Shown here piece by piece: positions 1 to 64,000 of a stretch of DNA of 64,000 nt. The stretch spans positions 1 through 64,000 of the forward strand of contig NZ_VLJP01000056.1 in assembly GCF_007829525.1 (NCBI RefSeq). Direction: 5' to 3'. Every line of letters starts with the position of its first letter. Within the stretch, counting starts at the first letter, position 1. The notes below the pieces were generated by a model. That model ran no database searches. It was given only the letters and a program-made list of their open reading frames with translations, and had not been told where the DNA came from. The position numbers and the translations under genes are program-made. Source of the stretch: Mesorhizobium sp. J18. GTDB taxonomy: Bacteria > Pseudomonadota > Alphaproteobacteria > Rhizobiales > Rhizobiaceae.

Positions 1-626
1 TATGCGTGTTGGCCGTTGCCCCTGAAGACGGCGGAGCCGGCGACCAGCACATTGGCGCCGGCGGCAACCACCTGCGGCGCCGTCTCCGGCGTGACGCCGC
101 CATCGACCTCGATATCGATCGGCCGCTCACCGACCAGCGCCTTGACGCGGCGGATCTTCTCCACCACCGCCGGGATGAAGGCCTGGCCCCCGAAGCCCGG
201 ATTGACCGTCATCAGCAGGATGAGGTCGAGCCGGTCGAGCACATATTCGATGACGCTTTCCGGCGTCGACGGGTTGAGCGAGACACCAGCCTTTTTGCCG
301 AGGCTCCTGATCGTCTGCAGCGAGCGGTCGAGATGCGGTCCGGCTTCGGCATGGACGGTGATGATGTCGCAGCCGGCTTCGGCAAAGGCGGCAAGATAGG
401 GGTCAGCCGGGGCGATCATCAGATGGCAGTCGAAGACCTTGTCCGTGCGGTTGCGGACCGCTTTCACGACCGGCGGGCCGAAGGTGATGTTGGGGACGAA
501 ATGGCCGTCCATGACATCGAGATGGATCCAGTCGGCGCCGGCCGTCGCCACCGCCTCCACCTCGTCGCCCAAGCGCGAGAAGTCAGACGACAGGATCGAC
601 GGCGCGATGAGAAGCGGCTTGGTCAT
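1..626 (-). CDS. rpe: Ribulose-phosphate 3-epimerase, C-terminus cut by window edge
   Basis: Interconverts ribulose 5-phosphate and xylulose 5-phosphate in the pentose phosphate/Calvin pathways; cytosolic TIM barrel. The minus strand reads from ATG at 626 with [20 protein letters not shown], then [13 protein letters not shown] (metal/active-site Asp region), a CHLMI segment, [10 protein letters not shown] and a VDGG phosphate-binding loop, all characteristic of Rpe. About 208 residues are visible of the usual 220-230; the 3' end lies beyond base 1. It is downstream of and co-directional with hutC, 96 bp away, and is probably an independent housekeeping gene. Identification is firm; only the truncation limits it. 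Confidence 0.95.
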
Positions 627-646
627 GGATATCAGGCTCCAGGCGT

Positions 647-660
647 GAGGCGAAAGCCTC
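647..660. other. Small GAAA-loop hairpin between hutC and rpe
   Basis: GAGGC-GAAA-GCCTC, a perfect 5-bp stem with a GNRA-type tetraloop, in the 96-bp gap after the hutC stop and just before the rpe start. It has no T-run, so it is at best a weak terminator or mRNA-end structure for hutC. Confidence 0.35.
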
Positions 661-722
661 CTCAGGCATCCGGCCTGACTAGCTTCTCACGCAGACAATG
701 TCGAGCGGCAAGCCTGCGGGCG

Positions 723-1421
723 CTACAGGCGCGTTACCATCCGATGGGTCCCGGGATGTGCCATGCGCACCAACGTGATCGGCTTCTCCTTCAGCCATGT
801 AATGCGTTCGCCGACGAACAGGGGAGCGCCAGCGCTCACATCGAGAAGACGCGCCTCCTCCTCATTGGCCGCTGCTGCCATGAAGGTGAATTCCGCGTCG
901 GAGAAAGGCGCATGGGTGACCAGCCACTCGTTCGGGCCTATCGTTTCGAAGCTCTCCTGACGTGCCGCGGGAACAGCTGTGAGATTGATCCAGCGATCCT
1001 CGAACTGATAGGGCGCCCCATCAGCCAGATGCAAGCAGCGCACGTGAAGCACAAGCTCGCTCAGCGATAGCCCGAGCCGGGCCGCAATCACTTCCGGAGG
1101 CCTGTCGATCGTGCGGCTGAGGAGCCTGTAACGGTATTCCGCGCCACGGGCGGTTATCTCATTGCCCACAATGGGGATAACGAAACGCGCCTCGCGTAGC
1201 GGGTGCAAGGCGACGCGCGTGCCAGACTTGCGCCGGCGCTCCACGAGACCCGAGCGCGCCAGTTCCTGCAAGGCGCGATTGACCGTTGCCCGGGCCGCAC
1301 CGAACTCGCGGGCAAGGACTTCTTCCCCCGGGATCAGCGTGCCCGGCGCCCAGACGCGTTCCGCGATGCGACGCGCCAGTTCTTCCTTGATGACGCGGAA
1401 GGAAATGCGGCCGTTTTTCAC
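723..1421 (-). CDS. hutC: Histidine utilisation repressor HutC (GntR/HutC family)
   Basis: Transcriptional repressor that classically senses urocanate and blocks hut transcription. The 232-residue product has an N-terminal winged helix-turn-helix of GntR type (around residues 5-70; PGEEVLAREFGAARATVNRAL is the recognition region) followed by a UTRA effector domain (RGAEYRYRL, YQFEDRWINL, FMAAAANEEEARLL). I choose the GTG at 1421: it overlaps the hutF stop as GTGA and gives the normal family length; the reading frame stays open upstream but that part overlaps hutF and has no family resemblance. It is translationally coupled to hutF, so the regulator sits in one of the operons it should control. 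Its probable operator is the inverted repeat at 2812-2844. Confidence 0.93.
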   Translation of the reverse strand: MKNGRISFRVIKEELARRIAERVWAPGTLIPGEEVLAREFGAARATVNRALQELARSGLVERRRKSGTRVALHPLREARFVIPIVGNEITARGAEYRYRLLSRTIDRPPEVIAARLGLSLSELVLHVRCLHLADGAPYQFEDRWINLTAVPAARQESFETIGPNEWLVTHAPFSDAEFTFMAAAANEEEARLLDVSAGAPLFVGERITWLKEKPITLVRMAHPGTHRMVTRL

Positions 1422-2785
1422 AGCCGGTCCATTATCAGGCGCATGGTCTCGCGATACCGGGCGCGGATTTCGCCTGCATGGATGTGCCGGCCGCTGCGTA
1501 CCATGTGACGCCCGGCACTCCACAGATCCGTGATAGCGCTACCATTGCCGCAAAAGACCCAGCCGTCGAGGATCCCGTCGCCATCGCTGATACCGGGCAG
1601 GCGTTCCGTATCAATCGCCACAAGGTCGGCTAACCCGCCGGGAGTGATGGTACCGCATTCACGGCCCAATGCCTGCGCGCCGCCGGCAAGAGCCTTGCCG
1701 TAGAGCACGCGGCCGGCGGATTCCCCTGGGCCGGCAAGGACGACACGCGCCCTGTCGCGCAACCTTTGCGAATATTCGAGCTGGCGCAGTTCCTCGATTG
1801 TGCTGATGCGGATATTGGAGTCCGAGCCGACACCGAACGAGCCGCCCGCCTCCACGAAGCGCGGAGCGTCGAAAATACCATCACCGAGATTGGCTTCAGT
1901 GACCGGACAGAGCCCGGCAACCGCCCCCGTACGGGCAAGGCCGATGGTCTCTTCCGGCAACATATGTGTGCAATGGATGAGGCACCAGCGGCGGTCGACT
2001 TCGAAAGTGTCGAGCAGCCAGGCGACAGGCCGCGCGTCATGGACCGCCAGCATCTCGTCTATCTCGGCTTCCTGCTCCGCGATATGCATGTGGAAAGGGC
2101 TTTCCGGCCGCAGGGCCAGCGCAGCTTGGATATCGTCACGATTGGCGGCGCGAAGGGAATGCGGCGCCACACCGAGACCGACATCAACCGGCAGGGCCTT
2201 CAGAATGGTCGCGGCACGCGCCATGAGGGCTTCGAACCCGGGGAGATCATTGCCGAAACGCAACTGCCCACCGGCAAGCGGGCGGCCATCGACGCCGCCA
2301 TGACGATAAAGAACCGGAAGAAGGGTCAGGCCGATACCCGTCTGCGAAGCCGCCGCGGCAATGCGCGCCGACAATTCGCCGACATCGTCATAGGGCGCTC
2401 CGCCCGGCTGGTGGTGCAGATAGTGGAATTCCGCCACGGCCGCGAAGCCTGCTTCCTGCATCTCCATGAATGCGAAGGCGGCGATCGCTTCGATGTCCTC
2501 GGGCGAAAGCAGATCGAGGAAGCGATACATGATCTCGCGCCAGGTCCAGAAACTGTCACGCCCAGCCGGCCCGCGCCTTTCGGCCAGCCCCGCCATGCCA
2601 CGCTGAAAGGTATGGCTGTGGAGGTTCGACAGTGCAGGGAGAAGCGCGTCCACCTGTGTCATCTCGGGGCCAGGCCGCGTCTCCGAGTCGACCGTTGCGA
2701 TACGGCCGTCAGCGTCGATGGAGACCTGCACATTCTTAAGCCAGCCTTGCGGGGTGAGGGCTATGCGCGCAAAAATTTCGGGCAT
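1418..2785 (-). CDS. hutF: Formimidoylglutamate deiminase HutF
   Basis: Hydrolyses N-formimino-L-glutamate to N-formyl-L-glutamate plus ammonia, step four of the five-step histidine pathway. It is an amidohydrolase-superfamily metal enzyme of 455 residues. The metal-binding HxH is seen in LSNLHSHTFQRGMAG (His56 and His58), later metal/catalytic stretches are HMHIAEQ and LIHCTHM, and the C-terminal GSDSNIRIS carries the expected Asp. The ATG at 2785 is preferred over a GTG three codons upstream because GGAAA sits 9 bases before it. Divergent from hutI across a 78-bp control region; its stop overlaps the hutC start. HutF together with HutG means glutamate is reached through formylglutamate, not by a single formiminoglutamase. 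Confidence 0.95.
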   Translation of the reverse strand: MPEIFARIALTPQGWLKNVQVSIDADGRIATVDSETRPGPEMTQVDALLPALSNLHSHTFQRGMAGLAERRGPAGRDSFWTWREIMYRFLDLLSPEDIEAIAAFAFMEMQEAGFAAVAEFHYLHHQPGGAPYDDVGELSARIAAAASQTGIGLTLLPVLYRHGGVDGRPLAGGQLRFGNDLPGFEALMARAATILKALPVDVGLGVAPHSLRAANRDDIQAALALRPESPFHMHIAEQEAEIDEMLAVHDARPVAWLLDTFEVDRRWCLIHCTHMLPEETIGLARTGAVAGLCPVTEANLGDGIFDAPRFVEAGGSFGVGSDSNIRISTIEELRQLEYSQRLRDRARVVLAGPGESAGRVLYGKALAGGAQALGRECGTITPGGLADLVAIDTERLPGISDGDGILDGWVFCGNGSAITDLWSAGRHMVRSGRHIHAGEIRARYRETMRLIMDRL

Positions 2786-2811
2786 CGGCAACACTTTCCG
2801 TTTGACTTGAT

Positions 2812-2844
2812 TTGTATAGACATAATAGCGTTAAGTCCATACAA
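2812..2844. promoter_or_regulatory. Candidate HutC operator in the hutF/hutI divergent region
   Basis: TTGTATAGAC (2812-2821) and GTCCATACAA (2835-2844) form an inverted repeat with 9 of 10 matching positions and a 13-base spacer. It is the only conspicuous dyad in the 78 bp between the hutF and hutI starts. The TTGTAT half-site fits the TGTA...TACA-type operators known for HutC-family GntR regulators; binding by this HutC is inferred. Confidence 0.72.
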
Positions 2845-2863
2845 GAAACGGGAATAGCAGCCG

Positions 2864-4072
2864 ATGGCCCGGAAGACGATTACGGGAATCCGTCTTGCGA
2901 CGATGGAGCTGAATATGGGCCCATACGGGCTTGTCGATCGCGGTGCCGTCGCCGTCGAGGATGACCGGATCGTTTGGGCAGGACAGGAAAAGGACCTCCC
3001 CGCCGAGTGGCGCAAGGCTGAGGCGGAGGATTTCGATGGCCGCCTGGCGACCCCCGCACTTGTCGATTGTCACACCCATCTGGTCTTTGGCGGAAACCGC
3101 GCCCGTGAGTTCGAGATGCGGCTGGAGGGCGCCAGCTATGAAGAGATCGCGCGCGCCGGCGGCGGCATTGTTTCGACCGTTTCTGCCACCCGCGATCTGG
3201 ATGAGAACCAGCTTGTCCAAGCCGCCTTGCCGCGGCTTGATGCTCTGATCGCCGAGGGTGTCGCGACGATCGAGATCAAGTCCGGCTACGGCCTGACGAT
3301 CGAGGACGAATTGAAGATGCTGCGTACGGCTCGCCGGCTGGGAACCATGCGCCAGATCCGGGTCGTCACGTCCTATCTCGCCGCGCATGCGGTTCCGGCC
3401 GAATACAAGTCCCACGCCGATGCCTATATCGACGAGGTGGTGCTGCCGGGCTTGGAAGCTGCCCGGGAAGAAGGGCTGGTCGACGCCGTTGACGGTTTCT
3501 GCGAGGGCATCGCTTTTTCACCGGAACAGATGGCCCGCGTCTTCGACAGGGCGCGCTCGCTCGGTCTGCCGGTCAAGCTGCATGCCGAGCAGCTTTCCAA
3601 TCTCGACGGAGCGAAACTCGCAGCCTCCTACGGCGCGCTCTCTGCCGATCATCTCGAATATCTGGACGAGGAAGGCGTGGCCGCCATGACGAAGAGCGGC
3701 ACCGTAGCCGTCTTGCTGCCTGGGGCCTTCTACACACTGCGCGAGAAGCAGGCTCCGCCCGTCGCAGCTCTGCGTGAAGCAGGCGTTCCGATCGCGATCG
3801 CGACGGATTGCAATCCCGGCTCCTCGCCGCTCGCCTCGCTGCTCCTGACCATCAATATGGCATCGACCCTCTTCCGGTTGACGCCGGAGGAGGCTCTGGC
3901 CGGCGTGACAAGGAATGCCGCGCGAGCACTGGGCCTACATCGGGAAATCGGCACGATAGCACCCGGCAAGCGCGTCGAGATCGCCATCTGGGATGTCGAA
4001 CACCCGGCCGAGCTTGCCTATCGTATTGGCTTCAACCCCCTTCACCGACGGATGGTCGAGGCGGTATCATGA
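2864..4072 (+). CDS. hutI: Imidazolonepropionase HutI
   Basis: Opens the ring of 4-imidazolone-5-propionate to give N-formimino-L-glutamate (third hut step). 402 residues, the usual length. Metal and active-site signatures are visible: [13 protein letters not shown] (His70, His72), the HAEQ motif (His240) and ATDCNPG (Asp315), placing it in the metal-dependent amidohydrolase superfamily; IEIKSGYGL is another family hallmark. The ATG at 2864 has GGGAA nine bases upstream. It is the first gene of the rightward operon and its stop overlaps the hutH start as ATGA, indicating translational coupling. Confidence 0.97.
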
Positions 4073-5604
4073 CCCTCATTCTGCAACCGGGCGCCGTCTC
4101 GCTCGAAACCCTGATGAAGATTTATCGTGAAGCCGGGAGCGTGCGCGTCGATCCCACCTTCGATGAGCGGATTGAGGCCTCCGCCCGGCGTATTGGCGAG
4201 ATAGCTGGCGGTGATGAGCCGGTCTACGGCGTCAATACGGGCTTTGGAAAGCTCGCCAGCATGCGCATCCCGGCCGCCGATGTCGCTACCCTTCAACGCA
4301 ACCTGATCCTTTCGCATTGCTGCGGGGTCGGCGCGCCGCTCGGACCGGATATCGTACGGCTCATCATGGCACTGAAGCTCGTCTCGCTTGGCCGCGGAGC
4401 ATCGGGTGTCCGCCTTGAGATCGTGCGGCTGATCGAGGCGATGCTGGAGCGCGATGTCCTTCCGGTCATTCCCGAAAAGGGTTCCGTCGGCGCCTCGGGC
4501 GATCTGGCGCCACTGGCCCATATGGCCGCTGCCATGATCGGCGAAGGCGAAGTCTTTTATGAAGGCACCCCCATGCCGGCACGCTCGGCTCTTCAAAAGG
4601 CCGGTCTCGAACCGGTCAGGCTCGCAGCCAAGGAGGGGCTCGCGCTGATCAACGGCACGCAGGTCTCGACTGCCCTCGCCCTCGCGGGCCTGTTCCGAGC
4701 GCATCGCGCCGCGCGTTCGGCGCTGATTACCGGAGCGCTTTCGACCGATGCGGCCATGGGTTCTTCGGCGCCCTTCCATCCGGAAATCCACACGCTGCGC
4801 GGCCATCGCGGCCAGATCGACACCGCAGCAGCACTCTGGTGCCTGCTGGATGGTTCGGAAATCCGTGAAAGCCATCGCGAGGGTGACGAGCGGGTGCAGG
4901 ATCCCTATTGTATCCGCTGCCAGCCGCAGGTGGATGGCGCCGCGCTGGACGTCCTGCGGCAGGCTGCACGGACTCTGGAAACGGAAGCCAATGCGGTCAC
5001 CGACAATCCGCTCGTGCTTTCGGACGGGTCCGTCGTTTCCGGGGGCAATTTCCACGCCGAGCCGGTGGCATTCGCGGCTGACCAGATAGCGCTCGCTATT
5101 TGCGAGATCGGCGCGATCGCCCAGAGACGCATTGCGCTCCTGGTCGATCCAGCGCTCTCCTTCGGCCTGCCGGCCTTCCTCGCCAAGAAGCCGGGGCTGA
5201 ATTCCGGTCTGATGATTGCCGAGGTCACTTCGGCCGCGCTGATGTCGGAAAACAAGCAGATGGCGCATCCGGCATCGGTGGATTCCACACCGACTTCCGC
5301 CAACCAGGAGGACCACGTCTCCATGGCCTGCCATGGGGCACGGCGGCTGATCGCAATGACAGATAATCTTTTCGGCATTATCGGCATCGAGGCCGTAACC
5401 GCCGCACAAGGCATTGATCTGCGCGCGCCGCTGAAGACAAGCGCGGAGCTTCAAAAGGCACATGCAGCGATCCGGCAGGTCGTGCCGGAACTCGAAGTGG
5501 ACCGCTATATGGCCACGGATCTCGAGGCAGCAATCGAGCTGGTGCGTTCCGGCGACCTGAATGCCAGCGTGTCGGAAGGCATATTGCCGGGACTGGAAGC
5601 GTGA
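4069..5604 (+). CDS. hutH: Histidine ammonia-lyase HutH
   Basis: Removes ammonia from L-histidine to give urocanate, the entry step. 511 residues starting at the ATG that overlaps the hutI stop; the frame is open further upstream, but that part lies antisense-free inside hutI and lacks family similarity. [14 protein letters not shown] carries Ala142-Ser143-Gly144, the triad that cyclises into the MIO prosthetic group. Further ammonia-lyase hallmarks are [11 protein letters not shown] near residue 55 and [11 protein letters not shown] near residue 280. The operon context (hutI before, hutG and hutU after) makes histidine rather than tyrosine or phenylalanine the clear substrate. Confidence 0.97.
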
Positions 5605-5606
5605 TC

Positions 5607-6419
5607 ATGGCCCCTGTTGAAGTCAGGCGGGGCTCTTCACCCGTTATCCTCGGCCTGCCTCATACAGGCACCGAGGTGCCACCCGATATCTGGGACGATC
5701 TGAACGAGGAAGGGCACCGGCTGCGTGACACGGACTGGCATGTCCATCGCCTCTATGACGGCTTGCTGCCCGACGTTACCACGGTTCGAGCGCACTTCCA
5801 TCGCTATGTCATAGACGCCAATCGCGATCCCTCGGGCCGGAGCCTTTATCCAGGACAGAACACGACCGGACTCGTGCCGCTCACCGATTTCGACAATCAG
5901 CAAATCTGGCGGGAAGGTCGCGAGCCTGACGATAGCGAGATAGAAAGGCGGCGGTCGCTCTTCCATCAACCTTATCACGCCGCTCTCGCCGAGGAGATCG
6001 AGCGGGTGAAGAAACTGCATGGCGTGGCCATACTTTATGATTGCCACTCCATACGCTCGGTCTGCCCATATCTGTTCGAAGGCCGCCTGCCGGATTTCAA
6101 TATAGGTACTGACAACGGCAGCACCTGTGCCCCCGAGATCGAAACGGCAGTAGCCGCGATCTGTGCCGATGCCTCGGGCTATTCTCACGTTCTGAACGGC
6201 CGCTTCCGCGGCGGCTGGACGACCCGCCATTACGGCCGGCCGCAGGAAGGCGTCCATGCCATCCAGATGGAACTCGCACAGGCGACGCATCTGGAGACCG
6301 AAGAACCGCCCTTCGCCTATGACGAAGGCAAGGCCGAAAAGCTGCGCATCCATCTGCGCTCCATCCTGGAGCGGCTCGAAGAGCTCGCGCTGACACTGAA
6401 ATCCGGAGAGGTCCGATGA
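5607..6419 (+). CDS. hutG: N-formylglutamate deformylase HutG
   Basis: Hydrolyses N-formyl-L-glutamate to L-glutamate and formate, the last step when HutF is present. The protein belongs to the N-formylglutamate amidohydrolase family: [11 protein letters not shown] at the N-terminus, then [23 protein letters not shown] and LYDCHSIRS supply the conserved His/Asp/Arg residues. 270 residues from the ATG at 5607, which has GGAAG seven bases upstream; a GTG at 5601 overlapping the hutH stop is an alternative adding two residues. Its stop overlaps the hutU start. Gene order and the presence of hutF make this assignment stronger than the domain alone. Confidence 0.93.
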
Positions 6420-8086
6420 ACAATCCCCGCCACAATATCCGTGAGGTGCGTGCGCCGCGCGGCACCGATCTCAACGCGCTTTCCTGGCTGACGGAAGCTC
6501 CGTTGCGGATGCTGATGAACAATCTCGATCCCGACGTGGCGGAGAATCCGAACGAACTGGTCGTCTATGGCGGCATCGGCCGCGCGGCCCGCACCTGGGA
6601 CGATTTCGACCGTATCGTCGCCACGCTGAAGACATTGAAGGAGGACGAGACGCTGCTCGTCCAGTCCGGCAAGCCGGTAGGCGTTTTCCGCACCCACACT
6701 GATGCGCCGCGCGTGCTGATCGCCAATTCCAATCTCGTGCCGCACTGGGCGACCTGGGATCATTTCAACAAGCTCGATCGTCAGGGCCTGATGATGTACG
6801 GTCAGATGACCGCCGGTTCCTGGATCTATATCGGAACGCAAGGAATCGTACAGGGCACTTACGAGACTTTCGTCGAGGCGGGCCGCCAGCATTACGATGG
6901 CAATCTCAAGGGCAAGTGGATACTGACCTCCGGGCTTGGCGGCATGGGAGGCGCGCAGCCGTTGGCCGCAGTCATGGCCGGCGCCTCATGCCTCGCCATC
7001 GAATGCGATTCCGACCGCATCGCCTTCCGCTTGAGAACCCGTTATCTCGACGAGAAGGCCGAGACGCTGGACGATGCACTGGCGATGATCGAGCGCTGGA
7101 CCAAGGCAGGCGAGACGAAGTCGGTCGGTCTTCTCGGCAATGCCTCAGAGCTTCTGCCTGAGCTCGTGAAGCGCGGAGTAAGGCCGGATATCGTGACCGA
7201 CCAGACTTCGGCGCACGACCCGCTCAATGGATATCTCCCGAAAGGCTGGTCCCTGGCCGAATGGCGCGAAAAACGCGAGAGCGACCCGAAGGCGGTGGAG
7301 AAGGCTGCGCGCGCCTCCATGCGCGAGCATGTAGAGGCCATGGTCGCCTTCTGGAACGACGGCATTCCGACGCTCGACTATGGCAACAATATCCGCCAGG
7401 TGGCGAAGGAGGAAGGCTTTGACAATGCCTTTGCATTTCCGGGCTTCGTGCCGGCCTATATCAGGCCGCTCTTCTGCCGCGGCATAGGCCCCTTCCGCTG
7501 GGCGGCGCTTTCCGGCGACCCTGAGGACATCTATCGCACCGACGAGAAGGTGAAGGAGCTCCTACCCGACAATCACCACCTGCATCGCTGGCTCGACATG
7601 GCGCGCGAGCGCATCGCCTTCCAGGGCTTGCCGGCACGCATCTGCTGGGTCGGCCTCGGCGACCGTCATCGCCTCGGTCTTGCCTTTAACGAGATGGTGG
7701 CGAAAGGCGAGCTGAAGGCACCCGTTGTTATTGGCCGAGACCATCTGGATTCCGGCTCGGTGGCTTCCCCCAACCGGGAGACGGAAGCGATGATCGACGG
7801 ATCGGACGCGGTGTCCGACTGGCCGCTGCTCAATGCCCTGCTCAACTGTGCCTCGGGCGCGACCTGGGTATCTTTACATCATGGTGGCGGCGTCGGCATG
7901 GGCTTCTCGCAGCATGCCGGCATGGTGATCTGCGCCGATGGCACCCCGGAGGCGGCGCGGCGGCTCGAGCGGGTGTTGTGGAACGATCCGGCGACCGGCG
8001 TCATGCGCCACGCCGATGCGGGCTACGAAACCGCACTCGAGTGTGCGCGTGAGCATCAGTTGAACCTTCCCGGCATCCTGCCCTGA
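6416..8086 (+). CDS. hutU: Urocanate hydratase HutU
   Basis: NAD-dependent conversion of urocanate to imidazolonepropionate (second step). 556 residues, full length for the family. Seen directly: [13 protein letters not shown] near the N-terminus, [21 protein letters not shown], the dinucleotide-binding [15 protein letters not shown], and the active-site cysteine in [11 protein letters not shown], which computes to Cys410, the position described for urocanases. The C-terminal [15 protein letters not shown] is also diagnostic. The start overlaps the hutG stop by four bases. A 7-bp-stem hairpin immediately follows the stop codon, before the membrane-protein gene. Confidence 0.97.
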
Positions 8087-8106
8087 TGCCGGCAAACGAG
8101 CCGGCA
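8087..8106. other. Intercistronic hairpin after hutU
   Basis: TGCCGGC (8087-8093), a 6-base loop, then GCCGGCA (8100-8106): a perfect GC-rich 7-bp stem starting on the base after the hutU stop. No T-run follows, so it is more likely an mRNA-stabilising or partial-attenuation element than a full terminator. Confidence 0.45.
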
Positions 8107-8141
8107 ACTGACGACATCGAAACCGGACAAGGAGATCAGGC

Positions 8142-9470
8142 GTGACGAATAATTCGATGATCATGACCGGTGGCAGCCAGGTGCAGAACCTGCTGAAGCT
8201 CATTCTCTGCAGCGCAGTGGGTATTTTTGCCTTCTTCGTGCCGGTCACCATCGGCGGCAAAACCACCATTCCGCTCGATCACGCCGCCAACGCGGTGACC
8301 ACCTTTGCCAAGCCGGCTGCAATCGTATTCGTCTGCGCGCTGATCCTTTACGGTGCGATTGCGCCCTTCATTGCCGGGCGGTGGCGCGAGGATACTGCCG
8401 CGATCATATTCTCCATCCTGAGGCTGTTGGGTGTCGTCTTCACGGCAATGTATCTCACCGGCATCGGACCAGCAGCACTCTTTGCACCTGACATGCTGCC
8501 TTTCCTGTTCGACAAACTGGTGCTTTCGGTCGGCATCATAGTGCCGATCGGCGCGCTGGCTCTGGGTTTCCTCGTCGGCTACGGTCTGCTCGAATTCACC
8601 GGCGTCATCGTACAGCCGATCATGCGTCCGGTCTGGCGCACGCCAGGCTGGTCGGCCATCGATGCCGTGGCTTCCTTCGTCGGCAGCTATTCGATTGCGC
8701 TGCTGATCACCGACCGCGTGTTCAAGCAAGGCAAATATTCGGTCCGGGAGGCAGCGATCATCGCTACCGGATTCTCCACCGTTTCGGCCACTTTCATGAT
8801 CATCGTGGCCAGAACCCTCGGACTGATGGATAGCTGGAATCTCTACTTCTGGGGCACGCTGGTGGTGACATTCGTCGTTACGGCCATATCGGCGCGGCTC
8901 TGGCCACTTGCCAGTCTCGAGCATGGCGACCGCACAGATCCGCCATTGCCGCAGGGACGTAACCGTCTGCAAACAGCGTTCGACGAGGGGCTAAAACAAG
9001 CCGCATCCGCCCCGCCCCTGCTGCGGAACCTGGCGGACACTTTCGTCGATGGGCTGCGCATGGCCTCGATCATCCTGCCGAGCATCATGGCGGTGGGACT
9101 GCTGGGACTCCTGGCTGCGAAATACACGCCCATCTTCGATGCAGTCGGCGTGCTGCTTTATCCGTTTGCCTGGATCGGGCGCCTGTCGGAAGCCATGGAG
9201 GCTTCCCGGGCTATGGCATCCGGTCTTGCCGAAATGTTCCTCCCGGCGCTGCTGCTCAAAGACGCCGACATCGTGGTCAAATTCACCGCTGCGGTTGTTT
9301 CGGTGAGCCAGGTCTTGTTCCTGTCAGCCTCGATCCCCTGCGTGCTGGCGACCAGCATCCCGATCCGTTTCCGTGACATGATCGTGATCTGGTACATCCG
9401 CACCGCGCTCAGCATCGTGCTGTCGGCAGGCCTTGCCTGGTTGGCGTTCGGCCTCGGCTGGCTCGCCTGA
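8142..9470 (+). CDS. YjiH-type membrane protein (Gate/nucleoside-recognition fold)
   Basis: A 442-residue integral membrane protein resembling the YjiH family, with Gate-domain (nucleoside-recognition) character. I count roughly ten hydrophobic segments, including LLKLILCSAVGIFAFFVPVT, a run near residue 60 (IVFVCALILYGAI), several between residues 95 and 245, a loop with charged residues around 250-300, and four more to the C-terminus. GTG start at 8142 with AAGGAG seven bases upstream. It follows hutU by 55 bp, separated by a small hairpin, and is the only transporter-like gene in the hut locus. A role in histidine or urocanate transport is inference from position only; the family has no assured substrate. 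Confidence 0.75.
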   Translation: MTNNSMIMTGGSQVQNLLKLILCSAVGIFAFFVPVTIGGKTTIPLDHAANAVTTFAKPAAIVFVCALILYGAIAPFIAGRWREDTAAIIFSILRLLGVVFTAMYLTGIGPAALFAPDMLPFLFDKLVLSVGIIVPIGALALGFLVGYGLLEFTGVIVQPIMRPVWRTPGWSAIDAVASFVGSYSIALLITDRVFKQGKYSVREAAIIATGFSTVSATFMIIVARTLGLMDSWNLYFWGTLVVTFVVTAISARLWPLASLEHGDRTDPPLPQGRNRLQTAFDEGLKQAASAPPLLRNLADTFVDGLRMASIILPSIMAVGLLGLLAAKYTPIFDAVGVLLYPFAWIGRLSEAMEASRAMASGLAEMFLPALLLKDADIVVKFTAAVVSVSQVLFLSASIPCVLATSIPIRFRDMIVIWYIRTALSIVLSAGLAWLAFGLGWLA

Positions 9471-9534
9471 CACCGGTTGAGCCGATACTGAGCTGCGGCG
9501 CGCGAACGGCGTAGAGACCGCCGGTTGCCGATCC

Positions 9535-11118
9535 TCAACTGAAGGGTTGCGGAAAATATTGGTAGAGCCAGGTTTCAGTCAGCGCCGTGCCGTCATTGCC
9601 TTCGACATACATCCGCATGTCGATCGGTTCGGATCCTTCCACGATTGTGTCGAAGAAGACACGGAACAGGCCGGGCTGATCGACAACGTGATAGGCGTCC
9701 GATATCGCGACTTCACCGCGTGAGAGCGTGATCCTGGGCCTTGCCTGCCCGCGGCGGGCATTCCGAACCTTCTCACCGCGGAAATCGACCACGAAGCGTA
9801 CCGCGCCTTCAGGTCGATCCTGGCCGGGAATGCCGCCGATACCGGTATAGGTGGCAACCACCCGGCCGAGATCGGCCGGGAAAGGCTCGTCGGCATCCCA
9901 GAACATGCGGTAGGAAAAATCCAGAGTACGGCCCGGCTCGACGGCACCGTCAGGCACCCAGTACATGACGATGTTGTCATGGATTTCGACATCGGTCGGG
10001 ATCTCGACGAGTTGAACCTGCCCCTTGCCCCAATTTCCTCGCGGTTCGATCCAGACGGAGGGGCGGCGATCATAGAAGACCCCATCGTCCTGATAGTGGT
10101 TGAAATCACGATCACGTTGCAGAAGGCCGAAACCCTTCGGGTTCTCGTCCAGGAAGGCGTTGGTAACGGTCCAGAGCGGGTTGTTGAGAGGACGCCACAG
10201 ACGCTCTCCGTTGCCCATCCAGATGGCCAGCCCGTCGGAATCATGGATTTCCGGCCGCCAGTCGATCGCCTGCTGCTTGACCGTTTCCGAATACCAATAC
10301 ATCGAAGTCAAAGGTGCGATGCCAAGCCTCTCGATCGGCTTGCGCGGATAGAGTGAACAGTCCACGTCCATGATGACGCCTTTTGTCTTTGAGCAATCAA
10401 AGGAATAGGCGCCGGTAATGCTCGGGCTGTCGAGAAGCGCATAGACGAGAACGCGGTCGTTTATTCCTTCCTTCCGCTCCAGCCAGATTTCGGAAAAGCG
10501 TGGAAACTCTTCAGGCTTCTGCAGCGCCGTATCCACGGCCAGCCCCCGCGCAGACAGACCATACTGGTTGAGGGAGCCGGAGGAGCGGAAATAGGAAGCG
10601 CCAAGAAAGGCCAGCCAGTCATAGTCCTGCGACTGCTCGTGCAGGCGAAAACCGGAAAAGCCGATATCGTCCGGAAGCGCATGGGCGGGATGGTCCGGCG
10701 GCATGCTGAAATAGCTTTGCCGATAGAGGATTTCACGCGCCGTTCCGCCCTCCACGACATGTATGTGGACCGGTTCCTGGAAGTATCGCCCAAGATGGAA
10801 AAGCTGGACCGGCGAGCCGCCTTTGCCGTCATTCCAAAGAGCATCATTCTTGTTGAATACGATCTTCTGGAAAGCGTCATAGTCAATCTTCTGAAGGATT
10901 TCGCCGTAAGGGGACTTGCCGTCCTTCCACGGTTCTCCGGCCATGACTTCCGCGCGCTGCTTCAAGGCATCGAAGCTGAAGGCTTGAGGCGGGCCGAATG
11001 TAAGATGCTCGCTCGTGGAAGCATCTTTGTCGTTTGCGGACGCACGGGCTGAAAGGGTCGTTGCGAGCAAGGACGAAAGGAGAAGCGAAAGCGTGTCCCG
11101 GCGGTTGATCTCAGCCAT
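9535..11118 (-). CDS. opgD: Glucan biosynthesis protein, OpgG/OpgD (MdoG/MdoD) family
   Basis: Periplasmic protein of osmoregulated periplasmic glucan synthesis or modification. About 527 residues from the ATG at 11118 (GGAG 13 bases upstream); the open frame continues upstream without a plausible signal sequence. The N-terminus MAEINRRDTLSLLLSSLLAT, followed by an ASA cleavage region, looks like a twin-arginine signal, which fits OpgD better than Sec-exported OpgG. FGPPQAFSFDALKQRAEVMA and FSGFRLHEQ are family hallmarks, and the C-terminal half is a beta-sandwich-like glucan-binding domain. No opgH glucosyltransferase is in the window and the gene stands alone, so whether it acts on linear branched glucans here is open. 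The OpgG versus OpgD distinction is moderately sure. Confidence 0.88.
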   Translation of the reverse strand: MAEINRRDTLSLLLSSLLATTLSARASANDKDASTSEHLTFGPPQAFSFDALKQRAEVMAGEPWKDGKSPYGEILQKIDYDAFQKIVFNKNDALWNDGKGGSPVQLFHLGRYFQEPVHIHVVEGGTAREILYRQSYFSMPPDHPAHALPDDIGFSGFRLHEQSQDYDWLAFLGASYFRSSGSLNQYGLSARGLAVDTALQKPEEFPRFSEIWLERKEGINDRVLVYALLDSPSITGAYSFDCSKTKGVIMDVDCSLYPRKPIERLGIAPLTSMYWYSETVKQQAIDWRPEIHDSDGLAIWMGNGERLWRPLNNPLWTVTNAFLDENPKGFGLLQRDRDFNHYQDDGVFYDRRPSVWIEPRGNWGKGQVQLVEIPTDVEIHDNIVMYWVPDGAVEPGRTLDFSYRMFWDADEPFPADLGRVVATYTGIGGIPGQDRPEGAVRFVVDFRGEKVRNARRGQARPRITLSRGEVAISDAYHVVDQPGLFRVFFDTIVEGSEPIDMRMYVEGNDGTALTETWLYQYFPQPFS

Positions 11119-11306
11119 GCCTAAGAAATCTCCGTCGATTGGTGTCGGTCGCAACGATCGCGGGCGACCGGTCGGGAATCTGGATTCCCGTTGAAGCGTC
11201 CCGATGAGCTTTTCGCGGCGATAGTTAGTCGTCTGTCTGCCGCCGTGCAAGATTGTCACGGCTTGAACAGGTCACATCATGTAGCAGTTTGTGAACGCGC
11301 CGGAGA

Positions 11307-12083
11307 CTAAGCGACTTTCTTCGCTTCCTCGCGGATTTCCTCCGTCAGCCGCATCTTGAGTTCGAGGAAGTCCGGTTCGGCCTTCATGCGATAGTGCCGG
11401 GGATGGGCGAGCGGTATCTGGACATCGGCCTTGATGCGTCCGGGCCGGGCGGTCATCACGAGGCAGCGGCTGCCCAAAAAGATCGCTTCCTCAATATCAT
11501 GCGTAACGAAAAGGACGGTCTTGCGCTCAGCTTCCCAGATCGTCAGCAGAAGCTCCTGCATCAGGCCCCGTGTCTGGTTGTCCAAGGCACCGAAAGGCTC
11601 GTCAAGAAGCAATATGGCCGGGTCGTTTGCAAGCGCCCGTGCTATAGCCACGCGCTGCTGCATGCCGCCCGAAAGCTGCTTCGGCCAATGCTCCTCGAAG
11701 CCGGTCAACCCGACCTTGGAGACGTAGTCGGCCACGATGGCGTCACGCTCGCCCTTGGACATCTTCTTCTCACGCAGGCCAAAGGCGATGTTCTGAGCCA
11801 CCGTGAGCCAGGGGAAAAGCGTATAGGACTGAAAGACCATGCCGCGATCGGCGCCCGGCCCGGTGACCGTGCGGCCGCGTACGGTAACAGAACCCGTCGT
11901 GGGCTCCTCGAGACCTGCCACGATCCTGAGCAGGGTCGACTTGCCGCAACCCGACGGTCCGAGGATGGTGACGAAGTCATTCTCCGCGACGGACACATTT
12001 ATCGGTGTCAGGGCCTTGGTCGGCACGCCGCCACGCACGCCGGGAAAGATGCGCGAGACATTCTTGATCACCACCGCGCTCAT
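11307..12083 (-). CDS. ABC transporter ATPase, NitT/TauT family
   Basis: Energises a NitT/TauT-type (nitrate/sulfonate/taurine-like) importer. 258 residues beginning MSAVVIKNVSRIFPG at 12083, where the ATG overlaps the stop of the upstream permease (ATGA). Walker A is GPSGCGKST near residue 40, the Q-loop MVFQSYTLFPWLTV, signature LSGGMQQR, Walker B ILLLDEPFGALD and switch-His VTHDIEEAI. It has the usual SsuB/TauB length. It is the last gene of the permease-ATPase pair, with the binding-protein gene upstream. The substrate cannot be read from the ATPase. Confidence 0.93.
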   Translation of the reverse strand: MSAVVIKNVSRIFPGVRGGVPTKALTPINVSVAENDFVTILGPSGCGKSTLLRIVAGLEEPTTGSVTVRGRTVTGPGADRGMVFQSYTLFPWLTVAQNIAFGLREKKMSKGERDAIVADYVSKVGLTGFEEHWPKQLSGGMQQRVAIARALANDPAILLLDEPFGALDNQTRGLMQELLLTIWEAERKTVLFVTHDIEEAIFLGSRCLVMTARPGRIKADVQIPLAHPRHYRMKAEPDFLELKMRLTEEIREEAKKVA

Positions 12084-12889
12084 GCAAAGCTCCATGGGAA
12101 GAGGCGGCGATTCACCTCCTTGAAGAGAAAGTCGGAAACAAGGCCGATCAGGCCGATGACGATAATGCCGAAGATGATCTGACCGGTATTCAGCAGCGCC
12201 TGTGAATCGACGATCATGTGACCGATGCCGGAGGAGGAGCCGATAAGCTCGGCGACGATGACATAGGTCCATGCCCAGCCCAGCACCAGCCTCAGCGTCT
12301 CCGCGATCTGCGGCGCGGAAGCGGGGATGAGCACGCGTTTGACGATGCCGGCGTCGCTTGCGCCGAGCGTATAAGCGGCTTCCACGAGGTCCCTTCGCGT
12401 CTGGCCTACAGTCACCGCGACCATGAGAATGATCTGGAAGACCGAGCCGATGAAGATGACAAGCAGCTTCTGAGTTTCGCCGATGCCGGCCCACAGGATC
12501 AGAAGCGGAATGAAGGCGGACGCCGGCAGGTAGCGGGCGAAGGAAACAAAGGGCTCGAAAAAGGCTTCCACAGCCTTCCAGGCTCCCATGGCAATGCCGA
12601 GAGGCACCGCCACGATCGCTGCCAGGACGAAACCGCCCAACACACGCCAGATGGTGATGCCAATGTCAGCCATGAAGCCGTATTCGGTCAGCAGGCTCCA
12701 GCCCTCCTCGACCATGCGCAGCGGGCTTGCGAGGAACAGGGGGGATACGAACCCGCCAAAGGTCACGAAAGACCAGCCGGCCACGAAGAGAATGAAGAAA
12801 AGGATGCCGAGCAAAACCCGCAAAGCTGTGGGCACCGGCTTCAAGGGGCGCAGGTAATAACCGGGCTTTTCGGCAGCCTCACGTGCCAT
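12080..12889 (-). CDS. ABC transporter permease, NitT/TauT family
   Basis: Inner-membrane permease, 269 residues, with a first membrane segment around residues 24-45 (VLLGILFFILFVAGW) and five further segments. The EAA-type cytoplasmic loop is visible as EAAYTLGASDAGIVKRVLIPASAPQI near residue 170, which contacts the ATPase. The binding-protein gene lies 140 bp upstream and the ATPase gene overlaps by four bases downstream. Family (SsuC/TauC/NrtB-like) is clear, substrate is not. Confidence 0.93.
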   Translation of the reverse strand: MAREAAEKPGYYLRPLKPVPTALRVLLGILFFILFVAGWSFVTFGGFVSPLFLASPLRMVEEGWSLLTEYGFMADIGITIWRVLGGFVLAAIVAVPLGIAMGAWKAVEAFFEPFVSFARYLPASAFIPLLILWAGIGETQKLLVIFIGSVFQIILMVAVTVGQTRRDLVEAAYTLGASDAGIVKRVLIPASAPQIAETLRLVLGWAWTYVIVAELIGSSSGIGHMIVDSQALLNTGQIIFGIIVIGLIGLVSDFLFKEVNRRLFPWSFA

Positions 12890-13029
12890 AGGAACTAACC
12901 CCCGCTGATTGACAGGAAGCTGGCTTCATCGATTTCTCCGACTGGGCAGGAATGCAGCAAGACGGCGCGAGGACGGACCGTTGTAGTCCGGCTACCTGCG
13001 CGCCGCCTCCGATATCAAAACCGGAAGGG

Positions 13030-13983
13030 TTATTCCATCCAGCTTGTATCGACCAAATCGGCAGTCGCGGGAATTTCCTTGATGATGCCGATATCCTTCA
13101 GAAGGGGTCCTGCCTTGGCGTAGAATTCCTCGATACCGCCGGCCATGAAGGCCTCGTTGGCCTCTTCGTCCTGCCATTCCAAGTAGCTGGCAGACTTGCC
13201 GAATTCCTCGCCGCTCTGCTTCACGCCCGCGCCCATGATTTCATAGGCTTTCGCCTTATCGGTATCGATCATGTCGAGGGCGTCATAATAGCTCTTGGCG
13301 AGCGCCTTCACCGCTTCCGGATTGGACGAGATGAAATCCGGCGTGCAGCCGAAACTATCCATCACGACCGGATAGTCGATGGTGGTGGCGATGATCTTGC
13401 CCGCATCAGGATTGTCGCGCACAGCCGAAAGGTAAGGCTCGTAGGTCATTGCAGCGTCGTTCTGCCCGGCGATGAAGGACTGGGCGGCGGCAGAGGGCTC
13501 CAGATTGGCGATTTTCACATCGTCCAGACTGAGACCATTCTCGTTGAGCATCCAGGCAAGCACGAAATAGGGCGAGGTGCCCGGCGCGGAAGCCGCCACC
13601 GTCTTGCCCTTGAGGTCGGCGATCGCTTCGATATCGTTGCGGACAACCATTCCATCGGCACCGTGAGACATGTCGAGTTGGAAGAGCTGCTTCACGGCGA
13701 CGCCGTTCGCATTCCAGATCATGAAGGTCTCGACGGTCGTGGCGGCGCATTGGATATCGCCCGAGGCGATGGCCAAATGCCTGTCCTTCTGCGGGATCAT
13801 CTTGATCTCGACATCAAGACCGTTCTTCTCGAAAAGTCCGGCCTCCTTGGCGAGCGTGAGCGGGGCGAAGCCGGTCCATCCGCTCATTCCTATTGCCACT
13901 TTCGTGGGCTCCTGAGCCTGTGCCGTGGCGAGGCTTGCCAATATGGCCGCGAAAGCGGCCCCGATCCCGTATCCGAATTTCAT
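13030..13983 (-). CDS. ABC transporter substrate-binding protein, NMT1/SsuA-like
   Basis: Periplasmic binding protein of the same importer as the downstream permease and ATPase. 317 residues with a Sec signal peptide (MKFGYGIGAAFAAILASLATAQAQ, cleavage after AQA). KVAIGMSGWTGFAPLTLAKEAGLFEKNGLDVEI is the standard N-lobe opening of the NMT1/SsuA fold, and DLKGKTVAASAPGTSPYFVL is the typical ligand-pocket strand-loop. A 140-bp gap with no strong terminator separates it from the permease, so a single three-gene unit transcribed leftward is likely. Candidate ligands include sulfonates, nitrate or aromatic/pyrimidine compounds; nothing here decides between them. Confidence 0.9.
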   Translation of the reverse strand: MKFGYGIGAAFAAILASLATAQAQEPTKVAIGMSGWTGFAPLTLAKEAGLFEKNGLDVEIKMIPQKDRHLAIASGDIQCAATTVETFMIWNANGVAVKQLFQLDMSHGADGMVVRNDIEAIADLKGKTVAASAPGTSPYFVLAWMLNENGLSLDDVKIANLEPSAAAQSFIAGQNDAAMTYEPYLSAVRDNPDAGKIIATTIDYPVVMDSFGCTPDFISSNPEAVKALAKSYYDALDMIDTDKAKAYEIMGAGVKQSGEEFGKSASYLEWQDEEANEAFMAGGIEEFYAKAGPLLKDIGIIKEIPATADLVDTSWME

Positions 13984-14114
13984 GTTCCCGCTCCATGCGT
14001 GTTCTGGTTATCGATCCTCCCGTTTGGAGATTTGCATCATTGGTGCATCGGAGCAAGAGGATTGCTCGCCGTCAGCGATCTGCCGGCGGGCAGCCTGATT
14101 ATTGCCAAGATCGC

Positions 14115-15293
14115 CTAGCGCGCCAGCCTGGTCCAGGCCGCGTTCTTTTTCGAGGACTTGACGCAGGCTTCGACGAAGGCAACCCCTTCTACGCCGTCCT
14201 CGACCGTCGGATAGACAACATCCCTCCCTGCCGATCCGCCCTTGCGCCGCGCAGCACGGATCGCACGTGCGGCCTCGGCATAGATATTGGCGAAACCTTC
14301 GAGATAGCCCTCCGGATGGCCAGATGGTACACGGCTCACGCGGCCTGCCGCCGCACCCGCGCCGGCGCCGTTGCGGGTGATCAATCGGCGCGGCTTGCCG
14401 AAGGGCGTGAACCAGAGATGGTTCGGCTGCTCCTGGTCCCATTCCAGCCCGCCCCTGCTGCCATAGACTCGCAGCTTCAAGGCATTCTCGTTGCCCGGGG
14501 CGACCTGGCTCGCCCACAGCATGCCTTTCGCGCCGCCTTTGAAGCGCAGCAGGATATGAGCATTGTCATCGAGCTTGCGGCCTTCGACGAAGGCAGTCAG
14601 GTCGGCGGCCAAACTGTCGAGCTCAAGGCCGGTCACAAAGCGGGCCAGATTATAGGCATGGGTGCCGATATCGCCCGTCGCGCCGCCGACGCCGGACTGC
14701 TTCGGATCGGTACGCCACGCAGCCTGTTTCGAGCCGGCATCCTCCACCTTCTCGGTCAGCCAGTCCTGCGGATATTCGGCCTGCACAACTCTAATCTCGC
14801 CAAGCAGGCCCTTCTGGATCATCTCGCGTGCCTGCCGCACCATGGGATAGCCGGTGTAGTTGTGCGTCAGGATGAAAAGCATGCCGGATTTCTTCACCAA
14901 CGCCGCCAGCTTCTTCGCATCGGCCAGGTTGGAGGTCATCGGCTTGTCACATATGACATGGATGCCTGCCTCCAGAAACGCCTTGGCGGCAGGCCAATGC
15001 ATATGGTTGGGCGTCACGATCGAGACAGCCTCGATGCCGTCGGCGCGCTTTGCCTCTGCCTTGGCCATCTCGGCGAAGGACCCGTAAATCCGTTCCGGAT
15101 CGAGGCCGAGTTCGGTGCCGGAAGCCTTCGCGCGCTCGGGATCGGAAGACAAGGCACCGGCGACAAGCTGGAATTCGCCATCGAGCCGCGCGGCGATGCG
15201 ATGGACAGCGCCTATAAAGGCACCTTGTCCGCCGCCCACCATGCCGAGACGGATCACGTCTCCGCCAGCCTGCGCCCTCAACCCAGTGACCAT
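14115..15293 (-). CDS. Gfo/Idh/MocA-family sugar dehydrogenase
   Basis: NAD(P)-dependent oxidoreductase, 392 residues. The Rossmann nucleotide-binding strand is RLGMVGGGQGAFIGAVH near residue 14, and the family catalytic motif appears as ICDKPMTSNLADA (the EKP-type lysine, around residue 115). The C-terminal half is the alpha/beta substrate-binding domain (GDIGTHAYNLARFVTGLE). It follows a sugar isomerase/epimerase-like gene 99 bp upstream with a hairpin between them; such pairs typically process inositols, keto-sugars or sugar acids. The specific substrate is unknown. Four alanine/glycine-rich residues around GAGAGAAAG form an unusual low-complexity insert but the reading frame is intact. 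Confidence 0.9.
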   Translation of the reverse strand: MVTGLRAQAGGDVIRLGMVGGGQGAFIGAVHRIAARLDGEFQLVAGALSSDPERAKASGTELGLDPERIYGSFAEMAKAEAKRADGIEAVSIVTPNHMHWPAAKAFLEAGIHVICDKPMTSNLADAKKLAALVKKSGMLFILTHNYTGYPMVRQAREMIQKGLLGEIRVVQAEYPQDWLTEKVEDAGSKQAAWRTDPKQSGVGGATGDIGTHAYNLARFVTGLELDSLAADLTAFVEGRKLDDNAHILLRFKGGAKGMLWASQVAPGNENALKLRVYGSRGGLEWDQEQPNHLWFTPFGKPRRLITRNGAGAGAAAGRVSRVPSGHPEGYLEGFANIYAEAARAIRAARRKGGSAGRDVVYPTVEDGVEGVAFVEACVKSSKKNAAWTRLAR

Positions 15294-15323
15294 GCGATTT
15301 CCCTCCTGTCAGCTAGCTTAGTT

Positions 15324-15361
15324 GGAGACGGTGGCGTCGGCCCCCGTCCGCCACCGTCTCC
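15324..15361. other. Strong 13-bp hairpin between isomerase and dehydrogenase genes
   Basis: GGAGACGGTGGCG (15324-15336) pairs perfectly with CGCCACCGTCTCC (15349-15361) across a 12-base loop, in the 99-bp gap between two co-directional genes. No clear T-run follows on the minus strand. It could terminate part of the transcripts or protect an mRNA end. Confidence 0.6.
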
Positions 15362-15392
15362 GTCCCCCAACCGTGGAACGAGGGTCAGGATC

Positions 15393-16451
15393 CTAATCGA
15401 TGCCCATCATCCTGCGAAGCAGGTCGCGGTCGGCTTTGCCGGCCGCAAAATCGTCGAACGCCTTTTCCGTCACGCGGATGATGTGGGAGGCAATGAAAGG
15501 GGCGCCTTCCGCCGCGCCGTCCTCCGGATGCTTGAGGCAACACTCCCATTCCAGCACCGCCCAGGAATCGTAGCCATACTGGGCCAGCTTGGAAAAGATG
15601 GAGGTGAAATCCACCTGTCCGTCGCCGAGCGAGCGGAACCGGCCGGCGCGCTGCAGCCATCCTTGATAGCCGGAATAGACACCCTGTCGCCCATCCGGGT
15701 TGAATTCGGCATCCTTGACGTGAAAGGCCGTGATGCGCTCGTGATAGATGTCTATGAAGGCGAGATAGTCGAGCTGCTGCAGCAGAAAATGCGACGGATC
15801 GTAATTGATCGTGCAGCGCTTGTGCCCCTTGAGCGCGTCGAGAAACATCTCGAAGGTCACCCCGTCGAAGACGTCCTCCGCGGGATGAATCTCGTAGCCG
15901 ACATAGACGCCCTGGTCCTCATAGGCGTCAAGGATCGGCTTCCAGCGTCTGGCAAGCTCGGTAAATGCCTCGTCAATCAGGCCAGCCGGCCGTTGCGGGA
16001 AAGGGTAGAGATAGGGGAAGGCAAGTGATCCGGTAAAGGAAACGCTGACATCAAGGCCCATCATGCGCGACACCTTCGCCGCCCTGACGACCTGATCGAC
16101 CGCCCATTCCTGGCGCGCCCGAGGATTGTTGTGCACCTTTTCCGGCGCAAAACCGTCCATCTGGGCATCATAGGCTGGATGAACAGCGACGAGTTGGCCT
16201 TGCAGATGCGTCGAAAGCTCGGTGATCTCGACCCCGGCCTCCTCGCAGACGCCTTTTACCTCGTCACAATAATCCTTGGAGGCGGCGGCCTTGTCGAGAT
16301 CGAATAGCCGGCTGTCCCAGGTCGGAATCTGGATCCCCCTGTAACCCAGTGCGGCGGCCCATCTGGCGATCGAAGGCAAACTGTTGAACGGCGCCTCGTC
16401 TCCGGCGAATTGCGCAAGAAAAATCGCAGGCCCCTTCATCGTCGCCGGCAT
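15393..16451 (-). CDS. Sugar phosphate isomerase/epimerase-like TIM-barrel protein
   Basis: A 352-residue xylose-isomerase-like (AP endonuclease family 2) TIM barrel. Visible features are RWAAALGYRGIQIPTWD (strand 1 region), ELSTHLQGQLVAVHPAYD, YEIHPAEDVFDG with metal-binding Glu/His, INYDPSHFLLQQLD, and ITAFHVKDAEF plus VLEWEC metal-ligand strands. The ATG at 16451 is chosen: GGGAGG lies nine bases upstream and the protein then opens with the first strand; a longer frame to 16544 adds 31 atypical residues. It leads a two-gene unit with the Gfo/Idh dehydrogenase. A sugar-acid or inositol-type isomerisation is likely by analogy; the reaction is unproven. Confidence 0.88.
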   Translation of the reverse strand: MPATMKGPAIFLAQFAGDEAPFNSLPSIARWAAALGYRGIQIPTWDSRLFDLDKAAASKDYCDEVKGVCEEAGVEITELSTHLQGQLVAVHPAYDAQMDGFAPEKVHNNPRARQEWAVDQVVRAAKVSRMMGLDVSVSFTGSLAFPYLYPFPQRPAGLIDEAFTELARRWKPILDAYEDQGVYVGYEIHPAEDVFDGVTFEMFLDALKGHKRCTINYDPSHFLLQQLDYLAFIDIYHERITAFHVKDAEFNPDGRQGVYSGYQGWLQRAGRFRSLGDGQVDFTSIFSKLAQYGYDSWAVLEWECCLKHPEDGAAEGAPFIASHIIRVTEKAFDDFAAGKADRDLLRRMMGID

Positions 16452-16529
16452 CAAGCCAATCCTCCCGATCTGTGGAAATGCGAAGCATGACCGTCGCTTC
16501 GCAAAAAGCTCGCTTAATCCTTCACAAAT

Positions 16530-16605
16530 TAGGGGTTCCCTCAACCCCCTATCGCCCCCGCCCGCCTTATTGTGATCCCCATTGGGGTTCCTTTCCGTGA
16601 GGAAC
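16530..16605. promoter_or_regulatory. Cluster of three inverted repeats upstream of the isomerase gene
   Basis: TAGGGGTT (16530-16537) opposes AACCCCCTA (16543-16551, one extra C); CCCCATTGGGG at 16577-16587 is an 11-base palindrome; GTTCCT (16587-16592) pairs with AGGAAC (16600-16605). They sit 80-150 bases upstream of the leftward isomerase start, a plausible place for a sugar-responsive operator. No regulator gene is adjacent. Confidence 0.4.
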
Positions 16606-16621
16606 GGGTGGGATTTTGCAG

Positions 16622-16646
16622 ATAGTTTGGAATCATTCCAAACTAT
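16622..16646. promoter_or_regulatory. Irr-type iron control element (ICE box)
   Basis: A perfect 25-base palindrome with 12-base arms centred on C16634. Its core TTTGGAATCATTCCAAA matches every position of the ICE consensus TTTRGAAYNRTTCYAAA described for Irr in rhizobia. It lies about 30 bases upstream of the -35 of the bfd promoter, so Irr-dependent control of iron storage genes is the natural reading; control of the leftward sugar unit cannot be excluded. Confidence 0.85.
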
Positions 16647-16672
16647 AGATGATAAGTTTTGTCAGGTTTGGA

Positions 16673-16701
16673 TTGACAGGTCATTTGCGAACGGCTTTTA
16701 T
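16673..16701 (+). promoter_or_regulatory. Sigma-70-like promoter toward bfd-bfr
   Basis: TTGACA (16673-16678), a 17-base spacer and TTTTAT (16696-16701). The -35 is a perfect match and spacing is optimal. It points at bfd and lies just downstream of the Irr-type palindrome. Confidence 0.65.
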
Positions 16702-16918
16702 GCGCTCGTGTCCGAAGGATGCGTCGCTTTGATGTCGGGGCCTTTAACCCTGTCAATTGGGCGGCGCCATGTCGACCCAGACGCGTCGCCTCTCCCGTGC
16801 GGCGCGCCAAGGCAGGCTTAATCGCCTTCATTCGACAGGCTCCCCCATTTGTACAGACCTCCCGGCTCACAAGGTGACGCCCTCGCGATCCTTGTGTTCA
16901 GGAGAGTTCGTCCGGGTC

Positions 16919-17230
16919 ATGCTGGTCTGTCACTGCAACATCGTCACGCAAAAGGAAGTTGAAGAGGCGATCATAGCGCTTCTCGATGATGACCCTTGGC
17001 AGCTTCTGGTTCCGGCGAAGGTCTATCATTCGCTGAAGAAGCGTGGTCGCTGTTGCGGCTGCTTCCCAAATGTGGTGGATACGATCATTCGGGTAACCGA
17101 AGAGTATCACCGCCGTTCGGACACCGGCGGTGCTGAGATCGTGACACATCTGGACCGCGTGCGTGCATTGCGCGGTCAGTACGGGAGCAGAATGCATGAA
17201 AGGCGAACCACGGGTAATAGAGCGGCTTAA
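16919..17230 (+). CDS. bfd: Bacterioferritin-associated ferredoxin (Bfd-like, [2Fe-2S])
   Basis: Small iron-sulfur protein that passes electrons to bacterioferritin to release stored iron. 103 residues from the ATG at 16919 (GGAGAG 12 bases upstream). The BFD [2Fe-2S] ligands are Cys4 and Cys6 in [10 protein letters not shown] and Cys45/Cys48 in [11 protein letters not shown]; an additional Cys46 sits between. The spacing between the Cys pairs is a few residues longer than in the E. coli protein, and there is a basic C-terminal tail of about 40 residues beyond the helical domain. The frame is open upstream to 16757 but without family similarity. The last 35 bases overlap the bfr coding region, so the two genes are coupled. 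Confidence 0.85.
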
Positions 17231-17684
17231 CGAAGCGCTTTTTCTGGAGCTTGGCGCGGTCAATCAGTATTGGCTGCACTATCGTCTCCTCGATGACTGG
17301 GGCTACACCAAGCTGGCGCAAAAGGAGCGCGCGGAGTCGATCGAGGAAATGCACCACGCCGACAAGCTGGTCGAGCGCATCATTTTCCTCGAAGGCCATC
17401 CCAACCTGCAATCGGTTGGTCCGCTGCGCATTGGCCAGAACGTCAAGGAAGTGCTGGAGGCCGACCTTGCCGGCGAATACGACGCCCGCACCTCCTACAA
17501 GAAATCACGCGAGATTTGCCAGGAACTCGGCGACTACGTGACGATGAAGCTCTTCGAGGAACTGCTGAGGGACGAGGAGGGCCATATCGATTTCCTCGAA
17601 ACGCAGCTTGAGCTCCTGAATTCGATCGGCGAAGAGAAATACGGCCAGCTCAATGCCGGTTCGGCCGACGAGGACGAGGACTAG
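17196..17684 (+). CDS. bfr: Bacterioferritin
   Basis: Heme-containing ferritin that oxidises Fe(II) and stores it as a mineral core in a 24-subunit shell. 162 residues from ATG 17196 (GGGAG upstream), opening [15 protein letters not shown] as in typical Bfr. Ferroxidase ligands Glu18, Glu51 and His54 and the heme-ligating Met52 are all present ([13 protein letters not shown]), and the second helix pair holds EYDARTSY and [14 protein letters not shown] 35-base overlap with bfd argues for co-expression, and the upstream ICE box for iron-responsive control. A strong hairpin follows the stop. Confidence 0.97.
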
Positions 17685-17703
17685 CAGCAGCCATTTCCAT
17701 GAT

Positions 17704-17733
17704 CCGGATATGCCGGCACCCCGGCATATCCGG
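17704..17733. terminator. Bidirectional terminator-like hairpin between bfr and phnN
   Basis: CCGGATATGCCGG (17704-17716) and CCGGCATATCCGG (17721-17733) form a perfect 13-bp stem with a 4-base loop in the gap between convergent genes. T-runs are poor on both sides, so efficiency is uncertain. Confidence 0.7.
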
Positions 17734-17796
17734 AGGCCAGAACCGTACCGGAATTGACGCTGCCTCGGGCTCCGATCAGCTTGATCGGCGACGGCT

Positions 17797-18429
17797 TCAA
17801 ATGCTGTCGCAGACTGCGCTCCAGGCAAGCGCCTTGGACAAAGCGGTGACAAAGCGCGCGCCGCCTTCCTCCAAGGTACCGGAATTGTCGATGACGGTGG
17901 CGCCGGGCGTACCATTGGCGTAATTTGCATTGCGCTCCAGCCGCGCAAGTATTTCGTCGTGACTTTCGCGGCCACGTCCGGCGAGCCGCTCCGCCAGCAC
18001 TTCAGCAGGAGCGGTCACGATGATGACCGCCACATTCCGGTAACGCGCTTCAATCTCAGGAATGGCCGCGCGAGAGACGTTGGCGACCACGACGCCTCCC
18101 TTGCGTAGGATATCGTCGACCTCGGCAGGCAGAGCATAGCAAAGGCCGTTTGCTTTCCACGATATCGAGAACCGGCCCTCGGCATGCGCCTTGTCGAAGG
18201 CCTCCTTGCTGATCGTATCGTGATCCTCGTTCGATGTGTCTGCGGGTCGTGTCACGATCCTTCGAACAAAAACGATCGCATCACTGCGCTCAGCGAAATG
18301 CCGCCGGGCAAAATCCATCAGCGTATCCTTGCCTGCACCCGACGGGCCGGCCACGGCAACGAATACGCCGTCACGGATTGGGAAGGCCTGTTCGGAAAGG
18401 GCCTTCTCGATCGTCGCCGAAACTATCAT
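17797..18429 (-). CDS. phnN: Ribose 1,5-bisphosphate phosphokinase PhnN
   Basis: Phosphorylates ribose 1,5-bisphosphate to PRPP, recycling the sugar freed by C-P lyase. 210 residues with a guanylate-kinase-like P-loop, GPSGAGKD (residues 28-35), then VRRIVTRPADTSNEDHDTIS and FSISWKANGLCYALP, which are PhnN hallmarks. ATG 18429 overlaps the phnM stop as ATGA. It is the last gene of the leftward phn unit and ends against the bfr gene through a strong hairpin. Confidence 0.94.
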   Translation of the reverse strand: MIVSATIEKALSEQAFPIRDGVFVAVAGPSGAGKDTLMDFARRHFAERSDAIVFVRRIVTRPADTSNEDHDTISKEAFDKAHAEGRFSISWKANGLCYALPAEVDDILRKGGVVVANVSRAAIPEIEARYRNVAVIIVTAPAEVLAERLAGRGRESHDEILARLERNANYANGTPGATVIDNSGTLEEGGARFVTALSKALAWSAVCDSI

Positions 18430-19562
18430 GCCACCCGGCGGCCCTCACGCCAGACGGTGCGCACCACCGGCACATGCTCGTCAACGCGCACGCGCACGAG
18501 ATCGGCGCGGCGCCCTTCAAGGATCGCTCCCCGATCGTTCAGTCCGATAGCCTCGGCCGGGTTCTTGGATACCATCGCCATAGCCCTGGGAAGGGAAATG
18601 CCCTCCACCACCTCGCCCAGGAAGAAGGCGGACTGGATCAGGCTGAAGGGGATGTAGTCGGAAGACAGGATGTCGAGATTGTCGCTTTCGGCCAGAGTGC
18701 GGGCCGAAATGTTGCCTGAATGCGAGCCGCCGCGCACCACATTGGGCGCACCCATCAGCACGGCCATGCCGGCTTCCTTGGACGCCTTCGCGGCCACGCT
18801 GGTGGTGGGAAATTCGGCGACGCGCACACCCTGACTGACGGCTTCCTCGACATGTTCCAGCGTCGCGTCGTCATGGCTGGCGAGGACGATGCCGCGCTCG
18901 CGGCAGGCTTCCGTCACAGCCTTCCGGTTGGGTGCCGAATTTTCACGCGATTCCTCTATGCGCTTCTCGCAGAAGAGGCGGAATTGTTCTTCCGTCAGCT
19001 TCATCTTGCGCATGTAATAGAGCCTGTAGCTTTCCATCTTGGTGAACTGGCGCTGTCCAGGCGAATGATCCATCAGCGAAGCGAGTTTGACCCGTTCATC
19101 GCCATCGAAGTAAGCGAAGCCCTCCATGCATTCGGGCGAAGAGACTTCGCAGCGCAGATGCAAAAAGTGATCGGCGCGCAAACGGTCGGTCTTGACACTG
19201 TCCTCAATGGCATCGGCGAGTTGACGCATGTCGGCCGGCGTCAAGTCGGCGTCACCGTCGAGACCGATACGAAGCGCATCGAGAACCGTCGTGATGCCGG
19301 AGGAGGCGACCTGGGCATCATGGGCCAGCACGGCCGCGATCGGGTTCCAGCGGACCTTCGGGCGTGGCGCGTAGTGACCCTCGAGGTGGTCGGTATGGAG
19401 CTCGACCAGACCCGGGATGAGGAAATCGCCTTCCAGATCCTCGCCCCTGCGCGTGTCCCCGGCCGAAACATCCAGGATGCGGCCGTCACGGATCGCCACG
19501 CTGCCCGTGATTACCTCGTCGGGCAGCACGATCCGGGCATTCTTCAATACAGTTTCACTCAT
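18426..19562 (-). CDS. phnM: Ribose 1-methylphosphonate 5-triphosphate diphosphatase PhnM
   Basis: Hydrolyses the triphosphate of the ribose-phosphonate intermediate to pyrophosphate plus the 5-phosphate, preparing the substrate of PhnJ. Amidohydrolase-superfamily protein of 378 residues, start ATG 19562, one base after the preceding stop (TAA then A then ATG). The metal site shows as LVELHTDHLEGHY (HxxH pattern typical of PhnM), with DGRILDVSAGD before it and LASHDDATLEHVEEA later. GAPNVVRGGSHSGNISA is a strong PhnM signature. Co-transcribed with the DUF1045 gene and phnN. Confidence 0.95.
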   Translation of the reverse strand: MSETVLKNARIVLPDEVITGSVAIRDGRILDVSAGDTRRGEDLEGDFLIPGLVELHTDHLEGHYAPRPKVRWNPIAAVLAHDAQVASSGITTVLDALRIGLDGDADLTPADMRQLADAIEDSVKTDRLRADHFLHLRCEVSSPECMEGFAYFDGDERVKLASLMDHSPGQRQFTKMESYRLYYMRKMKLTEEQFRLFCEKRIEESRENSAPNRKAVTEACRERGIVLASHDDATLEHVEEAVSQGVRVAEFPTTSVAAKASKEAGMAVLMGAPNVVRGGSHSGNISARTLAESDNLDILSSDYIPFSLIQSAFFLGEVVEGISLPRAMAMVSKNPAEAIGLNDRGAILEGRRADLVRVRVDEHVPVVRTVWREGRRVA

Positions 19563-19563
19563 T

Positions 19564-20271
19564 TTATGCGTACTTTCGTTTTCTGATTGGCCCCATCGGA
19601 TGGAAGGAGCGGATATGGAACGGAGCACCGGGCTCGCTCTCAACAAAAACGGCAAGGCCGTCTACGTCCAATGGCCCGGAAAGCAGCGGCCCGAAAAAAC
19701 CCTCGATCGCTTTGGCGACCCGTTCCTGTTCTGCAGCGGCTACGCGTCCGGTCAAGGTCATATGGAAGCGGAACTCCTCGAAGACGTAAGGATAACCCCA
19801 TTTGTGGAGATTCTTCAGCTGCCCCGGCGTGAGCGCATCCGGATTGCGCCGCTCGATCTCAGCCGCCGTCAGAGGCGCCCGAAAGCGTTCGAAAGCCGTC
19901 ACGACATTCGCGGCCAGATTGGCCAGTGCTGCTGAGCCTTGTGACGGCAGGATGGCGAAGAAGCCGTCCAGGCGACGAAGCGTGATCTCCGGCAGGCATA
20001 CCGGCTCCTGGGATTGGGCAAAATTCTCCACAGCGCCGATGAGTTCGCTTTCGCTGACGCCCTCGGCAAGACGGAACGGGGCCTTCAGTGTAGCATGAAA
20101 GCCGTAACGCCGTGCGGCTGCGGTCTGAAAGGCGACTTCTGCGGGCGATAGAGGACCGGCGGCAGGCGACGGCAGGACTTCTCCGCTGAAGGCATCGCGC
20201 CCAAGCCACTGCGCCGCCCTCCGCGTCAGCGGATGATCCTTTTCCGGAGTAAAATAGATGGCAAAGCGCAT
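19564..20271 (-). CDS. DUF1045 phosphonate-operon protein, 2H phosphoesterase-like
   Basis: A 235-residue protein of the family annotated as putative phosphonate metabolism protein (DUF1045). It carries two HxT motifs, His59-Ala-Thr61 in YGFHATLKAPF and His170-Met-Thr172 in FRFHMTLTG, the hallmark of 2H phosphoesterases that open cyclic phosphates. It sits directly before phnM and phnN in one unit. No phnP, the usual cyclic-ribose phosphodiesterase, is found in the phn locus, so opening the 1,2-cyclic phosphate made by PhnJ is an attractive inferred role. It has its own upstream gap of 117 bp with a possible Pho box. Confidence 0.88.
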   Translation of the reverse strand: MRFAIYFTPEKDHPLTRRAAQWLGRDAFSGEVLPSPAAGPLSPAEVAFQTAAARRYGFHATLKAPFRLAEGVSESELIGAVENFAQSQEPVCLPEITLRRLDGFFAILPSQGSAALANLAANVVTAFERFRAPLTAAEIERRNPDALTPGQLKNLHKWGYPYVFEEFRFHMTLTGRVAAAEQERVAKAIEGFFGPLLSGPLDVDGLAVFVESEPGAPFHIRSFHPMGPIRKRKYA

Positions 20272-20313
20272 GTTTGTTCCTCGCCCGATTCGCGATGCAA
20301 TTAGGCGATTTGC

Positions 20314-20331
20314 ATGACAGATTGACGAAAA
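20314..20331 (-). promoter_or_regulatory. Possible Pho box upstream of DUF1045-phnM-phnN
   Basis: On the minus strand TTTTCGTCAATCTGTCAT matches 13 of 18 positions of CTGTCATAAAACTGTCAT by hand count; the downstream half-site is perfect. Ten bases further is TAATTG, a -10-like hexamer at PhoB-type spacing. It is 43 bases before the DUF1045 ATG. Confidence 0.5.
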
Positions 20332-20388
20332 CGCGAAGCAAAACCCTTCTATCAGATCGTTCTGCTCGCCTCCACCCGTCAGTCCGAA

Positions 20389-21933
20389 CTAGTGAGCCGG
20401 CGCACCAATCAGGCGTTTGCGCAGCCAGTTGGATACATTGTCGAAGACGAAAACCACGATCAGGATCAGGATCACCATATAGGCCACGTTTTCCCAGTCG
20501 GAATTTGTACGCATGGCTTCCCAGAGCTTGAGCCCGATGCCGCCGGCGCCGACCGCGCCGATAATGGTGGCCGACCGCGTATTCGATTCCCAGAAATAGA
20601 GCGCCTGACTGATCAGTACCGGCGCCACTTGAGGCACCACGCCATAACGCTGGACGACGGCCGGCGCGGCCCCCACCGAGCGCACGCCCTCGCGCTGCTT
20701 GTCGTCGATATTTTCCAATGCCTCCGAATAGAGCTTTCCGAATGTCCCGGTATCGGTGAAGAAGATTGCCGATATGCCGGCGAGCGGGCCGGGACCGAAT
20801 GCGCGGGTAAAAAACAGCGCCCAGATGAGCATGTCGACGGAACGCAGGAAATCAAAGAAGCGCTTCAATACCTGGTTCACCAGGCGGTTCGGGTTGATAT
20901 TGCGCGCCGCAGCGAAGGCGAGCGGGAATGCGACAAGCGTGGCAAGAACAGTGCCCGCAAAGGCCATCACTATGGTTTGCAGGAGTTTGAGCCAGACATC
21001 GCCATGCTGCCAGTCGGTATTGTTGACGATGTTGTTCCAGGCGAGGGCGAGATTGGACCTGTTCGGATCGAAGCGCTCACCAGTGAAGATTATCGAGGCA
21101 ACTTCACTGACAGATTTGCCCCAGAAAGGTGAATTCGTGTCGAAAACGAAATTTTCCCACCCTAAGAAACGATGGCGGATTTTGACCTCGTCATCCTCGA
21201 CCTCGGCACGGCCGGCAAAGCCGAAATAGACAAGCACTTTGTCGCCCGGATTCTTCTGCGTGGCCCAGTCCGGCAGTTCGCCCCGGGCTGTCACGCTCCG
21301 CCCGGGTTCGATGTCGAGGACGAGGACTTCATCGCCGCGCGTGACGGTCACCTGTTCGGGCGTCACGTCGATCAGATTGCCGCGGCCGATCTCGACGGTA
21401 GCCTGAACGACTTCTTCCGTCCTCTCCGTTGCCGGGGTTGCGGATCGAGGCGCGCCGGCGGAAGTCCCACCGCCATCCGCTTCGCCCTCGAGCGGACCGA
21501 GGAAGCCGTCGGTCGGCGCCGTTTCCAGCGTCCCCAGAAATCCCTGCTGGGCCGGAGCGCTGTTCTCGGGGGAAGACGGGGCAGAACTCGATATGGTGCG
21601 TTCCACCATCGCTGTCTTCCTGGTGAGCCAGTCCGGATTCGGGTTTGCCCCCAGCGGAGAGGTACGCGGAAACGATATGTCGAGATAGCCGTCCTCGAAT
21701 TCGATATCGGGACGGATCTCATAGGAGATCCAATCGGCGAGATAGTTGCCCGCTATGTCCCAGTTGCCGTTCGATATGACTTGGCCGATGGCGAAGAACC
21801 ACCATGCGAATACGAGGTAGACAGCAATTCCGACTGCTATCAGCCAGCCGGCGCGCTGCTTGCGGGCCGCTGCACGGAATATCTCCGGGTGGCGGGCTGC
21901 TATTGCGGCATCGGATTCGAAGGTCGCGCTCAT
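20389..21933 (-). CDS. phnE2: Phosphonate ABC permease PhnE2 with large periplasmic insert
   Basis: Second permease subunit of the phosphonate importer. 514 residues, far longer than the 260-330 usual for PhnE. A first membrane helix lies at about residues 29-50, then some 260 mostly hydrophilic residues up to about 315, then the MetI-like permease core (KLLQTIVMAFAGTVLATLVA onward). The EAA-type loop reads EGVRSVGAAPAVVQRYGVVPQV. The insert includes a Pro/Ser/Gly-rich stretch with FLGTLE and FLGPLE repeats at 132-137 and 144-149 and a beta-rich part (VTRGDEVLVLDIEPG). It starts three bases after the phnE1 stop. The function of the insert is unknown. Confidence 0.92.
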   Translation of the reverse strand: MSATFESDAAIAARHPEIFRAAARKQRAGWLIAVGIAVYLVFAWWFFAIGQVISNGNWDIAGNYLADWISYEIRPDIEFEDGYLDISFPRTSPLGANPNPDWLTRKTAMVERTISSSAPSSPENSAPAQQGFLGTLETAPTDGFLGPLEGEADGGGTSAGAPRSATPATERTEEVVQATVEIGRGNLIDVTPEQVTVTRGDEVLVLDIEPGRSVTARGELPDWATQKNPGDKVLVYFGFAGRAEVEDDEVKIRHRFLGWENFVFDTNSPFWGKSVSEVASIIFTGERFDPNRSNLALAWNNIVNNTDWQHGDVWLKLLQTIVMAFAGTVLATLVAFPLAFAAARNINPNRLVNQVLKRFFDFLRSVDMLIWALFFTRAFGPGPLAGISAIFFTDTGTFGKLYSEALENIDDKQREGVRSVGAAPAVVQRYGVVPQVAPVLISQALYFWESNTRSATIIGAVGAGGIGLKLWEAMRTNSDWENVAYMVILILIVVFVFDNVSNWLRKRLIGAPAH

Positions 21934-21936
21934 GGA

Positions 21937-22905
21937 TCAGCCTCCGCGTCCAAATTCGAATGCCTGTTCGCCGACAAGCCGACGCCGCAGCCAGGCAGAG
22001 AACTGATCGACGGCAACGATGGTGCAGAAAAGCAGGAGCACGATCGCCAATGTCTTGGCCTCGTGATTGCGGCTGATCGACAGGCGCAGCGCCTCGCCGA
22101 TCCCGCCGCCGCCGACGGCGCCGATTATCGTCGAAGCGCGCACATTGATCTCGAGCCTCAACAGGGCATAGCTGAGGAAATTCGGCATCACCTGCGGCAC
22201 GATGCCGAACCAGATACGCTCGACCCAGTTTGCGCCGGCGGCCCGGAGGCCTTCCTCCGGCTTCAAATCAGCATTCTCCACAACCTCGAAGAACATCTTG
22301 CCGAGAGCGCCGATCGTATGGATCGAAACCGCGATCATGGCAGGCACTGCCCCGATACTGAAAACGGCGAGGAAGAAGCCGGCAATGACGATTTCCGGGA
22401 AAGCGCGCAGAACTTCCATGAAGCGCCGCACAAGGAAGCGCAGCCAGCGCCGCGTCGTCAGATTGGAGGCCGCAAGGAAGCAAAGCAGGAAACCGAAACC
22501 AAAGCCGACCAGAGTGGAGACGAGCGCTATATTGATCGTCTCCAGCATCTTGTAGGCATATTCGGGCAGGTAGAGCGTCTCCGTCAGATAGATGCGCCCT
22601 TCCGGATAGTTGTATTTTAGACTGCCGTCGTAATAGGGCGAGGGCAGGTCGAAAAGGGCGCGCCAGACTTCCCATCCGTCGCGTGGAATCAATTGACCGA
22701 TGAAATCAAAAAAATAAGGCAGGCGGTCGAGGAATTTGCCTGCATTCGAGGCATTGGCAAACCAGAGCGAGCCACTCATGGCCATCACAAGGAAGACCAC
22801 GCTGCCAATCGTATAGAGTCGGCGGCGAGCGGTCATTTCCTGCCAATGGCTTTCGACCGTAAGACCCGCCGGCGAAAGAAGTTTTTCCGGAGCAGTGATG
22901 CTCAT
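21937..22905 (-). CDS. phnE1: Phosphonate ABC permease PhnE1
   Basis: First permease subunit, 322 residues from the ATG at 22905 (GAGGG five bases upstream; a GTG four codons earlier is an alternative). A membrane helix near residues 32-50 precedes a periplasmic stretch of about 75 residues, then five segments of the MetI-like core beginning INIALVSTLVGFGFGFLLC. The coupling loop is EGLRAAGANWVERIWFGIVP. The ending with IIGAVGGGGIGEAL is a PhnE signature. Located between phnD and phnE2 in a phnCDE1E2 order. Confidence 0.95.
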   Translation of the reverse strand: MSITAPEKLLSPAGLTVESHWQEMTARRRLYTIGSVVFLVMAMSGSLWFANASNAGKFLDRLPYFFDFIGQLIPRDGWEVWRALFDLPSPYYDGSLKYNYPEGRIYLTETLYLPEYAYKMLETINIALVSTLVGFGFGFLLCFLAASNLTTRRWLRFLVRRFMEVLRAFPEIVIAGFFLAVFSIGAVPAMIAVSIHTIGALGKMFFEVVENADLKPEEGLRAAGANWVERIWFGIVPQVMPNFLSYALLRLEINVRASTIIGAVGGGGIGEALRLSISRNHEAKTLAIVLLLFCTIVAVDQFSAWLRRRLVGEQAFEFGRGG

Positions 22906-22973
22906 TCCCGCCCTCACACATGAAAGGGGCGCGGCGTGGCAAGACCGCGCGCCGCGCCCCGATACCTGAAATA

Positions 22974-23882
22974 TCAGGAGCCGATCTGCGCCTTACGCGC
23001 GTCGATGATCGGCTGATAGAAGGCAGGCGTCACTTCGGTGTAGCCGGTATAGTCACCGCCCTGGATGGCCGAAAAGCATTCGGGATCCGATTCCGGCAGA
23101 GCAACCATGAATTCCTTGAACTTCGTCTTCATGTCCGCATCCATAGAGGTGCGCACGACGATAGGGCCGTTGGGGATCAGCGGCGATTTCCAGACCTCTA
23201 CGAGGTCATCCATGTCGAGGATGCCCTTTTCGACCATCTTGTGCAGATTGCCGGAGGTATAGCCTTCTTCGAACTCGCCGACGCCCGACGCCCAGGTCGT
23301 ACCGGCATCGAACGTGCCTTTGAGAACTTCGAGAACGAGGTTTTCGTGACCGCCGCCGAAACCGGTCTCGGAGAAATACTCCTCGACAGGCATTCCAAGG
23401 GACTGCGCCAGGGTGACCGCAGGAACGAGATAGCCCGAGGTCGAGTCCGGATCGGCGAAGCCGAGCTTCTTGCCCTTCATATCCTCCAGCGTAGCGATGC
23501 CGGAATCCTTGCGGGCGACCATTACCGAGTAGTAGCCTTTCGAGCCGTCGGTCTGGACCGTGGTAAGGATCGGCTCAACTGCGTCCGGGTTCTCAAGATA
23601 GATCTTGGCGTATCCGGAAGCACCGAGCTCGGCATAGTCGAGCGTGCCGCCGAGCAACCCCTGAATGACGCCATCATAGTCCGCAGCCGGGAAAAGCGAC
23701 ACCTTCTCGACCCCGAGCACTTCCGGCAGCTTTTCTGTCAGGCACTGGAAATTGCGCAGACGGTCGGCCTCGTTCTCGCCGCCCAGGATGCCGACGCGGA
23801 ATTCCTTCAGGTCTTCGGCTTGCGCGGCGCCCATAGCCAACATGCCGAGTGCCACTGCACCCAAAAGTGTCTTTCTGATCAT
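22974..23882 (-). CDS. phnD: Phosphonate-binding protein PhnD
   Basis: Periplasmic solute-binding protein of the phosphonate importer. 302 residues with a Sec signal peptide (MIRKTLLGAVALGMLAMGAA, cleaved after AQA). FRVGILGGENEADRLRNFQC opens the mature fold; GASGYAKIY and GFADPDSTSGYLVP are the conserved phosphonate-pocket segments of PhnD. ATG 23882 is preceded by AGGAGAG six bases away; the frame extends upstream but overlaps nothing recognisable. Lies between phnC and phnE1. Confidence 0.95.
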   Translation of the reverse strand: MIRKTLLGAVALGMLAMGAAQAEDLKEFRVGILGGENEADRLRNFQCLTEKLPEVLGVEKVSLFPAADYDGVIQGLLGGTLDYAELGASGYAKIYLENPDAVEPILTTVQTDGSKGYYSVMVARKDSGIATLEDMKGKKLGFADPDSTSGYLVPAVTLAQSLGMPVEEYFSETGFGGGHENLVLEVLKGTFDAGTTWASGVGEFEEGYTSGNLHKMVEKGILDMDDLVEVWKSPLIPNGPIVVRTSMDADMKTKFKEFMVALPESDPECFSAIQGGDYTGYTEVTPAFYQPIIDARKAQIGS

Positions 23883-23962
23883 GGATTTCTCTCCTGTTCG
23901 CCAAAGTTGGCGGTTCATCCTTGGTGTGAGAAGCCCGTAACGGGGGCGAGTCGATCCCGGGT

Positions 23963-24805
23963 TCAGACGTCCGCCAAAGCGGGGCGGAGGCTGCCGGTGG
24001 ATTCCACCTTCTGCCGCGAAGGCGCAGCTATACTTGTCGAGGTGATCGCCTCGGACAGTTCCTCTCCTTCGGCATCGGCACCGTAGATCCTCCGGACCGC
24101 AGTGGTCGTCAGCTCCTCCGGCGAGCCGTCGAAGACCACGGAACCCTGCGCCATGCCGATGATGCGCTGGCAATAGTTCCGTGCGGTGTCGAGCGTATGA
24201 AGGTTGGTGATGACGGTGATGCCATCACGTGCATTGATGTCACGCAGCGAATCCATCACCACTTTCGCGTTCAGCGGGTCGAGCGATGCGATCGGCTCAT
24301 CTGCAAGGATGATTCTGGGCTCTTGCATCAGTGCCCTTGCGATGGCCACGCGCTGCTGCTGTCCGCCCGAAAGCGTGCCGGCGCGCTGGAGGGCAGTGTG
24401 TGCGATGTCGAGCCTCTCGAGTGCGGCAATGGCCCGGATGCGCTCCTCGCGCGTGAAGATATTGAGAAGATTGAGGGCCGTGGACCTGTGGTTCAGGCGG
24501 CCGAGAAGCACATTGGTGAGCACATCCAGCCGCGGCACGAGGTTGAACTGCTGAAAGATCATGGCACAGTCCCGCTGCCAGCGCCGCAGGGCAGCGCCTC
24601 GCAGCGATGAAACCTCGACCTGATTGAAGTGGATCGAGCCCTCGCTTGGCTCCACCAGGCGATTGATCATGCGCAAGAGAGTGGATTTGCCGGCACCGGA
24701 ACGCCCGATGATGCCGACCATCTGCCCTTGGCCGATTTCGACATCGACGCCGTTCACAGCGATATTCGAGCCGAATCGTCGCGTGATCTTGCGGATTTCC
24801 AGCAT
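23963..24805 (-). CDS. phnC: Phosphonate ABC ATPase PhnC
   Basis: ATPase of the phosphonate importer, 280 residues. Walker [10 protein letters not shown] (residues 34-42), Q-loop [17 protein letters not shown], signature LSGGQQQR, Walker [15 protein letters not shown] and the PhnC-type switch region [16 protein letters not shown]. The C-terminal tail of about 30 residues rich in Ser/Thr is variable in the family. First gene of the phnC-D-E1-E2 unit, with a candidate Pho box 84 bases upstream. Confidence 0.95.
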
Positions 24806-24888
24806 CGCGCCTTTCCCCGATGGACGGGCTTTCTGCCCTTGTTTGGGAATGCCCTAAGGGATGCAGATGAAGCTGGGATGTCGATCAC

Positions 24889-24906
24889 ATGTAGGTTTTA
24901 TGACGA
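24889..24906 (-). promoter_or_regulatory. Candidate Pho box upstream of phnC
   Basis: Minus-strand TCGTCATAAAACCTACAT matches 13 of 18 positions of the PhoB consensus CTGTCATAAAACTGTCAT, including an unbroken ten-base block. It lies 84-101 bases before the phnC ATG. No good -10 hexamer is seen at the usual ten-base distance. Confidence 0.55.
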
Positions 24907-24995
24907 TCCACATCGTGTTCGACCCGAAAGGGAACAAGGGAACCCTTCCCGGGGTGGCGAATTGTAAGTGCCATAAGAGTGAAGGAGTTGAAGGA

Positions 24996-25310
24996 ATGAA
25001 AGCCTATCTCTATGGCGCGGCCATCGCGCTGCCGATGCTTGCCGGCGCGGGCCTTGCCAACGCCCAGACGGTTATCGTTTCACCCGAACAGGAAACGGTG
25101 ATTCGCGAATATGTCATCCAGCATGAAGCGCCGGTGGTACAGATGCCGGCAGACACGCAGCTTTCGATAGGCGCGACCCTTCCCGCCGATGTCGAACTGC
25201 AGGTGATCGAAGTGCCCGAAGTGCAGCCGGAATACCGCTATGTGGTGATCGACGGACGCACCTATCTCGTGCAGCCTGACACGCGCGAGATCGTGCATAT
25301 CATCGAATAG
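24996..25310 (+). CDS. DUF1236 family exported small protein
   Basis: A 104-residue secreted protein: MKAYLYGAAIALPMLAGAGL then an ANA/QT cleavage region, followed by a mature part with VIREYVIQHEAPVV, a GATLPADVELQVIEVP stretch and PEYRYVVIDGRTYLVQPDTR near the end. This pattern of an exported protein ending in RYVVIDGRTVLVDPxTRxIV-like sequence is DUF1236, common in Hyphomicrobiales and of unknown function. ATG 24996 has GAAGGA upstream. It sits alone on the plus strand between the two leftward blocks of the phn locus and is closed by a hairpin, so it is probably unrelated to phosphonate use. Confidence 0.8.
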   Translation: MKAYLYGAAIALPMLAGAGLANAQTVIVSPEQETVIREYVIQHEAPVVQMPADTQLSIGATLPADVELQVIEVPEVQPEYRYVVIDGRTYLVQPDTREIVHIIE

Positions 25311-25324
25311 GCCTGTCGATATGA

Positions 25325-25357
25325 CATTCTGGCCCACCCACCGGGCGGGCCAGAATG
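25325..25357. terminator. Bidirectional hairpin between DUF1236 gene and phn acetyltransferase
   Basis: CATTCTGGCCC (25325-25335) and GGGCCAGAATG (25347-25357) form a perfect 11-bp stem, 11-base loop, between the two convergent stops. Position and strength support termination in both directions. Confidence 0.75.
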
Positions 25358-25358
25358 A

Positions 25359-25973
25359 TCAGGACCCGTATTTTTCCAGAAAGGCGTCGGCTGACAAGGC
25401 ACGGAAATCATCCAGCGATTCGCGCAGCCGCGCATGATCCCAGTCCCACCAGGCAAGTTCCTCGAACCGGCGGGCGGTGCGCTTGTCGAAGCGCTCGCGT
25501 ATCGGCTTGGCCGGTACGCCGCCGACGATCGTATAGGGAGCCACATCCTTGGTGACCACGGCGCCTGCCCCGATGACGGCACCGTTGCCGACCGTTACGC
25601 CGGGCAGGACGGTCGAGCCGTGTCCGAGCCAGGTATCGTGACCAATGGTCACCGCATTGCCGCGGCGCCAGTCGAAGAATTCCACTTCATGGGCCGCATC
25701 ATCCCAATAGTCCGAGGCGCGATAGGTGAAATGATGCAGCGTAGCCCGCCATGTGGGATGGTTGGTCGCATTGATGCGTACGGCAGCGGCGATATTGGAG
25801 AACTTGCCGATCGTGGCGCACCAGACGCTGCAATCCTGCATGATGTAGGAATAGTCGCCAAGGCTGCTCTCGTGAACACGCGAGCGGGCTTCGACCTCGG
25901 TATAGACACCGAGCGTTGAGTTCTCGACCTCGGCCGTCGGATGGATGAGGGGCGTCTCGGAAAGCCTGGTCAT
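25359..25973 (-). CDS. Phosphonate-locus hexapeptide-repeat acetyltransferase
   Basis: 204-residue left-handed beta-helix acyltransferase. Hexapeptide repeats are plain in AVTIGHDTWLGHGSTVLPG and NGAVIGAGAVVTKDVAPYTI, ending in the canonical VGGVPAKPIR; a FDWRRG loop and the WWDWDHARLRESLDDF tail match the phosphonate-associated subgroup. ATG 25973 overlaps the phnL stop as ATGA, so it belongs to the phnG-L operon. It is not the GNAT-type PhnO; acetylation of aminoalkylphosphonates or of a pathway intermediate is a reasonable but untested guess. Confidence 0.88.
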   Translation of the reverse strand: MTRLSETPLIHPTAEVENSTLGVYTEVEARSRVHESSLGDYSYIMQDCSVWCATIGKFSNIAAAVRINATNHPTWRATLHHFTYRASDYWDDAAHEVEFFDWRRGNAVTIGHDTWLGHGSTVLPGVTVGNGAVIGAGAVVTKDVAPYTIVGGVPAKPIRERFDKRTARRFEELAWWDWDHARLRESLDDFRALSADAFLEKYGS

Positions 25974-26677
25974 GCGGCTGCCTTTCCCGGCGCAAACTGC
26001 GTGACGTCGATGATGCGGTCGGCCACCGCCTCCCGCACTTCCTGATCATGGAAGATGCCGAGCAATGCGGTGCCGGCCTTCTTTTTTTCATCGATCATCT
26101 CGATCACCACCTCGCGATTCGTCTTGTCGAGCGACGCGGTCGGCTCGTCGAGAAGAAGAATCGGATGGTTCGTGATGAAACCGCGGGCAATATTGACGCG
26201 CTGCTGTTCACCACCGGAGAAAGTGGCCGGCGGCAGAGACCACAGCCGCTCGGGAAGGTTGAGGCGGGAAAGCAAGGCGGCGGCCCTGTCCCGGGCTTCG
26301 GTTGTACTCACGCCCCGTGCCGACAGCGGCTCGGCCACGACGTCGATGGCCGGCACACGCGGGACGGTGCGCAGGAATTGGCTGACATAACCGATCGTAT
26401 CGCGGCGAACGGCGAGTACCGTGCGCGGGGTGGCTGTGACCAGATCGATCAGGCCGTGGTCATGCTTGATGATGATCTGGCCCTCATCGGCGGAATAGTT
26501 GCCATAGACCATCTTGAGGATGGAACTCTTGCCGGCACCGGAAGGGCCTCCGAGCACGGCGCATTCACCGGCCCCGACCGAGAACGAGACGTTGACGACA
26601 ACGGGCAGCCTCACGCCGCCGCGCAGATGCATGGTGAAGGTCTTGGCGACTTCGGAAACGACGAGCGGTGTCGGCAT
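25970..26677 (-). CDS. phnL: C-P lyase ABC-like ATPase PhnL
   Basis: 235 residues; ABC-type ATPase that belongs to the C-P lyase system and has no transmembrane partner. Walker A GPSGAGKSS near residue 44, Q-loop region YVSQFLRTVPRVPAIDVV, signature FSGGEQQR, Walker B ILLLDEPTASLD and the FHDQEVRE switch. The LPVVVNVSFSVGAGECAVLGG opening is typical of PhnL. Two bases follow the phnK stop before its ATG, and its own stop overlaps the acetyltransferase start. Confidence 0.95.
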   Translation of the reverse strand: MPTPLVVSEVAKTFTMHLRGGVRLPVVVNVSFSVGAGECAVLGGPSGAGKSSILKMVYGNYSADEGQIIIKHDHGLIDLVTATPRTVLAVRRDTIGYVSQFLRTVPRVPAIDVVAEPLSARGVSTTEARDRAAALLSRLNLPERLWSLPPATFSGGEQQRVNIARGFITNHPILLLDEPTASLDKTNREVVIEMIDEKKKAGTALLGIFHDQEVREAVADRIIDVTQFAPGKAAA

Positions 26678-26679
26678 GG

Positions 26680-27471
26680 TCAGACCTGCAGGATCGAGGA
26701 AACGAGAAGCTGGGTATAGGGCGCGTGAGGGTCGTCCAAGATGCGATCGGTCAGGCCGGTTTCCACCACATGACCGTCCTTCATCACGATCATCCGATGC
26801 GACAGCAGGCGCGCAACAGCGAGATCATGCGTGACGACAATAGCCGCCAGCCCCATATCGTGCACGAGCCCGCGCAGGAGATCGAGGAGCCGGGCCTGAA
26901 CCGACACGTCGAGACCGCCGGTCGGCTCGTCCATGAAGACGAGACGCGGCCCTGTAACCAGATTGCGGGCGATCTGTAGGCGCTGACGCATGCCTCCGGA
27001 AAAAGCGCGGGGTTCGTCATCGATCCGGTCGCCGGGAATTTCCACGCGCCCGAGCCAGTCGCTGGCGGTCGCGCGGATATTGCCGTAATGCCGATCGCCG
27101 ATCGCCATCAGTCGCTCGCCTACATTGGCGCCCGCCGATACCGTCATGCGCAGCCCGTCAGCGGGGTTCTGGTGGACAAAACCCCAATCGGTACGCATCA
27201 GGAAGCGCCGCTCGGCCTCGCTCATGCGGTAAAGATCGCGAAAGATACCATCGCGCATACGGTAGGAAACGGTACCCGATGTCGGCATGAGCCGCGTTGA
27301 AAGACAATTGAGCAGGGTCGTCTTGCCGGAGCCGGACTCGCCGACGACGGCCAGCACTTCGCCCGGCCAGAGCTCGAAGGAGACATTCTCGCATCCGATG
27401 CGAGTGCCATAATATTTGGAAACGGAGGAAACCTTCAGGAGAGGCTCGTCGCCCGATCTTGATGTGGTCAT
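26680..27471 (-). CDS. phnK: C-P lyase ABC-like ATPase PhnK
   Basis: 263 residues from ATG 27471, which overlaps the phnJ stop (ATGA). PhnK docks on the PhnG2H2I2J2 core and uses ATP. Walker A GESGSGKTT near residue 42, MRTDWGFVHQNPADGLRM (PhnK-specific Q-loop), signature FSGGMRQR, Walker B RLVFMDEPTGGLDVS and VTHDLAVARLL. It resembles oligopeptide-transporter ATPases, and its position in the phnG-L unit resolves its role. Confidence 0.95.
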   Translation of the reverse strand: MTTSRSGDEPLLKVSSVSKYYGTRIGCENVSFELWPGEVLAVVGESGSGKTTLLNCLSTRLMPTSGTVSYRMRDGIFRDLYRMSEAERRFLMRTDWGFVHQNPADGLRMTVSAGANVGERLMAIGDRHYGNIRATASDWLGRVEIPGDRIDDEPRAFSGGMRQRLQIARNLVTGPRLVFMDEPTGGLDVSVQARLLDLLRGLVHDMGLAAIVVTHDLAVARLLSHRMIVMKDGHVVETGLTDRILDDPHAPYTQLLVSSILQV

Positions 27472-28346
27472 TGGGCTGCCTCCTCGCTCATATGCCCCGT
27501 ATGTCCGGCTTCCCGTCGCTCCTCGCAATGATCGGTGTCGGAACAGACGAACATGCGCCCGCCGCGATCATCGAGGATCACCTCGTCGAGATAGACATCG
27601 GTGCCGCCGCACAATGCGCAGGGCTGGTCGAATTTCTGGATTTCGAACGGATGGTCCTCGAAATCGAGGCTTTCCACCCGCGTATAAGGGGGGATGGCAT
27701 AGATGCGCTTTTCCCGGCCCGCGCCGAAAAGCTGCAATGCCGGCGACATATGCATCTTCGGATTGTCGAATTTCGGCGTCGGCGAAGGGTCCATGACATA
27801 GCGGCCCTCAACCTTGACCGGATAGGCATAAGTGGTCGCGATATGACCGTGCTTGGCGATATCCTCATAGAGCTTCACATGCATGAGGCCATATTCCTCC
27901 AGCGCGTGCATCTTGCGCGTCTCGGTCTCGCGCGGCTCGAGGAAGCGTAAGGGCTCCGGAATGGGCACCTGATAGACGAGGATCTGGCCTTCCTGCAGAG
28001 GCTTTTCGGGAATTCGATGGCGCGTCTGGATGATCGTCGCCTCGCCCGTATGCGTAGTGACCGCAATCTCGGCCACCTTCTGGAAGAAGGCGCGGATGGA
28101 AACCGCATTGGTTGTGTCGTCAGCGCCCTGGTCGATCACCTTCAAGACGTCGCCCGGGCCGATCACCGACGCCGTGACTTGAACGCCGCCCGTGCCCCAG
28201 CCATAGGGCATCGGCATTTCGCGGCTGGCGAAAGGTACTTGATAGCCAGGAATGGCGATGCCCTTGAGGATCGCGCGGCGGATCATCCGTTTCGTCTGCT
28301 CGTCCAGATAGGCGAAGTTGTAGCGGGCGATGGTCTCGGTGCTCAT
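27468..28346 (-). CDS. phnJ: C-P lyase PhnJ (radical SAM, catalytic subunit)
   Basis: Radical-SAM enzyme that cleaves the carbon-phosphorus bond of ribose 1-alkylphosphonate 5-phosphate, giving the alkane and a 1,2-cyclic ribose phosphate. 292 residues with Cys243, Cys246, Cys268 and Cys274, equivalent to the four conserved cysteines of E. coli PhnJ (cluster trio plus catalytic Cys). Other hallmarks are PYGWGTGGVQVTASVIG, TRHRIPE and HMSPALQLFGAG. Starts inside the phnI stop (ATGA). Confidence 0.97.
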   Translation of the reverse strand: MSTETIARYNFAYLDEQTKRMIRRAILKGIAIPGYQVPFASREMPMPYGWGTGGVQVTASVIGPGDVLKVIDQGADDTTNAVSIRAFFQKVAEIAVTTHTGEATIIQTRHRIPEKPLQEGQILVYQVPIPEPLRFLEPRETETRKMHALEEYGLMHVKLYEDIAKHGHIATTYAYPVKVEGRYVMDPSPTPKFDNPKMHMSPALQLFGAGREKRIYAIPPYTRVESLDFEDHPFEIQKFDQPCALCGGTDVYLDEVILDDRGGRMFVCSDTDHCEERREAGHTGHMSEEAAQ

Positions 28347-29449
28347 TCGGCGGCCTCCTTGCGCTCGTCGTCGCCGGTCTGACGCTTCTCGAATTCCCTC
28401 CGCATGCGGCGGACGAGATCAAGCTCGGCCTGGAAGTCTACATAATGCGGCAGTTTCAGATGCTCGACGAAGCCCGTGGCCTGCACATTGTCGGAATGGG
28501 AGATGACGAATTCCTCATCCTGTGCGGGAGCGATGATATCTTCACCGAGCTCGCGGGCACGCAGGGCGCGATCACAGAGCGCCATGGCCATGGCCTTGCG
28601 CTCCGACTGGCCGAACACCAGCCCATAGCCGCGGGTGAATTGCGGGGGAGCCTTGGCTGAGCCTTTGAACTGGTTGACCATCTGGCACTCGGTCACACGT
28701 ATGCGGCCAAGACTGACAGGGAAATCGAGCTCCGGCACATCGATCTCGATTTCCACTTCGCCGATGCGAATTTCTCCGGCAAAGGGATGATTGCGCGCGT
28801 AGCCGCGTTGTGTCGAATAGCCAAGCGCAAGCAGGAAGCCCTCGTCGCCTCGCGACAGCGCCTGAAGACGCGTGTCACGCTCCATGGGGAACTCCAGAGG
28901 TTCGCGCGTGATGTCGCCTATCTCGTGATCTTCCGGCATGGCGCCATCGCCTTCGATCAGGCCCTCATGGGCGAGGATTTCGGAAACGCGCAGCATGGTT
29001 TCATCTTCCTGAGGCCGGCTTTCCGGAGCCTCCGGCTCGTCGTCGGTCGCAAGCGAAGGGTCGAGCAGGCGATGGGTGTAATCGAAGGTCGGCCCAAGCA
29101 GTTGTCCGCCGGGCAGGTCCTTGTAGGTGGCCGAGACCCGGCGTTCCACAAGCATGCCGCCAGTATTGATCGGCTGCGAATAGCCAAAGCGCGGCAGGGT
29201 CGTGCGATAGGCCCGCAAGAGAAAGATCGCCTCGATCATATCGCCCCGCGCCTGCTTGATGGCCAGCGCGGCAAGCTCCCGGTCATAGAGCGAGCCTTCG
29301 GTCATGACCCTGTCCACGGCCAGCGCAAGTTGGCCGACGATCTGCTCCAGACTTATCGCGGGCACCATACGATCGCCCCGACGCCGATCGGCCAAAAGCC
29401 TGTGGGCGTTGCGGATAGCGGCTTCCCCGCCCTTGACTGCGACATACAT
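28343..29449 (-). CDS. phnI: C-P lyase core subunit PhnI
   Basis: 368 residues from ATG 29449. PhnI, with PhnG, H and L, installs the phosphonate on ribose by displacing adenine from ATP. MYVAVKGGEAAIRNAHRLLA, ARGDMIEAIFLLRAYRTTL and FGYSQPINTGGMLVERR are highly conserved PhnI segments, and DFQAELDLVRRMRREFE marks the C-terminus. Begins two bases after the phnH stop. A longer open frame upstream overlaps phnH and is not used. Confidence 0.96.
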   Translation of the reverse strand: MYVAVKGGEAAIRNAHRLLADRRRGDRMVPAISLEQIVGQLALAVDRVMTEGSLYDRELAALAIKQARGDMIEAIFLLRAYRTTLPRFGYSQPINTGGMLVERRVSATYKDLPGGQLLGPTFDYTHRLLDPSLATDDEPEAPESRPQEDETMLRVSEILAHEGLIEGDGAMPEDHEIGDITREPLEFPMERDTRLQALSRGDEGFLLALGYSTQRGYARNHPFAGEIRIGEVEIEIDVPELDFPVSLGRIRVTECQMVNQFKGSAKAPPQFTRGYGLVFGQSERKAMAMALCDRALRARELGEDIIAPAQDEEFVISHSDNVQATGFVEHLKLPHYVDFQAELDLVRRMRREFEKRQTGDDERKEAAE

Positions 29450-29451
29450 GG

Positions 29452-30060
29452 CTATTCCTCCGCAGTGATGCGTGTTGTGCGCGGCAGGGCGGCAACGCCT
29501 TCGCGTGCTACGAGAACAAGGTCGATGCCGCGAGGGAAGCGTGCGCGATTCTGCACCCATTGCTCGGCAAAGTGGCGGGGCATGGGCGAAGGCGCCAGTC
29601 GCGCCGTGGTTCGGATGCCGGGTCCTTCTAGCGCAATGGCGGGGCCATTGGCCAAAGTCTCTACCTGCAGGACCAGCGTGGCCGAGCGGTCGGGATAGTC
29701 CTGCGTGCCTTGGGCGAAATTGTCGAGACTGATCAAGGTTGCCGGATAGGACACGAAAGCGAAATGCGCATCCGACGGATTGGTCACGATCGGTGCACCG
29801 GTATGGAAAGCGAGCCACGCCCGCACGGCTTCTTCGGCCTGGAGCGGCGGATCGAGCCAGATCGGAGTATCATGATCGCAAAGGGTCAGCGCGACGGCCC
29901 CGGCCTCAGGTGTCAGGGGCGCAGGCGGACGCGCGGCAGCCAGGCTTTTCTGTATCGTACCGGGCCGGGCCAGTGCTTCCATCACTGCACGAAAGGTGGC
30001 CTGGGCGTCAAAGACGGGTTGCCTGAAGCCGCCCTCAATCGACTTGCCGTGAAAGCTCAT
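29452..30060 (-). CDS. phnH: C-P lyase core subunit PhnH
   Basis: 202 residues; structural and activation subunit of the C-P lyase core. GGFRQPVFDAQATFRAVMEALARPG is the signature opening, with TLCDHDTPIWLD, GTQDYPDRSATLVLQV and FPRGIDLVLV following. ATG 30060 overlaps the phnG stop by one base (TGATG), a tight coupling. No unusual feature. Confidence 0.95.
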   Translation of the reverse strand: MSFHGKSIEGGFRQPVFDAQATFRAVMEALARPGTIQKSLAAARPPAPLTPEAGAVALTLCDHDTPIWLDPPLQAEEAVRAWLAFHTGAPIVTNPSDAHFAFVSYPATLISLDNFAQGTQDYPDRSATLVLQVETLANGPAIALEGPGIRTTARLAPSPMPRHFAEQWVQNRARFPRGIDLVLVAREGVAALPRTTRITAEE

Positions 30061-30521
30061 CAGTCTTCTCCGCGCACGAGTGTGAAGAAATCGACCTTGG
30101 TCGCGGCGGTTTCCGCGCGCTTTCGCGTATCGGCTTCGGCGAGGGCTTGGCGCAGGGGAGACAGGATACGTTCCTCGACCAGCTCGGCATGCTCCGCTCG
30201 CTGACGCAGGGCGTCTATGATGGCCGCGACCCGCACCTTCTCCAGGTCGCGGCCGAGCGCATAAGCATGACCGACCTCTCCTTCCGGCAGCTTAACCGTG
30301 GCGCGCGTCACTGTGGCCTCACCGAAATTGAACGGCGCACCGCCGCCGCCCATGCGCCCGCGCAAGGTCACGAGCCCGGTCTCCGGTCCCCGCAAGAGCT
30401 GGGCATCATCGGGCAGGCCGGATTGTTCCCAAAGTCGCATGAGGTCTCGCGCGGGCGCGGCGGCCAGAATGGCCATTGCCTCCCGGCGCCGCTCCGTCGT
30501 CTGGTGATTTCTGGGTGTCAT
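30060..30521 (-). CDS. phnG: C-P lyase core subunit PhnG
   Basis: 153 residues from ATG 30521; first gene of the C-P lyase operon. ERRREAMAILAAAPARDL, GLVTLRGRMGGGGAPFNFGE and VTRATVKLPEGEVGHAYALGRD are family hallmarks, the last with the conserved GH...GRD region. The PhnF-like operator begins 16 bases upstream of its ATG and a Pho box lies 71 bases upstream, so both regulators could act on this promoter. A longer frame starting upstream would run through the operator and is rejected. Confidence 0.95.
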   Translation of the reverse strand: MTPRNHQTTERRREAMAILAAAPARDLMRLWEQSGLPDDAQLLRGPETGLVTLRGRMGGGGAPFNFGEATVTRATVKLPEGEVGHAYALGRDLEKVRVAAIIDALRQRAEHAELVEERILSPLRQALAEADTRKRAETAATKVDFFTLVRGED

Positions 30522-30536
30522 CTTGTTACCATGAAT

Positions 30537-30556
30537 TTGTCTATTGATATAGACAA
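30537..30556. promoter_or_regulatory. Candidate PhnF operator
   Basis: TTGTCTAT (30537-30544) and ATAGACAA (30549-30556) are a perfect inverted repeat with a TGAT spacer, between the divergent phnG and phnF starts. It overlaps the -35 of the phnF promoter and lies just before phnG, as expected for an autoregulating GntR repressor. An extra CCATACAA at 30557-30564 is identical to a half-site in the hut operator. Confidence 0.75.
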
Positions 30557-30572
30557 CCATACAAATTATAAT
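30544..30572 (+). promoter_or_regulatory. Promoter for phnF
   Basis: TTGATA (30544-30549), 17-base spacer, TATAAT (30567-30572): a near-consensus sigma-70 promoter reading toward phnF and overlapped by the PhnF-like operator. Confidence 0.65.
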
Positions 30573-30591
30573 CTCTCTGTAGTGGTTGTCC

Positions 30592-30609
30592 ATGACGTGA
30601 TTGTGACAG
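30592..30609 (-). promoter_or_regulatory. Candidate Pho box for phnG operon
   Basis: Minus-strand CTGTCACAATCACGTCAT matches 13 of 18 consensus positions, with the two half-sites CTGTCAC and CGTCAT at the correct 11-base repeat. TACAGA follows exactly ten bases downstream as a -10, the spacing seen at PhoB-activated promoters. Confidence 0.68.
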
Positions 30610-30641
30610 GCAGCAGGCTGGTGGCGATAAAAGGAGACGGA

Positions 30642-31376
30642 GTGATCGAGCGGCGCAGCGGCATAGCCCTGTGGCGCCAGATAGCGGATCGCATCCGTCT
30701 CGGATTGAATGCCGGGCTCGCCGGCCCTGACGGCCGACTACCCCCCGAGATAGCGCTTGCCGAACGTTACGGCGTGAACCGCCATACAGTGCGGGCGGCG
30801 ATTTCCGCTTTGGTACAGGAAGGAGTTCTGCGTGCCGAACAGGGGCGCGGCACTTTCGTCGAGCGGCGCAGGCGGCTTGCCTATCCGATCGGCGTCCGCA
30901 CGCGTTTTTCCGCCGGCCTTGCTGGGCAGGCACGGGACCGGCGCGGACATTTGATCGAACACGCCGAGGAGCCGGCTTCGGAAGAAGTCGCCAAGGCCCT
31001 GGGGCTTGGCGTCGGCGCCTCCGTCATCCGGCTGGAAACGCTTGCCGAGGCCGATGGGCGTCCCGTCTCGCGCGCGAGAAGCTGGTTTGACGGCGTAAGA
31101 TTCCGCGGCATTGAGCAGCATTTCGCCGAAACAGGCTCGATAACCGCCTCCCTGCTGGCCCTAGGCGTCGAAGACTACTTCCGCCATTCAACGATCGTTT
31201 CCGCGCGCCATGCGGATTCGGAAGACCTGAAGGACCTGGCACTTTCCCCGGGGGCCATCGTCCTGGTGACGGTTGCCTTGAATGTCGATGCCGAAGGTGT
31301 GCCGCTGCAATATTCCGAGACACGCTTTGCAGCCGACCGGGTGGAACTTCATGTGGGGAGTGGCGATCAGCCGTAA
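30642..31376 (+). CDS. phnF: GntR-family regulator PhnF
   Basis: Likely repressor of the phn genes. 244 residues from GTG 30642 (AAGGAGACGG just upstream), close to the 241 of E. coli PhnF. IERRSGIALWRQIADRIRLGL and LPPEIALAERYGVNRHTVRAAI form the winged HTH; the UTRA ligand domain follows (VIRLETLAEADGRPVSRARSWFD, then QYSETRFAADRVEL). Divergent from phnG across a 120-bp region holding its probable operator and a Pho box. An open frame continues upstream through the operator but has no start signal there. The next genes (ynjBCD) are co-directional 101 bp away. Confidence 0.92.
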   Translation: MIERRSGIALWRQIADRIRLGLNAGLAGPDGRLPPEIALAERYGVNRHTVRAAISALVQEGVLRAEQGRGTFVERRRRLAYPIGVRTRFSAGLAGQARDRRGHLIEHAEEPASEEVAKALGLGVGASVIRLETLAEADGRPVSRARSWFDGVRFRGIEQHFAETGSITASLLALGVEDYFRHSTIVSARHADSEDLKDLALSPGAIVLVTVALNVDAEGVPLQYSETRFAADRVELHVGSGDQP

Positions 31377-31477
31377 CGGTCTCACTCCTTCTTGACCCGG
31401 CTTCCTGCTCTGGTGATTTGACCAATTTCAGCGGCACAGGCACAACGCTTGCGATAAATGACAACCGCAGGGGAGGC

Positions 31478-32704
31478 ATGACCGTGAAGACTGCTCTAGT
31501 GACCGCATTGGTCTTTTTGTTTCTTGCAGCGGCCGCACCGGCTCAGGATATCGACGTCAAGGCCTGGGATGCAGTCGTCGAGAAGGCGCGCGGCGAGACC
31601 GTCTATTTCAATGCCTGGGGCGGGTCGGAAAGCATCAATGCCTATCTTGAATGGGCAGGCGAAGAGCTCCGTGAGCGCTATGGTGTCAAACTGGTCCATG
31701 TGAAGGTGGACGACACAGCGAATGCGGTGACCAAGGTCGTGGCCGAGAAAGCCGCCGGAAAAGATGAAGGCGGCACGGTCGATCTCATCTGGATCAACGG
31801 CGAGAATTTCGCCTCCATGAAGCGTCAGGACCTGCTCATGTCGCCCGGTTGGGCCGAAGACCTGCCCAACTGGCAATATGTGGATGTCGAGAACAAACCG
31901 ACCATCCGCACGGACTTCACCATTCCGGTCGAGGGGCTGGAAAGCCCGTGGGGTATGGCCAAGCTCGTTTTTTTCTATGATTCCGCCCGCACCGATGCTG
32001 CGAGCCTGCCGGAAAATGCCGATGAGTTGCTCGAATGGGCCGAGGCCAATCCCGGCCGGTTCTCCTATCCCCAGCCGCCGGACTTCATGGGCTCCTCCTT
32101 CCTGAAACAGATTCTGGCGGAAAAGGCGGAGGATCAGGCCGTCCTGCAGAGGCCGGCCGAGGAAGCGGATTTCGAGGCGGTGACGGAACCGCTGTTCGCC
32201 TATCTCGATAAACTCAATCCACTAATGTGGCGCGGCGGCAAGGCCTTTCCACAGAACTATCCGGCGATGAAGCAGCTTCTGGCGGACAGCGAGCTGGACA
32301 TCATCTTCGCCTTCAATCCTTCCGAAGCTTCCAGCGCGATCGCCAATCAGGAGCTGCCGGACACGGTGCGGTCCTTCACCTTCCCCGGAGGCACGCTTGC
32401 CAACACGCATTTCGTCACCGTCCCTTACAATGCGACGGCCAGGGCCGGAGCACTGGTGACGGCGAATTTCCTGCTTTCCCCCGAGGCCCAGGCACGCAAA
32501 CAGGATCCGAAATATTGGGGCGACCCGACAGTGCTTGCACTCTCCAAGCTCGATGACAAGGATCGCGCGCTCTTCGAGGCAATTAATCTCGGTGTTGCCA
32601 CGCTCGGTCCCGACGAACTGGGCCCGGCAATCGACGAGCCGCATCCGAGCTGGATGGAGCGTATCGAAGAGGAATGGAAACGCCGTTACGGCGTCGGGAA
32701 CTAG
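31478..32704 (+). CDS. ynjB: YnjB-type ABC transporter substrate-binding protein
   Basis: 408 residues with a signal peptide (MTVKTALVTALVFLFLAAAA, then PAQD). The mature sequence has VYFNAWGGSESINAYLEWAG, VDLIWINGENFASMKRQDLL and ESPWGMAKLVFFYDSAR, characteristic of the YnjB branch of extracellular binding proteins related to iron, polyamine and thiamine binders. ATG 31478 is preceded by GGGGAGG. It leads ynjB-C-D. The ligand is not established in any organism I know of; because phnF is immediately upstream in the same direction, a phosphorus compound is possible but speculative. Confidence 0.9.
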   Translation: MTVKTALVTALVFLFLAAAAPAQDIDVKAWDAVVEKARGETVYFNAWGGSESINAYLEWAGEELRERYGVKLVHVKVDDTANAVTKVVAEKAAGKDEGGTVDLIWINGENFASMKRQDLLMSPGWAEDLPNWQYVDVENKPTIRTDFTIPVEGLESPWGMAKLVFFYDSARTDAASLPENADELLEWAEANPGRFSYPQPPDFMGSSFLKQILAEKAEDQAVLQRPAEEADFEAVTEPLFAYLDKLNPLMWRGGKAFPQNYPAMKQLLADSELDIIFAFNPSEASSAIANQELPDTVRSFTFPGGTLANTHFVTVPYNATARAGALVTANFLLSPEAQARKQDPKYWGDPTVLALSKLDDKDRALFEAINLGVATLGPDELGPAIDEPHPSWMERIEEEWKRRYGVGN

Positions 32705-32773
32705 GTCAGGACCTAGCGTGTTTCCCGCTTCGACCCTGCCTCGTAGAGCCGAAGCGCTTCCGGGCCGAACATA

Positions 32774-34453
32774 ATGCTGACGCGCCTCGCTCCTTCCCTT
32801 GCCATGCTGCTTCTGGCCGGCCCGATCCTGCTCGGCTTGACCGGCACGCTGTTGCCCGCTTTCGGCTACCTGCCGGCACTTGGCGGCATGCATCCCACGG
32901 GCGAATATCTCGCCAGGCTCTTGCAGGAACCGGCTATCTTTCATTCCGCATTGATGAGCTTTGCAGCCGGGCTCATCACCGCAGCGGTTTCGCTCACAGT
33001 CGTCATGCTGTTCGTGGGCGGCTGGGCGGGAACAAGACTTTTCAGCCGCGTCCTGCATCTTGTCTCGCCGTTGCTCTCGGTACCTCACGCGGCTGCCGCT
33101 TTTGGCCTCGCTTTCCTGGTTGCTCCCTCTGGCATGATCGCGCGCTTCATCTCGCCGGAACTAACCGGTTGGACCCGTCCGCCCGATGTGCTCATACTTC
33201 ACGATGCGATGGGCCTGACGATGATGGCGGGGCTGGTGATCAAGGAAATCCCTTTCCTCTTCCTCGTCACCCTCGCCGCCCTTCCGCAGATACGCCTTGC
33301 CGAGACACGCGCCCTTGCGGCATCGCTTGGCTATGGCCGCGTCGCCGGATTTCTCTTCGGCCTTTGGCCGCAGCTTTACCCGCAGATCAGGCTGGCGGTT
33401 TTCGCGGTCGTCGCCTTTTCCAGCTCGGTGGTGGACGTGGCGACGATCCTTGGGCCAACTTCACCGGCGCCGCTCGCCGTGCGCCTGCTCGGCTGGATGA
33501 ATGATCCGGACCTTTCGATGCGTTATCTCGCGTCGGCGGGGGCGATGTTGCAACTGATCGTGACGGCTGCGGCGCTCGGCGCCTGGACATTGGTGGAGCG
33601 GATATGTGCCGCTTTGCGCGACAGCTTCGCCGCTGCCGGTAAGCGTTTGCGCCGTGATCACGCAATACGCATAGCAGCCTTTGCGGCCATGACCCTTTCC
33701 GCGACCGTCGTAATTGCCGGGCTCGGCACGCTGGCCGTCTGGTCGGTCGCCGGGCTTTGGCAATTTCCGCATGCGCTGCCCAAAGACTTCACGCTCAAAA
33801 GCTGGATCGCTGCCGGCCCCCGCATCCTCTCGCCTTTGACGACAACGCTGGTGGTCGCCTTTTTCTCCACGCTACTTGCCGTCGCCCTGACCCTCCTGTG
33901 CCTTGCGCGCGAAGACGAAAAGGGGCGGAAGGTAAGGCGCGGCACGATGCTTCTCTTCTACCTGCCGTTGCTGGTGCCGCAGGCGGCCTTCCTGTTCGGC
34001 CTGCAGCTCTTCTTCATCCTTACGAACAGTGCCGCCAGCATCGTGGCGCTTGTCTTCGCCCATTTCATCTTCGTCATGCCTTATGTCTTCCTGTCGCTGT
34101 CGGATCCTTGGAGAGCCTTCGACCGCCGCTATGACGCGATCGCGGCAGGGCTGGGCAAAGGGGCATGGGTGCGGCTCCTGCGCGTTCGCCTGCCCATGCT
34201 CACGCGGGCGATCCTGACAGCCGCCGCGGTCGGCTTCGCCGTGTCGATCGGTCAGTATCTGCCGACCGTGCTGATCGGGGCGGGGCGTCTCACGACCATC
34301 ACCAGCGAGGCCGTGGCACTGGCCTCCGGCGGCAACCGGCGTGTCATTGGAGTCTATGCCTTCCTGCAGATGGTTCTGCCGGCGCTGGGCTTTCTCGTTG
34401 CCACGCTGGTGCCGGCGCTGTTATTCCGGCGCTTTCGGGCGATGCGGGTCTGA
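32774..34453 (+). CDS. ynjC: YnjC-type fused ABC permease
   Basis: 559 residues with two MetI-like permease halves in one chain (roughly 1-275 and 295-559), each with about six hydrophobic segments; coupling loops are LAASLGYGRVAGFLFGLWPQ and IAAGLGKGAWVRLLRVRLP. Fused permeases of this kind are typical of YnjC, ThiP and FbpB. It follows ynjB by 69 bp, a gap with a weak 7-bp hairpin (CGCTTCG...CGAAGCG), and is nine bases upstream of ynjD. Confidence 0.9.
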   Translation: MLTRLAPSLAMLLLAGPILLGLTGTLLPAFGYLPALGGMHPTGEYLARLLQEPAIFHSALMSFAAGLITAAVSLTVVMLFVGGWAGTRLFSRVLHLVSPLLSVPHAAAAFGLAFLVAPSGMIARFISPELTGWTRPPDVLILHDAMGLTMMAGLVIKEIPFLFLVTLAALPQIRLAETRALAASLGYGRVAGFLFGLWPQLYPQIRLAVFAVVAFSSSVVDVATILGPTSPAPLAVRLLGWMNDPDLSMRYLASAGAMLQLIVTAAALGAWTLVERICAALRDSFAAAGKRLRRDHAIRIAAFAAMTLSATVVIAGLGTLAVWSVAGLWQFPHALPKDFTLKSWIAAGPRILSPLTTTLVVAFFSTLLAVALTLLCLAREDEKGRKVRRGTMLLFYLPLLVPQAAFLFGLQLFFILTNSAASIVALVFAHFIFVMPYVFLSLSDPWRAFDRRYDAIAAGLGKGAWVRLLRVRLPMLTRAILTAAAVGFAVSIGQYLPTVLIGAGRLTTITSEAVALASGGNRRVIGVYAFLQMVLPALGFLVATLVPALLFRRFRAMRV

Positions 34454-34462
34454 TGGCGGAAG

Positions 34463-35107
34463 ATGGCGCAGAAAGGACTGGAACTCCAAAGCGTAACGAT
34501 CGCGCTTGAAGGTCGCGTGCTCGTCGCACTGTCACGCAGCGTGGCACCCGGCGATGTCCTGACCCTCATGGGGCCATCGGGTTCGGGGAAGTCTTCCCTG
34601 CTGGCCTATATCGGCGGCTTCCTCGATCCTGTCTTCTCGGCTTCGGGGAAAGTGATGATCGGTGGTTGTGATCTTACCAATCTGCCAACCGAGGATCGAC
34701 ATGCGGGCATCCTTTTCCAGGACCCCTTGCTTTTTCCGCATATGACGGTCGGCGGCAATCTTGCCTTTGCCATTCCCGCATCGATCAAAGGCCGTGAGGA
34801 GCGACGTAATCGCGTCGAGGAGGCGCTCGAAGGCGTCGGCCTTGCGGGGCTGGCCGGACGCGACCCGGCCACGCTTTCCGGCGGCCAGAAGGCGCGTGTC
34901 GCCCTGGCGCGCGTTCTGCTCTCCAGCCCGCGCATGCTGCTCCTCGACGAACCATTCTCCAGGCTCGACACCGAACTGCGCCAGCAGGTACGCGAACTGG
35001 TTTTCGCCAAGGCGCGCGACAGCCGGCTGCCCGTCGTCCTCGTCACCCACGACGAGGACGATGCAGCCGCAGCCGGCGGCGACGTTGTGCGGGTCGGTTC
35101 GCAATGA
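34463..35107 (+). CDS. ynjD: YnjD-type ABC ATPase
   Basis: 214 residues, the short length typical of YnjD. Walker A GPSGSGKSS near residue 38, Q-loop ILFQDPLLFPHMTV, signature LSGGQKARVALARVL, Walker B MLLLDEPFSRLD and switch VTHDEDDAAAA. Begins nine bases after ynjC and its stop overlaps the hrpB start as ATGA, so hrpB is probably read from the same transcript. Confidence 0.92.
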   Translation: MAQKGLELQSVTIALEGRVLVALSRSVAPGDVLTLMGPSGSGKSSLLAYIGGFLDPVFSASGKVMIGGCDLTNLPTEDRHAGILFQDPLLFPHMTVGGNLAFAIPASIKGREERRNRVEEALEGVGLAGLAGRDPATLSGGQKARVALARVLLSSPRMLLLDEPFSRLDTELRQQVRELVFAKARDSRLPVVLVTHDEDDAAAAGGDVVRVGSQ

Positions 35108-37572
35108 TGCCCAACCTGCCCGATCTGCCGGTCAGGGAAGCACTGCCGGCTCTCCTGGATGTGCTTGAAGTGGAGAAGAAGGCGGTGCTGGTCGCTCCAC
35201 CTGGTGCAGGCAAGACAACGCTGGTGCCGCTGGCGCTCCTCGACCGGCAGACGCCGGGCCGCGGCACGATCCTGCTTCTCGAGCCGCGCCGGCTGGCGGC
35301 ACGCGCTGCGGCGCGCCGGATGGCCGCGCTGATCGGCGAAGAGCCTGGCCGTACCGTCGGTTACGCCATGCGCATGGAGAGAAAGGTTTCGGAAAAGACG
35401 CGGATGCTCGTCGTAACCGAAGGCGTACTTTCGCGCATGATCCTCGACGATCCGGAGCTTTCAGGAATATCGACCGTGATCTTCGACGAGTTCCACGAGC
35501 GCTCCCTGGACGGCGATTTCGGGCTGGCGCTGGCGCTCGACGCGCAAGGTGCATTGCGGCCGGACCTCAATCTTCTCGTCATGTCGGCCACACTCGACGG
35601 CGCGCGCATATCGTCGCTTCTGGGGAACGCGTCGGTGATCGAAAGCAAAGGGCGCAGCTTTCCGGTCGAGATACGCCACAGGGAGCGGTCGCCCGACCAG
35701 TCTGTCGAGGAGGCTGTTGCCACCGCCGTCCGCGACATGCTTGCTTCGGAACAGGGCAGCATCCTCGCCTTTCTTCCCGGGCAGCGCGAGATCGACCGCA
35801 CGGGGGAACTGCTTGAAGGCAGGGTGCCTGCCGATACCGAGGTCATGAAACTCCACGGCGGTCTCGACGGACGCGCGCAGGATGCGGCGATCCGGCCGGC
35901 CGAGGCCGGTCGACGCAAGGTTGTGCTGGCGACGGCCATCGCAGAGACCTCGGTGACCATTGATGGCGTTACGATCGTCGTCGACTGCGGCCTGTCGCGC
36001 CTGCCGAAATATGAGCCCGCCACCGGACTGACTCGGCTGGAAACGGTTCGCGTTTCCCGAGCTTCCGCCGATCAGCGCGCCGGCCGGGCAGGCCGCACCG
36101 CACCCGGCATTGCAGTGCGTTTGTGGCGAGCGGAACAGACAGCGGCACTACCGGCCTTCACGCCGCCGGAGATCCTGGAGGCCGACCTTTCCGGCCTGCT
36201 TCTCGATTGCGCAGCATTTGGGGTTACCGACCCGCGCAGGCTTGCCTTCCTCGACCCACCGCCCGATCCGGCACTCGAAGAAGCACGCAAGCTGCTGCTC
36301 GACCTGGACGCCATCGATCTTGATGGCCGGCTGACTGAGACAGGAACTGCCATGCGGCGCCTCGCTCTGCCGGTGCGGCTCGCCCATATGGTGACAGAAG
36401 GTGCCAAACGGGGAGATGCCGGAACCGCGGCGGAACTGGCAGTACTCCTGACTGAACGCGGCCTTGGCGGCAACAGCGTCGATCTCGACCGGCGACTGAT
36501 GAATTTCCGCCGCGACCGTGCGGCGCGCGCCGTCGGTGCACGGCAATTGGCCGAAAGATTGGCAAGGATGGCTGCTTCCGCTGTCGAGGGAAAGTCGGCA
36601 ACGGCCCGAAGCGAGGCTGGCAGGCTGCTCATCCATGCCTATCCGGACCGGGTGGCGAAAGCTCGAGGAGAATATGGACGTTTCGTCCTTGCCAATGGCC
36701 GGGGCGGCGTCATCGATGCGGCCGATCCCCTGGCGAAGGAGACCTATCTGGTTGTCGCCGACCTACAGGGGAGGGCACAGAACGCCCGCATCGCTTCGGC
36801 TGCCTCGATCGGCGAGGAGGATATAGCCGCCGCGCTTGCAAACCGCATCCAGAGCAAACGCGAAACCTCTTTCGATCCGGAGCGAGGCAGCATTCGGGTC
36901 CGTGAGACGCACCGGTTGGGTGCCATCGTGCTCGGGGAAGCTTCCTTGCCGCCGCCGAAGGGCGCCGAGGCCGATCAGGCGGTGATCGATGCCATACGCA
37001 GGCACGGATTGGGCATATTGCCTTGGGACTGGGAGACGCAAGGTTTGCGGCGGCGTCTCGCCTGGCTGCACGACACGATCGGATCACCCTGGCCCGATAT
37101 GTCCGACGACGCCCTTCTGGACAGCCTCAAAGATTGGCTTCTGCCATTCCTGACGGGGAGTCCAAATATAGCCGGCATGGACCCGCAGCCAATCCGCAAC
37201 GGGCTGATGTCGCTTGTCCCGCATGACCGCCAACGCGCAGTCGAAAGGCTCGCGCCGACGCATTTTGATGCTCCTTCGGGAAGCCGCGTGCCGATCCGCT
37301 ACGAGGCGGAGGGGCCGGTCCTGGCCATTCGTGTGCAGGAAGTCTTCGGGCTCAGGCAGCATCCGACCATCGGCGAAAACACGCCGCTGAAGCTGGAGCT
37401 CCTGTCGCCCGCCCAAAGGCCCATCCAGACGACCCTCGACCTGCCAGGCTTCTGGCGGGGTTCCTGGGCCGATGTGCGCGCCGCCATGCGCGGCCGTTAC
37501 CCCAAGCATGTCTGGCCCGAGGATCCAGCCACTGCAACGGCGACAAACCGGGCCAAGCCGCGCGGAAAATAA
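35104..37572 (+). CDS. hrpB: ATP-dependent helicase HrpB
   Basis: 822-residue DEAH-box helicase of the HrpB family. Motif I APPGAGKTTLVPLALL, motif II as FDEFHERSLDGD, motif III SATLDG, then a helicase C domain with TAIAETSVTIDGVTIVVDCG and QRAGRAGRTAPG, an HA2 region and the HrpB-specific C-terminal domain (RIPIRYEAEGPVLAIRVQEVFG, then WPEDPATA-like ending). Its substrate RNA or DNA is not known in general; E. coli hrpB is dispensable. Coupled to ynjD by a four-base overlap, with no obvious functional link. Confidence 0.95.
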   Translation: MMPNLPDLPVREALPALLDVLEVEKKAVLVAPPGAGKTTLVPLALLDRQTPGRGTILLLEPRRLAARAAARRMAALIGEEPGRTVGYAMRMERKVSEKTRMLVVTEGVLSRMILDDPELSGISTVIFDEFHERSLDGDFGLALALDAQGALRPDLNLLVMSATLDGARISSLLGNASVIESKGRSFPVEIRHRERSPDQSVEEAVATAVRDMLASEQGSILAFLPGQREIDRTGELLEGRVPADTEVMKLHGGLDGRAQDAAIRPAEAGRRKVVLATAIAETSVTIDGVTIVVDCGLSRLPKYEPATGLTRLETVRVSRASADQRAGRAGRTAPGIAVRLWRAEQTAALPAFTPPEILEADLSGLLLDCAAFGVTDPRRLAFLDPPPDPALEEARKLLLDLDAIDLDGRLTETGTAMRRLALPVRLAHMVTEGAKRGDAGTAAELAVLLTERGLGGNSVDLDRRLMNFRRDRAARAVGARQLAERLARMAASAVEGKSATARSEAGRLLIHAYPDRVAKARGEYGRFVLANGRGGVIDAADPLAKETYLVVADLQGRAQNARIASAASIGEEDIAAALANRIQSKRETSFDPERGSIRVRETHRLGAIVLGEASLPPPKGAEADQAVIDAIRRHGLGILPWDWETQGLRRRLAWLHDTIGSPWPDMSDDALLDSLKDWLLPFLTGSPNIAGMDPQPIRNGLMSLVPHDRQRAVERLAPTHFDAPSGSRVPIRYEAEGPVLAIRVQEVFGLRQHPTIGENTPLKLELLSPAQRPIQTTLDLPGFWRGSWADVRAAMRGRYPKHVWPEDPATATATNRAKPRGK

Positions 37573-37610
37573 CACTTGGCCCTGAACGATCGGTCGCGCA
37601 TATACCGGTC

Positions 37611-39002
37611 ATGCTGGAAGAATTGCGCCCGTCCTATCCGCGACACAGCCACAATCTCAGGCTGAATACGCTGATCCGCCTCCGCTGGCTGGCAATCATC
37701 GGCCAGAGCGCTGCCGTCCTTGTAGTGGCCTATTGGATCGCGTTCCCGCTGCCGGTCGGGCCATGTTTCGTGCTGATCGCCGCTTCCGCCTGGCTCAATC
37801 TTTATCTGACCTTCCGCTATCCCGCGACCTACCGGCTGCAGCCTTTCGCCGCTCTCGGCATCCTGACCTTCGACGCCCTGCAGCTTGCCGGCCTCTTGTT
37901 CATGACGGGCGGGCTGACCAATCCCTTCGCGTTACTGATGGCCGTTCCGGTAGTCATTTCCGCAACGTCGTTGCCGCTCCACCTCACCGCGCTTCTCGGG
38001 TTCCTGGTGGTCGCGCTGGTCAGTATCCTCGCCTTCTTCCACCTGCCTTTGCCCTGGTTTCCGGGAACCGAAATTGCAATGCCTTATCTTTACGTGGCGG
38101 GCATCTGGATCGCTGTCGTATCGAGCATTGCCTTCACGGGTGTCTATGCCTATCGGGTAGCGGAGGAGGCGCGGCTTCTCGCGGATGCGCTCTCCGCCAC
38201 GGAACTCGTTCTGCAGCGCGAGCAGCATATCTCCGCGCTCGACGGTCTAGCTGCTGCCGCGGCTCACGAACTGGGAACCCCGCTTGCAACAATCGCACTG
38301 GTGGCGCGCGAGATGGAGCGGGCGCTCGGCAGCGACTCGCGGTTTCGCGAAGATGTCACGCTGCTTCGCACGCAAAGCGAGCGCTGCCGCGAAATCCTGA
38401 AGCAGCTGACAAGCCTTTCCAGCGAAGGCGAGGCGCATATGGCCCGTCTGCCCTTCACTTCGCTGATCGAGGAGGTGGTGGCACCGCATCGCGATTTCGG
38501 CATCGAGATCAGGCTTGCGCCCAGCGTCACCAGCGGGCCGGAGCCGGTGGGGCGGCGAAATCCCGGTGTCATCTATGGACTCGGCAACCTCGTAGAGAAC
38601 GCGGTGGATTTCGCCCGTGAAGCGGTGACGATCCATTGGCGATGGGATTCGACAACGGTGGGCCTGACGATCATTGACGACGGGCCCGGTTTTCCAGCGG
38701 AGATTTTGGATCGCATTGGCGAACCCTATATGTCCAAGAGATCGGCAGCGACAAGCAGCGGCGGCGGGTTGGGTCTTGGGCTTTTCATCGCCAAGACGCT
38801 GCTTGAAAGGTCAGGGGCCACCTTGCGTTTCGGCAATGCAGGCGGTGAAGGCATGGGCGCGACGGTGGAAGTTACCTGGCCTCGGGACGAATTCCTCGCC
38901 CCCCATAGTTACGGGGCTGAATCGGAAAGCTCGGACAATCTGGAAATACGAAGGATTTCGGATAAAAGCATGAAGGAGAAGCGAGCGAAAAATGATGAGT
39001 GA
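37611..39002 (+). CDS. actS: Redox sensor histidine kinase ActS/RegB
   Basis: Membrane-bound sensor of the RegB/PrrB/ActS family controlling redox-dependent genes (respiration, CO2 and N2 fixation in relatives). 463 residues: six hydrophobic segments to about residue 180 including the quinone-binding GGLTNPF (100-106), the phosphorylated His219 in AAAAHELGTPLATIALV, the redox-active Cys259 in SERCREILKQL, and a HATPase domain with NLVENAVDFA, DDGPGF and GGGLGLGLFIAK. All key residues of the family are present. Its stop overlaps the actR start. Confidence 0.95.
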   Translation: MLEELRPSYPRHSHNLRLNTLIRLRWLAIIGQSAAVLVVAYWIAFPLPVGPCFVLIAASAWLNLYLTFRYPATYRLQPFAALGILTFDALQLAGLLFMTGGLTNPFALLMAVPVVISATSLPLHLTALLGFLVVALVSILAFFHLPLPWFPGTEIAMPYLYVAGIWIAVVSSIAFTGVYAYRVAEEARLLADALSATELVLQREQHISALDGLAAAAAHELGTPLATIALVAREMERALGSDSRFREDVTLLRTQSERCREILKQLTSLSSEGEAHMARLPFTSLIEEVVAPHRDFGIEIRLAPSVTSGPEPVGRRNPGVIYGLGNLVENAVDFAREAVTIHWRWDSTTVGLTIIDDGPGFPAEILDRIGEPYMSKRSAATSSGGGLGLGLFIAKTLLERSGATLRFGNAGGEGMGATVEVTWPRDEFLAPHSYGAESESSDNLEIRRISDKSMKEKRAKNDE

Positions 39003-39558
39003 AGCAGAAGAACAGGCAGAGGATGTGCTGGGCGAGGATCGCTCCCTGCTTATCGTAGACGATGACCGCCCCTTTCTTACGCGGCTGGCCCGGGCAATGG
39101 AGAGCAGGGGTTTCCTCGTCGATACCGCCGAAAGCGTAGACGAGGCGATCGCAAAGGCCCGCGCTGCGGCGCCCGCATATGCGGTGGTCGACATGCGGCT
39201 CGGCGACGGCAATGGTCTTGATGTGGTCGCGGCAATCCGCGAAAGGCGCAAGGACTCCCGCACGATCATTCTTACCGGTTATGGCAACATCGCCACTGCC
39301 GTCACGGCCGTGAAGCTTGGCGCAGTGGATTATCTTTCCAAGCCGGCCGATGCGGACGATATCTATGCGGCGCTGACGCGTCTGCCGGGAGAGAAGGCCG
39401 CTCCGCCCGAAAACCCGATGTCGGCCGATCGCGTCCGATGGGAACATATCCAGCGTGTGTATGAAATGTGCGACCGCAATGTTTCCGAAACTGCGCGACG
39501 GCTCAACATGCACCGCCGCACCCTGCAGCGCATCCTGGCCAAACGCGCGCCGCGTTAA
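38992..39558 (+). CDS. actR: Response regulator ActR/RegA
   Basis: 188 residues: receiver domain with DDD acid pocket (LLIVDDDRPFL), phospho-acceptor Asp67 in VVDMRLGDG and Lys in LSKPADADD, a proline linker, and a C-terminal Fis-type HTH (NVSETARRLNMHRRTLQRILA) typical of RegA/ActR/PrrA. Two adjacent ATGs; the first at 38992 is 11 bases inside the end of actS. It would bind target promoters when phosphorylated by ActS. Confidence 0.95.
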   Translation: MMSEAEEQAEDVLGEDRSLLIVDDDRPFLTRLARAMESRGFLVDTAESVDEAIAKARAAAPAYAVVDMRLGDGNGLDVVAAIRERRKDSRTIILTGYGNIATAVTAVKLGAVDYLSKPADADDIYAALTRLPGEKAAPPENPMSADRVRWEHIQRVYEMCDRNVSETARRLNMHRRTLQRILAKRAPR

Positions 39559-40055
39559 TCACCCTCGCCCTCCAGCGAAGGGATCGGTATGCCGGCGATC
39601 TCGGCTGCAGTCAGCCTTGCCGCTCCGGCACGCGCAAAGCGCAACATGAGGGCCTTTCGCGTCGCGGCCGGAAGGCGATGCTCCGGAGCCTCGCGCATGA
39701 TTTCCGCACCATAGCCGTCCGAAAGGATGAAGCCGCACTCCTCCGGAAAAATGGAGGACGGCACGTCGGGATGCGTCGCAAAGAAGAAACGGTCGGAATG
39801 CAGGCGATATTCAGGCCATTTCCGGTCGACGCGGAAATCCTCGATCGAGGATTTTATCTCGATGATCCAGATGTCTCCCTTGCGGGTCAACGCCACGAGA
39901 TCGGCGCGCCGGCCGGTGGCGAGCGGCAGTTCCGGAAGGATGGCCGCGCCCATCTCCATGAGCAAGCGCTGGACGCCGCGTCTGATCACCATGGCGCGTT
40001 CGGACTGCCTGCCATCGGCGAGCGGATTGAGAGGAATCGGAGAGATGATCGGCAT
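39555..40055 (-). CDS. mmcB: MmcB family DNA repair protein
   Basis: 166 residues; small protein with a restriction-endonuclease-like core. RRGVQRLLMEMG, ELPLATGRRADLVALTRKGDIWIIEIKSS shows the E/D...ExK catalytic pattern, and CGFILSDGYGAEIMREAPEHRLP the rest of the MmcB domain. In Caulobacter the family is damage-inducible and takes part in mitomycin repair. Convergent with actR (4-base overlap of ends). I see no clear LexA box in the 38 bp up to the next gene, so regulation is open. Confidence 0.88.
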   Translation of the reverse strand: MPIISPIPLNPLADGRQSERAMVIRRGVQRLLMEMGAAILPELPLATGRRADLVALTRKGDIWIIEIKSSIEDFRVDRKWPEYRLHSDRFFFATHPDVPSSIFPEECGFILSDGYGAEIMREAPEHRLPAATRKALMLRFARAGAARLTAAEIAGIPIPSLEGEGD

Positions 40056-40093
40056 GGCTCGACAATGCCATCGGACAGCGGGAATTTGAACCG

Positions 40094-40483
40094 CTAAGCT
40101 TGCCCGGCAATGTCGTCCAGGATCGGGCAGTCCGGCCGCTCGTCTCCGTGGCAGGCCCTGATCAGCCGCTCCAGCGTCGTGCGCATGGATTCCAGTTCGC
40201 GAATTTTTGCGTTGATGGCGTCGACATGGGATATCGCGATCTTACGCACGTCATGGCTGGCGCGCGACTTATCTCGATAGAGCGCCATCAGCTGCCGGCA
40301 CTCCTCGATGGAGAATCCCAATCCGCGGGCACGGCGCAGGAAGGTCAGCCTATGTATGTCCTCGGGGGAGTAGTCGCGATAGCCATTCTCTGCACGAGCG
40401 GGCGTGATGAGTCCGACGTCCTCATAATAACGAATCGTCTTTGCCGGCAGACCGGAGCGGGCGGCTGCATTTCCAACATTCAT
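40094..40483 (-). CDS. cueR: MerR-family copper-responsive regulator CueR/HmrR-like
   Basis: 129 residues. N-terminal MerR HTH (MNVGNAAARSGLPAKTIRYYEDVG), dimerisation helix and a C-terminal metal loop with Cys111 and Cys119 (ACHGDERPDCPIL), matching the two-Cys loop of CueR. Ser76 sits at the position that distinguishes CueR (monovalent ions) from ZntR. ATG 40483 is the start; upstream frame to 40639 has no homology. No copper ATPase or oxidase gene is adjacent, so its target promoter must be elsewhere. Confidence 0.88.
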   Translation of the reverse strand: MNVGNAAARSGLPAKTIRYYEDVGLITPARAENGYRDYSPEDIHRLTFLRRARGLGFSIEECRQLMALYRDKSRASHDVRKIAISHVDAINAKIRELESMRTTLERLIRACHGDERPDCPILDDIAGQA

Positions 40484-40712
40484 CCTTCGCGTCCTCGTCC
40501 CTGGCCGAAATCTTGCGCAAATGCTCGAATTGCGAGCCACCATTTCGTAATTCTGTTGCTCAATTGCAATAATGCGACACCAACGGTGTTCTTTGGCTGC
40601 CTCAGGATACGATCTGGCTTGGCAAGTAGCGGAAGGCACATCTAAGAATGGTGGCTAAAATGCGGCTTGATTTGAGCGCGCAGACTATCGGAGCTGGGGT
40701 CGAGATCTTTTC

Positions 40713-41333
40713 ATGAAGCTTAGGACTTTACTTATTGTCGCTGCTGTGGGGCTCGCGACGACACTTGCTGGCTGTATGAGCGGCGGCACATATCGGATCT
40801 TCTCCTCCGATTACGGTTCGCGCAAAGATGCCGGCTATCATCTCCCCAGCATCCCGATCTACAAGGTCCCGAAGCAGTATCATCGACAGATCGTCAACTA
40901 CAAGACGGACGAGAAGCCGGGCACCATCATCGTCGATACGCGTGAAAAGTTCCTCTATTTCATACTCGAGGACGACAAGGCGGTCCGCTACGGCATCGGG
41001 GTTGGGCGTGAAGGCTTTGAATGGAAGGGTGTGGCGCGCGTTGCCATGAAGCGGGAATGGCCCACCTGGACACCACCCGAGCAGATGATTGGCCGCCAAC
41101 CGGAACTTGCCAAATGGCGCGGCGGCATGCCACCTGGCCTGAACAATCCGCTTGGCGCCCGCGCTCTTTATCTCTTCAATAAAAGCGGCGACACCGGTTA
41201 CCGCCTGCATGGCACGCCGGAATGGAATTCGATCGGCAAAGCCATGTCTTCCGGCTGCATCCGGCTGATAAATCAGGACATCATCGATCTCTATGAGCGA
41301 GCGAAAGTCGGCGCCAAAGTGATCGTCAAATAG
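40713..41333 (+). CDS. L,D-transpeptidase (YkuD) lipoprotein
   Basis: 206 residues. Lipoprotein signal with lipobox LAGC (Cys21), then the YkuD catalytic domain: HGTPEWNSIGKAMSSGCIRL with His166 and nucleophile Cys182. Such enzymes make 3-3 peptidoglycan cross-links or attach outer-membrane proteins to peptidoglycan, a prominent activity in Hyphomicrobiales. Start ATG 40713 is the obvious start of the signal peptide. Closed downstream by a strong terminator. Which L,D-transpeptidase function is unresolved. Confidence 0.93.
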   Translation: MKLRTLLIVAAVGLATTLAGCMSGGTYRIFSSDYGSRKDAGYHLPSIPIYKVPKQYHRQIVNYKTDEKPGTIIVDTREKFLYFILEDDKAVRYGIGVGREGFEWKGVARVAMKREWPTWTPPEQMIGRQPELAKWRGGMPPGLNNPLGARALYLFNKSGDTGYRLHGTPEWNSIGKAMSSGCIRLINQDIIDLYERAKVGAKVIVK

Positions 41334-41375
41334 CAGATCAGGCAAGGGAACCGTCTAGGCAACCACTGACGACCC

Positions 41376-41410
41376 AAGAAAAAACCGGGCACGCGGCCCG
41401 GTTTTTTCTT
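41376..41410. terminator. Bidirectional intrinsic terminator
   Basis: AAGAAAAAACCGGGC (41376-41390), 5-base loop, GCCCGGTTTTTTCTT (41396-41410): a perfect 15-bp inverted repeat with a GC core and T-run on either strand, between the convergent YkuD and nfu genes. Confidence 0.95.
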
Positions 41411-41441
41411 TGTCTTTCCCTCGACGTCTTTCGTTGGACGC

Positions 41442-42011
41442 CTAGTTGACCTGCTCCACATGCTGCACTTCCGGCAGGAAGTGATGGAGCAAATTCTGGA
41501 TACCGTGCTTCAGAGTGGCCGTCGAAGACGGGCAACCCGCGCAGGCGCCCTTCATATGCAGGAATACGGTACCGTTCTCGTAACCGCGGAAAGTGATATC
41601 ACCGCCATCTTGCGCAACAGCCGGGCGGACCCGCGTATCGAGGAGCTCCTTGATCGTCATGACCAGTTCCTCGTCGGCTTCGTCATAAAACTCGCCGCTT
41701 TCGGAAGCGTTCTTCTCACCTTCGCTCGTGCTCATGACTGGCTGGCCCGACATGAAATGCTCCATGATCGTGCCAAGAATGGCCGGCTTCAGGTGCTGCC
41801 AGTCGGCTCCGTCCTTGGTAACCGTCACGAAATCGTAGCCGAAGAAAACGCCGATCACGCCGGGTACTTCGAACAGACGTCCGGCAAGGGGAGAGGCCGC
41901 CCGGGCAGTTTCGGCGTCGCGGAAATCCGCCGTGCCTTCCTCCAGCACCACCCGTCCCGGCAGGAACTTCAGCGTTGCGGGATTGGGGGTGGATTCGGTC
42001 TGGATGAACAT
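41442..42011 (-). CDS. NifU/Nfu-type iron-sulfur scaffold protein
   Basis: 189 residues with two domains: an Nfu N-terminal domain (MFIQTESTPNPATLKFLPG) and a NifU C-terminal domain (VRPAVAQDGGDITF) whose cluster-binding pair is Cys157/Cys160 in GACAGCPSS. It carries [4Fe-4S] clusters to target proteins. Located downstream of the universal stress gene, probably the last gene of the glnD-led run; the terminator at 41376-41410 follows. Confidence 0.95.
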   Translation of the reverse strand: MFIQTESTPNPATLKFLPGRVVLEEGTADFRDAETARAASPLAGRLFEVPGVIGVFFGYDFVTVTKDGADWQHLKPAILGTIMEHFMSGQPVMSTSEGEKNASESGEFYDEADEELVMTIKELLDTRVRPAVAQDGGDITFRGYENGTVFLHMKGACAGCPSSTATLKHGIQNLLHHFLPEVQHVEQVN

Positions 42012-42073
42012 CTCAGCGGTTCTCCATCATGTTTCTTGGAATTGTTCTAAAATAGTGGCGATCAGAACGCCAT

Positions 42074-42565
42074 TCAAGCGAGACTTTCGATCTCTTCGTC
42101 TGTAAGGTTATGCGGAACTACCGTGACAGGAATAGGGAAGGCAGCGCCCTTGCCGGCGATCGAGGAAACGAGCGGTCCCGGTCCCTCCTTCGAATTGCCG
42201 GCGGCCAGAACGAGAATGGCGATGTCCTGATCTTCCTCGATCAGTTTGTGAATTTCCTCGGTCGCCTTGCCTTCGCGGACCACCAACTCGGATTCGATAC
42301 CTATCGTCTCGCGGATCTTGGCGGCGTGGGAATCGAGTGCCGCCTGCGCGGCGGCCGTAGACTCCTCGCGCATGATCTGTTCCACACCGAGCCAATGTTG
42401 AAAGTCGCCGGGTTCGATCACGAAGAGAAGCACGACGGCCCCATTGGTCGACTTGGCACGCCGCGCGGCATAAGCCACGGCCCGCTCGCATTCAGGCGTC
42501 TCGTCGATGATCGCGAGGAACTTGCGGCGGTGACCGGCTTCCCGGCTCAGTCGTTTTGAGACCAT
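42074..42565 (-). CDS. Universal stress protein (UspA family)
   Basis: 163 residues with the UspA alpha/beta fold: RRKFLAIIDETPECERAVAYAA at the first strand, VVREGKATEEIHKLIEE and DIAILVLAAGNSKEGPGPL (imperfect GxxG-x9-G nucleotide loop), ending PVTVVPHNL. The nucleotide-binding glycines are partly replaced, so ATP binding is doubtful. Lies 101 bp after trpS and 62 bp before nfu in the same direction; a role beyond general stress is not indicated. Confidence 0.9.
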   Translation of the reverse strand: MVSKRLSREAGHRRKFLAIIDETPECERAVAYAARRAKSTNGAVVLLFVIEPGDFQHWLGVEQIMREESTAAAQAALDSHAAKIRETIGIESELVVREGKATEEIHKLIEEDQDIAILVLAAGNSKEGPGPLVSSIAGKGAAFPIPVTVVPHNLTDEEIESLA

Positions 42566-42666
42566 TCACATGTCCTGTTCAGCCGGCATGCATCATGCTC
42601 GCCGGAGCGCAATCTGCCACCCGGGAGGGTTTTGGGCAAGGTAGGGCATGGTGAGTACAGGCCTGC

Positions 42667-43734
42667 TTAATTGGTAAGAAGACCTACGATCTCATGCACC
42701 TTCTTCATGGTTTCCTCGGCAAGCGCCCCCGCGCGTTCGCCGCCATCGCGCAGAATTCCATCAATATAAGCCGGGTCGGCCTGGATTCGCCGCATTTCGG
42801 CAGCGATGGGACTGAGTTTTTCAACCGCAAGCTCGGCGAGCGCCGGTTTGAAGACGGAAAACTGCTGCCCGCCGAATTCCGCGATCACATCTTCGCGCGA
42901 ACATTCGGCCAAAGCAGCGTAGATGCCGACGAGGTTCTGCGCCTCCGGCCGGTTCTCCAGCCCTTGCAACTCTGAGGGAAGCGGCTCGGGATCGGTCTTC
43001 GCTTTCTTGATCTTCCTGGCGATGGCATCCGCATCGTCGGTCAGGTTAATACGCGCAAGATCCGACGGATCGGACTTCGACATTTTCTTCGTCCCGTCGC
43101 GTAGGCTCATGACCCGGGTCGCCGGCCCCTCGATCAGGGGTTCGGTCAACGGAAAAAAGCCGTTCACCACCTCTTCGCCGACCTTCATCTCCGTTCCGTA
43201 GCCGAGTTCCGCGATACGGGCCGAAAAATCATTGTTGAATTTCTGCGCAATGTCCCGGGTCAGTTCGAGATGCTGCTTCTGGTCGTCGCCAACCGGAACA
43301 TGGGTCGCCCGGTAGACCAGAATATCCGCCGCCATGAGACTCGGATAGGCGAGCAGGCCAAGCGATGCGTTCTCGCGATCCTTGCCGGCCTTGTCCTTGA
43401 ACTGCGTCATGCGGTTCATCCACCCGATGCGCGCTACGCAGTTGAAAATCCAGGCGAGTTCCGCATGCTGCGGCACCCGGCTCTGGTTGAAGACGATATG
43501 CTTCTTCGGATCGATGCCGCTTGCCAGGAAGGCAGCCGTGATCGAGCGTGTCTGATCGACCAGATCGTCATGCACCAGCGTTGCCGTCAGCGAATGCATG
43601 TCGACCACACAATAGATGCAATCATGGCTCGCCTGGAGCGCGACAAAGTTGCGCAAGGCACCGAGATAATTGCCAAGATGCAGATTGCCGGTCGGCTGGA
43701 CGCCGGAAAAGACGAGAGGCTTGAACGAGGACAT
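42667..43734 (-). CDS. trpS: Tryptophanyl-tRNA synthetase
   Basis: Charges tRNA-Trp. 355 residues, standard length for bacterial TrpRS. Class I signatures are present: [15 protein letters not shown] (HIGH-like motif, about residues 11-25) and [10 protein letters not shown] (KMSKS). [18 protein letters not shown] and [16 protein letters not shown] are further conserved blocks. It follows murJ with a 102-bp gap in the same direction. Confidence 0.97.
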
Positions 43735-43836
43735 CAGGTGTTCCGGAATGACAGTTTAAACGCCTTGACGGCCGATGATGCGGTTGCGCTTATGGACGAC
43801 CCATTCGAAAGGTGCAAGGGGCAGGATTTTGCGCAA

Positions 43837-45438
43837 TCAGTCTCCCGGCTGGGTTTCGCCTGCTGCACTCCCGGCGCCCGGCTTGCGTTTCAGGTTGCGT
43901 CGGATCATGCCGATGTCGGCCCCGCCCGTTGCGAATGCCATGCCGAAATAAACAACCATGGCACCGGCGATCAGAACGGCCAATGTGGCAATCTGCATAA
44001 GCAGCGGCGCCGAAGGGGCCAGTTGCGCCGAAACAGCGTCCAACGCGAAGTGCAGGCCAACCGCCATGACCGCTGCGGACAAGACGAGCAACGGTATACG
44101 TTTCAGGAGCGCACGGTCGCTTCCCCAGTGGCCTCGCCGCATGAGAGTCGTCAAAAGCAGCATTGCATTGACCCATCCGGCCGTCGATTCCGCGGTTGCG
44201 ATGCCTGCTTCAGCCATGGTCGGGAAGAGTGTCAACGCCAGCGCCACGTTCACTGCCACTGCCACACCGGCGAAAATCATCGGGGTGCGCGTATCCTCGC
44301 GGGCGAAGAAACCGGGCGTGAAAGCCTTTATGAGAACAAAGGCTGGAAGACCGAGACCGAAGATCGCCAGCGCGCCCGCAACCTTGCCGGTCGTTTCCAC
44401 GCCGAACGCCCCGCGCTCATAGAGCACGCGGACGATCTCCTCCGACATGACCAGAAGGGCCGCCGCAGCCGGCAATGTCAGGAACAGCGCAAACTCGACC
44501 GAGCGGTTCTGCAGGTTGGATGCCTCGCGCATATGCCCGGCCTTCAAGGCCCGTGCGAGTTCCGGCAGGAGCACGACGCCGACCGCTATGCCGACGACCC
44601 CGAGCGGAAGCTGGTAGACACGATCGGCATATTGCAGGACGGCGATCGCTCCTTCCTTGCCGGATGCAATCATCTGCCCGATGACGAGGTTGATCTGAGT
44701 GATGCCACCAGTGATGGCGGCGGGAAAGGCAAGCACCAAAAGGCGCTTCACGTTCGGAGTCAGCCGCGGCCGGCGGATCTGGATCCTGATGCCCGCCTTT
44801 CGCACGGAGATCATCACGATCAGCAATTGCAGTATGCCGGCCGCCAGAACGCCCCAGGAGATGTCGTAGCCGACCGTCAGCGCATCGCGCCCGCTCCACA
44901 GCGCATAAGCGAGCACGCCTATGAGAATGATATTGAGGAAGACCGGCGCTATGGCGGCGGCAAAATAACGCTGAAGCGAATTGAGGATACCGCTCATCAT
45001 GGCCGTCAGAGACATGCACATGAGATAAGGGAACATGATCATCGACAAGACGACCGTGGTCGAGAACTTGTCGGAATCGGAGGCGAATCCCGGCGCGATG
45101 ATGGTGCGTACGAGGAACGGCATCGCCAGTTCCATGATGATGGTCAGACCCAGCAATACCGTGAAGAGAACGCCGAAGACCTCCTCGGAGAAGCGCTTCG
45201 CGCCGTCGGTACCGTTCGCCTCTATCTCCTTGGCGAACAGCGGCACGAAGGCCGCATTGAAGGCTCCCTCGGCGAAAAGCCTGCGGAAGAGGTTGGGAAA
45301 GCGGAAGGCGGCATAGAAGGCATCGGCGATCGGCCCTGCGCCAAGCGCAGCGGCCATCAACGCCTCGCGCGAGAAGCCGAGGATGCGGCTTGCAAGCGTG
45401 GCGGAACCAACAGTCGCGAATTTCCTGACGAGACTCAT
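43837..45438 (-). CDS. murJ: Lipid II flippase MurJ (MviN)
   Basis: Moves lipid II across the inner membrane for peptidoglycan synthesis. 533 residues with about 14 hydrophobic segments; the N-terminal MSLVRKFATVGSATLASRILGFSRE and GPIADAFYAAFRFPNLFRRLFAEGAFNAAF are strongly conserved MurJ motifs (charged Arg/Asp of the cavity). LPLGVVGIAVGVVLLPELARAL lies in the middle. Starts 33 bp after the glnD stop; the glnD-murJ linkage is common in Alphaproteobacteria. Confidence 0.96.
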   Translation of the reverse strand: MSLVRKFATVGSATLASRILGFSREALMAAALGAGPIADAFYAAFRFPNLFRRLFAEGAFNAAFVPLFAKEIEANGTDGAKRFSEEVFGVLFTVLLGLTIIMELAMPFLVRTIIAPGFASDSDKFSTTVVLSMIMFPYLMCMSLTAMMSGILNSLQRYFAAAIAPVFLNIILIGVLAYALWSGRDALTVGYDISWGVLAAGILQLLIVMISVRKAGIRIQIRRPRLTPNVKRLLVLAFPAAITGGITQINLVIGQMIASGKEGAIAVLQYADRVYQLPLGVVGIAVGVVLLPELARALKAGHMREASNLQNRSVEFALFLTLPAAAALLVMSEEIVRVLYERGAFGVETTGKVAGALAIFGLGLPAFVLIKAFTPGFFAREDTRTPMIFAGVAVAVNVALALTLFPTMAEAGIATAESTAGWVNAMLLLTTLMRRGHWGSDRALLKRIPLLVLSAAVMAVGLHFALDAVSAQLAPSAPLLMQIATLAVLIAGAMVVYFGMAFATGGADIGMIRRNLKRKPGAGSAAGETQPGD

Positions 45439-45471
45439 GTCAAAGGACCTGTGCCGGACTCTGCGGAGATG

Positions 45472-48273
45472 TCATTCTGCCGCCGCGGCAGCATGGGGCT
45501 TGACGGCCTGCCTTGCTGACTTGCCTTCGAGCGTCTCCAGCAGCCTCCGCCGAATAGCCGCCTGCCTGGACGGATTTTCGATCTTCTGGCCGGTCAGATC
45601 GGTGACGTAGAAAGTATCGATCACTTTCTCACCGAAGGTGGTGATATGTGCCGAGGCGATGTCGAGCGAGAGATCCGACAGCGTGCCCGTGATCTCGGAA
45701 AGCAGGCCGGGGCGGTCCAGGCCCTCGATCTCGATGACGGAGAACCGGTTGGAAAGCATGTTCCTGATCTCCGCTTGCGGCTCTATGCGAAAGGTTTTCG
45801 CTCCGCGCTTGGGCTTGGTGCGTTTCTCTATCATCTCCGGCAGCCACGACTTGCCTGAAAGCACGTCCTCGATCAGCCTGCCGACCCTTTGGGCCCGGCG
45901 GCGCTCATCCTCGTCGAAATCGAATCCGCGGCTGATAAGGATCGTGTCGAGCGCCCTGCCGTCTGTGGTCGTGAATATCTGCGCGTCCACGATATTGGCC
46001 CCAGCCGCCGCGCAGGCGCCGGCGATCACCGAAAGCAGGCGCGGATGGTCCGGCGCCAGCACCGTGATCTCGGTAACCGCCTCGAATTCGTGCGTCTTGA
46101 CCATGGTCGAGAGCGGCTTTCTTGCGGCAGTGCTCTCACGGATAAACTCTGCGTGGCGTATCTGGTCCTTGCGATCGACGGCGAGCAGATAGTTGGGATA
46201 GTGGAGGCCGAGATAGGCCTCACGCTCAGCTTCGGGCCAGCCTTCCAGTGCCTGGCGGAGCAGTTCGCGCGCCTCGCGGGTGCGAATCTCCCGCGAGGTT
46301 TCGGAGAAGCCGCCGGTCAGAAGCAGTTCCGTCTCGAAATAGAGACTGCGCAAGAGCTGCCCCTTCCAGCCGTTCCAGACGCCGGGGCCGACGCCGCGTA
46401 TATCGCAGACCGTCAGCACTAGAAGCAGCTTCAGACGTTCCACGGATTGCACGATATCGGCAAAGTCCTGAATCGTCTTGCGGTCGTTCAGGTCGCGCGT
46501 CTGCGCCGTCATGGACATGGTCAGATGCTGCTCCACCAGCCAGGCGATCAATTCGGTCTCGGCGGCATCGAAGCCCATATGCGGACAAAGCCTGCGGGCG
46601 ATCCGAGCGCCAGCTTCAGAGTGATCCTCCGGCCGGCCCTTGGCGATGTCATGCAGCAGAAGCGCCGTATAGAGCACCTTGCGCCATGGTCGAATAGACG
46701 GCATCAGCGAATGCGACAGCGGATGGATCTTCTCCGCCTCGCCGTGCTCCATCTCCGAGAATACCCCAATGCAGCGGATCAAATGCTCATCCACCGTGTA
46801 GTGGTGGTACATGTTGAACTGCATCATCGCCACGACCTTGTTGAAATCGGGGATGAGCTTGCCCAGCACGCCGGCTTCGTTCATGCGCCGCATGTTGAGC
46901 TCGGGATCGCGCTCCGAGGTAAGCACGTCCATGAACAGGCGGTTCGCCTCCTTGTCGCGCCGCAGATTGCGGTCGATCAGGTTCAATGAGCGCGTGAGCA
47001 GCTTCAGCGCGTCGGGATGAAATTCCAGCCCATGCCTGTCGGCAAACCAGAACAGCCGCAGCAGGTTCACCGGATCGCGCTCGAACACGCCGTCATCGGC
47101 GACATTGATGCGATGGTTATCGATGACGAAATCGCTGGTGCCGGCAAGCTTGCGCTTGCGACGCGAGAAAGTCAGGAAGATCCGGTTGAAGCCCGGCACA
47201 TGCTTCGCATGCTCTTCCTCCAGAGCGGCGCAGAAGATGCGCGTCAGATCGCCGACGGTCTTGGCAGTCAGGAAGTAGTGCTTCATGAAGCGCTCGACCG
47301 CCGACAGCCCGGGATGGCCGGTATAGCCGAGCCGTTCAGCGATATCGCGCTGGATATCGAAATGCAGCCTTTCCTCCGCCTTGCCGGTCAAAAAATGCAT
47401 GTGGCAGCGCACGGCCCACAGGAAATCCTCGGCCTTGCGAAACTGCAAATATTCCCTGCGCGTGAAGACGCCCTTGTCGACCAGCTCCTCGCTGGTGCGC
47501 ACGCGGTAGTAATATTTGCCGATCCAGAAGAGTGTGTGGAGGTCGCGCAGGCCACCCTTGCCGTCCTTCACATTGGGCTCCACGAGATAGCGGCTTTCGC
47601 CGACCTTGGCGTGTCGGTCGTCGCGCTCGGCGAGCTTTGCCTGGATGAATTCCGAGCCGGTGTCCTTCACTACCTCCTCGTCGAACCGGCGGACCAATTC
47701 CTCATGCAGTGCCTCGTCGCCGCAGATATAGCGGGCTTCCAGAACCGCGGTGCGGATGGTGATGTCGGTACGCGCGTGGCGAAGGCATTCGTCTATGTTG
47801 CGAGTGGCATGACCGACCTTGAAGCCCATGTCCCACAATATGTAGAGCATGTATTCGATGATTTGTTCGCTCCAAGGCGTCTGCCGGTAGGGCAGGACGA
47901 AGAGCAGGTCGATGTCGGAACCGGGTGCCAGCGTGCCGCGACCATAACCGCCGACGGCCACCACCGCCATGCGCTCGGCCGACGAGGGATTGTCCGACCG
48001 GTAGACATGGCTGGCGGTAAAGTCGTGCAACGCGCCGATCACTTCATCCATGAGATGGGATAACCGCACTGCGCAGGCCGTGCCGCCGCCGTCCTCCATC
48101 AGCATGGCTTCCGCCGTCCTGCGGCCGTCAGCCACGCGTTGCTTCAGAAGCTGCAGCACCTTGGCGCGGATGCCGGCAGAGTTGCTGCCGACGGCAGTTG
48201 CAAGTTCCGTCAGGTCGTTACGCAGGGCCGCGCCATCTATTATCTGGTCGAGCTTGAGGGGAATCTTGGCCAT
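45472..48273 (-). CDS. glnD: [Protein-PII] uridylyltransferase GlnD
   Basis: Nitrogen sensor that uridylylates and deuridylylates PII proteins in response to glutamine. 933 residues: nucleotidyltransferase domain with [18 protein letters not shown] (about residues 104-122), a central helical part, an HD hydrolase domain with [15 protein letters not shown], and two C-terminal ACT domains ([21 protein letters not shown] and [20 protein letters not shown]) for glutamine sensing. All expected domains are intact. It heads the leftward run glnD-murJ-trpS-usp-nfu. Confidence 0.97.
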
Positions 48274-48715
48274 TTCCGGCAGTCGCTTTGTTTCAGGCGG
48301 GGTCTATAGCGCGTTTTGCTCCCATGCGAAACGGCCTCGGCGCTGACATTGAGCCGGGCACGCCAGGCGGCTGGCAGCGCATCCTTGGTGTCCGCGCGCG
48401 GCTGATCACCGCCGGCGCGCAAATCACCGCTCCTTGCTCTCATCGCGATACTTGCCCGTTGGCTACACCCGATAATGTCATTTTTCGTGCCATGTCGCGC
48501 GCGCCCGGCAAGAGCGTCTTGTCACGCGAAGTCAGGGGCTTGTCTTCAAGGCCGCCCGGCGGCTCAACTGGGGCAATGCGGCGATGGAAGAAGCTTTTGG
48601 CCGCAAAAGACAGCGTAACATCATGTAGCATAACGTTAACGAGAAGCGATCGCGGACACCCGGTTTGAATGTTAACCTAAGCGCGGGAGGAAATTACGAG
48701 CAGGGGAATTATTTG
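48274..48715. other. 442-bp divergent region between glnD and the GH16 gene
   Basis: Contains the promoters of both genes but no gene I can support; reading frames in it lack homology and ribosome-binding sites. An AGGGGA lies eight bases before the GH16 ATG. GTTAAC-rich stretches occur at about 48633-48677. No riboswitch or clear operator recognised. Confidence 0.5.
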
Positions 48716-50152
48716 ATGAAGACGGTCGCCAACGCCAGAGGCGTCAATCTCTACTATAGCGATACATCCATCAATCACTTCTCGGCAACAAATTCCGGCC
48801 CGCAATTATACGGCACCCCCGACAACGATTCCCTTTGGGGAGACAGCAGTGTCGACGTGACCATGTACGGTGGGGCTGGCGATGATATCTACTACCTCTA
48901 TTCGCCGATCAACAGGGCCGCCGAAGATCCCGGAGAGGGTGTCGACACCATCGTCACCTGGATGAGCACCAGGCTCCCGGATAATTTCGAGAACCTTACC
49001 GTCACGGGCAGCGGGCGCTATGCCTTTGGTAATGCAGCGGACAACATCATCAAGGGTGGATCCGGCCAGCAGACGCTGGACGGCGGCAGCGGGAATGATG
49101 TTCTCATCGGCGGTGGCGGAGCCGACATTTTCGTCGTTTCAAAGGGCAATGGCAGCGACCTGATCTTCGACTTTGAAACGACCGACAGAGTTCGCCTCGA
49201 CGGATACGGATGGAATTCGTTCGACGCGGTCCAGGACCGGATGACCCAAGTCGGATCGGATGTACGACTTGATCTTGGGGTAGGCGAGATCCTGGTGTTC
49301 AAGGACACGACCATTGATCAGTTCCAGGCCGATCAGTTCGAATTGCCCTTGGACAGATCTGCAATGTCCCTGTCCTTTGCGGAGCACTTCAACACGCTCA
49401 GCCTGTGGGATGGCGAGAGCGGTCGGTGGGATTCCAATTTCTGGTGGGGAGCGCCGAATGGAAGCACGCTGAGCGGGAACAGCGAGCTTCAATGGTACAT
49501 CGACGCCAATTACGGGCCGACGAGCTCTGTCAATCCGTTCAGCGTCGAGAATGGCGTTCTGACGATCACCGCAGCCCCGACCCCCGACGAGATCAAGCCG
49601 CTCATCAACAACTATGAATACACATCGGGTCTGCTGACAACCTATCATTCCTTCTCACAGACCTACGGCTATTTCGAAATGCGGGCCGACATGCCGGAAA
49701 ACCAGGGGGCCTGGCCGGCCTTCTGGCTTCTTCCCGCAGACGGCTCATGGCCCCCTGAAATCGATGTGGTGGAGATGAGGGGGCAGGACCCGAATACGAT
49801 CCACATGACGGCGCACACGAATGAAACCGGCAGCCATACGATGGTCTCGTCTGCCATCAATGTTTCAGATACGGAAGGTTTCCACACCTATGGCGTCCTT
49901 TGGACGGAAGATGAGCTTGTCTGGTATTTCGACGACGTGGCAGTCGCCCGCGCTGAGACCCCTTCCGACATGCACGATCCCATGTATATGCTGGTAAACC
50001 TTGCAATAGGAGGCCCAGCCGGAGAACCTGATGATGGGCTGGCCGTGCCGGCCGAGATGCAGATCGATTACATCCGTGCCTATGAGCTTGACGAGGTGCC
50101 GGAAGTCAGCCTTTTGGCCAATCTTTTCGATACGCTCGATTGGCTGATCTAG
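48716..50152 (+). CDS. RTX-type glycoside hydrolase family 16 (secreted glucanase/glycanase)
   Basis: 478 residues from ATG 48716 (AGGGGA upstream); an in-frame TTG at 48665 is a weaker alternative. No signal peptide: N-terminal RTX-like segments (YGTPDNDSLWGD, MYGGAGDDIYYL, then GGSGNDVLIGGGGADIFVV with the Ca-binding nonapeptide pattern) precede a GH16 domain from about residue 215. The catalytic ExDxxE is EIDVVEM with Glu348, Asp350 and Glu353, and YGYFEMRADMP and FHTYGVLWTEDELVWYFDD are GH16 hallmarks. This is the architecture of type I-exported glycanases such as ExsH and PlyA-like proteins that cleave exopolysaccharides. No exporter gene is beside it. Substrate (succinoglycan-like, laminarin-like) is unknown. 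Confidence 0.9.
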   Translation: MKTVANARGVNLYYSDTSINHFSATNSGPQLYGTPDNDSLWGDSSVDVTMYGGAGDDIYYLYSPINRAAEDPGEGVDTIVTWMSTRLPDNFENLTVTGSGRYAFGNAADNIIKGGSGQQTLDGGSGNDVLIGGGGADIFVVSKGNGSDLIFDFETTDRVRLDGYGWNSFDAVQDRMTQVGSDVRLDLGVGEILVFKDTTIDQFQADQFELPLDRSAMSLSFAEHFNTLSLWDGESGRWDSNFWWGAPNGSTLSGNSELQWYIDANYGPTSSVNPFSVENGVLTITAAPTPDEIKPLINNYEYTSGLLTTYHSFSQTYGYFEMRADMPENQGAWPAFWLLPADGSWPPEIDVVEMRGQDPNTIHMTAHTNETGSHTMVSSAINVSDTEGFHTYGVLWTEDELVWYFDDVAVARAETPSDMHDPMYMLVNLAIGGPAGEPDDGLAVPAEMQIDYIRAYELDEVPEVSLLANLFDTLDWLI

Positions 50153-50196
50153 AGCCGTTCTAAGTCCTGTTCGGCAAGTGACGGTGCTTGCGTTGC

Positions 50197-52932
50197 CTAG
50201 CGATTCTTCGCCGTCAACGCCTTGAGCCGATAAAGGGCCTCCAGTGCCTCGCGCGGCGTCATTTCGTCGGGCTGGAGTTCAAATATTGCTTGCACCAACG
50301 CATCATTGGATTGCGGCTTGGATGGCTCGCGTTTCACAGCCACGCTGAAAAGCGGCAGGTCGTCAACAAGTCTTGCGGCCTTGCCTGAGGTCTCGCCTTC
50401 TTCCAACTGATGCAGCACTTCGCGGGCGCGCTCCACGACAGCGTTCGGCAGGCCGGCGAGACGGGCGACCTGTATGCCGTAGGAGCGGTCCGCCGCACCC
50501 CGCCCGACCTCGTGCAGGAAAACGACTTCGCCTTCCCATTCCTTGACCCGCATGGTGACATTGGCGAGACGAGGCAGTTTTTCGACCAGCGCTGTCATCT
50601 CGTGGAAATGGGTGGCGAAAAGTGCGCGGCAGCGGTTCTTCTCATGCAGATACTCGACCGCCGCCCAAGCGATGGAAAGCCCGTCGAAGGTCGCCGTTCC
50701 GCGCCCGATCTCGTCCAGTATGACCAGGGAGCGGTCGGTGGCCTGATTGAGGATCGCAGCCGTCTCGACCATTTCCACCATGAAAGTGGAGCGCCCACGA
50801 GCGAGATCGTCCGATGCGCCGACCCGGCTGAAAAGCTTGTCAACCACGCCGAGACGCGCACTGCGTGCAGGCACGTAGGAACCTGCCTGGGCGAGGATGG
50901 CGATCAGCGCGTTCTGGCGCAGGAAAGTCGATTTACCGCCCATATTGGGGCCGGTCAGCAGCCAGATAGCCCCATGTTTCTGGCCCTCGGCAGGCGACAG
51001 ATCGCAATCATTGGCCACAAAAGGTTCTGCCAGCTGCTTGCGCAGCGACTGCTCGACGACGGCATGCCGCCCTCCCTCGACCTGGAAATCGAGGCTGTCA
51101 TCGACCGCCGGACGACAATAATCCTCGCTCTCCGCCAGGACGGCCAATGCGGCGGCCACATCGATCACAGCAAGCGCCTGCGCGCCTGCGCGGATCGCGT
51201 CCGCCTCCGCGACTGCCTCCGCCAAGAGCCGATCGAAGATTTCGAGTTCGATTCTCAACGCCCTGTCGGCCGCATTGGCGATCTTGGTTTCGAGATCCGC
51301 CAGCTCTGTCGTGGTAAAGCGCATGGCGCTCGCCATGGTCTGCCGGTGAATGAAGCGGGCGCGCGCCGCATCGGTTCCGGTCATGACGGCGCTGTTGTTG
51401 GCAGTTACCTCAATGTAGTAGCCTAGCACGTTATTGTGCCGAATCTTGAGCGAACGGATGCCCGTTTCCTCCACCAGATCGCGTTCCATCCCCGCAATCA
51501 CGCGCCGCGACTGGTCACGAAGCGCGCGCATCTCGTCGAGTTCCGCGTCATAGCCCTGGCGGACAAAACCGCCATCGCGCTTCATCAGCGGCAATTCGTC
51601 GGCAAGGGCAGCCTCAAGATGTGCCGAAAGCACTGCCGGTAGAGCGCGGATCGCCTCGAATGCGGCGGCGAGTTCAGCCGGCAAATGCTGTCCGGTGAAG
51701 AGAGTTTCGATCTCTTTTGCGGCAGCGAAGCCGTTCCTCAAGGCTCCGAGATCGCGCGGACCGCCTCGGTTGAGGGCCAGGCGCGAAAGGGCGCGCGCCA
51801 GATCGGGTGCGCTCTTCAACGCCGCCCGCAGCCGGTCCCGCAATTCCGGTTCCGCTATCAGGAAGCCAACGGAATCGAGCCGCGTATTGATCTCACCGGG
51901 ATCGGTCAGGGGCGACATCAGCCGCTCCGCCAGGAGCCGGCCACCTGAACCGGTGACCGTACGGTCGATCGACTTGAACAGGCTGCCTTCACGGCTGCCC
52001 GACATGGTCCTGATAAGTTCGAGATTGGCCCGAGTGGCCGGATCGATGAAAAGGCTGGCGCCATCCTCATCACGTTCAGGCCGGCCGAGGGGCGGACGTT
52101 CGGCCTTCTGTGTCTTTTCCACATAGGCGACCGCGCCGGAGATCGCTGAAAGCTCGGCACGCGAGAAGCGGCCGAAACCGTCAAGCGTTGCCACTCCGAA
52201 AAAGCGCGAAAGCCGCATCTCGGCGCTGGCCGAATCGAAGAAGCTCGGCGGCTGCGGACTGACAATCCGCCCAAGCATATCGAAGACGGGCCGCAGATCA
52301 AGGTCGTGGAATACGGGCTCTGCCACGATCAGCTCGCGCGGATCGATCCGCATAATATCCGCGAGCAGCCGGTCGGCGCGGGTCTCCGCCACACGGAAAT
52401 TGCCGGTGGATATGTCGATCCAGGCAAGCGCGAGCTGCTGGCCGATGCTTCCCTTCACCCTGCCCAGCGACATCAGATAATTGGCTTCCGATGGTTCCAG
52501 AAGCTTTTCCTCGGTGATCGTGCCGGGCGTCACCAGCCGCACCACATCGCGGCGCACGACGGATTTGGAACCTCGCTTCCTTGCTTCTGCCGGATCTTCA
52601 ATCTGTTCGCAGACGGCGACCCGGTGGCCAAGGGCGATCAGCTTTTGCAGATAGTCATCCGCAGCATGCACCGGCACCCCGCACATGGGAATGTCTTCCC
52701 CCAGATGCTTGCCCCGCTTTGTGAGCGTTATGCCCAATGCGCGGCTAGCGACTTCGGCATCCTCGAAGAATAGCTCGTAAAAATCGCCCATTCGGTAGAA
52801 GAGCAGCGAATCCGGGTTTGCCGACTTGATATCGAGATACTGCTCCATCATCGGCGTTGCGCCATTCGCCGCCGCACCGGCGGGCCTGGCTGCATTCCGA
52901 CGCATTGGTGTTTCGTCGTTCAAGGAGCGCAC
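50197..52932 (-). CDS. mutS: DNA mismatch repair protein MutS
   Basis: 911 residues. N-terminal mismatch-reading FxE motif in [10 protein letters not shown] (Phe51, Glu53), followed by connector, lever and clamp domains and an ABC ATPase with Walker [10 protein letters not shown] (about 661-669), [12 protein letters not shown] signature and [12 protein letters not shown] Walker B. Start is a GTG at 52932; the ATG at 52905 is a serious alternative since neither has a strong ribosome-binding site. Divergent from maeB (119 bp). Confidence 0.97.
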
Positions 52933-53051
52933 CCGGTGAAAAAGAACAGTTTTACCCTGCTTGGCGATTTACGTGGCGAAAGTGTAGCCTTATTCCCTTT
53001 CCGGCGGCAGAACTCCACAAGAACACGCTCAGGGAAGGAATAACGAAGCAC

Positions 53052-55337
53052 ATGGCTGCGAAACACATGCATGACGATCCCGGTCCTTCCGTGAGCGAGC
53101 AGGAGGCACTTGATTTCCATGCGCTCGGCCGCCCGGGCAAGCTGGAGATCAATCCGACCAAGCCTATGGCGACCCAACGCGATCTGTCACTGGCTTATTC
53201 TCCGGGCGTGGCGGTGCCGGTCAAGGCGATCGCGGAGGATCCGAGCCGCGCCTTCGACTATACGACACGAGGCAATCTCGTCGCCGTTATCTCCAACGGC
53301 ACGGCCATTCTCGGCCTCGGCAATCTCGGCGCCCTGGCGTCGAAGCCAGTGATGGAAGGCAAGTCAGTGCTCTTCAAGCGCTTCGCCGACGTCGATTCCA
53401 TCGATCTCGAGGTCGACACACAGGATGTCGACGCCTTCATCAATTGCGTTCGCTATCTCGGTCCTTCTTTCGGAGGCATCAACCTGGAGGATATCAAGGC
53501 ACCGGACTGCTTTATCATCGAGCAGCGCCTTCGCGAGCTGATGGATATTCCGGTTTTCCATGACGACCAGCACGGCACCGCGATCATAGCGGTCGCGGGA
53601 TTGATCAATGCGCTGGAGGTCACCGGCCGCGACATGAAGTCGACCAGGCTCGTCTGCAACGGCGCAGGCGCTGCCGGCATAGCCTGCATCGAACTCGTCA
53701 AGGCGATGGGCTTCGCCCCGCAGAATGTCATTCTTTGCGACACCAAGGGCGTCGTCTACAAGGGCCGCGAAGAGGGCATGAACCAGTGGAAGTCTGCCCA
53801 TGCCGTAGAAACAGAGGCCCGCACGCTTGCAGACGCGCTCGATGGCGCGGATGTCTTCTTCGGTCTCTCCGCCAAGGGTGCGCTGACCTCGGCCATGGTG
53901 CAGTCCATGGCGAAGAATCCCATCATCTTCGCCATGGCCAATCCCGATCCGGAGATCACGCCGGAGGAGGTCGCCGAGATCCGCACCGACGCCATCATGG
54001 CGACGGGCCGTTCGGACTATCCGAACCAGGTCAACAATGTGCTCGGCTTCCCCTACATCTTCCGCGGCGCGCTCGACGTGCGGGCGACCACGATCAACGA
54101 ACATATGAAGATCGCGGCCGCTGAAGCACTCGCCGCTCTTGCCCGGCAGGATGTGCCTGATGACGTGGCGGCTGCCTATCAGGGCAACCGACCGCGCTTC
54201 GGGCCGAACTACATCATTCCGGTACCCTTCGATCCGCGTCTGATATCGGCCGTGCCGGTGGCGGTGGCGAAGGCAGCAATGGATTCCGGTGTGGCGCGCC
54301 GGCCGATCCTCGATTTCGAAAAATATGCCAATGAGCTGTCGGCACGCCGCGACCCGATCGCCTCGACATTGCAGCGTATCTATGACCGCGTGCGCCGGGA
54401 GCCGAAGCGCGTCGTCTTCGCCGAAGGCGAGGAAGAACAGGTCATGCGCGCCGCGGTGGCCTATGTGAACCAGCGGCTTGGAACCGCGATCCTGCTCGGC
54501 CGCGACGACGTGATCAGGGAAAACGCCCGCAACGCCGGTGTCGATCTGTCGAAACCCGGCATTGAGATCATCAATGCCAGATTATCGCGCCGAAATGGTG
54601 TCTATGCCGATTATCTCTATGAGAGGATGCAGCGAAAAGGCTTTCTCTTCCGCGATTGTCAGCGTCTGATCAACAACGACCGCAATCATTTCGCTGCCTG
54701 CATGGTTGCCCTGGGCGATGCCGACGCTGTGGTGACAGGGGTGACGCGCAACTACTCGACGGCGCTTGCAGACATAAGCCGCGTGATTGACGCCAAGCCC
54801 GGTCATCGCGTCATCGGCGCCTCGATCGCGCTCTGTCGCGGCCGCACGGTGATCGTCGCCGATACGGCGGTGCATGACATGCCCGATTCCGAGCAGATTG
54901 CCGACATAGCAGAGGAGGCGGCCGGCTTTGCCCGCCGCATGGGCTACGAACCGCGTGTGGCCATGCTCGCCTATTCCACTTTCGGCCATCCACCGGGCGA
55001 GCGCTCGGAGCGCGTCCAGGAGGCGGTGAAGATCCTGGACAAGCGGCGTGTCGATTTCGAGTATGACGGCGAGATGGCCGCCGATGTGGCGCTCAACCCG
55101 CGCCTGATGCGGCAATATCCCTTCTGCCGCCTTTCAGGTCCAGCGAATGTGCTTGTCATGCCGGCTTTCCACTCGGCATCCATCTCCACCAAGATGCTGC
55201 AGGAACTTGGCGGCTCGACCGTGATAGGGCCCCTGCTCGTGGGCCTCAACAAGCCAGTGCAGATTGTTCCCCTCAACGCCAAGGACTCTGACATCGTCAA
55301 TATGGCGGCGATCGCCGCCCATAATGCTGGCGGTTGA
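53052..55337 (+). CDS. maeB: NADP-dependent malic enzyme fused to phosphotransacetylase-like domain
   Basis: 761 residues. Malic enzyme half (1-430): LSLAYSPGVAVPVKAI, LGLGNLGALASKPVMEGK, DDQHGTAIIAV and the Rossmann VCNGAGAAGIACIELV. C-terminal half (440-761) resembles phosphotransacetylase (FAEGEEEQVMRAAVAYVNQ, RDDVIRENARNAG, VLVMPAFHSASISTKMLQ), probably regulatory rather than active in rhizobial enzymes. Converts malate to pyruvate plus CO2, giving NADPH. ATG 53052 chosen because the protein begins there with the usual opening; an open frame to 52857 overlaps mutS antisense. Confidence 0.95.
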   Translation: MAAKHMHDDPGPSVSEQEALDFHALGRPGKLEINPTKPMATQRDLSLAYSPGVAVPVKAIAEDPSRAFDYTTRGNLVAVISNGTAILGLGNLGALASKPVMEGKSVLFKRFADVDSIDLEVDTQDVDAFINCVRYLGPSFGGINLEDIKAPDCFIIEQRLRELMDIPVFHDDQHGTAIIAVAGLINALEVTGRDMKSTRLVCNGAGAAGIACIELVKAMGFAPQNVILCDTKGVVYKGREEGMNQWKSAHAVETEARTLADALDGADVFFGLSAKGALTSAMVQSMAKNPIIFAMANPDPEITPEEVAEIRTDAIMATGRSDYPNQVNNVLGFPYIFRGALDVRATTINEHMKIAAAEALAALARQDVPDDVAAAYQGNRPRFGPNYIIPVPFDPRLISAVPVAVAKAAMDSGVARRPILDFEKYANELSARRDPIASTLQRIYDRVRREPKRVVFAEGEEEQVMRAAVAYVNQRLGTAILLGRDDVIRENARNAGVDLSKPGIEIINARLSRRNGVYADYLYERMQRKGFLFRDCQRLINNDRNHFAACMVALGDADAVVTGVTRNYSTALADISRVIDAKPGHRVIGASIALCRGRTVIVADTAVHDMPDSEQIADIAEEAAGFARRMGYEPRVAMLAYSTFGHPPGERSERVQEAVKILDKRRVDFEYDGEMAADVALNPRLMRQYPFCRLSGPANVLVMPAFHSASISTKMLQELGGSTVIGPLLVGLNKPVQIVPLNAKDSDIVNMAAIAAHNAGG

Positions 55338-55357
55338 AGTAAGCGTCCGATCGCGCC

Positions 55358-56248
55358 TCAGCCCGCAAAGCGTTGTGCGTCCGGACCGTAATAATTGATG
55401 TAACGTTGGGAGATCGCTTCCACGGGCAGGACGACCAGAACGTCCGTGGTGCCGAAATCGCGGTCCACGACGCAGCCTTCTCCGAACCGTGCACCGAGGC
55501 GCAGATAACCTTTGAGAAGTGGCGGCATGGCGGAAAGTGCCGAACGATCGTTGATCGCCTCGATCGGCATCAGGTCCATGCACTCGTAGCGCTCAGCAAC
55601 CGCACGCACCCGCCAAGGTTCCTGGGCAAGACAGAAATGGTGAAGGAAAGACAGTGCCTCCGCATGGGCAGCCGGTACTATGCCGGCAAAGGAGGCGCAT
55701 CCTGTCATCACATCGATGCCATGGAGACGGCAATAGGCCCATATACCTTGCCAGAGCAGTTCGACCGTGCGCTTTGTCCGGTATTCGGCCATGACGCAGG
55801 ACCGGCCCAGTTCGAGGAAATTACGGTCCGGATGGCGCGCGATCAGCGTCTCCAGCTCGAATTCAGCGCTGGAATAGAAGCCACCGATCTCTGCCGCACG
55901 ATCCTGGCGCAAAAGCCGGTATGTTCCGACGATACGCTCCTGCGGCGATCCGGCTGTAGCCGTATCGATGACCAACAGATGGTCGCAAACGGCATCGAAA
56001 CGATCCGAATCACGCTGGTCGGGGATACGCTCACCGGCTCTGCCGGCACCCAGTTCTTCATAGAAGACGCGGAAGCGCAGGCGTTGGGCGGCAGCAACCT
56101 CCTCCTCATCACGTGCGAGGCGCACCTCCAGGGACCCGATGCGACCAAGTGGCGATTGCAGGATGGCTTCAGACTGATAGCCGGCTTGCGGAAGGGCGGA
56201 TGTCTCGCCTCGGATCTGAATGTCAGACTTCAGCATCGCGCTCTGCAC
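55358..56248 (-). CDS. olsB: L-ornithine N-alpha-acyltransferase OlsB
   Basis: First step of ornithine-lipid synthesis: transfers a 3-hydroxyacyl chain from ACP to ornithine. 296 residues, GNAT-like (hemolysin-related) fold: RLARDEEEVAAAQRLRFRVFYEELGA, a DAVCDHLLVID block, FLELGRSCVMAEYRTKRTVELLWQGI and CASFAGIVP. GTG start at 56248 has GAGGAG eight bases upstream, which outranks the ATG four codons in. olsA is not adjacent. Convergent with maeB, 20 bp apart. The upstream 294-bp gap to 56542 holds its promoter but nothing else recognised. Confidence 0.92.
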   Translation of the reverse strand: MQSAMLKSDIQIRGETSALPQAGYQSEAILQSPLGRIGSLEVRLARDEEEVAAAQRLRFRVFYEELGAGRAGERIPDQRDSDRFDAVCDHLLVIDTATAGSPQERIVGTYRLLRQDRAAEIGGFYSSAEFELETLIARHPDRNFLELGRSCVMAEYRTKRTVELLWQGIWAYCRLHGIDVMTGCASFAGIVPAAHAEALSFLHHFCLAQEPWRVRAVAERYECMDLMPIEAINDRSALSAMPPLLKGYLRLGARFGEGCVVDRDFGTTDVLVVLPVEAISQRYINYYGPDAQRFAG

Positions 56249-56542
56249 AGGTGATTCTCCTCATAGCCGATCTGGCGTGGAGATAAGGCTGCGGTGCGAC
56301 ATTCGCATGACAGTATCGTTTCAGCCTTTCGACAGCAACATCAAGAACCTATGCCGAAACATCCCCCTCGAGCGCGTCAATCGCTTTTCTCGATCAAGCG
56401 GCTTATCACGAAGCCGCGCGCGCAATGAGGAACGTGCGTCTCATTCACGGCAATCTGCCGACAAGATCATAGGGGGCAGATGTGACAGGCCTGAAGCCGC
56501 AAGCTTGCCGCTTCAATGGCAAAAGCGCGCCGATGCTTGGAT

Positions 56543-57532
56543 TTACATCTCGACGACAATCCGCCCGCGCACCTTTCCTTCGACAATGTCTCGACAGGCG
56601 TCGATCACGCCCGAAAAGGGAATAACGGTGGTGATCTTGTTCAGCCTTCCATGATCGAGATCGCTTGCAATGCGCTTCCAGGCTTCCAGGCGCAATTCCT
56701 TTGGCGCCATGACGGAATCGATCCCCAGAAGCGAGACCCCGCGGAGGATGAAGGGGGCCACGCTTGCCGGCAGGTCCATGCCCTGGGCAAGACCGCAGGC
56801 GGCGACCGCACCACCATAGGACGTCATGGACAGCACATTCGCCAGTGTATGGCTGCCCACGGCATCGACGCCGCCGGCCCAGCGCTCCTTGCCCAACGGC
56901 TTGCCCGGGCCGGAAAGCTCCTCGCGCGCGATCACTTCCGAAGCGCCGAGCTCTTTCAGGTAGCTGGCTTCCTCCTGCCGGCCCGTCGAGGCTATGACCT
57001 CATAGCCGAGCCGTGAAAGAATGGAGACGGCCACGGAGCCGACGCCGCCTGCCGCACCTGTGACAACCACCGGTCCGCGGTCGGGCACGATCCCATGGCG
57101 CTCCAGCGCCATTACACAAAGCATCGCGGTGTAGCCGGCCGTGCCAACCGCCATGGCGTCATGCACGCTCATGCCTTCGGGCAGAGGGACCAGCCAATCG
57201 CCATTTACCCGCGCGCGGGCGGCATAAGCGCCATAATGCGTCTCGCCGACGCCCCAGCCATTGAGCACGACCTTGTCACCCTCCTTCCAGTCGGGGTGGG
57301 AGGAGGTCAGCACCGTACCGGCGAAATCTATGCCCGGGATGAGTGGAAAGCGTCTCACGACGGGAGCCTTTCCCGTGATGGCGAGACCATCCTTGTAATT
57401 GACGGTCGTCGCCTCCACGGCCACGGTGACATCACCGGGCATCAGATCCTCCTCGGTCAGCTCGACCATCTCGACGGACTGCTTCCTGTCCTCGTCACGG
57501 TCCACCAGGACGGCTTTGAAACTGTCGGCCAT
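56543..57532 (-). CDS. AcuI/YhdH-type quinone oxidoreductase (acryloyl-CoA reductase-like)
   Basis: 329-residue medium-chain dehydrogenase/reductase without zinc. [60 protein letters not shown] and [18 protein letters not shown] (NADPH site) are typical of YhdH/AcuI, as is the [19 protein letters not shown] stretch. AcuI reduces acryloyl-CoA to propionyl-CoA with NADPH; whether this copy does so is inferred. ATG 57532 has GGAGG four bases upstream. 62 bp follow lspA's stop in the same direction. Confidence 0.9.
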
Positions 57533-57593
57533 CTTTCCTCCAGATGTTGGTCGTTGAAGTCTGCGGTCTCCTAACTGCGAGGTCAACGCCCGA

Positions 57594-58082
57594 TTAGGAA
57601 GAACGCTCCGCGCGTTCGCGGCGCCAGCCTAGGAATTCTTCAAGGATAACCAGTCCCGCGCCGATTGTGATGAACACATCGGCCAGGTTGAAGATGGCGA
57701 AGGACCATACCGGGGTGTGGAACAGGACGTAGTCGACGACATAGCCATGCTCGACACGGTCGATCAGATTGCCGATCGCACCCCCGATCACGAGCGCAAA
57801 GCCGAATCGGGCGAAGTGTTGCGTCGGCCCAGTGCGCCAAGCGAGATAGGCGATGAAGGCAATGACCACAAAGACGATCAGCGACAGTCCGACATCGCCG
57901 ATCCCGGAAAGCATGGAGAATGCCATGCCGGTATTATGCGTGCGGAAAAGCGCCAGAAAAGGAAGGAGATCGATCTGCTGATGGTAATCCATGCCGGTCT
58001 CGACCAGATTCTTCACCCATTGGTCGAGGATGACGGAGACCAGGATCACGGCACCATAGAGCGCCAGGGCACGGGGCTTCAT
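57594..58082 (-). CDS. lspA: Lipoprotein signal peptidase LspA
   Basis: Cleaves signal peptides of diacylglyceryl-prolipoproteins. 162 residues, four membrane segments; the catalytic Asp pair is Asp117 in HGYVVDYV and Asp135 in FNLADVFI, with the conserved NTGMAFS and GAIGNLIDR blocks. ATG 58082 overlaps the stop of the rRNA methyltransferase gene (ATGA), so they are coupled. Confidence 0.96.
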
Positions 58083-58939
58083 GCGTCGATTTTCCCTTCC
58101 ATAGGCAAGGCATTCCTGCGGATTTCATAGAGCATGACGCCGGTGGCGACGGCCAGATTGAGCGAATCTGCCCTGCCCGCCTGCGGAATCCGCACCAAGG
58201 TGTCACAGATTTCCGCAAGTGAACCCGGCAGGCCCTGCTGTTCGTTGCCCATCAGCAGCAGAACAGGTTTTGTCGAGTAGTCCACGCTGCGATAGTCGAC
58301 CGAGCCTTTCAGATGCGTGCCTGCGACAAGTGCCGACAGGCCGCGTCTCCACGCCGTGAAGGTTTCAGCATCGGCGCGTGCCAGCGGCACGGAAAAGATC
58401 GAGCCCATGGTCGCACGCACTGTTTCCACCGAAAACGGATCGGTGCAGTCGCCGACCAGAATCACACCTTTCGCCCCCACTGCGTCCGCCGTGCGGATGA
58501 TCGTTCCGAGGTTGCCTGGGTCGCGCACACGGTCGAGCGCCACCCAAACATCGCTGCCGGCAGGCTCGACGTCCTTCAAGGGCAGGTAACGCTGCTCGAA
58601 CACGCCGACAACCATCTGCGGATTGTCGCGCCGGGTGATAGCGGCAAGAACCTTTTCGCTGACTTGGAGAACGAGACCGCCGGCCGCAACTGTCCGTGCG
58701 GCTGTCTTCTCCACGGCTGCGTTACCGCGCCCCGCCTTGGCAAAGACGAGCGTCTTTATCTTCCAGCCGGAATCCAACGCATCGATGACGAGTTTCAGTC
58801 CCTCGGCCATGAAGGCATGCTGCTGGTCGCGGAATTTCTTCAGCGCAAGCGCCTTGATATCCTTCACGATCGGGTTTGAGAGGCTTGTCACCTCTTTCAC
58901 CCGGCCGGGGACGCGTCTTTCCGTCCGGCTGTCCATCAT
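58079..58939 (-). CDS. TrmH/SpoU-family RNA methyltransferase
   Basis: 286 residues. SPOUT fold with substrate-binding N-terminal domain ([28 protein letters not shown]) and the SPOUT motifs [30 protein letters not shown] and [13 protein letters not shown], giving 2'-O-ribose methylation of tRNA or 23S rRNA. The ATG at 58939 overlaps the upstream stop; an in-frame ATG three bases on is the alternative. The exact target nucleotide is not evident. Confidence 0.92.
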
Positions 58940-59988
58940 GCGGCGACCCAACGCGAGAAAAGCGAGGTGGAAAGCGCGCGGCCTGCCGATTTCTCGCGGA
59001 TGACGAGTTCGCCGGATTCCACCGTGCCGCCCAAGCCGGTGAAAGTGTCGCGCATCAGGGCATGGATGGCGAAGAAAGAGGCCCGGATGGAATAGGCTGT
59101 CAGCACCACCGCCAGCGGCTGCGGCGTCAGGATCGTCCGGCAGATATCCGTAAGCGCCGGCAGATCCTCGAAAAGCTGCCAAACCTCGCCCTTGGGTCCG
59201 CGGCCATAGGCGGGCGGGTCGAGCAGGATGATGTCATAGGCATTGCCGCGACGTTCCTCGCGCTCGGCAAATTTCATGGCGTCCTCGCAGATCCAGCGGA
59301 TCGGCTTGTCGGCAAGGCCGGCGATCTCCTGGTTCTCGCGCGCCCAGCCGATTGCCTTTCTGGAGGCGTCGACATGAGTCACTTCAGCGCCGGCGCGCGC
59401 CGCAACCAGCGAGGCAAGACCGGTATAGCCAAAGAGGTTCAACACCTTGACCGGCCGTCTGGCCGAGCGGATCAGCCTTTCCATATGCGACCAGTGCGAG
59501 GCCTGTTCAGGGAACACGCCCACATGGCGGAAGGAAGTGAACCGGCCGAGATAGTCGATGCCGTCATGGCGCATCGGCCATGTTTCGCCGAGCGGTTCGC
59601 CGGGAAAGCGCCAGCGGCCCATGCCTTCCTCGTCCGTGTCGCCGGTGAAGACGGCGTCAGCATTTTCCCAGTCCTTGGCTCCGAGCGCGGGCTGCCAGAT
59701 CGCCTGCCCCTCCGGGCGCACGATGCGATAGGGCCCGTATTGCTCGAGCTTGCGACCCGCCCCCGAATCGATCAGCGCATAATCCTCATTGGGCGCGACT
59801 TCCATGATCAGCGGCAAGTTCTCCTCCGGCAGCGCTCCCTTGCGCCGCGACAATATGCGTCGCGGCGCCGGTTCGGCCACTGCTTTGCGAGGGTCGCGAT
59901 CAGCTCCCGCCGACATCTCCATCCGATGCGACTGCTGGCTAGGACGGTCGGGGCGGTTTTGCCGACGTTTTTCTCGTGAAGGCTTCAA
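58936..59988 (-). CDS. Class I SAM-dependent rRNA methyltransferase (RlmI/COG1092-like)
   Basis: 350 residues. N-terminal part with a basic tail that may be a start-site artefact (inner ATGs at codons 23 and 25). The SAM motif I reads VLNLFGYTGLASLVAARAGAEVTHVD, motif post-I RWICEDAMKF, and the NPPY-like catalytic loop is ILLDPPAYGRGPKGEVW. Family members methylate 23S rRNA (5-methylcytosine). The gene is the first of the RNA-methyltransferase-lspA cluster, coupled by four-base overlap. Confidence 0.88.
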   Translation of the reverse strand: MKPSREKRRQNRPDRPSQQSHRMEMSAGADRDPRKAVAEPAPRRILSRRKGALPEENLPLIMEVAPNEDYALIDSGAGRKLEQYGPYRIVRPEGQAIWQPALGAKDWENADAVFTGDTDEEGMGRWRFPGEPLGETWPMRHDGIDYLGRFTSFRHVGVFPEQASHWSHMERLIRSARRPVKVLNLFGYTGLASLVAARAGAEVTHVDASRKAIGWARENQEIAGLADKPIRWICEDAMKFAEREERRGNAYDIILLDPPAYGRGPKGEVWQLFEDLPALTDICRTILTPQPLAVVLTAYSIRASFFAIHALMRDTFTGLGGTVESGELVIREKSAGRALSTSLFSRWVAA

Positions 59989-60090
59989 GGCTCAGCGGCT
60001 CCAATGATCGGCCCGCTTCTGCCATAGGCGCTTTCGCTCCGCAACAAAGCGCACTGCCAAGACGTGGCGCCCCAATTTCTGAATGCGTGG

Positions 60091-61074
60091 TCAGGCGGCG
60101 GTTCTCTTCGAAAAGGTTTCGAAGACGGCAATGCCCGCGGCCAGATCCTCAAGCGCGGCACCCACCGATTTGAACAATGTAATCTCGTCGCTGTTCTTGC
60201 GGCCGGGCTTTTCGCCGCGTGTGAGCTCGAACAGATCCGCGGATATGCCCTCCGGCGTCAATGCGCCGGATTCGAGCGCCTGCACAATATCGCCTGCCTC
60301 CTTGGTCGCCCCTTCGCGAGTATCGACGAAGACGCTGGCCTTGCGGATCGTGTCGTCGTCGCTTTCGCGCATGGTCGGTGAAAAGGCACCGACCAGATCG
60401 ACATGCGTGCCGGGCCTGAGCACCGCGCCTCGCACGAGCGGAGCCGTCGAAAGCGTGGCGCAAGAGACAATGTCGGCCGTGCCGACAGCATCATTCAGAT
60501 CTTCCGCGACCTTCGCGTTAAGGCTTGCCTTGGCAAGCGTTTCCACGACCTTCCGTGCATTTGCCGGCGTGCGGTTCCAGACCGAGATTTCCCTGATGGG
60601 CCGGACGGCCGCATGAGCCTGCGCAAGATGGGCCGACAGGGCACCGGCACCAACGAGCAGAAGCTTCGAAGCGTCCTCACGCGCGAGATAGCTTGCCGCC
60701 AGCGCCGAGGCGCAGGCAGTGCGCCACAGCGTCAGACGTTGGCCGTCGATCAGGGCCTGCGGCTCACCGGTTTCCCCGTCCATCAGGAGATAGACACCCA
60801 TGACGGCCGGTTTCCCGATCGTGTTGTTATCCGGCGATACCGTGACGATCTTGACCCCAATATATCCCGTGCCGCTCTTGGCCGCGAAATCACTCCAGGC
60901 GGGCATCAGGAGCAGCGTCGAAGGGCTTCCTCCTGGATGTTCCACCGTGTGATGATGCCGCACCGGCTGGACGGCACCTTCACGGAAGGCCTTCCGCAAG
61001 GTTTCTACCAGCCCGGAATAGCTCAGGCATCTGTCTACGTCGGCGGCAGAGATATTGATCATGCTTGTTGTCAC
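60091..61074 (-). CDS. Ornithine cyclodeaminase/mu-crystallin family protein
   Basis: 327 residues. NAD-binding LLLVGAGALSAHLAQAHAAVRPI and the substrate strand GTGYIGVKIVTVSPDNN, plus VSCATLSTAPLVRG and HVDLVGAFSPTMRESDDDTI, are characteristic. Members include ornithine cyclodeaminase and imino-acid (proline/pipecolate) reductases; which it is cannot be told. Starts GTG 61074 overlapping the upstream stop as GTGA; ATG at 61062 is an alternative. Confidence 0.88.
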   Translation of the reverse strand: MTTSMINISAADVDRCLSYSGLVETLRKAFREGAVQPVRHHHTVEHPGGSPSTLLLMPAWSDFAAKSGTGYIGVKIVTVSPDNNTIGKPAVMGVYLLMDGETGEPQALIDGQRLTLWRTACASALAASYLAREDASKLLLVGAGALSAHLAQAHAAVRPIREISVWNRTPANARKVVETLAKASLNAKVAEDLNDAVGTADIVSCATLSTAPLVRGAVLRPGTHVDLVGAFSPTMRESDDDTIRKASVFVDTREGATKEAGDIVQALESGALTPEGISADLFELTRGEKPGRKNSDEITLFKSVGAALEDLAAGIAVFETFSKRTAA

Positions 61075-61388
61075 GCTCTCGGGCGAGGAAGGGCTGTCTG
61101 CTTGCCTGTCGCCGGATCATGAATGCTTCCTGCATCGTCACGCCGCTGGCGCGCTACCTTGCGGTAACGTCCCTGCCGCAACCAGGTCGCTATGCTGCCT
61201 ATGATCATTCCAAGAGCGATCGCCAGGAAAAGATAGACGAAAAGCGGCATCTCGGCGGTAAGGCCGGGATTGCCGGGATTGAATGGATCGAGCGTGAAGG
61301 CGACAGGCGTTCGATTGGCGACGGCGAGCGCGATCAATATGATCGCGACCGGCACGAGGATCACGATAACGACAAGGCGATTGAGCAT
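61071..61388 (-). CDS. LapA-domain (DUF1049) inner-membrane protein
   Basis: 105 residues with two hydrophobic segments (LVVIVILVPVAIILIALAVA and LFVYLFLAIALGMIIGSIATW) and a basic cytoplasmic C-terminus (RQGRYRKVARQRRDD), the LapA (lipopolysaccharide assembly) domain layout. Follows ihfB by 27 bp and couples to the cyclodeaminase-like gene. A function in envelope biogenesis is known for relatives only. Confidence 0.85.
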   Translation of the reverse strand: MLNRLVVIVILVPVAIILIALAVANRTPVAFTLDPFNPGNPGLTAEMPLFVYLFLAIALGMIIGSIATWLRQGRYRKVARQRRDDAGSIHDPATGKQTALPRPRA

Positions 61389-61415
61389 TTCGGTTCCCGG
61401 TGTGCGGTGATTTGG

Positions 61416-61703
61416 TCAGCCGCCGGAATTGTTGAGGCGTTCGCGAAGTTCCTTGCCGGTCTTGAAGAAGGGTACCCATTTCTCCTCGACCTGAACTGAT
61501 TCCCCGGTCCGCGGATTGCGGCCCACGCGAGCAGGCCTGTTCTTCACCGAGAAAGCGCCGAAACCGCGTAGTTCGACACGGTTGCCAGCCGCGAGCGCAT
61601 CGGTGATCTCGTCGAAAATTGCGTTCACGATGTTCTCGACGTCACGCAGGAACAGGTGAGGATTGCGGTTTGCAATGGTCTGCACAAGCTCGGATTTTAT
61701 CAT
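61416..61703 (-). CDS. ihfB: Integration host factor beta subunit
   Basis: 95-residue DNA-bending protein of the HU/IHF family. [17 protein letters not shown], the arm with [10 protein letters not shown] and the [21 protein letters not shown] beta-ribbon are typical of the beta subunit. Standard length; alone between sppA and lapA in the same direction. Confidence 0.95.
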
Positions 61704-61772
61704 TTCCGCTGTTTCCGCCGCTGCGAGTGGATCAACTATGAGAATGATTTTCTTGCCTTTTCAGGCTCTTCT

Positions 61773-62735
61773 TCAGGGTCTTTCAGGTTGCCAGACCGAC
61801 AAGAGACCGTCAAGGAACAAGCGTTCCGCACCGATCTGCTTCAGGAGATCAGCTTCGTAATTCTGCAGGCCAAGGGCACGGGCCACGATCTTCGAGAAGA
61901 AACCCGGCAGGAAGAGGCTGCCGCCGGAATTCCGCGCCTTCCACTCCACGATCTCGAGATTTTCGCCCACGCCTTTTCCGACCAGCCATTGCTTGGCCTC
62001 CTGCTCGCCACCGAGAGAGTCCACGAGCTTGCGCTCCATCGCCTGACGACCGGTGAAAATAGAACCGTCGGCAAGCGCCACCACCTCCGCGCGCGAAAGA
62101 GAACGACGTTCGGCCACGAGGTCGATGAACCATTCGTAACTGTCCATGATCAGCCGTCGGGCCATGGCGCGTTCCTCCTCCGTTGTCGGATTGAAGGGCG
62201 AGGGCTCCGCCTTGAGCGGCGAGGACTTGATCTCTTCGAGCTTGATCCCAAGCTTGTCCATCAGGCCCGTGACGTCCGGATACTGGAGAAGCACGCCGAT
62301 CGAACCGACGATGGAGGATTGGCGCGCGACGATATGATCGGCCGCGCTGGCGATCATATATCCGGCGGAAGCAGCCAGCGTCCCGACCTGCGCGACCACA
62401 GGCTTTTCCGCGGCCAGCCGACGTATTGCCTCGAAGATCGCCTCGCCGCCCACGGTCGTGCCGCCAGGTGAGTCCACCGTCACGATAACGCCTTTCACTG
62501 CCGGAGACTTGCGGATACGTTCGAGCCTTTTCAGGAGTTCGTCGTCCTCCGTTATGGTGCCCTCGACTCGCACTTGCGCGATATGATTGGCTGCGGTGCC
62601 GAAACTGCCCTGAAAATACCAGCTCGTTACCGCAAACAGCGCAATCGCCACCAGAGCGACCGCCAATACGCGCCAGAAGGTTAGCTTGCGTCTCAGGCGT
62701 CTGCGGTCGATCAGGTCGTCGGCTCGGGTCGGCAT
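61773..62735 (-). CDS. sppA: Signal peptide peptidase SppA (S49)
   Basis: 320 residues from ATG 62735 (GAGG six bases upstream); an ATG at 62795 would add 20 residues unlike the family. One N-terminal membrane segment (FWRVLAVALVAIALFAVTSWYF), then the S49 serine protease domain: VTVDSPGGTTVGGEAIFEAIRRL, the nucleophile serine in GTLAASAGYMIA and the Lys-type region SSIVGSIGVLLQYPD. Degrades cleaved signal peptides. Followed by ihfB 69 bp away. Confidence 0.93.
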   Translation of the reverse strand: MPTRADDLIDRRRLRRKLTFWRVLAVALVAIALFAVTSWYFQGSFGTAANHIAQVRVEGTITEDDELLKRLERIRKSPAVKGVIVTVDSPGGTTVGGEAIFEAIRRLAAEKPVVAQVGTLAASAGYMIASAADHIVARQSSIVGSIGVLLQYPDVTGLMDKLGIKLEEIKSSPLKAEPSPFNPTTEEERAMARRLIMDSYEWFIDLVAERRSLSRAEVVALADGSIFTGRQAMERKLVDSLGGEQEAKQWLVGKGVGENLEIVEWKARNSGGSLFLPGFFSKIVARALGLQNYEADLLKQIGAERLFLDGLLSVWQPERP

Positions 62736-63100
62736 GTCTGGCCTCGTCGCGGCTCTCAAAACGGATGAAAGAGGTCTTTTTAGACCAATTGCCATCTACC
62801 TGCTACAGCCTTTCCTAGTGGCCGGAGTTCTCGGCGGCCATTTTTGTGCCTGCTAAGTCTTTGACGTTAACCCAAAAATAGCCATATTGGAGTGTAACCG
62901 CACCATGAGAAGCGGCAAGGCTGGTCATATTGGCGATAGCCTTGGGCGTGGCAAGGTCATCTGTCTTTTCGGGTGTCGGTATTGCTGTGCGTCGGTTCGT
63001 GTCCGAAGCCCTCTCGATCGGCCCGGCAATTCACCTATCTTAGGGGAGCTGCCGAGCCTGTCGCTGTCGGCAAGAAGCGAAAAACGAGAGGCGGTTCACG
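62736..63100. other. 365-bp divergent region between sppA and lptC
   Basis: No supportable gene. A GGTCT-TTTT-AGACC hairpin lies at about 62774-62786, near the alternative sppA start. TTGACG at 62861-62866 with a TATTGG or CATATT hexamer 16-18 bases on is a possible promoter for lptC. The remaining 200 bases show nothing recognised. Confidence 0.45.
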
Positions 63101-63808
63101 ATGCAGGGAGCGACCCACAACCAGGCAGCCGGTCTCCCCCCGAGCCCGATCGAGCGGAACGAAAGAGGCGCAGACGCCTTTGCCCGCGCACGGCGCCATT
63201 CTCGCAGGGTCCGTCTCCTCAAGATCATATTACCGACGCTGGCGGTCGGCATGACGACGGCCTTCATAGGGTATTCCATACTGGCTTCTTCGGTTGGAGG
63301 CTTGGCTTCGATCGGCACCCCATCACTCGAAGGTGGCGATCTTGTAATGGCCAATCCAAAACTCGACGGATTTACCAAGGACAATCTGCCTTACAATATG
63401 TCGGCAGCACGCGCGAAACAGTCGCTCAATGGCGGCAGTTCGATCGAGCTGGAAGAAATCCAGGCGCGCTTGCCTATAGGCGAGGGCAATTGGGCCTCGA
63501 TCAATGCAGCGTCGGGAACCTTCGACAAGGACGACAACACCCTTGACATAACCAGCAATGTCACGCTGGAAACGACATCCGGCATAGTGGCACGCCTTCA
63601 ATCAGCCAAAGTGGACATTGCAGCCAAAAAGCTTTCGACCAAAAAACCGGTAGAAATCGAGCTTGACGGGACGCGGATTGCGGCGGAATCCATGCAGGCG
63701 ACGGAGGGCGGCAAGATTTTGATGTTCAGCGATCGTGTGCGGGTGCAGATAGATCCATCACAAATCAGGCGTGAAAGCGCGCAAGCGCAAGGGGAACCCG
63801 GGGAATGA
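63101..63808 (+). CDS. lptC: LPS export ABC periplasmic protein LptC
   Basis: 235 residues. Cytoplasmic basic N-terminus (ARARRHSRRVRLLKI), one membrane segment (IILPTLAVGMTTAFIGYSIL), then the periplasmic LptC beta-jellyroll with NPKLDGFTKDNLPYNMSAARAKQ and repeated beta strands (LDITSNVTLETTSGI, VEIELDGTRIAAESM). Takes LPS from LptB2FG and passes it to LptA. Its stop overlaps the lptA start as ATGA, and the pair is a standard Lpt arrangement. Confidence 0.9.
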   Translation: MQGATHNQAAGLPPSPIERNERGADAFARARRHSRRVRLLKIILPTLAVGMTTAFIGYSILASSVGGLASIGTPSLEGGDLVMANPKLDGFTKDNLPYNMSAARAKQSLNGGSSIELEEIQARLPIGEGNWASINAASGTFDKDDNTLDITSNVTLETTSGIVARLQSAKVDIAAKKLSTKKPVEIELDGTRIAAESMQATEGGKILMFSDRVRVQIDPSQIRRESAQAQGEPGE

Positions 63809-64000
63809 GAAAATCAATCGCTGTCGCGGCAGGTGCCGTCCTTGCCTTGGTTGTGGCGACCGCCGCGCAGGCGCAGCAGGCCGACAACCGCCTGACCGGG
63901 CTGAAACTGTCAGGGGATCAGCCCATCCAGATCGAGAGCGACAATCTTGAGGTCCGCGAAAACGAGGGGGTCGCGGTTTTTACCGGCAATGTCTCGGTCG
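63805..64000 (+). CDS. lptA: LPS transport protein LptA, 5' part only
   Basis: First 65 codons visible. Signal peptide (MRKSIAVAAGAVLALVVATA, then AQAQ), then DQPIQIESDNLEVRENEGVAVFTGNV, the repeating OstA/LptA periplasmic strand pattern. Overlaps lptC by four bases. The rest lies beyond the window. Confidence 0.9.
   Translation, partial: MRKSIAVAAGAVLALVVATAAQAQQADNRLTGLKLSGDQPIQIESDNLEVRENEGVAVFTGNVSV

Follow-up and report, generated by a model that had tools for sequence, protein, structure and literature searches.

The gene at positions 8142–9470 of the window (the whole 64,000-nucleotide stretch of Mesorhizobium sp. J18 DNA that was analyzed) almost certainly encodes a carrier of the hut system. 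The protein belongs to a clade of the YjiH/Gate family for which import of urocanate is the best single reading and, as judged from sequence comparisons, a fairly probable one. A fuller proposal, whose chances appear evenly balanced, is that this hut-specific clade carries urocanate, an imidazole-acrylate, with an elevator fold like that of concentrative nucleoside transporters (CNT) and under HutC control, which would give the family its first substrate. It further holds that the clade extends across Pseudomonadota and Bacillota with relatives beside haloarchaeal hut operons, that an unrelated NCS1 carrier replaces it elsewhere, and that acidic residues at positions 125, 182 and 396 gave way to K, S and A in adaptation to an anionic substrate.

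The features of the region are as follows.

723–1523, minus strand: hutC, GntR/UTRA-type hut repressor (Pfam UTRA 7e-30, GntR 1.7e-15; place beside hutF)
1418–2794, minus strand: hutF, formimidoylglutamate deiminase (NCBIfam NF006684 622 bits, cut-off 525; TIGR02022 545.9, cut-off 413)
2812–2845, unstranded: probable HutC operator, inverted repeat TTGTATAGAC / GTCCATACAA between hutF and hutI (from sequence)
2864–4072, plus strand: hutI, imidazolonepropionase (TIGR01224 452 bits, cut-off 298)
4084–5604, plus strand: hutH, histidine ammonia-lyase, start approximate (TIGR01225 726 bits, cut-off 539)
5601–6419, plus strand: hutG, N-formylglutamate deformylase (TIGR02017 388 bits, cut-off 279)
6416–8086, plus strand: hutU, urocanate hydratase (TIGR01228 966 bits, cut-off 375; below the cut-offs of thiourocanate hydratase models)
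8087–8106, plus strand: perfect 7-bp hairpin TGCCGGC-N6-GCCGGCA directly behind the hutU stop, without a T-run
8142–9470, plus strand: yjiH, hut-clade YjiH/Gate carrier, proposed urocanate importer (Pfam Gate; AF2 model with CNT-type fold; hut linkage)

The operon is ordered hutI-hutH-hutG-hutU-yjiH with yjiH in last place and with hutF and hutC on the opposite strand. The four enzyme genes hutI, hutH, hutG and hutU each score above their NCBIfam equivalog cut-offs. The gene 3' of yjiH is mdoG, on the opposite strand, and the identified genes that lie between hutC and mdoG include no second transporter, which bears out the original prediction that yjiH is the sole transporter-like gene of the operon. 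Its open reading frame (442 aa) starts with GTG and has a good ribosome-binding site of its own, as had also been predicted, in the form of an AAGGAG about 6 nt upstream. The GC content is 0.603 for both yjiH and hutG and 0.609 for the whole window; the nearest named relatives are from Chelativorans for hutU (91%) and from Microvirga for YjiH (73%).

The hairpin had been foreseen immediately after hutU, as an element that may lower yjiH expression, and it is present at that position. The 66-nt stretch containing it folds more stably than 198 of 200 shuffled versions (z = -2.58). An intrinsic terminator behind hutU was rejected, since the hairpin has no T-run on its 3' side. A hairpin of 6 bp or more comes after hutU in 15/25 yjiH-bearing relatives versus 10/40 loci that lack yjiH, a comparison that shows little because the searched stretches differ in length. 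Long hutU-yjiH hairpins with A and T flanks (for example AAAGGC...GCCTTT), resembling partial terminators, occur at L059, L065, L068–L070, L072, L074 and L075. The contig of L074 is titled Bacillus subtilis SK6B4 and is probably mislabelled; its hut operon and YjiH are like those of Pseudochrobactrum.

In a sample of 297 genomes of the order Hyphomicrobiales, relatives at E up to 1e-10 were found in the genome of the window only. In a phylum sample of 398 genomes, 30 carry a relative and the matches form two sets, one from eight genomes besides the window's own at 52–60% identity and one from 24 places at 28–34% identity. Hut genes adjoin 7/8 of the close loci as opposed to none of the 12 distant neighborhoods examined out of the 24 places. 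A GTDB scan contributed the best 80 of 496 confirmed loci, 78 of which have hut genes in their flanks. Together with the eight close loci they make up a set of 88 closest loci, in which hut genes are present at 85 (84/87 distinct loci, since L032 and L103 are identical). The linkage is therefore shown for the nearest relatives only, because the scanned loci are the best 80 of 496; in addition, 12 of the 88 have less than 5 kb of sequence on one side. The loci lacking hut genes are L033, L080 and L113 (Thalassospira), and in L080 the sequence stops about 120 bases past yjiH. The original prediction had named a predominance of YjiH outside hut loci as the finding that would count against it, and such a predominance describes the wide family (0/12 distant neighborhoods with hut genes) but not the hut clade (85/88 closest loci, 80 of them the best of 496).

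Among these 88 closest loci (80 being the best of 496), the gene found within 400 bp of yjiH is hutU in 73, hutH in 12 and hutI in four. At least six gene orders occur, spread over Hyphomicrobiales, Pseudomonas, Bacillota, and beta- and gammaproteobacteria. The yjiH gene follows hutU in Hyphomicrobiales (U-yjiH) and precedes it in Pseudomonas and the betaproteobacteria (yjiH-U); it lies between hutU and hutH in Psychrobacter (U-yjiH-H), ends the series U-I-yjiH in Bacillota and comes after hutH in Sinorhizobium (H-yjiH), and in Oceanimonas and Oceanisphaera it is divergent from hutI. On pSymB of S. meliloti, the genes ahead of yjiH are hutF, those of a betaine-type ABC carrier, and one annotated as histidine ammonia-lyase; a relative's copy of that last gene scores below the hutH cut-off. 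In a tree, the hut clade stands apart from both the distant family and the haloarchaeal relatives with an SH-aLRT of 99, though it is a quick tree in which long branches leave the place of some rows unsure. By tree and operon, the yjiH product lies inside the supported hut clade and at a hut locus. L034 and L046 were left out of the alignments; the full-length set excluded L034 and L082 and was thinned to 42 rows below 88% identity. The yjiH gene of L034 (9057–10385, genome G371) has an in-frame TAG stop, which reflects either a decayed gene or a sequencing error.

Outside this set, a Vibrio relative (L263, 49% identity) has no hut neighbor in 19 kb and a best HutC match of 9/14, and an Aeromonas match (H9) is unannotated. 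Five haloarchaeal plasmid loci were examined, of which two adjoin hutUGIH and three do not. The two that do, L264 and L268, encode YjiH relatives of 33–35% identity with the gene of an HTH protein lying between, while L265 has yjiH and an HTH protein gene and no hut genes. The hut cluster is listed in a paper on gene functions in haloarchaea, whose text contains neither YjiH nor urocanate as a word (PMC8305020).

The clade is further tied to the hut system by HutC-type sequences. Available text of PMC12977541 gives the operator consensus as TGTA-N2-TACA. The window operator contains TGTATAGACA, one base off this consensus, and its best match to a 14-base HutC consensus is 10/14. The 360 bases around each yjiH start were scored against the 14-base consensus with at least 11/14 taken as positive, and loci were sorted by whether a hut enzyme gene precedes yjiH on its strand, automatic ORF-based sorting being unreliable in GC-rich DNA. 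Positive sequences were found at 18/22 loci in which no hut enzyme gene precedes yjiH versus 0/66 of the others, again among the 88 closest loci of which 80 are the best of 496. L033, L080 and L113, which have no hut neighbors, are all among the 18. The four negative loci are L081, L084, L089 and L117, and the contigs of the last two have less than 900 bases upstream. Neither the 12 distant YjiH genes nor any of 238 control leader ORFs reached 11/14; the controls are non-hut ORFs from the same loci, taken from automatic calls with a distance of 800 bases to hut genes. Shuffle values for single loci are modest (0.045 for L033, 0.02 for L113).

The yjiH product matches Pfam Gate (PF07670) with 45.7 bits (gathering cut-off 29.6, E = 1e-11) and is 72% identical over 97% of its length to Pseudochrobactrum proteins annotated as 'YjiH family protein'. 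The earlier label 'YjiH-like' is only loosely right: it agrees with the Gate match and with homologs so annotated, but E. coli K-12 YjiH and YjiG (227 and 153 aa) gave weak, short profile matches in hhalign (probability 6.5% over 62 columns for YjiH, and 28% over 32 columns). Gate was the sole family found at E up to 1e-3; at that threshold neither CNT sequence models, Transp_cyt_pur (PF02133, NCS1) nor AA_permease (PF00324, APC, HutT) matched, and a PDB sequence search gave no match at E up to 1. The AF2 model (mean pLDDT = 89.7, pTM = 0.87) has a predicted fold in common with CNT. The best CNT match has a VIA Z of 19.3 with 304 residues aligned and an RMSD of 3.8, and the first 13 rows of the ranking are all CNT structures (Z 19.3 to 13.5), the next group starting from 12.5. 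Foldseek against CNT structures returned an E of 1.5e-4 with a TM-score of about 0.45, and its TM-scores for CNT structures are low throughout (0.35–0.54). The likeness in fold stands against a sequence identity of about 14%. Helix breaks in the model at 180/183, 210/216, 362/367 and 389/397 resemble, by our reading, the hairpins and unwound helices of CNT-like carriers.

Distant YjiH family proteins (28–34% identity) share the length of the yjiH product and align with it over the full length; they differ in lacking hut neighbors (12/12 neighborhoods examined, of 24 places) and in largely having D or E at positions 182, 396 and 125. At 38 positions, the hut clade is largely fixed to a residue other than that in 11 distant rows. 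At the helix breaks these include S182 for D, Y183 for G, E364 for D and A396 for E, and K125 stands where the distant family has D. The loss of acidic groups could suit an anion such as urocanate.

The original prediction placed yjiH in the position usually held by hutT or hutM. This part did not hold for Hyphomicrobiales: 40 of the 62 hutU places in the order, all without yjiH, were searched for five carrier types (NCS1, APC, YuiF-like, BCCT and HutW-like, at 120 bits or more), and none of the 40 carries any of them. Replacement of hutT or hutM by yjiH was accordingly rejected there, and because the 40 loci are free of the five types, yjiH seems to have been added here to an operon otherwise without them. 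A search of the window's own genome for NCS1 at E up to 1e-10 had no match, which is uninformative taken alone.

The Pseudomonadaceae provide a comparison with a second carrier. Among 73 hutU neighborhoods from 68/119 genomes, YjiH is present at 11, always 62–67 bp 5' of hutU, and an NCS1 carrier at 29, always 3' of hutU (PF02133 for the member tested). The two occur together at none of the 73 loci (hypergeometric 0.002, kinship ignored). In 398 Pseudomonadaceae genomes, clade YjiH was found in 41, NCS1 in 148 and both in none (1.4e-9, uncorrected for relatedness), the counts coming from two samples drawn by the same rule and taken as the same 398 genomes. In this family, YjiH alternates with the NCS1 carrier. 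The exclusion is clustered on the tree; a kinship-aware test on the hutU tree found nine changes for YjiH (three of them forced) and three independent pairs on supported branches, and gave no significance.

The NCS1 carrier is taken as HutTu by gene order, published accounts and family name, and not by a sequence match to PA5099. We take PA5099 (HutTu) to belong to the NCS1 family. The assignment follows from the agreement of two gene orders with published ones. In the available text of two papers, HutTh is PA5097 and HutTu is PA5099 (PMC12977541), and hutH is PA5098 and hutU is PA5100 (PMC12772324); the L156 order is hutU-NCS1-hutH-APC-hutI-hutG. Excerpts of a review place hutTu, hutXWV and hutH1 between hutU and hutH in SBW25 (PMC8871633), and L196 and L198 read hutU, NCS1, ABC permease, hutH paralog, hutH. 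HutTu, like YjiH, is encoded beside hutU in hut loci, and YjiH is proposed here to share its substrate. Both also occur in the Pseudomonadaceae, none of the genomes sampled having the two together. The protein families are unrelated (Transp_cyt_pur PF02133 versus Gate PF07670). At L153, L154, L161, L162 and L188, second Pseudomonas loci carry hutC, hutU and NCS1 with no hutH in 17 kb of sequence and are possible urocanate-only loci. In the available parts of the literature, the inability of P. putida to grow on urocanate is attributed to want of such a carrier (PMC12772324), and differences among pseudomonads in urocanate use are traced to transport (PMC7319117).

Other carriers, namely HutT/HutTh (an APC amino acid permease), HutXWV (ABC) and YuiF-like proteins, are also encoded in hut loci and also belong to families other than that of YjiH, but they coexist with it. 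A HutW-like ABC permease is present at six YjiH-bearing Pseudomonadaceae loci, a YuiF-like carrier at two and an APC carrier at one, amounting to 8/11 loci in all. The presence of histidine-type carriers beside YjiH suggests another substrate for YjiH. Labels of this kind are insecure when assigned by carrier family, because the HutT of K. pneumoniae is called a urocanate transporter in the available text of one paper (PMC12188710).

From these comparisons, the original description of a candidate histidine or urocanate carrier stands as far as a hut carrier is concerned (85/88 closest loci, 80 of them the best of 496, with HutC-like operators at the other three) and may be refined in favor of urocanate, the better supported of the two substrates. 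We still infer the substrate, because the exclusion is not significant when relatedness is considered and because 70 of the 88 closest loci (80 being the best of 496) lack any further carrier among the five types searched for. That the clade instead carries histidine, as a further unrelated type beside the HutT, YuiF-like, BCCT and ABC carriers of hut loci, is unlikely. Histidine fits equally with the 70 loci just mentioned and with the presence of hutH in the window operon and in 81/88 of the same loci, but it accords less well with the pairing of YjiH with histidine-type carriers at 8/11 Pseudomonadaceae loci and with NCS1 at none, and with the usual close neighbor being hutU (73/88 within 400 bp) and not hutH (12/88). 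One locus also lacks hutH: in a Neobacillus of the Bacillota (L126), hutU-hutI-yjiH follows an AraC-type regulator, with hutU and hutI above equivalog cut-offs and no hutH match nearer than 100 kb. It is a single case, in a genome with hutH copies elsewhere; this genome (Neobacillus mesonae, G655) has four hutU-like and three hutH-like matches.

It is less likely still that urocanate is just one of several substrates of the clade, the others being imidazole-acrylate or -propionate compounds (thiourocanates, dihydrourocanate) or a different intermediate of the pathway. The case for it comes from a Paracoccus seriniphilus plasmid (L262, 3783–10191), on which a 51%-identical YjiH is clustered with a HutI-like protein and a urocanase-like hydratase scoring 945.9 against the NCBIfam S-methyl thiourocanate hydratase cut-off of 880; this is, however, a single locus on a long branch, and the YjiH and lyase genes annotated there fall short of the usual length. 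The L262 protein itself is a possible carrier for thio-imidazole compounds. Export of urocanate or of another product, or sensing in place of transport, is improbable. Direction is not readable from sequence or fold, and no computed result favors export; a catabolic operon would presumably gain little by exporting its own intermediate, and the protein has no fused signaling domain (Gate is the only Pfam match). Least probable is that the clade's linkage to hut genes merely persists as a passive relic from the spread of operons and that the substrate has no relation to histidine catabolism. Distant members of the family do lie near other genes such as U32 peptidases, but the differing gene orders of the hut clade and the separate HutC-type sequences, which also precede the three loci without hut neighbors, argue against a relic.

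Under the preferred reading of urocanate import, the yjiH product would be a secondary carrier of the inner membrane whose CNT fold comprises two hairpins and two broken helices, and from that fold it may operate by an elevator mechanism. Members of the hut-linked clade would import urocanate, probably with a H+ or Na+ gradient, and the imported urocanate would feed HutU, which is encoded just upstream. A review describes urocanate as the inducer in Pseudomonas, where it relieves repression by HutC (PMC8871633). By presumed HutC binding, the imported urocanate would also lift repression and turn the operon on, so that with the carrier the cell could sense and consume external urocanate even in the absence of histidine.

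Among the search listings and passages of the literature consulted, which was mostly open-access, no link of the YjiH family to histidine or urocanate transport was found. If the proposal is true, it would supply the first substrate for a family of carriers that bear just the annotation 'YjiH family protein'. It would also explain how urocanate, which doubles as the hut inducer, might be used by bacteria without HutTu. The same kind of locus would then be served in one function by two unrelated carrier types.

Follow-up and report, generated by a model that had tools for sequence, protein, structure and literature searches.

The closest described counterpart of the gene studied here is the 2H protein of C-P lyase operons known as RcsF or DUF1045 (TIGR03223); this phn 'RcsF' is unrelated to the Rcs lipoprotein. 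The gene is a further member of that family with no material difference from it, and it shares the position beside phnM and phnN and the proposed function (Martinez, 2013; Hove-Jensen, 2014, MMBR, as cited in PMC8235418). Escherichia coli PhnP, a phosphoribosyl cyclic phosphodiesterase of the metallo-beta-lactamase (MBL) fold (TIGR03307), has the same pathway slot by phnN and the reaction that we propose for DUF1045, whereas fold and chemistry are unrelated, with a metal site in PhnP and two His-x-Thr motifs without a metal motif in DUF1045. The CPDase of plants and yeast (Arabidopsis structures 1FSI and 1JH6) has the 2H fold and opens a ribose 1,2-cyclic phosphate leaving the 1-phosphate, which is the same ring opening as that of PhnP and gives the kind of product that PhnN needs; however, it is only about 10% identical to DUF1045, and its substrate has ADP in place of the 5-phosphate, in an RNA-repair context. 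Bacillus subtilis YjcG and E. coli LigT/ThpR, which rank high among the PDB structures most similar in fold, belong to the 2H superfamily but to different families, and to our knowledge they have not been found in phosphonate operons.

A PhnP-substitute role for the 2H gene was proposed earlier by Podzelinska (2009), as cited in the review PMC10574752. Martinez (2013; PMC3840354) saw in the 2H gene a likely counterpart of PhnP, and PMC8235418 repeats the proposal that DUF1045 carries out the PhnP step, citing Hove-Jensen (2014). The Rhodobacteraceae fosmid B3_TF_MPn_2, without phnP and with a 2H gene, allowed E. coli ΔphnHIJKLMNOP to grow on methylphosphonate (PMC3840354), which is strong evidence at the level of the whole cluster, not of the single gene; its 2H gene is presumably DUF1045, judging from family and neighbourhood. 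In Phaeobacter, a DUF1045 protein stands in a phosphorus-stress response table together with PhnI, PhnJ, PhnL and PhnM (PMC10132767). Our literature search, which covered open-licence papers, returned no assay of a purified DUF1045 protein. The preliminary description of this DNA had called DUF1045 a family without an agreed reaction, which understates a literature that already proposes the PhnP reaction; DUF1045 in place of PhnP is an established hypothesis, not a new one. What is new here is an inactive PhnP next to an intact DUF1045, a motif contrast between phn and non-phn copies, and a larger survey with a caveat on independence.

In the window (the whole 64,000-nucleotide stretch of Mesorhizobium sp. 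J18 that was analysed, contig NZ_VLJP01000056.1), the TIGR03223 member is set between phnE2 and phnM, inside a C-P lyase locus with the following genes.

17797 to 18429, minus strand: phnN, ribose 1,5-bisphosphokinase (TIGR02322, 215.9 bits, cut-off 156)
18426 to 19562, minus strand: phnM, RPnTP diphosphatase (NF011983, 642.9 bits; TIGR02318, 492.6 bits), its start being the ATG one base past the DUF1045 stop
19564 to 20271, minus strand: DUF1045/TIGR03223 2H phosphoesterase, 235 aa (profile matches, sequence)
20389 to 21933, minus strand: phnE2 permease (TIGR01097, 249.7 bits, residues 298-509)
21937 to 22917, minus strand: phnE1 permease (TIGR01097, 247.9 bits)
22974 to 23900 (start approximate), minus strand: phnD, phosphonate-binding protein (sequence and position between phnC and phnE1, no HMM)
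23963 to 24805, minus strand: phnC transporter ATPase (TIGR02315, 323.6 bits)
25359 to 25973, minus strand: putative phn hexapeptide-repeat transferase (TIGR03308, 316.4 bits)
25970 to 26677, minus strand: phnL (TIGR02324, 338.8 bits)
26680 to 27528 (longest ORF, the true start probably lying some 80 bases further in), minus strand: phnK (TIGR02323, 408 bits)
27468 to 28346, minus strand: phnJ, C-P lyase (PF06007, 498.4 bits)
28343 to 29449, minus strand: phnI (PF05861, 547.6 bits)
29452 to 30060, minus strand: phnH (PF05845, 230.7 bits)
30060 to 30593 (start uncertain), minus strand: phnG (PF06754, 162.4 bits)
30675 to 31376 (start approximate), plus strand: phnF, divergent GntR/UTRA regulator (PF07702, 97.2 bits; PF00392, 61.5 bits)

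The DUF1045 protein scored 280.8 bits against TIGR03223, above the cut-off of 248.95, as well as 209.8 bits against PF06299 (DUF1045) and 38.1 bits against the 2'-5' RNA ligase superfamily PF13563. One base separates its stop codon from the phnM ATG (19562-19560), and phnM in turn shares 4 bp with phnN, forming a DUF1045-phnM-phnN block in agreement with the preliminary description, which had placed the gene directly before phnM and phnN. The phn genes listed there were recovered by HMM, except phnD, which was assigned by sequence and position, and the locus is complete; the TIGR03308 hexapeptide-repeat protein is an additional member absent from that list. The phnE2 product has about 300 extra N-terminal residues ahead of its PhnE domain match.

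The absence of phnP, which had been claimed for the locus, extends to the whole genome in a TIGR03307 search of the 4.26-Mb assembly (99% complete), where the best matches, at 27.9, 27.2 and 23.9 bits, stayed far below the cut-off of 272. These weak matches are PqqB (TIGR02108, 392 bits) and an MBL hydrolase encoded in the gene order holB-metG-tatD-MBL (G000 C8:88956-89774, equal to L004:6957-7775). The DUF1045 protein itself has no PhnP profile match and no HxHxDH motif, and is not a member of TIGR03307. The metG-tatD-linked hydrolase could in principle carry out the PhnP step, leaving DUF1045 some other task in the pathway: its HxHxDH motif is intact, it has distant PhnP similarity (57 bits), similar matches occur in many alphaproteobacterial genomes, and papers counting phnP in Rhodobacteraceae (Marivita; PMC8774927) possibly did so through such paralogues. 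We consider this very improbable. The protein is far closer to another MBL family (NF038231, 234 bits) and has housekeeping neighbours, and matches of this type are common in Alphaproteobacteria whether PhnJ is present or not, with the same scores in three PhnJ-less genomes (G083, G183 and G208), so that it looks like a housekeeping protein; such paralogues may be the source of some published phnP calls in Rhodobacteraceae, that in Marivita (PMC8774927) among them. Nor would it account for the presence of DUF1045 next to phnM and phnN in precisely those loci from which PhnP is absent.

This complementary distribution was followed across genomes. The first sample comprised 398 genomes of the phylum Pseudomonadota, with PhnJ over its cut-off in 83, of which 80 were searched for both enzymes: DUF1045 was present in 59 and PhnP over cut-off in 19, with both in none and neither in two. 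A second sample, from the class of genome G246, added nine PhnJ genomes, six with DUF1045 and three with PhnP. Of the 89 PhnJ genomes pooled, 65 had DUF1045 and 22 had a PhnP above the family cut-off; none had both in functional form, and two had neither. The mutual exclusivity of DUF1045 and phnP that had been suggested as a check thus held; these counts are not independent events, since two to three changes on the PhnJ tree suffice to explain the two states, in part because operons travel as whole units, and phylogenetically independent pairs gave two contrasts only, too few for a test. A smaller published survey had the same outcome, with 27 of 54 operons carrying phnP and 16 carrying the 2H gene without phnP (as quoted in PMC10574752). 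Four loci (L096, L098, L100 and L103) are extra phn clusters with a PhnJ of a second and divergent type (about 380-397 bits), in genomes that also have a standard PhnJ.

In all 19 PhnP loci fetched, phnP directly adjoins phnN in the order phnM-phnN-phnP, and among 80 DUF1045 loci from named genomes, phnM was found in 74, phnN in 64 and phnJ within reach in 48. None of these 80 loci has a PhnP with an intact catalytic site, and the sole PhnP-like gene among them is a pseudoenzyme. The gene order around the DUF1045 block varies widely, and in split rhizobial loci (L073-L076) DUF1045-phnM-phnN forms a separate block apart from phnG-L. In four genomes of the Rhodobacteraceae-like family f17 (G325, G299, G319 and G321), the only DUF1045 sits outside the phn locus. 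An apparent DUF1045-hexapeptide fusion in G091 was rejected, as it is in fact two in-frame genes with a stop between them.

The PhnP-like gene was found in G476 and its sister genome G594 (the latter a MAG contig, JAQVKR010000045.1, locus L153), where phnM, DUF1045, phnN and the altered gene, here PhnP', lie in one operon.

L146:4202-5000 (G476): PhnP', open frame, metal ligands lost
L147:4876-5680 (G594): PhnP', open frame, metal ligands lost

These proteins scored 142 and 117 bits against the 272-bit cut-off. In the alignment, the metal motif HYHMDH is replaced by DWRPGR or GWGTGR, and the residues equivalent to H143 and D164 of E. coli PhnP are lost as well; what is left of the site is the cysteine motif and a single distal histidine motif. 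The complete set of metal ligands is kept in 21 of 21 true PhnPs checked. The DUF1045 proteins of both operons are intact (294 bits). Between the two genomes dN/dS is about 0.49 for PhnP', 0.42 for phnN and 0.38 for DUF1045; because the frame is open and its dN/dS is near that of phnN, PhnP' looks like a pseudoenzyme rather than debris. The catalytic PhnP was lost in the presence of DUF1045, which is what one would expect under the replacement hypothesis. PhnP' occurs in one lineage only and counts as one event, and the order of G476 is represented in the sample by two genomes.

The preliminary description had also reported two intact HxT motifs, which lie exactly where it had placed them.

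20089 to 20097, minus strand: first 2H motif, His59-Ala-Thr61 (sequence; H59 and T61 identical in 137/137 phn-linked homologues)
19756 to 19764, minus strand: second 2H motif, His170-Met-Thr172 (sequence; H170 in 137/137, residue 172 being T in 135 and S in 2)

The comparison covered 157 DUF1045 homologues, 137 of them phn-linked, and the latter also show no variation at Y56, R131 and Y160, with R142 present in 135 of them. A paralogue clade (L093, L094, L117 and L122) carries T61V together with T172P in three of its four members; it adjoins PuuE allantoinase and OHCU decarboxylase, and its host genomes also carry a phn-linked copy. The L094 paralogue lies in a urate/allantoin operon (PuuE, OHCU decarboxylase and FAD oxidoreductase). 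It might be argued from the few state changes on the PhnJ tree that DUF1045 was carried along as a passenger in a single ancestral alphaproteobacterial operon, linked by descent and with no defined role, but this is barely credible when every phn-linked copy keeps the motifs and the threonines are lost in three of the four non-phn paralogues, and when the block survives locus splitting amid a highly variable gene order.

The protein of the window is predicted with high confidence to have the 2H fold. Its AlphaFold model (pLDDT 96.1, pTM 0.91) was compared by Foldseek with the PDB and matched 2H proteins, YjcG first (E 2.4e-7), followed by Arabidopsis CPDase, LigT (probability 1.00 to both), Usb1 and AKAP18; the Arabidopsis CPDase 'of Appr>p' occupied ranks 3-6. 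The TM-scores of the predicted model were moderate (0.4-0.5 on the query), so the 2H fold class is secure and close kinship is not. A sequence search of the PDB with DUF1045 gave no match. Identity with PhnPP, a PHP-fold diphosphodiesterase, was rejected, as the predicted fold is 2H and a Pfam scan found no PHP domain.

Genomic replacement, the position by phnM and phnN, the decayed PhnP, motif conservation and fold similarity all support the earlier claim that DUF1045 performs the PhnP step, and we consider it very probable that this C-P lyase pathway uses DUF1045 as its phosphoribosyl cyclic phosphodiesterase, in non-orthologous replacement of PhnP. The data show the gene, its motifs and its genomic partners; which reaction it catalyses, in which direction and with what part for each residue, we infer as follows. 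PhnJ would release 5-phospho-alpha-D-ribosyl 1,2-cyclic phosphate, which would enter the 2H cleft of DUF1045, where His59 and His170 would serve as general base and acid and Thr61 and Thr172 would hold the phosphate. Water would open the bond to O2, the phosphate would stay on C1, and the resulting ribose 1,5-bisphosphate would be converted by PhnN to PRPP.

Three groups of genomes depart from this pattern, the first being the four of family f17 described above. Two phn loci (L066 in G374 and L067 in G377) keep phnG-N and have neither phnP nor DUF1045, and there the PhnP step is apparently done another way or lost. Conversely, DUF1045 is present without PhnJ in seven genomes (G095, G103, G083, G175, G183, G208 and G322; L086-L092), six of which also lack PhnN, so it may have another role there; it may be a remnant or an enzyme with another substrate. 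A wider role of DUF1045, reaching beyond the C-P lyase pathway, seems rather unlikely to us. The last two groups could be taken to mean that a third enzyme opens the ring and that the substrate of DUF1045 is a different by-product, cyclic or phosphodiester, or else a phosphonate ester as a side substrate, and an alternative is known in PhnPP, which makes ribose 5-phosphate instead (mentioned in PMC8774927). We regard this as quite improbable: a dead PhnP by an intact DUF1045 implies a takeover of the very reaction that PhnP performed, and in the subset searched for PhnN all 16 genomes with PhnJ had it, so that production of ribose 1,5-bisphosphate presumably continues.

If an assay confirms DUF1045 as the cyclic phosphodiesterase, a family still named a 'domain of unknown function' would gain a reaction, and the C-P lyase pathway would be complete on paper for the sampled phosphonate-using Alphaproteobacteria, which include rhizobia and marine roseobacters able to form methane from methylphosphonate. 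Two unrelated folds would then clearly serve a single reaction, and one lineage would still preserve a fossil of the enzyme that had been replaced.

With regard to regulation, a sigma-70 scan found no promoter, and a candidate Pho-box near DUF1045 (20314-20331, three mismatches) was set aside as unconvincing, with nine matches in the window against a chance expectation of 3.6. Just beyond phnN, BFD-like [2Fe-2S] and ferritin-family genes (16757-17684, plus strand) converge on the phn operon.
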